Program-made: the position numbers and the translations under genes | Notes under the pieces: model-generated | Told to the model about the DNA's origin: nothing | The model's input: the letters and a program-made list of their open reading frames with translations, nothing else | Databases searched by the model: none | DNA from: a virus | Length of the DNA stretch: 31,914 nt | Virus record (IMG/VR): IMGVR_UViG_3300006413_000006 | Location: 1 to 31,914 of that record | Strand: one strand, 5' to 3' | Part shown: positions 1 through 31,914 of the stretch, in pieces | Layout: every line of letters begins with the position of its first letter | How positions within the stretch are numbered: position 1 is the first letter of the stretch

Positions 1-125
1 CACAGCCCTACGTTGAAGAAGGTTTTGCAGCTTTAGATCGTACCCCAGAATGGTTTCAATGGGCCATGTACGCATCAATAGGGGCCTCTTTTGGTATTCG
101 TGGAATAAAAGGTATTAAGAAATGA
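1..125 (+). CDS. C-terminal end of a probable holin (partial)
   Basis: An open frame enters from the left edge, with codons from base 3, and ends at TGA 123-125. The last 40 residues are visible and end in a short hydrophobic stretch (WFQWAMYASIGASFG) followed by a basic tail (IRGIKGIKK). The stop overlaps the lysozyme start as ATGA, so the two genes are translationally coupled. A small membrane protein directly before an endolysin is the classical place for a holin, and the tail resembles the end of 3TM-type phage holins as I remember them. The N-terminus and most membrane segments lie outside the window, so the call rests mainly on context. Confidence 0.45.
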   Translation, partial: QPYVEEGFAALDRTPEWFQWAMYASIGASFGIRGIKGIKK

Positions 126-562
126 TCATAGAAGAATTAAGAAAAGAAATAGAAATCGATGAAGGATGCAAGTACGAAATCTATCTCGATCATCTTGGTT
201 TGCCTACTTTTGGTATTGGCCACCTCGTTTTGGATTCTGATCCTGAGAGCGGAGCAGAAGTCGGAACTCCTGTATCAGAAGATAGAGTGTCAGAGTGTTT
301 TGATAAAGATGTACACACAGTGCTTTCCGACTGTGAAAAACTGTACGAAGACTTCTCCGAACTCCCTGAAGAAGTGCAAAGAATTATTGCAAACATGATG
401 TTTAATATGGGCTACCCAAGGCTAAGTAAATTTCGTGGAATGAAAGCAGGGGTAGATGCTAGAGACTGGAATAAAGCCGCAGATGAGATGGTCGACTCAC
501 GTTGGTATAAACAAGTAACTAACCGTGCTGAACGTCTCGTTCAGCGGATGAGATCGGTCTAA
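122..562 (+). CDS. Endolysin, T4-type lysozyme (GH24 muramidase)
   Basis: A 146-residue protein with the T4 lysozyme layout. It has IDEG with Glu14, YLDHLG with Asp23, and TFGIGHL with Thr29. The spacing equals that of Glu11-Asp20-Thr26 in T4 lysozyme, so the catalytic triad is intact. The C-terminal half has the family pattern NMMFNMG near residues 91-97 followed by a W-rich helix. It would hydrolyse the beta-1,4 MurNAc-GlcNAc bond of peptidoglycan at the end of infection. There is no signal peptide, so release should depend on the holin just upstream, whose stop codon overlaps this start. Its last 44 bases overlap the convergent regulator gene on the minus strand. Confidence 0.9.
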   Translation: MIIEELRKEIEIDEGCKYEIYLDHLGLPTFGIGHLVLDSDPESGAEVGTPVSEDRVSECFDKDVHTVLSDCEKLYEDFSELPEEVQRIIANMMFNMGYPRLSKFRGMKAGVDARDWNKAADEMVDSRWYKQVTNRAERLVQRMRSV

Positions 563-743
563 TACTCAACTCATAACCCATATTACCTAACACTTTATTA
601 AAGTTTTCTAAAGTAGGCTGACGCTGTTTAGCTTCCCAAGTGTATACTGTAATAACAGCTACACCTGTACCGTCACTTACCTCTCTTTGTGAATACCTGT
701 GTTTCGTTCTAAGGGTTTTAAACTCATCAACTAAATCAGCCAT
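519..743 (-). CDS. Small XRE-type helix-turn-helix regulator
   Basis: A protein of about 74 residues with a single XRE/Cro-like HTH: KTLRTKHRYSQREVSD, then GVAVITVYTWEAKQRQPT, then a hydrophobic helix (FNKVLGNMGYEL). This is the usual five-helix fold of small phage repressors and antitoxin-like regulators. I start it at the ATG at 743-741. An in-frame TTG at 752 would add three residues. The start lies inside the end of the minus-strand helicase gene, so the two are co-transcribed and probably coupled. The 3' end runs 44 bp into the lysozyme gene on the other strand. Its target is unknown. Candidates are the promoter-like and 7-mer repeat elements elsewhere in the window. Confidence 0.75.
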   Translation of the reverse strand: MADLVDEFKTLRTKHRYSQREVSDGTGVAVITVYTWEAKQRQPTLENFNKVLGNMGYELSIRPISSAERDVQHG

Positions 744-2176
744 TTCTTCCAATCTTCTTCCAATACTTGTGTTGCGATGTTAATCTTTTGACGTAGCGCA
801 CTTACTATTTTTTCATCTACAGTTTTACTTGCTATTAAGTCAACGTAGGTTACATTATTATTCTGGCCGATGCGGTGCGCTCGGTCCTCTGATTGTAATC
901 TTACTTCAAGATCGTAACTGTTACTATAATAAATTACTGTAGATGCGGCAGTAAGAGTTAACCCGTAACCACCAGTACGGGGCTGTCCTACAAAAAACCT
1001 TAGACTATCGTCTTCTTGAAAACGCCTAACGATTTCTTGTCTTTGTTCACCGTCCGTATCTCCGAAATAAGTCTCAACGGTACTCGAACCATAGACCTTG
1101 GTTATTTCATTTTTAATTGCTAATATATCGTGTCGATAGTTTGCCCAGATTATCGCTTTGCCATTTAGTTCTTCTAACACTAACATTAGTTCAGTTATAC
1201 GACTATTCGCTAATTCGACGATATTACCATCGTCTGTCGTAATAAACCCACAGCTAATTTGATGTAGACGAAGTAGTTGAGTAATAACTGCGTTAGCAGT
1301 AACTAACTCCATATCGCCTAATAGTGCAACAGCAGACTTTTTCATCTGGTTATAAACATTCTTCTGTTCAGGAGATAATTCAATATCACGTTTCGTATAA
1401 ATCTTATCTGGTAAGTCTAAACACTCTTCTTTAGTTACTCGATACGAATAAGGTCTAATAGAATCAGTTAGTTCATCAAGATTCCTAAATCCAAGTATTT
1501 GATTGTATTGGTGCGACCCTGCGTTACGTCTTATCATATCTGCATAACGAGTACAGAAAGCATAATAAGATTTAAAACCAAGAAGTTTTTCTCCAAGAAA
1601 CTGAAACTGAGCAAATAAATCTAAAGGTGTTTTCGTAATCGGAGACCCTGTAAGAATCCGTTTATAAGCGCAAAGTTTGGCTAAACGTATGGCTGCTTTT
1701 GTTCTTCTAGCCTTATGGTTTTTTATAACCGTAGACTCATCTATAACTATTAATGTCCTACCACCATGTGACTTTATAAATTTAGTCGCTACCTCTTCTG
1801 CTTTACCGCTGGATAAAGCCTCAATATTCATTACAAATATATGTAAGTTATCGTCGACTTTCCATATACTACGAATAGCATCTTTATGTTTATTAGTAAG
1901 CGGAGAAGCCCAATAAGCAAGTTTATATTTAACTTCATCTGATAAATGTGCTGGTATTTCTTTTTCTACCCAGTTTTTATAAACACCTTTTGGAGCAAAA
2001 ATCAATACAGAATTAATTAAATCTCTTTTATCTAAATATGAAATTGTATCAATTAAAACTTTAGACTTACCTGTACCCATATCCATGAGTAAAGCAAAAG
2101 ATTCACTATCGCACGATGCTTCGAGCGCAGACAGTTGATGAGCATAAGGTTTTGTTTTAAAAGTGAAATCAACCAT
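731..2176 (-). CDS. SNF2-type superfamily 2 DNA helicase/ATPase
   Basis: A 481-residue SF2 ATPase. Walker A is MGTGKSK (residues 33-39), preceded by a Q-motif-like YAHQ. The DEAD-type box is DEST (146-149), followed by a SAT-like LTGSPITKTP. The C-terminal RecA domain has GYGLTLTAAS and the arginine-finger motif RAHRIGQ (432-438), typical of SNF2 proteins. Phage homologues of this type are linked to replication, recombination or removal of DNA-bound proteins. The length fits the minimal helicase core with no accessory domain. It is the first gene of the only minus-strand operon in the window. A copy of the recurrent promoter-like element lies on the minus strand at about 2195-2218, and GGGG just before the ATG can serve as ribosome binding site. 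Confidence 0.9.
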   Translation of the reverse strand: MVDFTFKTKPYAHQLSALEASCDSESFALLMDMGTGKSKVLIDTISYLDKRDLINSVLIFAPKGVYKNWVEKEIPAHLSDEVKYKLAYWASPLTNKHKDAIRSIWKVDDNLHIFVMNIEALSSGKAEEVATKFIKSHGGRTLIVIDESTVIKNHKARRTKAAIRLAKLCAYKRILTGSPITKTPLDLFAQFQFLGEKLLGFKSYYAFCTRYADMIRRNAGSHQYNQILGFRNLDELTDSIRPYSYRVTKEECLDLPDKIYTKRDIELSPEQKNVYNQMKKSAVALLGDMELVTANAVITQLLRLHQISCGFITTDDGNIVELANSRITELMLVLEELNGKAIIWANYRHDILAIKNEITKVYGSSTVETYFGDTDGEQRQEIVRRFQEDDSLRFFVGQPRTGGYGLTLTAASTVIYYSNSYDLEVRLQSEDRAHRIGQNNNVTYVDLIASKTVDEKIVSALRQKINIATQVLEEDWKKWLI

Positions 2177-2194
2177 TAATTTCCCCTAGTAATT

Positions 2195-2218
2195 CTTACC
2201 TATATAATATAGTATAAA
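2195..2218 (-). promoter_or_regulatory. Predicted promoter of the minus-strand helicase operon
   Basis: On the minus strand this reads TATACTATATTATATAG followed by GTAAG, matching the core of the element repeated upstream of many plus-strand genes. It points toward the helicase start about 20 bp away, which supports reading the motif as directional. The upstream ATTTTG box is not clearly present in this copy. Confidence 0.55.
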
Positions 2219-2249
2219 TTTATAGTAAAGCTCAAGAAAGGAATAAGAG

Positions 2250-2840
2250 TTGACTACACAGGGTTATTCTTCTGCTGAAAAAATTTATAACGTTCGTATG
2301 GCTGGTCGCATTCGCAGACTACATATACGGCCTATGAACGGAGATGAACAAAACGTTGCGGCTCATACTTGGGGCGTAGCGATGATTCTTCTTGACCTTT
2401 TTCCTGATGTATCTAGAGAGGCTCTCGTTTTTACACTACGACATGATGTTCCAGAAGTTGTTACAGGGGATATTCCAGCTAACGTAAAGTGGGATAATCC
2501 TGAAATAGAAGAAACGTTGCAGAGAAGAGAAAAAAGGTTTTTAAAAGATATGGGTTGGCAACAAGAACATAAAGGTGCGCCATCTTATGATCGTGAAAAT
2601 CTTTATATACGAATAGCGGATAGAGTTGAACTGTTATTCTTTTGTTTTGAACAAATATACATGGGTAATTCTATGTTATTAGATGTTTGTCAAAATGTAG
2701 GAGAAAAAATATTAGACGATGTTGAGTTGCTTGATAAGGAATATCGTCCGATAGTTACAGACTACATCGACCAGTACAATGTTTATCTAGCAAGTAATTT
2801 TAGTAAGGAAAAACACTTCACACACGGCGGTTTATCATAA
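2250..2840 (+). CDS. HD-domain phosphohydrolase (YfbR-like 5'-deoxynucleotidase)
   Basis: A 196-residue HD-superfamily protein. Metal ligands are visible as NVAAHTW (His39), RHDVPEVVTGD (His65-Asp66, Glu69) and a later IADRVE. The arrangement HD-x2-E-x4-GD resembles YfbR, which removes phosphate from deoxynucleoside 5'-monophosphates. A phage may use it to shape the dNTP pool. This would fit the thymidylate-synthase-family enzyme and predicted base-modification genes downstream, but that link is inferred. The start is TTG at 2250, chosen because AAAGGA lies seven bases upstream. The next in-frame ATG would cut 16 residues. It is divergent from the helicase operon, with about 70 bp between them. 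Confidence 0.8.
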   Translation: MTTQGYSSAEKIYNVRMAGRIRRLHIRPMNGDEQNVAAHTWGVAMILLDLFPDVSREALVFTLRHDVPEVVTGDIPANVKWDNPEIEETLQRREKRFLKDMGWQQEHKGAPSYDRENLYIRIADRVELLFFCFEQIYMGNSMLLDVCQNVGEKILDDVELLDKEYRPIVTDYIDQYNVYLASNFSKEKHFTHGGLS

Positions 2841-2920
2841 TGTCATATGTTCTATCATACGATAGTTGTTAAAATAAAACAAGACGTTAACAACAGTATT
2901 ATGATATTATGAGATTATGA
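2835..2920. repeat. 7-mer repeats (TCATAAT / ATTATGA) and inverted repeats
   Basis: ATTATGA occurs at 2898, 2906 and 2914, exactly 8 bp apart. The reverse complement TCATAAT occurs at 2835. Between them lie two inverted repeats: CTATC/GATAG (2852-2865) and GTTGTTAA/TTAACAAC (2865-2894). A matching three-copy array in the opposite orientation lies at 18711-18737. This could be an operator cluster or part of a replication origin. The gap 2841-2989 has no credible gene. Confidence 0.55.
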
Positions 2921-2989
2921 CGAGCTTTATCAGGTAATTAAACTTTTAAAACTAGCCACAGCACTATAGGCTAAAAATAGGAGGCATTT

Positions 2990-3307
2990 ATGCCGAGAGT
3001 ATATCTTGTTCAGCAAGGTGCATTTAACCTCACTCCAGCAAAGAAGTGGGGTAGTGTAAGGGTATTAATGCCGCCAATGGTACAAATGTTATTTGACGAC
3101 CCTCTTATAGTTGATCAAATAGCTGATGGGTTACAAGACATAAAGCCAGAGGATTATCTTCTTTTGGCTGGAGATCCCGTCTTGATAGGTATCGTAACCG
3201 CAATAGCGGCTGATATGCTTGATGGCGAGATAAACCTGCTCAAGTGGGATAGGCAGGAAAAAGTATATCTCCCACTTCATCTTAGTCTTTATGGAGCAGT
3301 TAATTGA
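2990..3307 (+). CDS. Conserved-looking phage protein of unknown function
   Basis: A 105-residue protein I do not recognise. It begins MPRVYLVQQ and reads like a compact soluble alpha/beta protein, with a proline-rich turn (MPPM) near residue 28 and a hydrophobic helix (LIGIVTAIAADML) at about 64-76. The ribosome binding site AGGAGG, seven bases before the ATG, is one of the best in the window and suggests strong translation. It is the first gene of a unit that continues, with a TTGA stop/start overlap, into the next gene and then the putative ssDNA-binding protein. A role in replication is therefore plausible by position only. Confidence 0.8.
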   Translation: MPRVYLVQQGAFNLTPAKKWGSVRVLMPPMVQMLFDDPLIVDQIADGLQDIKPEDYLLLAGDPVLIGIVTAIAADMLDGEINLLKWDRQEKVYLPLHLSLYGAVN

Positions 3308-3873
3308 ATAAAGACACTTTTCTCGATGACATCCTCGGGGGCGAGGCAATAAACTCCCTAGCAGTCGAGGCTACCGATGGTGAAATCCGTCGCATAGCTG
3401 AGTTGGCTAATAAACAACTCGATCTTGAGCGAAGCGTAGCGTCGCTTGAGGAAACGCTGAAAGCAGAAAAAGAGAAGCTCCGTGTTGTACAAGAACACGA
3501 TCTTCCTGATGCTTTAGCCGAAGCTGGTATTTCAGAGATGAAATTAGCAGACGGCTCTAGGGTAAAAGCTGAACCCTTTGTAAACGCCCACATTAGTAAA
3601 GCGAATGTAGATAAAGCTCACGAATGGCTTATCAACAACGGTTTCGGTGAACTAATAAAGCGTGAGGTTGTAGCTAAATTTGGTCGAGGCGATAATAAGT
3701 TTGAAAAAGCTAAAGCGGCTTTGATAGCTGAAGGTATTGTTCCCGACACAAAAGAAGCTGTTCATCACCAGACGCTCAAAGCATTTGCAAAAGAACAAAT
3801 AGAAAAAGGTACGGATATACCTGAAAAATTGTTCGGTTTGTACTCTGGGTTTAAAACTAAAATCTCTAAATAG
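3304..3873 (+). CDS. Uncharacterised coiled-coil protein of the replication module
   Basis: A 189-residue protein with a predicted coiled coil at about residues 30-62 (heptad-like LDLERSVASLEETLKAEKEKL). A basic alpha/beta region follows (LADGSRVKAEPF, IKREVVAKFGRG), then a lysine-rich C-terminus. The start is TTG at 3304, overlapping the previous stop as TTGA, with GGAG seven bases upstream. The next ATG is far inside, so TTG is needed for the coiled coil. It is followed after nine bases by the putative ssDNA-binding protein and preceded by another unknown protein. Co-transcription suggests a helper in DNA replication or recombination. I do not recognise the family. Confidence 0.78.
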   Translation: MNKDTFLDDILGGEAINSLAVEATDGEIRRIAELANKQLDLERSVASLEETLKAEKEKLRVVQEHDLPDALAEAGISEMKLADGSRVKAEPFVNAHISKANVDKAHEWLINNGFGELIKREVVAKFGRGDNKFEKAKAALIAEGIVPDTKEAVHHQTLKAFAKEQIEKGTDIPEKLFGLYSGFKTKISK

Positions 3874-3882
3874 GAGGCCAGT

Positions 3883-4674
3883 ATGGCTACAAAACAAGTC
3901 GCTGTTAAACAGCAATCATCCGCAGTTGCAGTAGTCGATGACGATCTGCTTAATCTTGGTACAGGTCTGGAGGATACATCCTCTGACGATTTTGCCATTC
4001 CGTTTCTTCAGATGCTTCAGGCTCTTAGCCCACAGCTAAATAAAAACGATGGTAAATATATCAAAGGTGCTGAGCAAGGTAACATCTATAACACTGTCAC
4101 TGGAGATGTTACCGATGGTGACGAGGGCTTAATTGTTGTTCCCTGTTACTACAATAAAAAGTATCTTGAGTGGTCACCTCGTGAAAGCGGTGGTGGTCTT
4201 GTGAATACACACGATAGCCGTGATATCCTTGCGCAGTGTGTAAAGAACGATAGGGGTCAGTTTGTTCTCCCTAATCAAAACTATATAGCTGAGACGGCTC
4301 ACTTCTACGTTATGATTTGTAACGAAGACGAAACTGAATGGACGCAAGCGGTAATAGCTATGACATCTACTCAGCTTACGAAAGCTCGTAAGTGGGTAAG
4401 TCAGATGAAACAGCGGAGAGCACAAAACTCTGCAGGAGCTATGGTCGAAGCACCTATGTTCTTGTTTAAATATCGGCTTAAAACCGTAGCTGAGCAAAAC
4501 GATCGTGGTTCTTGGTACGGTTGGTCTATCGGCTTAGAGGGTCAGGCTAGTAATAAAGCTATGATCCTCGAGGGTGCTAACTTCCTCAAAATGATTAAGT
4601 CTGGGGATGTACAAGCTAAAAATCCTGATGCAGATGGTGCTGTAGAAGATACAGACAACTCTGCTCCTTTCTAA
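3883..4674 (+). CDS. Putative single-stranded DNA-binding protein
   Basis: A 263-residue soluble protein. The core (about 40-240) is rich in beta-type segments with aromatic residues (VVPCYYNKKYLEW, FLFKYRLKTV, SWYGWSIGL). The C-terminus (PDADGAVEDTDNSAPF) is acidic and ends in phenylalanine, as in T7 gp2.5 and bacterial SSB tails that recruit replication partners. Position just before the primase and helicase agrees. I am not certain of the family: no classic OB-fold signature can be proven by eye. AGGAGG lies before the ATG and a strong terminator follows the gene, so this protein may be made in large amounts. Confidence 0.5.
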   Translation: MATKQVAVKQQSSAVAVVDDDLLNLGTGLEDTSSDDFAIPFLQMLQALSPQLNKNDGKYIKGAEQGNIYNTVTGDVTDGDEGLIVVPCYYNKKYLEWSPRESGGGLVNTHDSRDILAQCVKNDRGQFVLPNQNYIAETAHFYVMICNEDETEWTQAVIAMTSTQLTKARKWVSQMKQRRAQNSAGAMVEAPMFLFKYRLKTVAEQNDRGSWYGWSIGLEGQASNKAMILEGANFLKMIKSGDVQAKNPDADGAVEDTDNSAPF

Positions 4675-4684
4675 ATATAAATCG

Positions 4685-4712
4685 AGGGGGCGGTGTATCA
4701 CTGCCCCCTTTT
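4685..4712 (+). terminator. Rho-independent terminator
   Basis: A ten-pair GC-rich stem (GGGGGCGGTG with CACTGCCCCC, one G-T pair) closes a three-base loop and is followed by TTTT. It ends the unit 2990-4674. Confidence 0.85.
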
Positions 4713-4735
4713 CTCTCCATTAGAAAGGATAAGGT

Positions 4736-6268
4736 ATGACAACTAAAGATTTTGCTGAATTATTTTCAGGATTGCGATTAGCTTATGGAAGTTACCGACC
4801 AAATGAAGACAACGGTCCAGGAAAACAAAAAGGACAGTACAGGGTTGTATCTGAAGATATTGACGATGATCGTCTTATTGAACTTTGGGATAACCATTTA
4901 CGTGGGATTGAAAGTCTTGGCATCGTCCCCATTAGAGAAGATAATTCATGCGTGTGGGGTGCTATTGACATCGATACATACCCACTTAAACACGATGCTT
5001 TAGTTGAACGATTAGTAAAGCGTAACGAATTACCTTTCGTTGTTGCACGTTCAAAGTCTGGCGGTGCGCACGTCTTTTGTTTTGTTTCTGAACCAGTGTC
5101 TGCATCAACGATGCAAACTAAATTAAAAGAAATAGCTTCTGCACTTGGTTATGGAACGGCTGAGATTTTTCCAAAACAAACGAAGCTTTTGTTAGAAAAA
5201 GGTGATCGTGGGAATATTTTAAACATGCCCTACTTCGGAGGTAGTTCTTCAACAAGATACTGCCATAATGACGATGGCGAGGGTATACTCGATTTAGATG
5301 AATTTATAACGCATTGTAAATCTAAACAGATAACGAAACGTGAGTTAGAAAACCTTACAGCAAAAGCCATAAATACCGCTGACTCAGATCCTGATCTCGA
5401 AGGCTCACCACCGTGTTTACGTTCGCTGTGTGTTATGGGCTTTCCAGAAGGCACACGAAATAATGGTTTATTTGATTTAGGTGTGTTTGCTCGTAAGAAG
5501 TTTCAAGATAATTGGGAACGTAAAGTTGAAGAATTTAATTTCAAGTATATGAAACCACCACTAGGTGCGCAGGAAGTATTAACCGTTATCCGTGCTTTGA
5601 ATAATAAAGACTATCAGTATAAATGTAACGACCAGCCTATAGCTGCATTTTGTAATTCTTCTATCTGCCGTACTTGCGACTATGGTGTGGGTTCGTCAGG
5701 TGGTATGCCTCAGTTTGGTAATCTACAAAAACAGGATTCTACACCACCGATATGGTTCTTAGACGTAGAGGGTCATCGTATAGAACTGACTACTGAAGAA
5801 TTACAAAACCAAACTAAGTTTCAAAGACGGTGTATGGATGCTCTTAATTTTATGCCTCCAAGCCAAAAACAAAATAATTGGAGAAACATTATACAGCAGT
5901 TATTGGACGCTGTGTCGATTATCGAAGTGCCAAAAGATGTATCGGTAGAGGGTCAGTTTGAAGAACTGTTAGAAGCGTTTTGTACAGAGCGAGCGCAAGC
6001 TCAAAATCGAGATGAAATATTACTTGGTAAACCTTGGACAGAAGAAGGCAAAACATATTTTAGGTTAAAGGATTTACTTGAGTATTTTAGTAGGCAACAG
6101 TTTAGAGAGTATGGGAGAAACCACATTGCCGCTAGATTACGAGAAATGGGCGGTGATCACCACTTTTTTCATATTAAAAATAAAGGCGTAACTGTTTGGT
6201 ACATTCCTGAGTTTGCTTCTCAAGACAGCGGTTACGACCTTCCAGATATGAAAGATGAGCCGTTTTAA
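4736..6268 (+). CDS. Primase / primase-polymerase (AEP superfamily, TOTE-like)
   Basis: A 510-residue protein with an N-terminal archaeo-eukaryotic primase domain. The DxD metal motif is GAIDIDTY (Asp78, Asp80). The second motif is SKSGGAHV (Ser108 to His112). A conserved IFPKQTKL...GNILNMPYFGG region follows, as in TOTE-type and plasmid/phage PrimPol primases. Farther on, Cys297, Cys306, Cys311 and Cys314 (pattern C-x8-C-x4-C-x2-C) form a likely zinc or iron-sulphur site, a feature also known from primase C-terminal regions. The last 150 residues are probably a winged-helix-like region. It would lay down primers for the family A polymerase. It overlaps the next gene by one base (TAATG). Confidence 0.75.
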   Translation: MTTKDFAELFSGLRLAYGSYRPNEDNGPGKQKGQYRVVSEDIDDDRLIELWDNHLRGIESLGIVPIREDNSCVWGAIDIDTYPLKHDALVERLVKRNELPFVVARSKSGGAHVFCFVSEPVSASTMQTKLKEIASALGYGTAEIFPKQTKLLLEKGDRGNILNMPYFGGSSSTRYCHNDDGEGILDLDEFITHCKSKQITKRELENLTAKAINTADSDPDLEGSPPCLRSLCVMGFPEGTRNNGLFDLGVFARKKFQDNWERKVEEFNFKYMKPPLGAQEVLTVIRALNNKDYQYKCNDQPIAAFCNSSICRTCDYGVGSSGGMPQFGNLQKQDSTPPIWFLDVEGHRIELTTEELQNQTKFQRRCMDALNFMPPSQKQNNWRNIIQQLLDAVSIIEVPKDVSVEGQFEELLEAFCTERAQAQNRDEILLGKPWTEEGKTYFRLKDLLEYFSRQQFREYGRNHIAARLREMGGDHHFFHIKNKGVTVWYIPEFASQDSGYDLPDMKDEPF

Positions 6269-7773
6269 TGTCTAGAGACCCCAGCACATGGTCAATTATT
6301 CTTGGTCCACCAGGAACGGGCAAGACTACAACTATTTTAAATTTGATAGAAATGGAAATGGAGCGTGGTACACCACCTGATCGTATAGGTTACTTCGCAT
6401 TTACGAAAAAGGCTTCGGAAGAAGGTCGTGACCGTACGATAGAACGATTTGGTTTACACGAAAAAGAAGTTCCAAATTTTAGAACGCTACATTCTTTATG
6501 TCACCGTATGCTAGGCTTATCACGTTCTTCTGTTCTTAACGGTACATCTATAAAAGAGTTTAACGACATTATGGGTCTGCGTTTATCTTCTACAGTATCT
6601 TTAGAAGAGGGATCAGTATCCTTATTATCAAAAGATGATAGGCTAAGTTTTATTGAGGGTTTGTCTAGGTTACGTTGTGTTTCGTTACGAGAACAATGGC
6701 ATGAACATTACGATGAAGATATAGATTGGTTTGCTTTAGAACGTTTCCAAAAAGGGTTAGCTCATTTTAAAGAAGCGAGGGGTCTACATGATTTTACAGA
6801 CATGTTAGATTTATGTGTACGCAAACAACTTGCACCTAAATTAGATGTAATGTTTGTTGACGAAGCGCAAGACCTCAGTCCATTACAATGGCGATTAGTA
6901 GAACTGCTTGCAGAAAATTCTGAGCGAGTCTACATCGCTGGCGATGACGATCAAGCCATTTTTAGATGGGCAGGGGCAGACGTGGAACACCTCGTTTCGA
7001 TCAGCAAAGAAAACGCTCGTGTCTTGGATCAAAGTTATCGCATTCCTAGAACTGTTCATAAAATAGCTGACTCCATAATACGCCGTGTCAAGACACGCAC
7101 AGATAAAACTTGGAATGCGAGGCATGAGGAAGGCAAGGTCATCAGCGAAGCAAGTTTCGAGCATGTAGATCTCTCCTCTGGTGAGTGGTTAATCTTATCA
7201 CGTTCTAACTATTTATTAAATGAAATAGACGCACATTGTAGAGGTCTTGGTGTATATTTTGAAAGAAAAGGAACGCCATCTATTTCTGAAAAGAAGGTAA
7301 AAGCAGTACAAAACTGGGAAAGGTTAAGACGAGGTGATTTGCTTTATCCCGAAGATGCTACGTCAGCTATCTCTTTTATTAAAGAATCAAAGAAGAAGGT
7401 CTTTGAGCTTCTCGACCCGACGACGCAACTTACGTTAACAGAAGTACAACAAAAAGCACAGTTAGGTGAGCCAAGGATTTGGCACGATATGTTTGATGCG
7501 CTTTCTGTTCAAGAGCGTAGTTACATTCTTTCAATATTAAGACGAGGTGAAAAGATAACAAGAAAACCTCGCATCGGTTTATCTACAATACACTCAGCAA
7601 AAGGGGGAGAAGCTGATAACGTATTGTTGTTAACTGATATCCCACATAGAACTTGGAAAAGTTTCGAAAAGAACCCTGATGATGATACACGGGTCTTTTA
7701 TGTCGGACTAACAAGAGCAAAACAAAACTTGCATATCGTTCAGCCAATGACCACTAAATACTTCCCACTATAG
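6268..7773 (+). CDS. UvrD/Rep-like superfamily 1 DNA helicase
   Basis: A 501-residue SF1A helicase. Walker A is GPPGTGKTT (13-21). Motif Ia is FAFTKKA. Walker B is VDEAQD (Asp198-Glu199). Motif III is AGDDDQAIFRWAGAD (about 222-236). Motif IV is LDQSYR. Motif V is STIHSAKGGEAD (about 441). Motif VI is VFYVGLTRAKQNL (about 475). All helicase motifs are intact, with short accessory domains compared with E. coli UvrD (720 residues). No DnaB-type helicase is seen in the window, so this enzyme may be the main unwinding motor beside the primase. Its start overlaps the primase stop as TAATG, which makes a primase-helicase pair. Confidence 0.9.
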   Translation: MSRDPSTWSIILGPPGTGKTTTILNLIEMEMERGTPPDRIGYFAFTKKASEEGRDRTIERFGLHEKEVPNFRTLHSLCHRMLGLSRSSVLNGTSIKEFNDIMGLRLSSTVSLEEGSVSLLSKDDRLSFIEGLSRLRCVSLREQWHEHYDEDIDWFALERFQKGLAHFKEARGLHDFTDMLDLCVRKQLAPKLDVMFVDEAQDLSPLQWRLVELLAENSERVYIAGDDDQAIFRWAGADVEHLVSISKENARVLDQSYRIPRTVHKIADSIIRRVKTRTDKTWNARHEEGKVISEASFEHVDLSSGEWLILSRSNYLLNEIDAHCRGLGVYFERKGTPSISEKKVKAVQNWERLRRGDLLYPEDATSAISFIKESKKKVFELLDPTTQLTLTEVQQKAQLGEPRIWHDMFDALSVQERSYILSILRRGEKITRKPRIGLSTIHSAKGGEADNVLLLTDIPHRTWKSFEKNPDDDTRVFYVGLTRAKQNLHIVQPMTTKYFPL

Positions 7774-7776
7774 ATT

Positions 7777-7818
7777 ATTTTGTACTTGCTTTCGCACTAT
7801 ATCTAGTCTAGAATCTTT
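7777..7818 (+). promoter_or_regulatory. Predicted promoter, recurrent ATTTTG element
   Basis: ATTTTG at 7777 is followed at the family spacing by TTGCTT (-35 like, 7786-7791), then 17 bp, then TAGAAT (-10 like, 7809-7814). It shares the longer start ATTTTGTACTT with the copy at 19894. It precedes the gene at 7846. Confidence 0.5.
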
Positions 7819-7845
7819 AATATAGTAAGATAGATGGAGGGTATA

Positions 7846-8337
7846 GTGCCTCAGTCATTTAAAGCTGGAGAAGGACATGGTGGTTGGATACAGTATGCCC
7901 CAGACAGCTGGCGATGGGATCCATCTATAACACACAAACAGACCGAGAAAGACTGGTATATGCACTGGCCTAAAGGTCAAAAACTCAAGGAGACAGAAGT
8001 GTCTAATGTCGATCCATTTTCTTCTGAAGAGATTGTAAAAGACCTCAATGCGATAGAAGATAAAAAAGCTAAGAAAGCTCAAAAAGCTGAGGGTAAAAAA
8101 TCAACGTCTCGTTTGTCTTCTGATAAGCAGATTGTTTATGTTAAGCACCCAGAAAAAGGTGCAAGACAGATGCTTCTTATGTTAGATAAGCTCAAACAGT
8201 TTGGGGGCGGTATTCGCTTAGACTTGTTTTGGGATAAGTTAGAGGGTGAGCTTCCGACTAAACAGTCTGTAGAGCGTGTCTATAAACACTATCACCGTGA
8301 GATGGTCGACAAAGGATACATTCGTGTTCTTAGCTAA
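7846..8337 (+). CDS. Small basic protein with winged-helix-like C-terminus
   Basis: A protein of about 163 residues. The middle is strongly basic (KKAKKAQKAEGKK). The last 60 residues (MLLMLDKLKQFGGG...RVYKHYHREMVDKGYIRV) align by eye with the ends of the proteins at 19991 and 21237. The shared pattern is hydrophobic helix, glycine turn, helix, then R-[VI]-x3-Y-[HR]-[RK] and a [GN]-x-I strand. This looks like a small winged-helix DNA-binding domain joined to a basic tail. I prefer GTG 7846, with GGAGGG five bases upstream. ATG 7834 is in frame but has no ribosome binding site. It has its own promoter and is followed by a hairpin. Function is unknown; a DNA-binding or regulatory role is inferred. 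Confidence 0.72.
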   Translation: MPQSFKAGEGHGGWIQYAPDSWRWDPSITHKQTEKDWYMHWPKGQKLKETEVSNVDPFSSEEIVKDLNAIEDKKAKKAQKAEGKKSTSRLSSDKQIVYVKHPEKGARQMLLMLDKLKQFGGGIRLDLFWDKLEGELPTKQSVERVYKHYHREMVDKGYIRVLS

Positions 8338-8349
8338 TCTCACAGTGCA

Positions 8350-8412
8350 GGAAAGGGCGGTCACACTGGAGGTATTCGTTATCTCTAAACTCGCCGTCCT
8401 TTCCACCTTTTT
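8350..8412 (+). terminator. Probable long-stem terminator or regulatory hairpin
   Basis: GGAAAGGGCGG (8350-8360) pairs with CCGTCCTTTCC (8394-8404) over eleven positions with one G-T pair. A 33-base loop lies between them, and ACCTTTTT follows. It sits between the gene ending at 8337 and the methyltransferase start at 8429. The long loop makes it weaker than the other terminators. Confidence 0.55.
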
Positions 8413-8428
8413 AACTTTGGAGTAATGA

Positions 8429-9271
8429 ATGGCATCTATTAGGAAAAAAATTGCGGTAAACGCAAATAATTCGAAAAACACTCGCATGGATATTGCAGGT
8501 GCTGGTACGCTTGCTAACTGGCGACCAGATGAACTAGCTCACATCAGCCGCTTTTGTAAAATGGCACAGTTGATTATGGATAGGGCTAAACAAGAAGGCC
8601 GACCACAAGACATTCTTGAAATAGGTTGTGGTGAGGTTTGGACACTTCGTTATTTATATAAAGCGTTTGTATCTCGTAAAGAAGAAATAGTTAACAGTTA
8701 CACAGGCATAGATATTGACCCAGCTTGTCTTGTAGATTGGTGGGTAGACGACGATCAAGACGTAACCGACCATCAGTGGTTTAAAACTATGACTGGTGGT
8801 AACGGTCGTATTGTTCTTCAGGATTTAACAACTAATCCTGAACCTCCAGTTGAAGACGAATCTATGGATGTCTTTATGACTACAGAAGTAATCGAACATA
8901 TGGGGAGACAGTTCATTGAACCTTGGATCGAAGCATCATGGCGTAAACTGCGTCCGAACGGCATTGCGTATATCTCGACGCCGAACCACGATGGGTCAAA
9001 CGATAAACTCCCAAAAGACCACGTCTACGAGTGGGGATACGAAGAACTCAAAACCCTCCTTGAAAAATACTACACCATTGAAAGACACTACGGGACGTTT
9101 ACGCAAATGAATAACTTCAAACGTAACCACCGTGCTAATTTAAGATGGCCTCAACATGTAATAGATGATATACAAGGACGCTTTGATAAAAATTGGTCTC
9201 GTGTTATATTAGCTACAGCTTATCCAGAAACAGCTAATAACTGTAATTGGATTTTAAGGAAAAAAGTATGA
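8429..9271 (+). CDS. SAM-dependent methyltransferase (class I, Methyltransf_11/23-like)
   Basis: A 280-residue Rossmann-fold methyltransferase. Motif I is DILEIGCGE (61-69). The acidic end of beta-2 is GIDID (93-97). Motif IV region is TTEVIEHM (151-158). A LRPNGIAYISTPNHDG strand follows (174-189). It lacks the NPPY or DPPY of DNA N6-adenine or N4-cytosine enzymes and the PC motif of C5-cytosine enzymes. It is thus more like small-molecule or sugar O/N/C-methyltransferases. Its stop overlaps the start of the thymine-modification-like gene (ATGA), so it may act on a modified base or its precursor; this is inference. The start has GGAG eight bases upstream. Confidence 0.85.
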   Translation: MASIRKKIAVNANNSKNTRMDIAGAGTLANWRPDELAHISRFCKMAQLIMDRAKQEGRPQDILEIGCGEVWTLRYLYKAFVSRKEEIVNSYTGIDIDPACLVDWWVDDDQDVTDHQWFKTMTGGNGRIVLQDLTTNPEPPVEDESMDVFMTTEVIEHMGRQFIEPWIEASWRKLRPNGIAYISTPNHDGSNDKLPKDHVYEWGYEELKTLLEKYYTIERHYGTFTQMNNFKRNHRANLRWPQHVIDDIQGRFDKNWSRVILATAYPETANNCNWILRKKV

Positions 9272-10095
9272 CACCAGAGGCACGTTTCTTTTGGTGGATA
9301 GAAGAACGCCATCGTATCTTTGAAAAAAGAAAACGAGGGCTTTCTCGGGATTGGTGGACCGAAGACGAGATCCTCCGAACTTATCGGTTCACCAATCCTT
9401 ATCGAGAAAACGATAGAACAACTGTTTGGTTTCGTGAAAATATTCGTGACCCATTAAAAGACGACAATAAAGTTTTAATGGCTACTGTTATTTTTCGTTG
9501 GTTTAATCTAATTCAAACAGGCGAAACGCTTGTAAAAAATAACTTGCACATCCAGTGGGATTCTGAATTAGCTAGGCAAGAGATAAAGAAACAAGACCAG
9601 TATGTTACTGGTGCATACATAATTAAAACGCCTGATGGTAAAGATAAAGTAGATGGTGTTATCTGGTGTATCGAACAGATACTTAAAGAAGAAAACAGGT
9701 TAATTAGCCGATTTATAGAATGCCCACGATTAGAGATGGCATGGGAGATATTTCAAGACTATCCATATCTTGGTGCATTTATGTCTTACGAGCTTGTAAC
9801 AGATTTACGTTGGACACACTTCTTTCAAAACGCAACTGATATAATGCGTTGGGCTAATGCTGGTCCAGGAGCGATGCGAGGGTTAAATCGTATTCATGGT
9901 CGTGATTTAAACTATAAACGTAAATCACATAACTGGAACACAGAAATGTACGAGTTGCTTCAAACGTCTAAAGATTATTTAGGTGAGTGGATGCCTAAAT
10001 TAGAAATGCGTGAAATAGAACATAGTTTATGTGAGTTTGATAAATATGAGCGTGTGCGTAACGGAGAAGGGAGACCAAGAGGTAAATTTCCATGA
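9268..10095 (+). CDS. Alpha-glutamyl/putrescinyl thymine pyrophosphorylase-like (5-hmdU DNA kinase helical domain family)
   Basis: A 275-residue, mostly helical protein. The N-terminal segment FFWWIEERHRIF, then WWTEDEILRTYRF, then TNPYRENDR (Asn43, Tyr45, Arg46, Asp49, Arg50), and VIFRWFN resemble the conserved start of the family named alpha-glutamyl/putrescinyl thymine pyrophosphorylase (Pfam HMUDK_hel). That family was found by comparative genomics in phages with hypermodified thymine. Such proteins are thought to act at 5-(pyrophosphoryloxymethyl)-dU in DNA. The ATG at 9268 overlaps the methyltransferase stop, with AAGGA upstream. The gene ends in an ATGA overlap with the ThyA-family gene. 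No P-loop kinase domain is fused to it. The family call is by recall of motifs, without a profile search. Confidence 0.65.
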   Translation: MTPEARFFWWIEERHRIFEKRKRGLSRDWWTEDEILRTYRFTNPYRENDRTTVWFRENIRDPLKDDNKVLMATVIFRWFNLIQTGETLVKNNLHIQWDSELARQEIKKQDQYVTGAYIIKTPDGKDKVDGVIWCIEQILKEENRLISRFIECPRLEMAWEIFQDYPYLGAFMSYELVTDLRWTHFFQNATDIMRWANAGPGAMRGLNRIHGRDLNYKRKSHNWNTEMYELLQTSKDYLGEWMPKLEMREIEHSLCEFDKYERVRNGEGRPRGKFP

Positions 10096-11090
10096 AAGTA
10101 ATTAGAGAAAGAAATATTAATGGTGTTTTTAATATTGCTGTTATGAACCTACGAGTAACCCACAGCTTAATAGAAATGGATTCTCGTAATGGTAAAGTAT
10201 ATATGTTTCCTGAACCTGTAACCTCGGTTTATAAGAGACCGAATGAACGTGTGTTGTTTAGTCCAGAAAGAAACTGTAATCCTTTTTTCCATTTTATAGA
10301 GGGCTTATGGATGTTAGCTGGTCGTAACGACTTAGAAACATTAACAGAGTTTGTTCCGAGGATGGCAGAGTTTTCTGATGATAACGTTCTTGTAAACGGT
10401 GCTTATGGTTATCGTTGGCGCACATGGTTTGGTCGAGATCAGTTAAAAGAAGTTATTCAAATGTTGTTAGCTAACCCATTAGATCGTCGTGTTGTTTTAC
10501 AGATGTGGGATGCTACTAAAGACTTTACTTCTGATTCAAAAGATGTGCCTTGTAATACACAAGTCTTTTTTAAGTGTCGTCCTATTACACATCAAGATGA
10601 TTATGTTCTTGATATGACTGTAACTAACCGTTCAAATGATATGATCTGGGGAGCTTACGGTGCAAATGTTGTACATTTTTCGATGTTACATGAATATGTT
10701 GCCGCATTCACGGGTTATCGTATTGGACATTATTATCAGGTAAGTAATAACGCTCACGTATATGACAATGTTTGGTCTAAGTTAGAACCAAAGTTACCGC
10801 AAGGATATCCTGTTGATCCATATGAAGCGTTCCATCTTAAACCATACCGATTGGTAGATGATGCACATTTTTTTAACGATGAGTTAGCTGAATTTTTTAA
10901 CTGGTTTCATAACGGTAGTGATCATAAAAACTATAGAAATCCATTGTTTACTGAAGTAGCTATGCCTTTAGTTGAAGCATGGTGGCTTTATAAAGGTGGT
11001 TTAAATATAGAAGCAATATCTGTTGCTAAAAGAATACAAGCGGAAGATTGGAGAAAAGCCTGTGTCGAGTGGATCGAAAGAAAAATCTGA
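10092..11090 (+). CDS. ThyA-family enzyme: thymidylate synthase or dUMP hydroxymethylase
   Basis: A 332-residue protein of the thymidylate synthase fold. Visible landmarks, with E. coli ThyA equivalents: FIEGLWMLAG with Glu70 (Glu58), GAYGYRWR (VYGxQWR), LDRR with Arg132-Arg133 (Arg126/127), VPCNTQ with nucleophile Cys154 (Cys146), NRSND with Arg180 and Asp183 (Arg166, Asp169), ANVVHF with Asn192 (Asn177), and AHVY (HxY). Asn at the 177 position points to dUMP rather than dCMP as substrate. Sequence alone cannot tell methylation from hydroxymethylation. The His after the catalytic Cys of ThyA is Asn here. Placement beside a thymine pyrophosphorylase-like gene favours 5-hydroxymethyl-dUMP synthesis, but ordinary dTMP supply remains possible. 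Confidence 0.85.
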   Translation: MKVIRERNINGVFNIAVMNLRVTHSLIEMDSRNGKVYMFPEPVTSVYKRPNERVLFSPERNCNPFFHFIEGLWMLAGRNDLETLTEFVPRMAEFSDDNVLVNGAYGYRWRTWFGRDQLKEVIQMLLANPLDRRVVLQMWDATKDFTSDSKDVPCNTQVFFKCRPITHQDDYVLDMTVTNRSNDMIWGAYGANVVHFSMLHEYVAAFTGYRIGHYYQVSNNAHVYDNVWSKLEPKLPQGYPVDPYEAFHLKPYRLVDDAHFFNDELAEFFNWFHNGSDHKNYRNPLFTEVAMPLVEAWWLYKGGLNIEAISVAKRIQAEDWRKACVEWIERKI

Positions 11091-11382
11091 AATTATATAT
11101 ACTGTTGGTTGTCTTGCCGCAGAAGATGTAGATAAGTTAGACCTAGCTGAGCAGTCCTATGGTGACAGCTGGAAACAACGTGGTGGTATCGGGGCGTTTA
11201 TGATGGCGGCACGTAAATGGGATCGGTTAGAAAAACAGGTAACAGCACACGGTTACGATATCTTTAAAGCTATGCAAGCAGATACTAGACCTGAAGGCAT
11301 CTTAGACGATATACGAGACCTTAGACGCTATCTATTTCTAATAGATGCAGAAATTTGTAACAGGGGTAGTCAACGTGACTAA
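11062..11382 (+). CDS. DUF1599 / nucleotide-modification-associated domain 1-like protein
   Basis: A protein of about 106 residues beginning at GTG 11062, with GGAG eight bases upstream, so its start lies inside the ThyA-family gene. The central pattern SYGDSWKQRG...ARKWDRLE...GILDDIRDLRRYLFLID resembles the DUF1599 family (K-x-YG-x-SW ... K-x2-RL ... D-x2-DL-x2-Y). That family is also called nucleotide modification associated domain 1 because it is found with phage base-modification genes. Its biochemical role is not known. Being in the same coupled operon as the two previous genes strengthens the idea of a modification module. The match is by eye and moderate. Confidence 0.6.
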   Translation: MSSGSKEKSEIIYTVGCLAAEDVDKLDLAEQSYGDSWKQRGGIGAFMMAARKWDRLEKQVTAHGYDIFKAMQADTRPEGILDDIRDLRRYLFLIDAEICNRGSQRD

Positions 11383-13381
11383 TAATATAGTAAGCTCAAC
11401 GCAGACAAAAACTGCAAAGAAGCAAGCTATGCCAAAGAACCCTCTCCAACAACCTTTGTTTTCTCCCGATAGTGATTGGACACCACCAGAAGTCCTTCCT
11501 GATTTAAAAGGGGCTAAAGAAATATGTATCGACTTAGAAACTTATGACCCCTCTTTAAAAGAGCGAGGGGCTGGTTGGGCAAGGAGCGATGGTCATGTTG
11601 TAGGTTATGCTGTAGCCACTTCTGATTGGTCTGGCTACTTACCTGTTAAACATGAAGCAGGAGGAAACTTAAATGCAAAACTTGTTAAGAAATGGTTACA
11701 GGATCAAATTAATAACGGTGCGGATATTATTTGCCATAACGCTTCTTACGATATTGGGTGGATGCGTAGGGAAGGTATCGAGTTGCGTGGAAACAGACTC
11801 ATTGACACTATGGTGTCTGCCCCTCTCATAGATGAAAACAGATTTAGTTATGCGTTAAACGCTTTAGGTAGAGAATACTTACAAGAACGAAAAGACGAAA
11901 CATTACTACGAGATGCCGCTGAAGCATGGAGCGTAGATGCAAAAGGCGGTCTACATCATCTACCGCCTATGTATGTAGGACCATATGCAGAACAAGATGC
12001 TTTGTTAACTCTAAAGCTGTGGGAGTGGCAAAAGGGTGAGATGACACGGCAAGACTTATGGTCGATCTTTGAACTTGAATCTTCGATTACTCCTTTACTT
12101 ATAGAGATGCGATGGAGAGGTGTACGAGTAGATTTAGATAAGGCAGAAGAATTATCTAAATGGTTTCGTGCAAGAGAGGAAGCCGCCCTTCATCAAATAA
12201 AGAAACTTTGTGGGCGCAATGTAGAAGTCTGGGCAAACAAATCTATTCAACAAGCGTTTGACTCACTTAATTTAACTTATCCCAAAACTGCACTTGATGC
12301 ACCTTCGTTTCAACAGTCGTGGCTTGAAAACCATGAACACGATATGCCTAAGTTGATTGTAGAAGCTCGGAAGATGAATAAGGCAAGGACTACATTCATT
12401 GACGGAATGATTATGTCTAACCAAGTTGATGGACGTATCCACGCAGAGCTACACCCACTTCGCTCAGACGACGGAGGAACGGTGACTGGACGGTTTAGCT
12501 ACTCTAACCCTAACTTGCAACAAGTTCCCGCCAGAGACCCTGAGATCGGCACGAAAATACGTTCTTTATTTATACCTGAGGAAGGTTGCCAGTGGGGGGC
12601 GTTTGACTATTCGCAACAAGAACCACGGATCGTTGTTCATTATTCTGATATGATGGGGCTTCCTGGAGCGAGCGACGCCGTGAAAGCATTTCAAGAAGAA
12701 GATGCAGACTTTCACCAGATCGTTGCTGATATGGCTGGGATACCGCGCAAACAAGCTAAGAACATTAACCTTGGTTTGTTTTATTCGATGGGCGTAACTA
12801 AACTATCAGAAAGCCTTGGACTAACCCTTGACGAAGGTAAAGAGTTGTTTGCTCAATATCATGCGCGAGTACCGTTTGTAAAACAACTATCAGAGAGGGC
12901 AGTACAGAGGGCTTCAAAACAAGGAAGTATTCGTACGCTTCTAGGAAGACGGTGTCGGTTCGATAAGTGGGAACCAGCACAGTTTGGTACACGTAAAATC
13001 ATGGATCATAAAACAGCATATGCAGAACACGGTAATGCAATCAAAAGAGCATTTACCCATAAAGCTATGAATCGTTTGATCCAAGGAAGTGCGGCAGATA
13101 TGACTAAGAAAGCCATGAAGATGTTGTACGATGAAGGTATCGTTCCGCATATCCAAGTACACGATGAATTAGATTTTTCTATCGAATCAGAAGAACAGAT
13201 CACTAAGATAAAAGAAATTATGGAACAGTGCGTAGAGTTGTCTGTTCCTATCAAAGTAGACGTTGACTTAGGACCAAACTGGGGAGACGCTAAAGAAATA
13301 GAAAAGGTAATTAGCCATGCAGAAAGCACAAGAGGATGGACAAGAGGACAAGAAGCAAACTACGCTGTGCAAAAGATGTAA
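11345..13381 (+). CDS. polA: Family A DNA polymerase with 3'-5' exonuclease
   Basis: A 678-residue replicative polymerase. The DnaQ-like exonuclease has CIDLETYD (Asp63, Glu65), a HNASYD motif and YAEQDALLT, so proofreading looks active. There is no 5' nuclease domain. The polymerase has GRFSYSNPNLQQVP, motif A FDYSQQEPR (Asp421), motif B R-KQA-K-NIN-L-GLF-Y, and motif C VHDELDF (Asp607, Glu608). In motif B, Leu476 occupies the position of E. coli Phe762, a variant known from marine phage polymerases. The first ATG at 11345 overlaps the previous gene by 38 bases. GTG 11375 is a possible later start. It follows the putative modification genes and would copy the genome with the primase and helicase upstream. 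Confidence 0.93.
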   Translation: MQKFVTGVVNVTNNIVSSTQTKTAKKQAMPKNPLQQPLFSPDSDWTPPEVLPDLKGAKEICIDLETYDPSLKERGAGWARSDGHVVGYAVATSDWSGYLPVKHEAGGNLNAKLVKKWLQDQINNGADIICHNASYDIGWMRREGIELRGNRLIDTMVSAPLIDENRFSYALNALGREYLQERKDETLLRDAAEAWSVDAKGGLHHLPPMYVGPYAEQDALLTLKLWEWQKGEMTRQDLWSIFELESSITPLLIEMRWRGVRVDLDKAEELSKWFRAREEAALHQIKKLCGRNVEVWANKSIQQAFDSLNLTYPKTALDAPSFQQSWLENHEHDMPKLIVEARKMNKARTTFIDGMIMSNQVDGRIHAELHPLRSDDGGTVTGRFSYSNPNLQQVPARDPEIGTKIRSLFIPEEGCQWGAFDYSQQEPRIVVHYSDMMGLPGASDAVKAFQEEDADFHQIVADMAGIPRKQAKNINLGLFYSMGVTKLSESLGLTLDEGKELFAQYHARVPFVKQLSERAVQRASKQGSIRTLLGRRCRFDKWEPAQFGTRKIMDHKTAYAEHGNAIKRAFTHKAMNRLIQGSAADMTKKAMKMLYDEGIVPHIQVHDELDFSIESEEQITKIKEIMEQCVELSVPIKVDVDLGPNWGDAKEIEKVISHAESTRGWTRGQEANYAVQKM

Positions 13382-13670
13382 GTCTAGTTTAGACGTTACA
13401 TATGTAGTTGACAGTCGCACTCATAAAGGTGTCGTAAGAAGACGAAGACGGTGTCGACTGTGTGATACAAAAATCTATACAGAAGAAAAAATTATAGCTG
13501 TTGGAGAAACACCTTGGTCTGCTCGTAGAGGTAAAAGATCTGAAACACCTGTCCCTAAGTTGACTCGTAAAAAAAGTTTAAAACCAAAACCTAAAGAAAT
13601 AATCAACGAACCAGATTTCGATAAGATGACAGATGAAGAGATTGAATCTTGGATAGTTAACCAAGAGTAG
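13317..13670 (+). CDS. NrdR-like zinc-ribbon protein without ATP-cone
   Basis: A 117-residue protein. The N-terminal half reads CKRC...DVTYVVDSRTHKGVVRRRRRCRLC, which is the NrdR zinc ribbon layout: C-x2-C, VxDSR, RRRR-x-C-x2-C, then an aromatic end. In bacterial NrdR this ribbon binds the NrdR boxes of ribonucleotide reductase promoters, while an ATP-cone senses nucleotides. Here the ATP-cone is replaced by a basic linker (TRKKSLKPKPK) and an acidic tail (FDKMTDEEIESW). It might act on host or phage nucleotide genes without nucleotide sensing, which is inference. The ATG has AAAGG upstream, and the gene overlaps the polymerase end by 65 bases. Confidence 0.7.
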   Translation: MQKAQEDGQEDKKQTTLCKRCKSSLDVTYVVDSRTHKGVVRRRRRCRLCDTKIYTEEKIIAVGETPWSARRGKRSETPVPKLTRKKSLKPKPKEIINEPDFDKMTDEEIESWIVNQE

Positions 13671-13677
13671 TTTCAGC

Positions 13678-13720
13678 TTTTTGCGGTTTATTGATTACGC
13701 TTTGCTACTTATAATAAATT
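13678..13720 (+). promoter_or_regulatory. Predicted promoter, variant of recurrent element
   Basis: TTTTTG at 13678 and TATAAT at 13710-13715 (within TACTTATAATAAA) match the repeated element, with the core shifted by about one base. It lies upstream of the gene at 13746. Confidence 0.45.
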
Positions 13721-13745
13721 ATTACTTAAATATTAGGAGCAGACT

Positions 13746-13967
13746 ATGTCAGGAGCAGACGACGATATTAAAATGTCTCCGCAGGTTGCTATAGCGTTAT
13801 GGCGAGCCTTACGAGATGAGGATCGGTCAGAAGCTGATCTTCTTGCGGCTGTAATTATAGGTAATAAGTACGAGCCTATATTCGAGGATCAGGAGGAGAC
13901 TCTTGATTTCTATAGAGAGTTTCTTATAACACAGGGGTTTTTAGAAGAAGTACCCACTGCTCATTAA
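13746..13967 (+). CDS. Small acidic protein of unknown function
   Basis: A 73-residue, strongly acidic, helical protein (MSGADDDIKMSPQVAIALW...). There is no membrane segment, no cysteines and no motif I recognise. A good ribosome binding site (AGGAG) is six bases before the ATG. It is the first of three genes in a row (13746-14843), after a predicted promoter and before a strong terminator. Its size and place are typical of early accessory phage proteins that act on the host, but nothing in the sequence proves this. Confidence 0.7.
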   Translation: MSGADDDIKMSPQVAIALWRALRDEDRSEADLLAAVIIGNKYEPIFEDQEETLDFYREFLITQGFLEEVPTAH

Positions 13968-13987
13968 TTTCATAGAAAGGAGAAAAA

Positions 13988-14287
13988 ATGAAAGATTCTT
14001 ATTTAGTATCATATGAGTTAGATTATCGTTTACGTCAGTACGAGGCTTGTATACGAGGCTATCAAAAGTGTTTAGAGTTCATGCGTGATAATATGAAAAA
14101 AGCCCGTGAGCGTCGTGTATATCAACAGCTAACCGATGACCATTATTATTGGCATTTTAACAATATTAACACTTGGCATAATATGGCTATGGGTTGGTAT
14201 CGTACTGCACAGTGCCATAAACAGGCCATAGTTTTTATGTGCGAGAGTAAACATTTCGATACTGAAGCGGATAAACTTTATGCATGA
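13988..14287 (+). CDS. Small protein of unknown function
   Basis: A 99-residue protein rich in Tyr, His and Arg (for example DHYYWHFNNINTWHNMAMGWYRTAQCHKQ). It looks helical, with regularly spaced aromatic residues, and has no recognised motif. GGAG lies before the ATG, 20 bases after the previous gene. The end overlaps the next gene's first possible ATG. Confidence 0.7.
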   Translation: MKDSYLVSYELDYRLRQYEACIRGYQKCLEFMRDNMKKARERRVYQQLTDDHYYWHFNNINTWHNMAMGWYRTAQCHKQAIVFMCESKHFDTEADKLYA

Positions 14288-14843
14288 GTACGAAGATGAC
14301 GAGGCGTATGAGTTACGCCTCGCTCGCCGCCAATGGCTTGACCCAGAAAGGAAGGAAAAAATTATGGGTAAACTCAAAGAATTAGTCTTTAATTATGATC
14401 TTATGGACGCCCAACAAATATTTGGTGTCATTAGTCAGTGTAACTTATTAGGTTTTGGTCACGCTGATTATCCTAATCTCGAAAACTTCTTTGGACCACC
14501 ACCGATCGGTGAGGATGCGGTATTACCTGATCCTGTCGTAGAATATGATCAAGCTGGTAATAAGTGGCATATTCATCATGCTGATCCTAGCCGTGCTATG
14601 CAGTTTTCTGTCCTTCGTCCTTTACGTGCATCTAAAGAACATGCAAACATAACTTGTGCGTGGGGGATGCTTTGGGAAGATAAACAGGCTATTGTTATTC
14701 ATGACTTAAACCCTGCTACCGATCGTTATGAAGATAATAAGCATTGGCATATTACTGGCACTCGTGAGGGATGGTCTCGTATTAATCATTGCTTTACAGA
14801 GGAGATGTGTGTTAGACTAGAGGCAGTGGAAATATTAGGCTGA
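14280..14843 (+). CDS. Uncharacterised protein
   Basis: Up to 187 residues. The body (from about residue 30) contains FNYDLMDAQQIFGVISQCNLLGFGHADYPNLENFFGPPP and several WH and HH pairs, and looks globular; the family is not recognised. The open frame begins at ATG 14280 (no ribosome binding site, overlapping the previous stop). A second ATG at 14364 has AAGGAAGG upstream and may be the true or an alternative start, giving 159 residues. A perfect eight-pair hairpin at 14300-14322 lies between the two starts and could affect start choice. A strong terminator follows. Confidence 0.72.
   Translation: MHEYEDDEAYELRLARRQWLDPERKEKIMGKLKELVFNYDLMDAQQIFGVISQCNLLGFGHADYPNLENFFGPPPIGEDAVLPDPVVEYDQAGNKWHIHHADPSRAMQFSVLRPLRASKEHANITCAWGMLWEDKQAIVIHDLNPATDRYEDNKHWHITGTREGWSRINHCFTEEMCVRLEAVEILG
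14300..14322 (+). other. Intragenic hairpin between two possible starts
   Basis: CGAGGCGT and ACGCCTCG form a perfect eight-pair stem with a seven-base loop, in the first codons of the gene at 14280 and 40 bases before the better-supported ATG 14364. There is no T-tract, so a transcription terminator is unlikely. A role in translation control or mRNA processing is possible. Confidence 0.4.
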
Positions 14844-14870
14844 TATTTTCATAGATCCTCCCTTAAAACT

Positions 14871-14903
14871 ATGGACGGCTCAACGAGTCGTCCATTTTTT
14901 ATT
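14871..14903 (+). terminator. Strong rho-independent terminator
   Basis: ATGGACGGCTC pairs with GAGTCGTCCAT (eleven pairs, one G-T) around the loop AAC, followed by six T and ATTTT. It closes the unit 13746-14843. Confidence 0.9.
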
Positions 14904-14928
14904 TTAATGACTCAACATAAGTTTCATA

Positions 14929-14975
14929 GTTTTGTAGTTAAATTCCTTACTATTGTAGTATATACTATAATATAG
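14929..14975 (+). promoter_or_regulatory. Predicted promoter, variant of recurrent element
   Basis: GTTTTG at 14929 is followed by TATACTATAATATAG at 14961-14975, five bases farther than in the fixed-spacing copies. TATAAT at 14966-14971 is a good -10. It lies 25 bp before the gene at 15000. Confidence 0.55.
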
Positions 14976-14999
14976 TTGTAATTTGGGATAGAGGTAAAT

Positions 15000-15461
15000 A
15001 TGACAAACACAGAGAGCCATAAATCTGTAGCTGTTGACATTGCTACTTATAATATTTTATTAAAAGCCGCTGATCAAGAATGCCGTACTGTTGCCATGCA
15101 AATAAAATGGTTAGTTCGTAATTCTAATGCTGGGTCTCCTAAACCTGCAGAAGTTCCTATCATCAGTGAGGTGGTTAAACGTCGTAAAAAGCGTGTTGGT
15201 AAGAAGAGTATGAAAGCTATAACGACTAACCCTGAGACACAGTTAAATAGATGCCTTCTTAAATTTGCTTCAGGTTTAACATTGTGTAGTAAAGATTTTG
15301 AAGATATCCTTGGTAAAGGTAGGGATGCTTCAGGTGATTTGTATGCTCTTGCTAAACGTGGTGATATTAAACGGCTCGGTAATACTCAGCCATATTATTA
15401 TCAGTTAACCCCAGTTGGTGCGACTCGGATAAAAGATATTCAAGCGAGGTTGGAGGAATAA
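15000..15461 (+). CDS. Putative DNA-binding protein (RHH-like N-terminus, winged-helix-like C-terminus)
   Basis: A 153-residue protein. Residues 9-40 (SVAVDIATYNILLKAADQECRTVAMQIKWLV) have the strand-helix-helix pattern of ribbon-helix-helix proteins. A basic linker (RRKKRVGKKSMK) comes next. Residues 95-150 (LCSKDFEDILGKG...GDIKRLGNTQPYYYQLTPVGATRI) resemble a small winged helix. Both ends would contact DNA, so a phage transcription regulator is plausible. The family is not firmly identified. It starts a run of tightly packed small genes (15000-16348) behind its own promoter. Confidence 0.68.
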   Translation: MTNTESHKSVAVDIATYNILLKAADQECRTVAMQIKWLVRNSNAGSPKPAEVPIISEVVKRRKKRVGKKSMKAITTNPETQLNRCLLKFASGLTLCSKDFEDILGKGRDASGDLYALAKRGDIKRLGNTQPYYYQLTPVGATRIKDIQARLEE

Positions 15462-15462
15462 T

Positions 15463-15708
15463 ATGAGACAGTCTGATCGTAGGCATGGATCGCCATATGA
15501 TCGTGGCTCGGCCGATCGTTATTACGGTCGGCCAGCTAACCCTCATTTTTATGCAGGAGATACTTACTCTTCTGATAGGTTTGATATTCATACTATGACT
15601 CAAGAAGAGATCGACGAGTATCATAGAGGATATAATGAGGAAGAAGGCCAAAAAGATTGGGGTGGTGAAGAGACCGACCCAGAACCAATTAATTGGAGTG
15701 TAGTATGA
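15463..15708 (+). CDS. Small polar protein of unknown function
   Basis: An 81-residue protein. The first half is rich in Arg, Tyr, Gly and Asp (RHGSPYDRGSADRYYGRP) and probably disordered. The second half is acidic (MTQEEIDEYHRGYNEEEG). The ribosome binding site GGAGG lies inside the end of the previous gene, and the stop overlaps the next start (ATGA). No function can be assigned. Confidence 0.65.
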   Translation: MRQSDRRHGSPYDRGSADRYYGRPANPHFYAGDTYSSDRFDIHTMTQEEIDEYHRGYNEEEGQKDWGGEETDPEPINWSVV

Positions 15709-15923
15709 GTACCTGTCCAGCTGATCTTGCTAAAGCTGTTCATTCTATGACATATGAGGAGATTGATAGTTTTGTTACAGAGATGTTCAAACGTAGTGAC
15801 CTTCTTCCTTATATCTTTAGTAAGGCGATTTATTGTAACCTCAAGAAAAGGGAGGCTATCGAAAATGGAGTGTTGTATATGTCACGGGAAGATCGAGACG
15901 CACATCCATCCTTCGACGGGTAA
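15705..15923 (+). CDS. Small protein of unknown function
   Basis: A 72-residue, mainly helical protein (MSTCPADLAKAVHSMTYEEIDSFVTEMF...). The ATG at 15705 overlaps the previous stop and has GGAG six bases upstream; a TTG at 15693 is a poorer start. The MTYEEID segment resembles the MTQEEID segment of the gene just before, which hints at a shared short helical motif. Its 3' end overlaps the zinc-finger gene by 59 bases. No function is assigned. Confidence 0.65.
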   Translation: MSTCPADLAKAVHSMTYEEIDSFVTEMFKRSDLLPYIFSKAIYCNLKKREAIENGVLYMSREDRDAHPSFDG

Positions 15924-16182
15924 ACCGTATTGGACTCAAGGCCATAATGCGTTGCCTGTAAAGGATGGTAGATGTTGTGATAATTGTAACCAGTTTGTCG
16001 TGCTTCCTACCCGATTAAAACATATTGAGTTTTTTATTAACGGGCAGACTAATGATGATAGTTTTCACACTATTAAAGAAGAGGTTGTTGATAAACTATT
16101 AGATAACCTTGAAGAAGTTGTCGATAAACTAACTGATAGGAGAAAAGACAATGCGCAGTCGTTTAATCCGTCTTCATCTTGA
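15865..16182 (+). CDS. Small zinc-binding phage protein of unknown function
   Basis: A 105-residue protein beginning MECCICHGKIE. Cysteine pairs CCIC and CCDNC frame the segment PSTGKPYWTQGHNALPVKDGR. This is a pattern I have seen in many unrelated phage proteins annotated only as hypothetical. It most likely binds one zinc ion (four Cys, possibly His). The C-terminal half is helical and acidic with a repeat (EEVVDKLLDNLEEVVDKL). The start ATG 15865 has GGGAGG upstream, inside the previous gene. A longer frame from 15754 exists but would be out of line with that signal. Confidence 0.75.
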   Translation: MECCICHGKIETHIHPSTGKPYWTQGHNALPVKDGRCCDNCNQFVVLPTRLKHIEFFINGQTNDDSFHTIKEEVVDKLLDNLEEVVDKLTDRRKDNAQSFNPSSS

Positions 16183-16348
16183 TAGTATCTCCCCACGTCC
16201 TAGACGTATCAAACTATCAACAGCGTTAGGTTTGGTATTGCTTGGTTTTATTCTTACGTTGCTCGGTCTAGCTATTTACGCAAATTATTTTTGGAATATA
16301 GAGATCGAAACCCAAGCACGGTTTATTCCCATCAGTATTTTGGTATAG
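16151..16348 (+). CDS. Small single-span membrane protein
   Basis: A 65-residue protein. A basic N-terminus (MRSRLIRLHLDSISPRPRRIK) is followed by one membrane segment of about 24 hydrophobic residues (LSTALGLVLLGFILTLLGLAIYA) and a short tail. By the positive-inside rule the N-terminus would be cytoplasmic. AGGAG lies before the ATG. It overlaps the zinc-finger gene by 32 bases. It could be an early inner-membrane protein acting on the host, for instance in exclusion or transport, but no family is recognised. Its last codons contain the ATTTTG box of the next promoter. Confidence 0.68.
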   Translation: MRSRLIRLHLDSISPRPRRIKLSTALGLVLLGFILTLLGLAIYANYFWNIEIETQARFIPISILV

Positions 16349-16385
16349 TATTCATTTTTATTGTTTACTATAATAATAAAGTAAG
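16337..16385 (+). promoter_or_regulatory. Predicted promoter, recurrent element copy
   Basis: ATTTTG at 16337, TAGTAT at 16346 (weak -35), then 17 bp, then TATAAT at 16369-16374, and AAAGTAAG. The whole unit of about 50 bp is nearly repeated at 16718-16766. It serves the gene at 16414. Confidence 0.65.
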
Positions 16386-16413
16386 AAATATATTTGCACA
16401 GAAAGGACAGCAA

Positions 16414-16695
16414 ATGAGATATTCAGCACAAATTTATATGCATGGTAAACACGGTCAGTGGTTGACCCCTATCTATCCTCGCATCGGTGATATTGGACGA
16501 TACTTACGTCGTTGTTTCGATCGTAAGATGTTCGACCATCACGATGAGTCCGAGATAAAAGAGATCGTTGTTTTAAAAGCACGTCGAGGCAAGATGCCTA
16601 TTATTCATGGCTATTATGACTTCCGTGACGATCGTTTAATCTTGGATCGTTCAAAGCCAGCTGATCTTAATAATCTTATGTATGGGTTGGAGTAA
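16414..16695 (+). CDS. Small basic protein of unknown function
   Basis: A 93-residue protein (MRYSAQIYMHGKHGQWLTPIYPRIGDIGRYLRRCF...), rich in Arg, His and Asp, with alternating hydrophobic positions suggesting an alpha/beta fold. The start ATG 16414 has GAAAGGA eight bases upstream and follows a predicted promoter. The longer open frame from 16291 reads through that promoter and is not credible. It lies between two nearly identical promoter copies, so it forms a one-gene unit. Confidence 0.68.
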   Translation: MRYSAQIYMHGKHGQWLTPIYPRIGDIGRYLRRCFDRKMFDHHDESEIKEIVVLKARRGKMPIIHGYYDFRDDRLILDRSKPADLNNLMYGLE

Positions 16696-16717
16696 TAGAT
16701 GGAGATACTGCCTCAGT

Positions 16718-16766
16718 ATTTTGTTATAGTAATCATTTATATTGTATACTATATTATAAAAGTAAG
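16718..16766 (+). promoter_or_regulatory. Predicted promoter, recurrent element copy
   Basis: ATTTTG at 16718, TAGTAA at 16727, 17 bp, TATATT at 16750-16755 within GTATACTATATTATAA, then GTAAG. It precedes the DUF932 gene and is a close repeat of 16337-16385. Confidence 0.68.
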
Positions 16767-16804
16767 AAGTAAATAGTTGTCATTACTTAGAAAAGGAGAA
16801 AGAT

Positions 16805-17812
16805 ATGGCACATAATATTGAGACTATGGCTTGGGCTGGCGACGTTCCGTGGCACGGTTTAGGTGTCGAGGTTCAAGATAATTTGACACCTGTTGAGATG
16901 ATGCAAGCCGCATCGCTCGACTGGACTGTTTCTAAGCGTCCTGCTTATACACTGACCGAGGCCGAGTGGCACGAGAGTGTCGCCGTAATGAACGTCGACG
17001 GTCATCATTTCCTAACTCGTGATAGCGATAACCTCATCTTATCACATTGCGGTGACGATTACGTTCCTATCCAAAACGAGCAGATCTTCGACTTCTTTAA
17101 GAAGTTTACTGAGGCTGGACACATGAAGATGGAGACAGCTGGATCGCTTCGTAACGGCTCAGAGATTTGGGGCTTGGCTAAGATATCGTCAGACTTTAAA
17201 CTTGCAGGTGGTGACGAGGTCAAAGGTTACTTGCTTATTAATCAGCCACATGTTGCAGGTAAGGCTATGGTCATAAAGTTCACGCCTATCAGGGTCGTGT
17301 GTAATAATACTCTAACCATGGCTCTTGCCGATGGCGGTGCAGCGTTCCGTATGCCTCATATCCGTGAGTTCGATATGGACGTTCGTCGTGCGGCAGAGGA
17401 GGCATTGGGTCTGTCTGAGGTTCGCCGTAAGGAGTTCCAAGAGCAAGCCGAGTTCCTTTCATCAAAGCAGTTCTCTGGCGAGACCGTTATGAATTATATC
17501 GCCGAGTTGTACCAGCCCCAGCTTCTAATTGATAAAGCAAAGGCTTCAGCTGATGAGGACTTCGTCCTTCAGGAAAAGTTCTCTCGTACCGCTGAGATGG
17601 TTATGGGTGCGGTCGACCTTTCTCCAGGAGCGACACTTAAATCAGCCAAGGGTACTTGGTGGGGTGCGCTTAATGGTGTGACCTTCGTAGAGGACCACCA
17701 GCGTCGTGGTGCGGCTGAGGGTAACGCCCTTCATAGCGCATGGTTCGGTGCTGGGGCTAACCGTAAAGCCAAGGCTCTTTCAAAAGCTATTGAGTATGCC
17801 GAGGCTGCATAA
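16805..17812 (+). CDS. DUF932 phage/plasmid-like protein (TIGR03299 type)
   Basis: A 335-residue protein that begins MAHNIETMAWAGDVPWHGLG, the characteristic start of DUF932 / TIGR03299 proteins. Family features continue: LTRDSD, YVPIQNEQIFDFFKKF, GSLRNGSEIWGLAKI, the central block FTPIRVVCNNTLTMAL, and the end GTWWGALNGVTFVEDHQRR. The family is common on phages and plasmids of many bacteria; its biochemical role is unknown, and a link to DNA metabolism has been suggested only from context. It has its own promoter, an AAAGGAGA ribosome binding site and a structured 3' region, so it is probably expressed strongly. Codon choice is more GC-rich than in neighbouring genes. Confidence 0.88.
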   Translation: MAHNIETMAWAGDVPWHGLGVEVQDNLTPVEMMQAASLDWTVSKRPAYTLTEAEWHESVAVMNVDGHHFLTRDSDNLILSHCGDDYVPIQNEQIFDFFKKFTEAGHMKMETAGSLRNGSEIWGLAKISSDFKLAGGDEVKGYLLINQPHVAGKAMVIKFTPIRVVCNNTLTMALADGGAAFRMPHIREFDMDVRRAAEEALGLSEVRRKEFQEQAEFLSSKQFSGETVMNYIAELYQPQLLIDKAKASADEDFVLQEKFSRTAEMVMGAVDLSPGATLKSAKGTWWGALNGVTFVEDHQRRGAAEGNALHSAWFGAGANRKAKALSKAIEYAEAA

Positions 17813-18026
17813 TTCGCTAGACCACTAGCCTGAAGAAGGATAAGACTAGCGATAGAGAGACAGTGCGTTGGGCCAGATTGGTTGGCTAGACCCTGTCTCT
17901 CGACACTTCTGATGCTGAGTAACATCTAAAACTGCTCTCCTTTCTGCCTCAGCCCCCTGATCCTACTGTCTATCAGGGGGCTGTTGGCGGGTAGTTCTCT
18001 TGTTAGACTGATTCGTAAAATAGAGT
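17813..18026 (+). ncRNA. Structured non-coding region after the DUF932 gene (candidate RNA)
   Basis: No credible gene lies in the 306 bases from 17813 to 18118. The first part holds perfect inverted repeats: TCGCTAG (17814-17820) with CTAGCGA (17846-17852), GAGAGACAG (17855-17863) with CTGTCTCTC (17893-17901), and a terminator-like stem at 17951-17982. Together they could fold as a chain of hairpins, either a long 3' untranslated region or a small RNA. I see no tRNA T-loop. The rest (18027-18118) is the next promoter and leader. Confidence 0.35.
17951..17982 (+). terminator. Strong hairpin, probable terminator
   Basis: AGCCCCCTGAT pairs perfectly with ATCAGGGGGCT (eleven pairs) around a ten-base loop. 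No clean T-tract follows (GTTGGCGG), so it may end transcription inefficiently or protect the 3' end of the mRNA. Confidence 0.6.
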
Positions 18027-18073
18027 ATTTTGAGATAGTATTCTCTTACGTTGTATACTATATTATAAGGGTA
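18027..18073 (+). promoter_or_regulatory. Predicted promoter, recurrent element copy
   Basis: ATTTTG at 18027, TAGTAT at 18036, 17 bp, TATATT at 18059-18064 within GTATACTATATTATAA, then GGGTAGG. It drives the gene pair 18119-18639. Confidence 0.66.
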
Positions 18074-18118
18074 GGCGGGTAGCGTTCCGTCACCGACCAG
18101 CAAAGAAAGGATTAGGTC

Positions 18119-18421
18119 ATGTTTTTATTTTACACACAATCTTCACGAGATGATTATGAGTCACTAGATCTCCGTGGTGGAGTGTTTCCTTGTAAGGAAG
18201 CTATCGCTTCAACAATTTCTGATCATCAAGAGCTTTGCGATGGTGAGGTTGATTATAATTATTATGCCCTTGATGCTAAGAAATTTGAGCTATGGCGTTT
18301 TTCTGATGGTGAAGTTTCTGTAACTAACGATGATCTTTATGTAACTGACGGTGAGTGGGTAAAGGTTAAACTGCCTATTACTCTGTTCTCATCTTTAAGC
18401 ATCGATTATGAGGTGGCATAA
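18119..18421 (+). CDS. Small acidic protein, paralogue of the next gene
   Basis: A 100-residue acidic protein. Its layout is YT-x2-S start, GGVF, a helix (KEAIASTISDHQELC), then NYYALDAKKFELWRFSDGE. The next protein has the same order: YYTETN, SGVF, SLEDIVPQIKLITGLC, then LALNLTTMSWYHYDDSEW. Both also carry a Cys at the helix end. They look like a diverged tandem duplication. Function is unknown. AAAGGA lies before the ATG, and the stop overlaps the next start (TAATG). Confidence 0.7.
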   Translation: MFLFYTQSSRDDYESLDLRGGVFPCKEAIASTISDHQELCDGEVDYNYYALDAKKFELWRFSDGEVSVTNDDLYVTDGEWVKVKLPITLFSSLSIDYEVA

Positions 18422-18639
18422 TGTGGGCTTATTATACTGAAACAAATCAGCTTCGTACATATCAGAGCGGTGTCTTCAAGAGCCTTGAGGACATCGTTCC
18501 ACAGATCAAGTTGATTACAGGCTTATGTGAAAACCTACCTGATGTTCACCTCGCTCTTAACTTGACGACTATGTCTTGGTATCACTACGACGATAGCGAG
18601 TGGTCGTGGATCGGTGACTCTGTATTCCAACAAAAGTAG
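18421..18639 (+). CDS. Small protein, paralogue of the previous gene
   Basis: A 72-residue protein matching the previous one in layout but without its C-terminal extension. Aromatic residues are frequent near the end (MSWYHYDDSEWSWIGD). It is coupled to its paralogue by a TAATG overlap and followed nine bases later by a perfect GC-rich hairpin. No known family is recognised. Two similar acidic proteins made together could form a heterodimer, but this is speculation. Confidence 0.7.
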   Translation: MWAYYTETNQLRTYQSGVFKSLEDIVPQIKLITGLCENLPDVHLALNLTTMSWYHYDDSEWSWIGDSVFQQK

Positions 18640-18647
18640 TTGACGTG

Positions 18648-18667
18648 TTGGGGGCTTTTGCCCCCAA
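18648..18667 (+). terminator. Hairpin terminator
   Basis: TTGGGGGC and GCCCCCAA form a perfect eight-pair stem around TTTT. There is no T-tract after it, but the position just after the stop at 18639 and the strong stem suggest a terminator. Confidence 0.6.
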
Positions 18668-18679
18668 TGCTATTCCTAC

Positions 18680-18925
18680 AGGTTTGAGTGACTCACTCAC
18701 GTAAACCTCCATCATAATGTCATAATATCATAATATCTTTGTAAGTGGTTCTTTAACCTTGGTTTGTTGATATGATATCGTGTTTACAGGTTATGATAAC
18801 AAGATAACGATAAGCCGTCGTGGGTCACTTTTGCTTCACTAAATACATTGTTTACTGGAAATATACATTGTTGCGGTGGGTAAGATTTGCTGGTATGTTT
18901 ACTTTGTTAAGTACATGGAGACAGC
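18680..18925. other. AT-rich regulatory or origin-like region before the terminase small subunit
   Basis: A stretch without a gene. It holds an inverted repeat (AGGTTTGAGTGA with TCACTC-acgt-AAACCT, 18680-18708), three copies of TCATAAT spaced 8 bp apart (18712, 18720, 18728), a near-palindrome GATATGATATC near 18770, and further AT-rich repeats. The 14-mer ATCATAATGTCATA at 18711 also occurs at 2834. No copy of the common promoter element is visible. It could be a replication origin, a packaging-related site or an operator region. Confidence 0.45.
18711..18737. repeat. Three-copy 7-mer array (TCATAAT every 8 bp)
   Basis: TCATAAT starts at 18712, 18720 and 18728. It is the inverted counterpart of the ATTATGA array at 2898-2920. 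Confidence 0.6.
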
Positions 18926-19558
18926 TTGTTGGCTACTGAAGTAACTACATTGGAATCCCTTGAGTATACGCCCGTCGCACCATCAGAGTGCGGTAACTAC
19001 TGGGTGACTCCTGATGGTAAGAAACACCGTCCTCTCTCGCCACGTCATAAAAAGTTCTGTTCGCTGTATGTACAGGGTATGTCTGGAGCTGAGGCCGCTC
19101 GCAAATCTGGTTTCACAAAACACAAATTTGGTGCGAAAGCGCAAGGCTCTGCTCTACTTCGCAGAAATCCTCTCATCGCTAATCATATCATCGACCTGTT
19201 GAAAAAAGAGATCGAGCGACAGAATGTTTCTATGGAGTCGCATCTTACTGAACTTTCCCGTCTGCGTGATGAAGCTGTTGATTCAGGGCAAATATCCTCG
19301 GCTATTAGTGCAGAGATCTCGAGAGGTAAAGCGGCAGGGTTGTATATTGAGAAGAAGGAAGTGACCGTCAACAAAGTCGAAACGATGTCTGATGAAGAGC
19401 TAAGATCAAAGTTACAGGATTTGTTGGACGGTGGCAATATGAAAGTAGTGAACCATGTATCAAACGGAGAAGAAACTTTATCAAGCATTGAAGACCAACT
19501 TGACCAAGGTTCATTGGCAGAGGATCGAGACGGGAGCATTACAGCAGGGAGTTCCTGA
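18926..19558 (+). CDS. terS: Terminase small subunit
   Basis: A 210-residue protein. Residues about 36-65 (PLSPRHKKFCSLYVQGMSGAEAARKSGFT) have the typical start of the Terminase_2 family: a helix ending in KKF, then a helix-turn-helix with G-x-EAA-x-KSG. The next part, LLRRNPLIANHI, is the family's second signature. The middle is a long helix, and the C-terminus (about 165-210) is acidic and low in complexity. It would recognise the packaging site and load the large subunit. The start is TTG 18926, with GGAG five bases upstream. The large subunit lies 5.8 kb downstream, an unusual separation. The end overlaps the nuclease gene by 104 bases. Confidence 0.8.
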   Translation: MLATEVTTLESLEYTPVAPSECGNYWVTPDGKKHRPLSPRHKKFCSLYVQGMSGAEAARKSGFTKHKFGAKAQGSALLRRNPLIANHIIDLLKKEIERQNVSMESHLTELSRLRDEAVDSGQISSAISAEISRGKAAGLYIEKKEVTVNKVETMSDEELRSKLQDLLDGGNMKVVNHVSNGEETLSSIEDQLDQGSLAEDRDGSITAGSS

Positions 19559-19859
19559 TGTCAATGCCTGTTATCATGGTACAGAGTTTTGGCTTGAACT
19601 TAAATGTACATCTACTGATACTGTTTCACTGACTCCGTTTCAATGTTCATGGCACATGCGTCGCGCATCAGTTGGGGGTAGGTCATGGATACTAGTCGCC
19701 CATTCAAAACACAATGTTTTGACGCTTCATCGTGGAAGTGATGCTCTGAGGTTATTGGACCATGGGGTTTCATCATCTACTGCATTCTCATACCATGCGC
19801 CGATTGATTGGCCTCAGTTTTTGCATGATGTTTGTTTGACTGACCGACTGACTGATTGA
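19455..19859 (+). CDS. PD-(D/E)XK nuclease (VRR-NUC / resolvase-like)
   Basis: A 134-residue small nuclease. The core is RIETGALQQGVPDVNACYHGTEFWLELKC, with Asp35 and Glu48-x-Lys50 as the PD-(D/E)XK catalytic residues and an N-terminal helix carrying Glu5. This is the minimal VRR-NUC or Holliday-junction-resolvase-like fold, used by phages to trim branched DNA before or during packaging. Placing it next to the terminase small subunit suits that role. The ATG at 19455 lies 104 bases inside the terminase gene in another frame. No shorter start keeps the N-terminal helix. The end is formed by a tetranucleotide TGAC/TGAT repeat, which gives the stop codon. Confidence 0.78.
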   Translation: MYQTEKKLYQALKTNLTKVHWQRIETGALQQGVPDVNACYHGTEFWLELKCTSTDTVSLTPFQCSWHMRRASVGGRSWILVAHSKHNVLTLHRGSDALRLLDHGVSSSTAFSYHAPIDWPQFLHDVCLTDRLTD

Positions 19860-19864
19860 TTGAC
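19837..19864 (+). repeat. Tetranucleotide TGAC/TGAT repeat at gene end
   Basis: Seven consecutive four-base units of the type TGAC, TGAT or CGAC. Because the period is four, TGA stop codons fall in all three forward frames. Similar short runs occur at 20408-20419, 20500-20511 and 21095-21106. Confidence 0.7.
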
Positions 19865-19893
19865 TGCAGTTCCAACCATTCATAATTTTGTTT

Positions 19894-19940
19894 ATTTTGT
19901 ACTTTACTTCTTCCTCTTACTATACTATATTATAATCATG
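19894..19940 (+). promoter_or_regulatory. Predicted promoter, recurrent element copy
   Basis: Two ATTTTG boxes (19885 and 19894). The second is at family spacing: TTTACT at 19903 (-35 like), 17 bp, TATATT at 19926-19931 within TATACTATATTATAAT. It serves the gene at 19991 after a leader of about 50 bases. Confidence 0.65.
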
Positions 19941-19990
19941 GTTAAGGCGGTCGCCTAGCCAGCTGCTCACAGTCAAGAAAGGACATTATT

Positions 19991-20353
19991 ATGACTGCAG
20001 TTTCTAAGAAGAAGGCTACTTCAAAAAAAGCCACTGTTAAGACAGCTTCTGCTACTTTGAAAGTTGTTGACCCCGCTGGTAACTCTGGCATCCCTGCTCC
20101 AGCTCCTAAAGGTTTTGACGGTCGTAAGATCAAGCTTGTTGCTTTGTCTAAAGAAAATCGCCGTTTGCCTAATCAGGCCGTTGTTGTCTTGAATACGCTC
20201 AAGGCTCTCGGTGCTGATAAGAAGCCCGTCACTCAGGCTGAGCTGATTGGTGCCATGCTTGAAAATGGTCTCAAGACTGTTCAGACACCAAAGCGCATTT
20301 ATACATTCTACCGCAAGGATTTGTTGGAAGAAGGTTACATCGCATACGCATAA
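19991..20353 (+). CDS. Small basic winged-helix-like DNA-binding protein
   Basis: A 120-residue protein. Residues 1-24 are a Lys/Thr/Ala-rich tail (SKKKATSKKATVKTASATLK) like those of histone-like proteins. A motif SGIPAPAPKG follows, then a winged-helix-like domain (about 55-120): VVLNTLKALG...VTQAELIGAML...RIYTFYRKDLLEEGYI. The same arrangement, including GIPAP, is found in the protein at 21237, and the C-terminal part also in the protein at 7846. DNA binding is likely. The role could be regulation or genome compaction early in infection. It has its own promoter and a strong terminator, so it is a one-gene unit. Confidence 0.72.
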   Translation: MTAVSKKKATSKKATVKTASATLKVVDPAGNSGIPAPAPKGFDGRKIKLVALSKENRRLPNQAVVVLNTLKALGADKKPVTQAELIGAMLENGLKTVQTPKRIYTFYRKDLLEEGYIAYA

Positions 20354-20360
20354 GTCAGCG

Positions 20361-20390
20361 AGGGCGGTCATCATTTGACCGCCCTTTCTT
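20361..20390 (+). terminator. Rho-independent terminator
   Basis: AGGGCGGTCA pairs with TGACCGCCCT (ten pairs) around TCATT and is followed by TTCTT. It closes the gene ending at 20353. Confidence 0.88.
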
Positions 20391-20547
20391 CATCCCCGTC
20401 GTTTGCCTGACTGACTGACTATGTACTACCCTTCATCATCATTTGAAAAACAACAACCGCAGCGCAATCAAAAATCAAAGATTTTTGACCAAGGTCTTTT
20501 GATTGATTGACTCTTTGTTTGATTGACTCGGGCTGACAACTCTGACT
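20391..20547. repeat. Intergenic repeats and nested hairpin
   Basis: No gene. It contains TGAC runs (20408-20419), TGAT/TGAC runs (20500-20511, 20520-20527), and an inverted repeat CAATCAAAA (20465-20473) with TTTTGATTG (20497-20505). Smaller stems AAAAATC/GATTTTT and GACC/GGTC are nested inside the inverted repeat. The next promoter begins at 20548. Confidence 0.55.
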
Positions 20548-20596
20548 ATTTTGCTGTAGCTTTCGTAAGCGTTGTATACTATACTATAATAGTAAC
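20548..20596 (+). promoter_or_regulatory. Predicted promoter, recurrent element copy
   Basis: ATTTTG at 20548, TAGCTT at 20557, 17 bp, TATACT at 20580-20585 within GTATACTATACTATAA, then GTAAC. It serves the gene at 20620. Confidence 0.65.
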
Positions 20597-20619
20597 TAAT
20601 TATAGAAAGGAAGATAGTT

Positions 20620-20970
20620 ATGAATATGCCAAAACCAAAGACCCCCGAACAACAGAAGGCAGAAGCACTAGAAACTTATGCAAAGACTTTTAGCTTTGCG
20701 GTTGAAGTCTTAGAGTTTCTCTCTAAAACTAAAGGTGGGGTCTTTGCTAAGACCTCTGTAAGTGCTGCTTGGTATCACGATGGTTCTTTTGAGCGTGTTA
20801 TGTATGACCCTGATTTGGCTGTCGATGATCAGTTGCCGTTGTGTCCAACTGCTGAGTCGTATGCCGAAGGGTCTACGTTCGGTTCTACCATGGGTCTTAT
20901 GTCTCCCCAAGACGTGTCTGACTATTGGGAAATTATTCCTACTGCAAATGTGGCACCACTGTCTGGCTAA
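20620..20970 (+). CDS. Small protein of unknown function
   Basis: A 116-residue protein, mildly acidic. A helical N-terminal half (TPEQQKAEALETYAKTFSFAVEVLEFL) is followed by a segment rich in Asp, Ser and Tyr (AAWYHDGSFERVMYDPDLAVDDQLPLCPTAESY). No recognised motif. GAAAGGA lies before the ATG. It is a one-gene unit between its own promoter and a UUCG-loop terminator, as with its neighbours on both sides. It lies between the two paralogous winged-helix-like genes but is not related to them. Confidence 0.7.
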   Translation: MNMPKPKTPEQQKAEALETYAKTFSFAVEVLEFLSKTKGGVFAKTSVSAAWYHDGSFERVMYDPDLAVDDQLPLCPTAESYAEGSTFGSTMGLMSPQDVSDYWEIIPTANVAPLSG

Positions 20971-20983
20971 TTAAATAACTTTT

Positions 20984-21009
20984 GGGGGCGGCTTCGGTCG
21001 CCCTCTCTC
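20984..21009 (+). terminator. Terminator with UUCG tetraloop
   Basis: GGGGGCGGC pairs with GTCGCCCTC (nine pairs, two G-T) around TTCG, a very stable RNA loop, followed by a TC-rich stretch. It ends the gene at 20970. Confidence 0.8.
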
Positions 21010-21157
21010 ATCATCTCTCCCCTCTTCATCATCATATGTTTGCCGTGCGCATGCGTCAGTATTCGCTCGATTGATATTGACTGTCTTCGTTCTTTGATTG
21101 ACTGACTCGCGGTCGTGTGCGTGTTTTAGGCGTGTAAATTAATTTACGTTTTATGTT

Positions 21158-21205
21158 ATTTTTTACTTTACTATAGTAAAAAAGTGCTATATAATTAGGG
21201 TATAA
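21158..21205 (+). promoter_or_regulatory. Predicted promoter, variant of recurrent element
   Basis: ATTTTTTACTTTACT at 21158 is almost the same as the start of the copy at 19894. TTTACT at 21167 and TATAAT at 21190-21195 are 17 bp apart. GGGTA follows. It serves the gene at 21237. The intergenic DNA before it (21010-21157) holds only a TGAT/TGAC run and nothing else clear. Confidence 0.6.
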
Positions 21206-21236
21206 GTTAAATAGCTAACACAGAAAGGACTAAGCT

Positions 21237-21587
21237 ATGACTAAAATTTCTAAGCCTACTACTAACGCTACCGTAACCCCTACCGTTAATAAAGCGTCTG
21301 TCGCGCGGTGCGGTATCCCCGCCCCTACCGCTAACGGGCGCGGTAATTTAAAGGTGTCCTTAACTAAGGACGTAAAAGCTAACTTAGCGGCGTTAGATAA
21401 GCCGCTACCCGCGCAGGCGCAGGCTATTTTATACGTACTAGACCAGCTAGGCGGTACGGCCACACAGGCGGACTTAATTAAAGAGTTAGATACGGGCGAG
21501 GTATTAAGTACCGTACAGGGTGCTACCCGTATCGTTACTTTTTACCGTAAAAAGCTTATAGCGGCTAACTTAATAAAAGTAGGCTAA
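21237..21587 (+). CDS. Winged-helix-like protein, paralogue of 19991, with atypical composition
   Basis: A 116-residue protein. Shared features with the protein at 19991 are a Thr/Lys-rich N-terminus, GIPAPT near residue 31, ILYVLDQLG, TQADLIKEL, TVQ and RI-x-TFYRKKL. It is therefore a likely DNA-binding paralogue. Its codon use is very different: Leu is almost only TTA or CTA, Gln only CAG, Glu only GAG, and the words TCA, CAA, TTG and GAA are absent from the gene. The paralogue uses these freely. The bias also covers the flanking DNA, including CTAG-rich hairpins after the gene. This suggests separate origin or strong local selection. GAAAGGA precedes the ATG. Confidence 0.75.
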   Translation: MTKISKPTTNATVTPTVNKASVARCGIPAPTANGRGNLKVSLTKDVKANLAALDKPLPAQAQAILYVLDQLGGTATQADLIKELDTGEVLSTVQGATRIVTFYRKKLIAANLIKVG

Positions 21588-21597
21588 CGGCCTAGCG

Positions 21598-21619
21598 GCT
21601 AGGGGCTAACGCCCCTAGC
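21598..21619 (+). other. CTAG-rich hairpin
   Basis: GCTAGGGG and CCCCTAGC form a perfect eight-pair stem around CTAACG, just after the stop at 21587. It lies before the main terminator at 21635. Confidence 0.5.
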
Positions 21620-21634
21620 TAACGCAAATTTGAG

Positions 21635-21669
21635 TCCCTAGCCGTTAGCGTTACGGCTAGGGGTTTTTT
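21635..21669 (+). terminator. Strong rho-independent terminator
   Basis: CCCTAGCCGT pairs perfectly with ACGGCTAGGG (ten pairs) around a seven-base loop and is followed by six T. It separates the early or accessory genes from the late structural genes. Confidence 0.92.
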
Positions 21670-21670
21670 A

Positions 21671-21812
21671 TACCCCACACCCATAAAACCGCGCCCACAC
21701 ATATAGAAAGTCACAAGGCATAACGCTGTTACGAGATATGCCCAAAATTCTTGAATCAGGAACCTTCTACCCCACTCCCATAAAATAGTAAGAAGGTCAA
21801 GGAACCTTCTAC
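21671..21812 (+). repeat. Two interleaved direct-repeat pairs upstream of the late genes
   Basis: TACCCCACACCCATAAAA at 21671-21688 recurs with one change at 21768-21785. AGGAACCTTCTAC at 21758-21770 recurs exactly at 21800-21812. The stretch 21670-21883 has no gene and no copy of the common promoter element, so these repeats may mark a late promoter or its activator sites. Confidence 0.55.
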
Positions 21813-21883
21813 AGGGGATTTTGTTTTGCGTAAAAATGATATATGTTTATGCTGAGTTTATATTTATCTAAAACAAAGTTGAG

Positions 21884-23452
21884 ATGATGAACACTCCAGG
21901 TGATAGAAGCGGCGGTTTTGGTGATCGTCCTGATACAGGTTCCCCCGCCTCTTCTTTGGGGTCAAGTGGTAGATCTTATAGTGTTGAGCCTTCAAGCAAC
22001 AATCAAGTTGGCAGTAGCGACGAGGGTGATAATAATCAACCGATGAGCCAAACGGCTTATAATAAAGCTCAAGGTATTACTGCAACAAACCCTTATGGTA
22101 ATCAAGGTTTCTTTAGTCGAGTTTTTGGAATCGACCCATCGAAAATTTCGTATACAAACTTATTATCGCAAGATCAAATAAATAAGATTGCGGCTAATCA
22201 GTATTCGAAATATCGAAACCCATTTAACGATCCTAGTCAACCAGCATATAATCCTAATTTTGCTTCTGGCGATATGGCGTCGGGTATTTTACGTTCAGGT
22301 GTGCGTACAGGTCAAAAGGTTATTGATCCAAGAACAGGACAAGAAACAACCGTAGAATCATTTCGTGCGCCAATGGGTTTAGCTGATACAGCTGCATCTT
22401 TAGCGTTAGGGGCTAATATTCCTATTGTAGGTTCTGCGTTAGCGGATGTAGGAACACGGGTAAAAGGTCTAGAAGGTCAACCGCCGACGATTGATGGTCA
22501 ACAGGCGACTGAAAGAGGTAGTTCACTTTTATCAGGTATTCTTGGTCCAGCTGTTGAACAATTAACAACAGGTGGTGGAAGTGGTCGTCTTTTAGATCAA
22601 GTTATGCAAACAGCATCAAATTTATTTAATCGACCTCAAGAAACAAAAGTTGAACGAGCACCTGCATCAGATAAAAATAAAGCAGATGAACTTATTCGTG
22701 ATACGATTCGCAATACCGCTCAAGATAGGTTTACATCAGGTCAGCCGTTTGATTTAGACCAACCAACACCATCAAGGTTCCAAAGTCGTCCAGAAGTTAA
22801 TTTACAAAGAGGACCGAAAACGATTCAAGATCCAACTTCGGCAGTTCCTTCTCAAATAGAAATTAATCAAAGACCGTTACAACGTGATCAAGGAATTATG
22901 GATGCTTTAATGGGTGGCGCACGTGACGGTGTTAATCCTCCATCGGTTGCGGGTTTAGCTAATATACCAACGCAACAAGTTGCAGACGCATCGACTTCTG
23001 AATTTTTAAGTAGGGGTGCGGCTAATACTATAAACGATATTCTCGAAACTTTTCAAAAAGGACCAAGACCTGTTGACCTTGGTCCAGGACAATTAAAGTT
23101 TTCAATAGACCCGTTTGGCGAAGAAAAAAGTATAGGCGGTACATATACTATGCCTGTTCAAGATTTAGGGTTAGGTAGTTTATTATCGCAAAACCAAGCT
23201 CAACAACCAGCTAGTGACGCATTCCAAATAGCTGATACATCAATGCTTGGTAATTTTATGAAACAAGGTAATTTAAAAAGTCAAGGTGGAGGCTTCTTTG
23301 GTAGCGATAAAGGTGGTGCAAGATACTATCAGTTTGGCACTAAAGGTTCAAGTAGACCCTCTAGGTCTTCCAGCGGCGACGGTAACGTTTTTGATAAAAT
23401 GTTACAAATGTTTAAATTCGATCCTAATCGAGGTGCTGGAAAGTTCGGCTAA
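21884..23452 (+). CDS. Large low-complexity phage protein, probably virion-associated
   Basis: A 522-residue protein rich in Gly, Ser, Gln, Asn and Pro, with few clear folded regions. Residues 1-60 are disordered. A moderately hydrophobic segment lies at about 165-190 (MGLADTAASLALGANIPIVGSALADVG). The rest contains many short QP- and SR-rich runs. It resembles poorly conserved proteins found near packaging and portal genes in marine phages, perhaps an internal or ejected virion protein, but I do not recognise the family. The start is ATG 21884 (ATG 21887 also possible). It is the first gene of the late block, and its stop overlaps the next start. Confidence 0.72.
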   Translation: MMNTPGDRSGGFGDRPDTGSPASSLGSSGRSYSVEPSSNNQVGSSDEGDNNQPMSQTAYNKAQGITATNPYGNQGFFSRVFGIDPSKISYTNLLSQDQINKIAANQYSKYRNPFNDPSQPAYNPNFASGDMASGILRSGVRTGQKVIDPRTGQETTVESFRAPMGLADTAASLALGANIPIVGSALADVGTRVKGLEGQPPTIDGQQATERGSSLLSGILGPAVEQLTTGGGSGRLLDQVMQTASNLFNRPQETKVERAPASDKNKADELIRDTIRNTAQDRFTSGQPFDLDQPTPSRFQSRPEVNLQRGPKTIQDPTSAVPSQIEINQRPLQRDQGIMDALMGGARDGVNPPSVAGLANIPTQQVADASTSEFLSRGAANTINDILETFQKGPRPVDLGPGQLKFSIDPFGEEKSIGGTYTMPVQDLGLGSLLSQNQAQQPASDAFQIADTSMLGNFMKQGNLKSQGGGFFGSDKGGARYYQFGTKGSSRPSRSSSGDGNVFDKMLQMFKFDPNRGAGKFG

Positions 23453-24303
23453 TGTCAGAAGTCCGTCCTCGTAATATTGACACATCTGGTATATTAAAGT
23501 TAATGCGCTCTGGCGGTGATTTCGCTCGTCTATTTGACGATGGTCCGAAAGCAAGCCCTACAGATCCTATAAAAATGTACCGTGGAGAAGCGTTAAGAAA
23601 AACTACTGAAACGTTAGTTCCTGACGAATTAGTTGGTAAATTTAATACTCCTAATCCTAAAAAAGCAAGAAAATATCCTGAAGATTTTGCTCTTGGTGGT
23701 AAAATTACAAGGTCGTTTGAAACAACAGCGGAAGATTTATTAAGAAACGCACATAAAGCACATATGTATCATGGTAAAGTTGCTTTAGATTTAAACCTTG
23801 CTAAAGGTGTACCTTCAGATAAAGCATCTTCATTATTTGCGGAGTATGCAAACGAAGTTGACGATTTCTTTGTTAAAGAATTTAAAGATTTAAAAGAAGG
23901 CCGTATGTCAAAAGAACGGCTTATGCAACTTGCGATGACGTCTATGGACGAAGGTATATTCGACCAACGTGGCAAGATCGATGTTTCAGAAACATTTAAA
24001 CGTGGTAATATTCCTGTAGCCGCTAGTGTAGGTATTGGTCGTTTATCAAAAGAAGCACTGCCTTATTTACTAAAGGGTGCGGGTATTGCAGCTTTGCCCT
24101 TAGATCTTGTTTTAGGTGCGAATAAAACAGGAACGGACCCCCAAGAAGAAATAGCTCAAGCTATGGGAATAAGTCCAAACTTATTATATAATATGCCAGA
24201 AGAAGAATTTGCCCAAATAGAATCAATGTTTCGCCAGACTATGGCGGCTAGGGCTAAACAAGACAGTGCAGATGCTCAATCGATTGATGCGACAGTACCA
24301 TAA
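23452..24303 (+). CDS. Uncharacterised late protein
   Basis: A 283-residue protein. Residues 36-110 form a likely folded domain (IKMYRGEALRKTTETL...GGKITRSFETTAEDLLRNAHKAHMYHG), and a long charged helix region follows (about 125-170). A hydrophobic segment at about 203-222 (ALPYLLKGAGIAALPLDLVLG) might insert in a membrane. The end is acidic. The YRG and RSFETT pieces faintly recall ADP-ribosyltransferase motifs, but no catalytic Glu pair can be shown. It is joined by overlapping stop/start pairs to both neighbours, so the three genes 21884-25367 act as one translational unit. An internal virion protein is a guess from context. Confidence 0.7.
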   Translation: MSEVRPRNIDTSGILKLMRSGGDFARLFDDGPKASPTDPIKMYRGEALRKTTETLVPDELVGKFNTPNPKKARKYPEDFALGGKITRSFETTAEDLLRNAHKAHMYHGKVALDLNLAKGVPSDKASSLFAEYANEVDDFFVKEFKDLKEGRMSKERLMQLAMTSMDEGIFDQRGKIDVSETFKRGNIPVAASVGIGRLSKEALPYLLKGAGIAALPLDLVLGANKTGTDPQEEIAQAMGISPNLLYNMPEEEFAQIESMFRQTMAARAKQDSADAQSIDATVP

Positions 24304-25367
24304 TGGAAGCTCAACTAAAACCATATGAACCAACTTTTCGTGAACGTTCGACTACGGTTCTTGCTAATTTCTTACGTGATAAACTTGGTGTTAATAATTA
24401 TAAATCGTACGATATCGCACGAGGAATAATGGGTGATGAAAATGCATCATCTATGTTAGAAGCGTTAGGAGTAGCTGATTTTACACCTGCTGGTGCATTA
24501 TTTGGTGGTCAAGAAGGAGCGAGAATGTATCAGCGTTCCGACGACCTTTTAGGAAAAGGTATAGGAGCAGGTACTGTAGCAGTAAGTGCGCTCGAAGGTC
24601 TTGGACCTTTAGGTCTTGCAATTAAAACTGGAAGAAAAGTTTTACCGAAAGCTGTTAAACCAGACGAACCTGATAAAGGACGGCGAACTGTTGTAAAAGG
24701 ATTAGCAGCATTACCTGTTGCTGGTTCAGTAGTTGCTAAAGGTATTGCTGATTTACCAATAGGTACAGCATCTAAAATAGCAAAAGCCGTACCGAATGTA
24801 ACAGGGTCTAAATTATTAGACGGATTACCTTTTGTACAAAATCAACTTAAAGATGTTTTTTATCTTAGACTTGATTCTCCAAAACCAGATTTACAAGGGT
24901 TATATCACTTAGATTCAATAAAAACAGAATTAGAAGAACTAGCAGGTATGCCAAGATTTCCTGGACCGTCTCTTAGAAACAAAGAAGAACTGTTAGATAA
25001 ACCTTTAGACGATTTTCTTCCGAGGGTGCAAGACGATAAAAGAGAACTTGTTGAAGAGGTTGTACGTGAAGGGTATGCAATGGATATTCAATCTCCAATT
25101 ACTTTTGAATTAATTGAAGATTTTATACAGCAAAACCCTGGAATGACTTTACGGAAAGCTATAGAAAAAATAGATACTGAAATTAATACCATTCTTAAAT
25201 CTAAAGATATGGAGCTTTCTGACTTAGATTTATCTTCAGGATATTTAGTCGATACAGAAATGCAAATAGAGCTAGGTGCAAACCGCCCAGTATATATGGG
25301 TGCGCCAATGAAAAATACAGATCCTGATAAAACTTTTCGTGTAGGAGATGTAAGTGAAATGTTTTAA
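24303..25367 (+). CDS. Uncharacterised late protein with hydrophobic segments
   Basis: A 354-residue protein. Residues about 85-110 (GIGAGTVAVSALEGLGPLGLAI) and 130-150 (GLAALPVAGSVVAKGIADL) are hydrophobic and Gly/Ala-rich, as in proteins that insert into or cross membranes. The second half is acidic and helical (ELVEEVVREGYAMDIQSP...LRKAIEKIDTEINTIL). No family is recognised. It follows two other unknown proteins with TAATG coupling and precedes the large terminase. A virion component released during DNA entry is possible, but only by position and hydrophobicity. Confidence 0.7.
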   Translation: MEAQLKPYEPTFRERSTTVLANFLRDKLGVNNYKSYDIARGIMGDENASSMLEALGVADFTPAGALFGGQEGARMYQRSDDLLGKGIGAGTVAVSALEGLGPLGLAIKTGRKVLPKAVKPDEPDKGRRTVVKGLAALPVAGSVVAKGIADLPIGTASKIAKAVPNVTGSKLLDGLPFVQNQLKDVFYLRLDSPKPDLQGLYHLDSIKTELEELAGMPRFPGPSLRNKEELLDKPLDDFLPRVQDDKRELVEEVVREGYAMDIQSPITFELIEDFIQQNPGMTLRKAIEKIDTEINTILKSKDMELSDLDLSSGYLVDTEMQIELGANRPVYMGAPMKNTDPDKTFRVGDVSEMF

Positions 25368-25384
25368 GATAGTTAGGTCTAAAA

Positions 25385-26863
25385 ATGTTAGATAACTTAG
25401 ACCTTTCACACCTCCCTAGAGAAAAACAAGAACTCGCTTTTATTCTTGCTGAAGAATTACAACAGCGTGAAACTCGTAAATTAGCTCGTGATGATTTTCT
25501 AACTTTTGTTAGAACAATGTGGCCGTCGTTTATTGAAGGTGCGCATCATCGCAAAATGTCACAAACGTTTAATCGTATTGCTAGGGGTGAATTAAAACGT
25601 GTAATTATTAATATGGGTCCACGACATTCGAAATCAGAGATGTCGTCGTATATGCTTCCATCTTGGCTCTTGGGTCTTAAACCTGACTTAAAAATAATTC
25701 AAGCGACACACACAGGCGAACTTGCTGTGCGTTTTGGTAGAAAAATTCGTGATCTCGTAGATACAGAAGAATATAAAAGGATATTTGAAAATGTGGCATT
25801 GCGAGCAGATTCCAAGGCCGCTGGACGGTGGGAAACATCCAAGGGTGGAGAATATTTTGCGGCTGGTGTCGGAGGGGCTATTACTGGTCGTGGTGCTGAT
25901 GTACTTATTATTGACGATCCGCACTCGGAACAAGACGCAATGTCCGAAACCGCAATGGAATCAGCCTACGAATGGTACACGTCAGGTCCAAGACAGCGTC
26001 TCCAACCAGGAGGAACAATCATTTTAGTCATGACTCGATGGTCTAAAAAGGACTTGACGGGTCAATTATTAAAAGCACAAGCCCTTGATCCTAAAGCAGA
26101 TCAATGGGAGGTCATAGAATTTCCTGCTATTATGCCTTCTGGCAACCCCTGTTGGCCTGAATTTTGGAAAATAGAGGAATTAGAGGGTATTCGTGCGTCA
26201 TTACCGCATCAAAAATGGTCTGCACAGTGGATGCAAGAGCCAACAGGCGGTGAAGGAGCGATAATTCAGCGTGAATGGATAAGAAAATGGGAAAAAACTA
26301 GCCCCCCAGTAGCTGAATATATCATACAAAGCTATGATACAGCGTTTTTAAAGTCAGAAAAAGCCGATTTTAGCGCAATTACGACTTGGGGCGTCTTTTT
26401 AAACGAAGATGACGGTCAATATAATATAATTTTGCTTGATTCTATCAAAGATCGGTTCGATTTTCCTGAATTAAAACGTGTTGCGCACGAAAATTATATA
26501 CATTGGGATCCTGATTCAGTTATTATCGAAGCAAAGGCATCAGGTTTGCCTTTAACTCAAGAATTACGGGCGATGGGTATACCTGTACAAAATTATTCGC
26601 CTAATAGAGGCAATGATAAGATTGCTAGGACAAATGCTACTGCCCCTATGTTTGAATCAGGACTTGTTTGGGTTCCAGAAACTAGGTTTGCAGAGGAGTT
26701 AGTAGAGGAATTATGTGAATTCCCCAATGGAGATCATGATGATCTGGTGGATTCGACCACTCAAGCACTCCTCAGGTTTAGACAAGGTGGGTTTATTCGG
26801 CAACCTACGGATTATGAAGACGAGGAACTGGAATATAAACTCAAAAAATTTATGTATTATTGA
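25385..26863 (+). CDS. terL: Terminase large subunit (DNA-packaging ATPase and nuclease)
   Basis: A 492-residue protein. The ATPase has MGPRHSKSE (residues 77-85), the PRHSKS-type Walker A of many phage terminases, an ATHTGELA coupling-type segment, and Walker B VLIIDDPH. GGAITGRGAD precedes Walker B as in this family. The C-terminal nuclease starts at QSYDTAFLKSEKADFSA (first catalytic Asp), with further acidic residues in LLDSIKDRF and DHDDLVDSTTQALL. Both activities look intact, and the length is normal. It docks on the portal encoded immediately downstream, pumps DNA and cuts it. The small subunit is not adjacent but 5.8 kb upstream. Confidence 0.93.
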   Translation: MLDNLDLSHLPREKQELAFILAEELQQRETRKLARDDFLTFVRTMWPSFIEGAHHRKMSQTFNRIARGELKRVIINMGPRHSKSEMSSYMLPSWLLGLKPDLKIIQATHTGELAVRFGRKIRDLVDTEEYKRIFENVALRADSKAAGRWETSKGGEYFAAGVGGAITGRGADVLIIDDPHSEQDAMSETAMESAYEWYTSGPRQRLQPGGTIILVMTRWSKKDLTGQLLKAQALDPKADQWEVIEFPAIMPSGNPCWPEFWKIEELEGIRASLPHQKWSAQWMQEPTGGEGAIIQREWIRKWEKTSPPVAEYIIQSYDTAFLKSEKADFSAITTWGVFLNEDDGQYNIILLDSIKDRFDFPELKRVAHENYIHWDPDSVIIEAKASGLPLTQELRAMGIPVQNYSPNRGNDKIARTNATAPMFESGLVWVPETRFAEELVEELCEFPNGDHDDLVDSTTQALLRFRQGGFIRQPTDYEDEELEYKLKKFMYY

Positions 26864-26874
26864 GGTAGTTTACG

Positions 26875-29235
26875 ATGGCTGTTGAAAAATCGATTGCGCA
26901 AATAATAAGCGAAGCCCCTGTTGAAACAGAAGTTGAAGTAGAAACAACTTCCGAAGACCAACTACCTTTGTTTGAAAGTGACGATACCGTTATGTTAGAA
27001 GACGGTAGCGCAATCGTCGGTTATGTAGAGGATGAAAACGAATTAGGTGGTGATTTTTACGCTAACCTAGCAGAGGAGATGGATGAGGCTGATCTTCAAG
27101 ACCTAGCTTCTGAGTTAGTTGAATCTTATAAAGATGACGTAGAATCTAGACAAGAATGGCTAGAAGGCTATACAGATGGTCTAGATTTACTTGGTATTAA
27201 GACAGATGACCGCGAAGAACCATTTAGAGGGGCTTCTGGTGTTTATCACCCGCTATTAGCAGAAAGTGCAACACAGTTTCAAGCAGGTGCATATAAAGAA
27301 TTGCTTCCACCAGGAGGACCAGTACAAACTCGTATTGTAGGTTCAGAAACTAAAGAAGTTTTAGAACAATCAGAACGTGTTCGTAATTATATGAATTTTT
27401 TAGTTTTGGATGTCATGGAAGAATTTGACCCAGAACTGGATCAAATGTTATTTTATTTACCTCTATCGGGGTCAACGTTTAAGAAAACGTATTATGACCC
27501 TGCATTAAAAAGACCAGTAAGTAAATTTGTAAATCCTGACGATTTAGTTGTTGCTTATACTGAATCTAGCTTAGAAGCAACGTCTCGTTTTACGCACGTT
27601 GTTACTATGAACGCTAATGACGTAAGAAAACTTCAAGTTTCTGGGTTTTATCGTGATACTTTAGTTTTAGCTGACGAAGTCGACGATACGGATACTTCAG
27701 AGGATAAAGTACAAGAATTAACAGGTTTTCGACGCAATATCCAGTCTAACGACATGGTAACATTGTTAGAAATGCATGTTGATCTTGATATTCCTGGATA
27801 TGAAGACCAAGATGAAGAGGGCGAAGAGACAGGCATAGCTGTTCCGTATATCGTTACGATACACGAAGATACTATGGATATTTTGTCTATACGTCGTAAT
27901 TATAGACAAGACGACCCTACCAAGACTAAGATAAGATATTTTACACACTATAAGTTTCTTCCAGGACTTGGGTTTTATGGGTTTGGGTTGATTCATATGA
28001 TTGGCGGTTTAACTAAATCAGCTACGTCTATTTTACGTCAACTTATTGATGCAGGTACATTAGCTAATTTACCAGCTGGATTTAAAGCAAGAGGGCTTCG
28101 TGTTCGTGATGAAGACTTACCTCTTCAGCCAGGAGAATTTCGTGACGTTGATGCTCCAGGAAGTTCTATTCGTGAAGCAATTATGCCTTTACCGTATAAA
28201 GAGCCGTCAAGCACCCTTCTCCAGATGCTTGGGGTACTTATTGATAGTGGCCGACGTTTTGCGTCCGTCACCGATCTAAATATCGGCGAAGGTAGTCAAG
28301 CTAATCCTGTTGGTACAACTGTTGCCCTTCTTGAGCAGGGAACAAAAGTTCTTAGTGCAATACATAAAAGATTACATTTTGCACAACGTCAAGAATTAAG
28401 AATTTTAGCAGAAGTTGTTAAAAATTATCTACCTGCTGAATATCCGTACCAGATAGAAGGTTATGACGCAAATGTAAAAACAGACGATTTCGATGAACGT
28501 ATCGATATTGTACCTGTAAGCGATCCAGCTATGTTTAGTATGAGTCAACGTGTGACTTTAGCTCAAACACAGCTACAATTAGCGCAATCTGCGCCACAAT
28601 TACATGATCTACACGAAGCATATAGGAGAATGTACCTTGCGCTTGGCATCCAAAATATCGACAAAATTCTCCCACCTAAAGACGAGCTTGTTCCTAAAGA
28701 CCCTGTCTCTGAAAATATGGACGCTCTTACAGGTAAACCAGTTAAAGCGTTTGAGTCTCAAAATCATAATGCTCATATTGCAACGCATAGTGCGTTTTTG
28801 CAAGATCCAAATATTCAAAAGAATGGTATCGCTCAGCAAGTTCTTATGGCGCACATGCAAGAACATCTTGCGCTTCAGTACAGGCAACAAGTAGAACAAA
28901 TACTTGGTATGCCTTTACCAGCGGAAGGTCAAATTATGGACCCACAACAGGAGGCTATGCTTGCTCAGGCGACCGCCCAAGCAACACAGCAAATTAGTCA
29001 AATGGCACAACAAGCTGCAGGAACAGGTCAATTTGACCCAATCGTACAACTTAAACAACAAGAACTTCAAATACAACAACAAGAAGTTCAGCGTAAAGCG
29101 ATGGCTGATCAAGCTCGTAATCAACTTGAAGCGGCTAAACTTCAGCAAGATGGTGAACTTAAAAAAGCAGAAATTTCCTCTGACGAGGATATCGCTGCAC
29201 TTCGTGCAAATGTAACACTCGCTACAAAGAGGTAA
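26875..29235 (+). CDS. Portal protein (podovirus-like)
   Basis: A 786-residue protein. After an acidic disordered N-terminus, the sequence SRQEWLEGYTDGLDLLGI, EEPFRGASGVYHPLLAESATQFQAGAYKELLPPGGPVQT is typical of large portals of marine podovirus-like phages. The region LPLSGSTFKKTYYDP and YKFLPGLGFYGFGLIHMIGGLTKSATSILRQLIDAGTLANLPAGFK matches the portal wing and stem layout. The last 140 residues are Gln-rich and helical, likely the barrel extending into the capsid. Twelve copies would form the DNA gate at one vertex. It lies directly after the large terminase and before scaffold and capsid genes, as expected. Confidence 0.9.
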   Translation: MAVEKSIAQIISEAPVETEVEVETTSEDQLPLFESDDTVMLEDGSAIVGYVEDENELGGDFYANLAEEMDEADLQDLASELVESYKDDVESRQEWLEGYTDGLDLLGIKTDDREEPFRGASGVYHPLLAESATQFQAGAYKELLPPGGPVQTRIVGSETKEVLEQSERVRNYMNFLVLDVMEEFDPELDQMLFYLPLSGSTFKKTYYDPALKRPVSKFVNPDDLVVAYTESSLEATSRFTHVVTMNANDVRKLQVSGFYRDTLVLADEVDDTDTSEDKVQELTGFRRNIQSNDMVTLLEMHVDLDIPGYEDQDEEGEETGIAVPYIVTIHEDTMDILSIRRNYRQDDPTKTKIRYFTHYKFLPGLGFYGFGLIHMIGGLTKSATSILRQLIDAGTLANLPAGFKARGLRVRDEDLPLQPGEFRDVDAPGSSIREAIMPLPYKEPSSTLLQMLGVLIDSGRRFASVTDLNIGEGSQANPVGTTVALLEQGTKVLSAIHKRLHFAQRQELRILAEVVKNYLPAEYPYQIEGYDANVKTDDFDERIDIVPVSDPAMFSMSQRVTLAQTQLQLAQSAPQLHDLHEAYRRMYLALGIQNIDKILPPKDELVPKDPVSENMDALTGKPVKAFESQNHNAHIATHSAFLQDPNIQKNGIAQQVLMAHMQEHLALQYRQQVEQILGMPLPAEGQIMDPQQEAMLAQATAQATQQISQMAQQAAGTGQFDPIVQLKQQELQIQQQEVQRKAMADQARNQLEAAKLQQDGELKKAEISSDEDIAALRANVTLATKR

Positions 29236-29237
29236 AA

Positions 29238-29621
29238 ATGGCTAACAAACGTGTAAAAGAACTTATGGAAATGTTAAGAAACACAGATGATCCTGATCAG
29301 ATTGAAATTTTAAAATTTGATTTAGATGAGGCTTTAGGAAGAAAGGACGCAGGAATGAAAAAAGGTGTGAAAAAACGTTCAACTGGCGGTTCTGGAATGA
29401 CTGATAAACAAAAGAAATTTGCTGCTTTAGCAGAGCCAAAAGATAAAATCACCTATGCAGATAAGATTGCGGGTGCTACAAAGAAAACTAATAAAGTAAG
29501 AAAAGCTGGCGGTGGTGCATACGGTGGCGGTAATTTTGGCGGTGATGAAGTTTTAGCTGCTAAAAGAAGCAAAGGTGGAGGTATTGCTATTAAAGGCACA
29601 AGTTTTAAAGGCACGTTTTAA
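29238..29621 (+). CDS. Small basic Gly-rich protein of unknown function
   Basis: A 127-residue protein, strongly basic. An N-terminal helical part (RVKELMEMLRNTDDPDQIEILKFDLDEAL) is followed by Lys/Gly-rich, probably disordered sequence (MKKGVKKRSTGGSG, GGGAYGGGNFGGDE, SKGGGIAIKGTSF). It could bind DNA or the inside of the capsid. Similar short basic proteins follow portals in several phages, but the function is unknown. It starts two bases after the portal stop and overlaps the next start (TAATG). Confidence 0.72.
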   Translation: MANKRVKELMEMLRNTDDPDQIEILKFDLDEALGRKDAGMKKGVKKRSTGGSGMTDKQKKFAALAEPKDKITYADKIAGATKKTNKVRKAGGGAYGGGNFGGDEVLAAKRSKGGGIAIKGTSFKGTF

Positions 29622-29812
29622 TGGATTTGTACACTTATCTGTTAGATAAGATTGAAAAAAGACGAATAGAAATAAGCGATACGCTTATGTCTAACGGTAT
29701 TGCTAATATGGAGCAATATCACCATCTTATGGGTCAGGTTTCTGCATTTAGCGACCTTGAGTCCATAATAAAAGAAACCCGAAAAAGAATGGAGACTGCC
29801 GACGATGACTAA
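29621..29812 (+). CDS. Small helical protein of unknown function
   Basis: A 63-residue protein that is almost entirely helical and charged (LDKIEKRRIEISDTLMSNGIANMEQYHHLMGQVSAF...KETRKRME). The pattern suggests a short helical hairpin or coiled coil that oligomerises. It overlaps its neighbours at both ends (TAATG before, eight bases after), so it is a real member of the late operon. No function can be given; head assembly is inferred from position only. Confidence 0.72.
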   Translation: MDLYTYLLDKIEKRRIEISDTLMSNGIANMEQYHHLMGQVSAFSDLESIIKETRKRMETADDD

Positions 29813-30278
29813 AAGGTTATACGTTCCTGACCATGTAATAAAGGAACGCCAAGCCGCTAACGAAGCGCAAACGCAAAAGAAAAAAGATTTATTAAATCCT
29901 GCTACTTTTGCACTTTCTGATAAAGTCGATGAAACACGACCTGCTTTAGAAAGACTTCCTAAACCCACAGGCTGGCGTATCCTCATACTTCCCTATACTC
30001 TTCCTGAGTCTACAAAAGGTGGTGTTATACTATCTGATGAAACTCGTACGAGAGAACAACTCGCTACAAATATAGGCTATGTTGTTTCTCTTGGACCAGA
30101 TGCATATGCAGACACAAATAAGTTTCCTGATGGTGCATGGTGTAAAAAAGGCGATTGGGTAATGTTTGGTCGTTACGCTGGGTCACGATTTAAAATTGAT
30201 GGTGCAGAGCCTCGTCTTCTAAATGATGATGAGATTCTGGCTGTTATAGATGACCCTCGTGATATTTTAGCTGTTTAG
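29805..30278 (+). CDS. GroES-like co-chaperonin (Cpn10)
   Basis: A 157-residue protein. From residue 52 it matches the GroES fold: PTGWRILILPYTLPESTKGGVILSDETRTREQLATNIGYVVSLGPDAY, then a strand pair (CKKGDWVMFGRYAG), then LLNDDEILAVI. The segment 67-82 corresponds to the GroES mobile loop and keeps the hydrophobic VIL that docks on GroEL. The first 50 residues are an extra charged extension not found in bacterial GroES (about 97 residues). Phages such as T4 (gp31) use their own cochaperonin to fold capsid protein with host GroEL. Its place between portal and capsid genes suggests the same job here. Confidence 0.82.
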   Translation: MTKRLYVPDHVIKERQAANEAQTQKKKDLLNPATFALSDKVDETRPALERLPKPTGWRILILPYTLPESTKGGVILSDETRTREQLATNIGYVVSLGPDAYADTNKFPDGAWCKKGDWVMFGRYAGSRFKIDGAEPRLLNDDEILAVIDDPRDILAV

Positions 30279-30287
30279 GAGTAAAAG

Positions 30288-31175
30288 ATGGCAGAAGAAA
30301 AAGAAAAAATTGAAGAAAACGTAGAAATCGAAGTAGAAGAAGCTGAAGCTGAAGAAAAACAAGAAGAAGTTGTTGCTCAAGAAGCTGAAACAGAACAACC
30401 TTCGTCTGACTCAGAACATGAAGAATATTCTGAAGGCGTTAAAAAACGCATCGATCGTTTGACGTATAAGATGCGTGAAGCGGAACGTCGCGAACAAGCG
30501 GCATTGGAATACGCTAAAAATATAAAAGAAGAAAATGAAAAACTAACAAAAAATTATTCTGAAGCAGGTTCTGCGCTGGTTACTGAAACAAGTGGCCGCA
30601 TAAAGAGTCAACTTTCAGAAGCTAAACGTGCATTAAAATTAGCTTATGAAGAAGGCGATTCTGAAGCTATGGCAGATGCACAAGAGTTAGTTGCTAAACT
30701 CAGTGTTGAAAGTGATCGTCTTTCTAGGGAAGAAGCTCAATGGAAACAAAGACAAGAAGCGCAAACCGAAACAGAAGTTGAAACCCCAAAACAGCCAGAA
30801 CAGCCTCAACAGGCGGCTGCACCTGCCGATCCGAGAGCACAAAAATGGGCTTCAGAAAACGAATGGTTTGGAAAAGATGAAGGAATGACCTTTACAGCGT
30901 TCTCAATTCATCGTAAACTGATCGAAGAAGAGGGATATAATCCCCAATCTGAAGATTATTATGCTGAGATTGATTCTCGCATGCGTAGAGAGTTTCCTCA
31001 TAAATTTGAGGAAGAAAAATCTGGACAACGGAAACCCGCCCAAACCGTTGCTCCTGCCAACCGAAACTCTAAAACTGGGCGCAAGACAGTTCGTTTGACT
31101 CAAAGTCAAGTGGCTATCGCAAAGAAACTCGGTGTTCCACTTGAGGAATATGCGAAACACGTGAAGGAGGCTTAA
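30288..31175 (+). CDS. Probable capsid scaffolding protein
   Basis: A 295-residue protein. The first 50 residues are nearly all Glu, Val and Ala (very acidic). Long charged helices follow (about 50-160, KKRIDRLTYKMREAERREQAALEYAKNIKEENEKL), then a Gln/Pro-rich linker. The C-terminal part is basic (KTGRKTVRLTQSQVAIAKKLGVPLEEYAKHV). An acidic coiled-coil body with a basic end is the usual design of phage scaffolds, which bind capsid protein through the basic end and leave the prohead. Position after the portal and before a capsid-like gene supports this. AGGAG precedes the ATG. Confidence 0.72.
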   Translation: MAEEKEKIEENVEIEVEEAEAEEKQEEVVAQEAETEQPSSDSEHEEYSEGVKKRIDRLTYKMREAERREQAALEYAKNIKEENEKLTKNYSEAGSALVTETSGRIKSQLSEAKRALKLAYEEGDSEAMADAQELVAKLSVESDRLSREEAQWKQRQEAQTETEVETPKQPEQPQQAAAPADPRAQKWASENEWFGKDEGMTFTAFSIHRKLIEEEGYNPQSEDYYAEIDSRMRREFPHKFEEEKSGQRKPAQTVAPANRNSKTGRKTVRLTQSQVAIAKKLGVPLEEYAKHVKEA

Positions 31176-31637
31176 ATGTCTGAAAATAGCAAGAGAACTC
31201 CTCGCGCTTCTGAAACACGTTCAAAAACTGAGCGCAGAAAACCGTGGCGACCAGCTTCATCCCTTGAAGCACCGCAACCTCCTGAAGGTTATCAATTCAG
31301 GTGGGTAAGAACAGAAATTCGTGGCGAAGAAGATCGCAAAAACGTTTCTGGTCGAATCCGAGAAGGATATGAACCTGTTCGTGCAGATGATTATCCAGAC
31401 TTTGATGCTCCTACCATTGAAGATGGTAAGCATGCAGGAGTCATCGGTGTTGGTGGGTTGATGTTAACTAAAGTGCCACAAGAGATAGTAGAAAGCCGTG
31501 ATGAATATTTTGCGTCGCAAACTTCTGATCAAATGACAGCGGTGGACAATGATCTCATGAAGGAACAACATCCTTCTATGCCTATTTCGAAAGATAGGCA
31601 GTCTCGTGTAACCTTTGGTGGTCCTAACACTAAGTAG
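31176..31637 (+). CDS. Conserved-looking phage structural-region protein
   Basis: A 153-residue protein. A basic disordered start (KRTPRASETRSKTERRKPWRP) is followed by a folded part (PPEGYQFRWVRTEIRGEEDRKNVSGRIREGYEPVRADDYPDF, then HAGVIGVGGLMLTKVPQEIVESRDEYF). Such proteins with the YQFRWVR...REGYEPV block occur between scaffold and capsid genes in many podovirus-like phages and are of unknown function. A head or head-assembly role is inferred. The ATG follows the scaffold stop directly, with AAGGAGG inside the end of that gene. Confidence 0.75.
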   Translation: MSENSKRTPRASETRSKTERRKPWRPASSLEAPQPPEGYQFRWVRTEIRGEEDRKNVSGRIREGYEPVRADDYPDFDAPTIEDGKHAGVIGVGGLMLTKVPQEIVESRDEYFASQTSDQMTAVDNDLMKEQHPSMPISKDRQSRVTFGGPNTK

Positions 31638-31668
31638 GCCACATAGTTAAACCCGTAAGGAGTGGATA

Positions 31669-31914
31669 ATGGCAAATAAAGACGCCGCTTTTGGGCTAAA
31701 GCCCGTCCGTACTTTGGGTGGTGTAGCGAACTTCACAACAAACGAGTACGATATTGCAAGTAACCATAGTAATGCAATTTTTCAGGGTTCACCTGTTATC
31801 GCTACTGCCGCTGGTGGTATCGATGTTGCAGCTGGTTCTTCCGATAAAATCGTAGGTGTTTTTCAAGGTTGTTCTTATACTGACCCAACATCTGGAGAAC
31901 CTGTATTTTCGAAT
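31669..31914 (+). CDS. Probable major capsid (or other virion) protein, N-terminal part
   Basis: The window ends after 82 codons. The start MANKDAAFGLKPVRTLGG, then NEYDIASNHSNAIFQGSPV and VGVFQGCSYTDP, is a pattern I associate with structural proteins of marine podovirus-like phages, often annotated as coat or capsid protein. Being next after the scaffold-like gene and one small gene also favours the major capsid protein. GGAG lies six bases before the ATG. The rest of the protein is beyond the edge, so a decoration or other head protein cannot be excluded. Confidence 0.6.
   Translation, partial: MANKDAAFGLKPVRTLGGVANFTTNEYDIASNHSNAIFQGSPVIATAAGGIDVAAGSSDKIVGVFQGCSYTDPTSGEPVFSN

Follow-up and report, generated by a model that had tools for sequence, protein, structure and literature searches.

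The thymine hypermodification pathways described in phages to date begin with the phosphorylation of 5-hydroxymethyl-deoxyuridine (5-hmdU), and the Pfam name of family PF18723, HMUDK_hel, makes that protein a domain of the 5-hmdU kinase. The thymidine hypermodification cluster of Pseudomonas phage M6 and Yuavirus, examined in AN14, shares with the DNA analysed here HMUDK_hel, a dUMP hydroxymethylase, an HD phosphohydrolase and a family A polymerase, and also their order. The M6-type set also includes a PF18748 kinase, a PF18724 amino acid:DNA transferase, a PLP enzyme and a radical SAM protein; in our locus the kinase and the transferase are missing and a methyltransferase is found instead. 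The DNA of M6 carries 5-hmdU-derived bases (PMC6449724). PaMx11 and Ab18 (Abidjanvirus) resemble our locus in having a partner gene directly upstream of HMUDK_hel, a kinase there and a methyltransferase here, but differ in their route through a kinase, a glycinyltransferase (gp46), an FAD enzyme and an acetyltransferase. The cultured Brevibacterium phage LuckyBarnes and Microbacterium phage QuadZero carry a ThyA-like gene and a distantly related HMUDK_hel, with one or two glycosyltransferases (of the TAGT family in LuckyBarnes) as the partner in place of a methyltransferase. Among characterised enzymes, T4 dCMP hydroxymethylase and MilA CMP hydroxymethylase are ThyA-superfamily hydroxymethylases like the one described below, but have Asp at the base-selecting position where ours has the uracil-type Asn192 (PMC5175136).

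Results and Discussion

Genome context and gene layout

The window, the whole stretch of 31,914 nucleotides analysed (IMG/VR record IMGVR_UViG_3300006413_000006), is a fragment of an HTVC023P-related, podovirus-like genome of about 54 kb, and a 53.8 kb relative is syntenic with it. Similarity of the portal protein ties it to the HTVC023P-type podoviruses, in agreement with the podovirus assignment of an earlier note made from the letters alone, and these relatives point to a marine origin. The module, which probably replaces thymine in the viral DNA, is carried by a family of uncultured bacterial viruses that are probably marine. The block of four overlapping genes that the note described is present on the + strand (Table 1), with ATGA overlaps at positions 9268 and 10092 and with the GTG start of the fourth gene at 11062 inside the third. 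ATGA overlaps are common in phage operons, and it is the conservation of gene order rather than these overlaps that goes beyond chance. The frame of the family A polymerase is open from a GTG at 11375, overlapping the fourth gene, and a polymerase gene of this family adjoins the module in all of the relatives examined that had good coverage. A homologue of the YfbR-like HD phosphohydrolase, possibly a nucleotide-pool enzyme, adjoins the ThyA-like gene in M6-type phages (AN14, PaMx11, Pam3).

Table 1. Position and assignment of the genes discussed.
Feature	Position	Strand	Evidence
Methyltransferase, class I SAM-dependent	8429..9271	+	Methyltransf_23, Methyltransf_11, AF2 fold
HMUDK_hel (aGPT-Pplase clade 1) protein, no P-loop	9268..10095	+	PF18723, phrog_2396
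Predicted dUMP hydroxymethylase, ThyA superfamily	10092..11090	+	PF00303, phrog_5131, residues
Small conserved module protein, ~106 aa, not DUF1599	11062..11382	+	33 invariant columns/15 relatives
Family A DNA polymerase	11375..13381	+	PF00476 6.7e-68
YfbR-like HD phosphohydrolase	2250..2840	+	PF12917 1.9e-13

The ThyA-like enzyme

The protein encoded at 10092 matches PF00303 (Pfam, 2.6e-23) and phrog_5131 (1.7e-103), has a CMP hydroxymethylase as its closest solved sequence and is 47% identical to the Yuavirus (M6-like) homologues, 46.6% for M6 itself. The Asn192 that the earlier note had placed at the dUMP-selecting position does align with Asn177 of E. coli ThyA, and Asn at the base-selecting position is the mark of uracil enzymes (PMC5175136). 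Its other telling residues are Met91, Phe94, Asp151 and Cys154. Asp151 corresponds to Asp145 of T4 dCMP hydroxymethylase, which sits at the position of Leu143 in E. coli thymidylate synthase (TS), and Phe94 replaces the gate Trp83 of that enzyme (PMC6400193); Trp80 and Trp83 are both lost. Asp151 and Cys154 occur in all aligned homologues and Asn192 in nearly all. The C-terminal tail of TS is missing, the protein ending in ...WIERKI. These features predict a deoxyuridylate (dUMP) hydroxymethylase and not a TS, which refines the original assignment to the ThyA family. Among the 80 nearest ThyA-like loci, all but three carry HMUDK_hel (77 loci), and those three appear to be cut by contig or locus ends. 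An ordinary TS that raises dTTP among unrelated neighbours would have the ThyA fold with the catalytic Cys, Glu and Tyr that are conserved here; this is nevertheless barely credible given Asp151, the two lost tryptophans, the missing tail, the similarity to the M6 homologue and the near-absolute linkage to HMUDK_hel, and a plain TS was rejected on the residues and the linkage. Since another ThyA-superfamily enzyme yields a 5-hydroxy and not a 5-hydroxymethyl nucleotide (PMC13390438), the identity of the precursor is not certain.

The HMUDK_hel protein

Membership of the 9268 protein in the thymine pyrophosphorylase family, on which the earlier note had staked its reading, is clear from a full-length match to HMUDK_hel (PF18723; E 9.5e-48, 163 bits against the Pfam cut-off of 25; residues 13-273 on profile positions 6-277 of 281) and from phrog_2396 (8e-59). 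Identity is 36% to M6 ORF055 and 46% to the homologue of PaMx11 (Abidjanvirus), the closest HMUDK_hel from a cultured phage. The AF2 model (pLDDT 95) had as its top fold matches in Foldseek an HhH DNA glycosylase and the PaMx11 5-PmdU glycinyltransferase, all weak (best E 0.3), and a sequence search of solved structures gave no matches. We predict a glycosylase-like helical protein that may serve as a DNA-base-presenting partner. Alternatively, HMUDK_hel may itself be a transferase that adds a small group to 5-hmdU independently of a kinase, the product then being decorated by the methyl- or glycosyltransferase. Its 18 invariant columns, with charged and aromatic residues among them, and the weak pairing with gp46 fit this proposal, which we consider unlikely given that profile comparison did not link HMUDK_hel to the amino acid:DNA transferase and that one constant protein cannot alone account for kinase, methyltransferase and glycosyltransferase partners. 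No fusion of HMUDK_hel to a partner was found in any open reading frame of the loci then collected.

The methyltransferase

The 8429 protein has the profile of a class I SAM-dependent methyltransferase (Methyltransf_23 2e-10, Methyltransf_11 6e-7 in Pfam) and a Rossmann fold, its AF2 model (pLDDT 82) matching small-molecule and O/N-methyltransferases. No DNA base methyltransferase (N6A/N4C/C5C) was found in its Pfam hits or among the 50 best structural hits listed, and searching solved structures by sequence returned nothing. The gene lies directly upstream of HMUDK_hel, the slot usually held by the 5-hmdU DNA kinase in M6-type phages. A SAM methyltransferase is indeed joined to the set, as first proposed, and the enzyme is predicted to be the final-step group transferase. 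The methyltransferase family is a generic one. A related methyltransferase was found in 197 viral loci, and the N-terminal SKNTRM is invariant across 24 aligned relatives. Two loci (L121 and L122) carry it without HMUDK_hel beside an Asp-type, cytosine-like hydroxymethylase, and therefore the enzyme follows hydroxymethylpyrimidine synthesis; in a third (L120) the 16 kb covered include neither a ThyA-like gene nor HMUDK_hel. Recent acquisition was not supported as an explanation of the high methyltransferase identity (protein 85% identical), the four-fold sites having diverged to roughly the same degree as those of the adjacent helicase gene.

Absence of the kinase and the amino acid:DNA transferase

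The P-loop 5-hmdU kinase that the earlier note reported missing was not found with PF18748 in the window, nor in the syntenic 53.8 kb relative or 23 further methyltransferase-type contigs of 49-84 kb, and the PF18724 amino acid:DNA transferase was likewise not found in the window or the same 24 contigs; both absences depend on possibly incomplete contigs and on profile sensitivity. Both profiles match the M6-type positive controls, PF18724 matching AN14, Pam3 and the L046 contig; AAA_33 (PF13671) was a poor detector, control kinases falling below its cut-off. The window holds the predicted hydroxymethylase and the HMUDK_hel of an M6-type set and neither its kinase nor its amino acid:DNA transferase. 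A kinase hidden in the missing part of the genome is unlikely, the syntenic 53.8 kb relative and the 23 other long contigs being without one.

That the kinase route still runs through an unrecognised or host kinase and a transferase, as an M6-type system with scattered genes, would be compatible with incomplete contigs and with the score of the PaMx11 kinase, a real one, which reaches only E 0.002 against PF18748. A profile built from eight diverse kinases, PaMx11 included, found no kinase in the 24 long methyltransferase-type contigs, however, the amino acid:DNA transferase is missing as well, and a kinase, where present, usually lies immediately upstream of HMUDK_hel; we regard such a scattered system as very unlikely.

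Exchange of partners across HMUDK_hel loci

The order methyltransferase, HMUDK_hel, ThyA-like gene was found in all 95 distinct HMUDK_hel loci with a methyltransferase, the methyltransferase touching or overlapping HMUDK_hel in 88 of them. Among 151 HMUDK_hel genes the neighbour was a methyltransferase in 95, a glycosyltransferase in 44 and a kinase in 9, and never of two classes; among the 80 closest ThyA-like loci the corresponding partners were 30, 45 and 4. The tree requires about 11-14 changes of partner, with at least 3 to 5 forced changes each for the kinase label and the glycosyltransferase label. HMUDK_hel is thus not kinase-specific. The earlier note had overlooked the glycosyltransferases that replace the kinase in many HMUDK_hel relatives. 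No methyltransferase-type locus had a glycosyltransferase beside HMUDK_hel, and the methyltransferase-type contigs had no TAGT above the cut-off and no PF00534, the latter a weak detector that matched 2 of 9 glycosyltransferase-type contigs.

These counts bear on the proposal that the virion DNA holds plain 5-hmdU and that the methyltransferase, merely co-transcribed, acts on a small molecule, RNA or protein. Phages of the SPO1/SP8 type do carry unmodified 5-hmdU (PMC6449724), the fold is that of a small-molecule enzyme and L120 has the gene with no ThyA-like gene or HMUDK_hel near it, but the constant order, the frequent overlap, the mutual exclusion with glycosyltransferase and kinase and the independent linkage to an Asp-type hydroxymethylase make the proposal improbable.

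The small fourth gene

The protein encoded at 11062 has the motif SYGDSWK.RGG.GAFMM.ARKWDR and 33 invariant columns across 15 relatives. Its earlier identification as DUF1599/NMAD1 fell away, PF07659 being found neither in the protein nor in any of 37 genomes, and none of the 15 relatives matching a Pfam family.

Proposed pathway

With HMUDK_hel identified, a uracil-type ThyA homologue beside it and a methyltransferase linked to both, the original reading of the block as a thymine-modification module stands. It is quite possible, if short of probable, that the block replaces thymine by way of 5-hmdU and without the kinase step, a SAM methyltransferase having taken the slot of the kinase and a methylated 5-hmdU being the product. 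The ThyA-like enzyme would convert dUMP to 5-hydroxymethyl-dUMP, host kinases would raise this to the triphosphate, and the family A polymerase, which would need to accept 5-hmdUTP, would incorporate it, the YfbR-like phosphohydrolase possibly trimming competing thymidine nucleotides. After replication HMUDK_hel would bind the DNA and present 5-hmdU, and the methyltransferase would methylate the exposed hydroxyl to give a methylated 5-hmdU, perhaps 5-methoxymethyl-dU. We infer every one of these catalytic steps, above all the methylated product. More tentatively, HMUDK_hel may be a general presenter of 5-hydroxymethyl-uracil with a swappable kinase, methyltransferase or glycosyltransferase, the partner here being an O-methyltransferase and the base 5-methoxymethyl-deoxyuridine or a related methylated 5-hmdU. 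We know of no report of such a base from natural DNA, and the final base of the module has probably not yet been seen by anyone.

The HMUDK_hel domain is retained while methyl- and glycosyltransferases replace the kinase in the great majority of the collected loci. If the proposed role is true, the family name misleads, most HMUDK_hel phages make undescribed bases, and HMUDK_hel with its partner would be a compact two-protein tool to methylate or glycosylate 5-hmdU in DNA. It would also bear on how viruses with the module escape restriction and on the possible under-sampling of their DNA.

Genes of the block and their products

The genes of the block (table below) overlap just as the earlier note described, and the methyltransferase that it had joined to the set is borne out. 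This protein is predicted to be a small-molecule or O/N-methyltransferase, and no DNA-base methyltransferase was among its best structural matches. DUF1599, the proposed family of the 11062 product, was tested and gave no match; this was the only wrong family name in an otherwise confirmed observation.

Genes of the block and the basis of their assignment
Feature	Position	Basis
Class I SAM methyltransferase	8429-9271	Profile and predicted-structure matches
HMUDK_hel	9268-10095	Pfam profile match
ThyA-like protein	10092-11090	Sequence and residue comparison
Small protein	11062-11382	Well conserved family, no Pfam match
Family A polymerase	from about 11375	Directly after the small protein

The 9268 protein matched nearly the full length of HMUDK_hel, the Pfam entry titled '5-hmdU DNA kinase, helical domain' (E 9.5e-48), which places it in the thymine pyrophosphorylase-type family as suggested. 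It is 36% identical to ORF055 of phage M6 and 46% to the PaMx11 homologue, and no Walker A motif was found in it. The predicted model was confident (pLDDT 95); its best PDB matches, DNA 8-oxoguanine glycosylase and the PaMx11 5-PmdU glycinyltransferase, scored weakly (E 0.3 to 1), and the likeness of fold is therefore a hint only.

Yuavirus homologues share 47% identity with the ThyA-like protein (46.6% for M6), and the closest solved relatives of this protein are CMP hydroxymethylases. In alignment Glu58, Tyr94, Cys146 and Asn177 of E. coli ThyA are retained at positions 70, 105, 154 and 192, so that Asn192 does occupy the selecting position, while Trp80, Trp83 and Leu143 are replaced by Met91, Phe94 and Asp151, the last being shared by all homologues whose alignment covers this column. 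The sequence used as E. coli yardstick has the expected length and key residues. At the base-selecting position, uracil enzymes are marked by Asn and cytosine enzymes by Asp (PMC5175136). In T4 dCMP hydroxymethylase, Val85/Asp145 stand where thymidylate synthase (TS) of E. coli has its solvent gate Trp83/Leu143, and the TS C-terminal tail is missing (PMC6400193); Asp145 and Asp151 thus share the Leu143 position. The residue pattern, including Asn192 and Asp151, supports the prediction of a dUMP hydroxymethylase.

Partner enzymes of HMUDK_hel

Among the 80 closest ThyA-like loci, picked without regard to neighbouring genes, HMUDK_hel was present in 77, and the three exceptions seem truncated where the contig or locus stops. 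The third gene encoded a glycosyltransferase in 45, a methyltransferase in 30 and a kinase in 4. For a set of 151 different HMUDK_hel genes the corresponding numbers were 44, 95 and 9, the remaining 3 being distant phage relatives; methyltransferase types are over-represented here, since the methyltransferase gene was among the queries. Two partner classes were never found in one locus of this set. The order methyltransferase, HMUDK_hel, ThyA-like was kept in all 95 methyltransferase loci, with the first two genes abutting or overlapping in 88. In most kinase loci the slot directly upstream of HMUDK_hel is occupied by the kinase, whereas the window has the methyltransferase there. An amino acid:DNA transferase accompanied the kinase in 8 of 9 loci, the ninth being a 4.9 kb contig.

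In a tree built from 91 HMUDK_hel proteins the partner labels cluster strongly, and about 11 to 14 label changes are needed to account for them. Taken by themselves, the branches with strong support force the kinase label to change 3 times, the labels of the two GT-B-like groups 5 and 4 times and that of the TET-associated glycosyltransferase (TAGT) 3 times; the methyltransferase label could have a single origin. Clustering and forced changes together indicate that partners are inherited and now and then exchanged, on a tree whose deep forks are unsure owing to long branches among distant phages.

Glycosyltransferase-type loci

Slot genes were identified by Pfam as GT-B (PF00534), TAGT (PF20691), FkbM methyltransferase (PF05050) and SPASM radical SAM; a group of roughly 340 residues, GTB340, matched no Pfam family, and its label as a glycosyltransferase comes only from the look of its sequence. 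The second glucose in T6 has been attributed to the TAGT family (PMC13390438). GT-B or TAGT genes accompany HMUDK_hel and ThyA-like genes in large sets of aquatic phages (L053:8648-9985, L054:8670-10001, L076:9247-10020, L078:5805-6605, L050:9021-9983), and such loci are probably glycosylated thymine systems. FkbM methyltransferases and a SPASM radical SAM enzyme lie beside the glycosyltransferases in some loci (L055:7493-8203, L086:9283-10023, L050:8026-9024), which suggests O-methylation or further tailoring of a base-borne sugar. An ORF at L055:9534-9986, dUTPase-like by sequence, lies between the glycosyltransferase and ThyA-like genes and would fit a dUMP requirement.

Genome and viral kinship

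The IMG/VR virus record that forms the window is 31,914 bases long and a piece of a larger genome of about 54 kb or more, since its last ORF (31669-31914) is open at the record end, with a 188 aa counterpart (46020-46586) in G001 (IMGVR_UViG_3300030380_001972), a syntenic relative of 53,774 bases with matching gene order on both sides. The portal is 46-52% identical to those of HTVC023P-type pelagiphages, Roseobacter phage CRP-901 and phage DSL-LC04, making the proposed podovirus-like genome of marine kinship reasonable. The whole block was absent from the stretches read of the portal-related isolates HTVC027P, DSL-LC04 and CRP-901, which marks the module as an optional insertion among these viruses; helicase and polymerase are adjacent or nearly so in HTVC027P and DSL-LC04. 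A subgroup of the methyltransferase-type genomes (relatives L107-L119) carries the lysin-like gene adjoining the helicase (window 122-562) in inverted orientation. Two neighbouring, paralogue-like ORFs (19991-20353 and 21237-21587) share a GIPAP...TFYRK.L motif and are both kept in G001.

Proposed thymine modification without the kinase

Phages M6, ViI and PhiW-14 are established to build 5-hmdU into their DNA, where it is subsequently phosphorylated and decorated further (PMC6449724); the first step appears conserved in the window, but the kinase is not. Because HMUDK_hel is constant and the group-transfer enzyme variable, the simplest reading is that HMUDK_hel would handle the DNA side, and the methyltransferase would methylate the exposed hydroxyl. 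We infer that a methyl ether is formed and that HMUDK_hel takes part, and likewise which base results. Two other loci (L121:412-1230, L122:9989-10828) have a methyltransferase of this family, beginning with the invariant SKNTRM, beside an Asp-type (cytosine-like) hydroxymethylase and without HMUDK_hel, an independent pointer to hydroxyl methylation. Against methylation counts the L120 stretch, where the methyltransferase has neither a hydroxymethylase/ThyA-like gene nor HMUDK_hel. A small P-loop kinase-like gene also lies beside the methyltransferase in L121 and L122, and the methyltransferase of L121 is preceded by the tail end of a 5-hmdU kinase-like gene.

Searched with a profile built from eight diverse kinases, 24 methyltransferase-type contigs (49-84 kb) and 9 glycosyltransferase-type contigs yielded no kinase, and both controls were detected. 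PF18748 (kinase) and PF18724 (amino acid:DNA transferase) were likewise absent from the window and the same contigs, and both were detected in the controls AN14, Pam3 and the L046 contig. That such genes are generally permuted in metagenomes had reportedly been noted already in the abstract of Lee 2022. The interpretation offered in the earlier note is partly supported, the missing kinase having held, and it is widened: in a large group of viruses absence of the kinase is the norm and no accident of a short contig, with methyl- or glycosyltransferases standing in its place.
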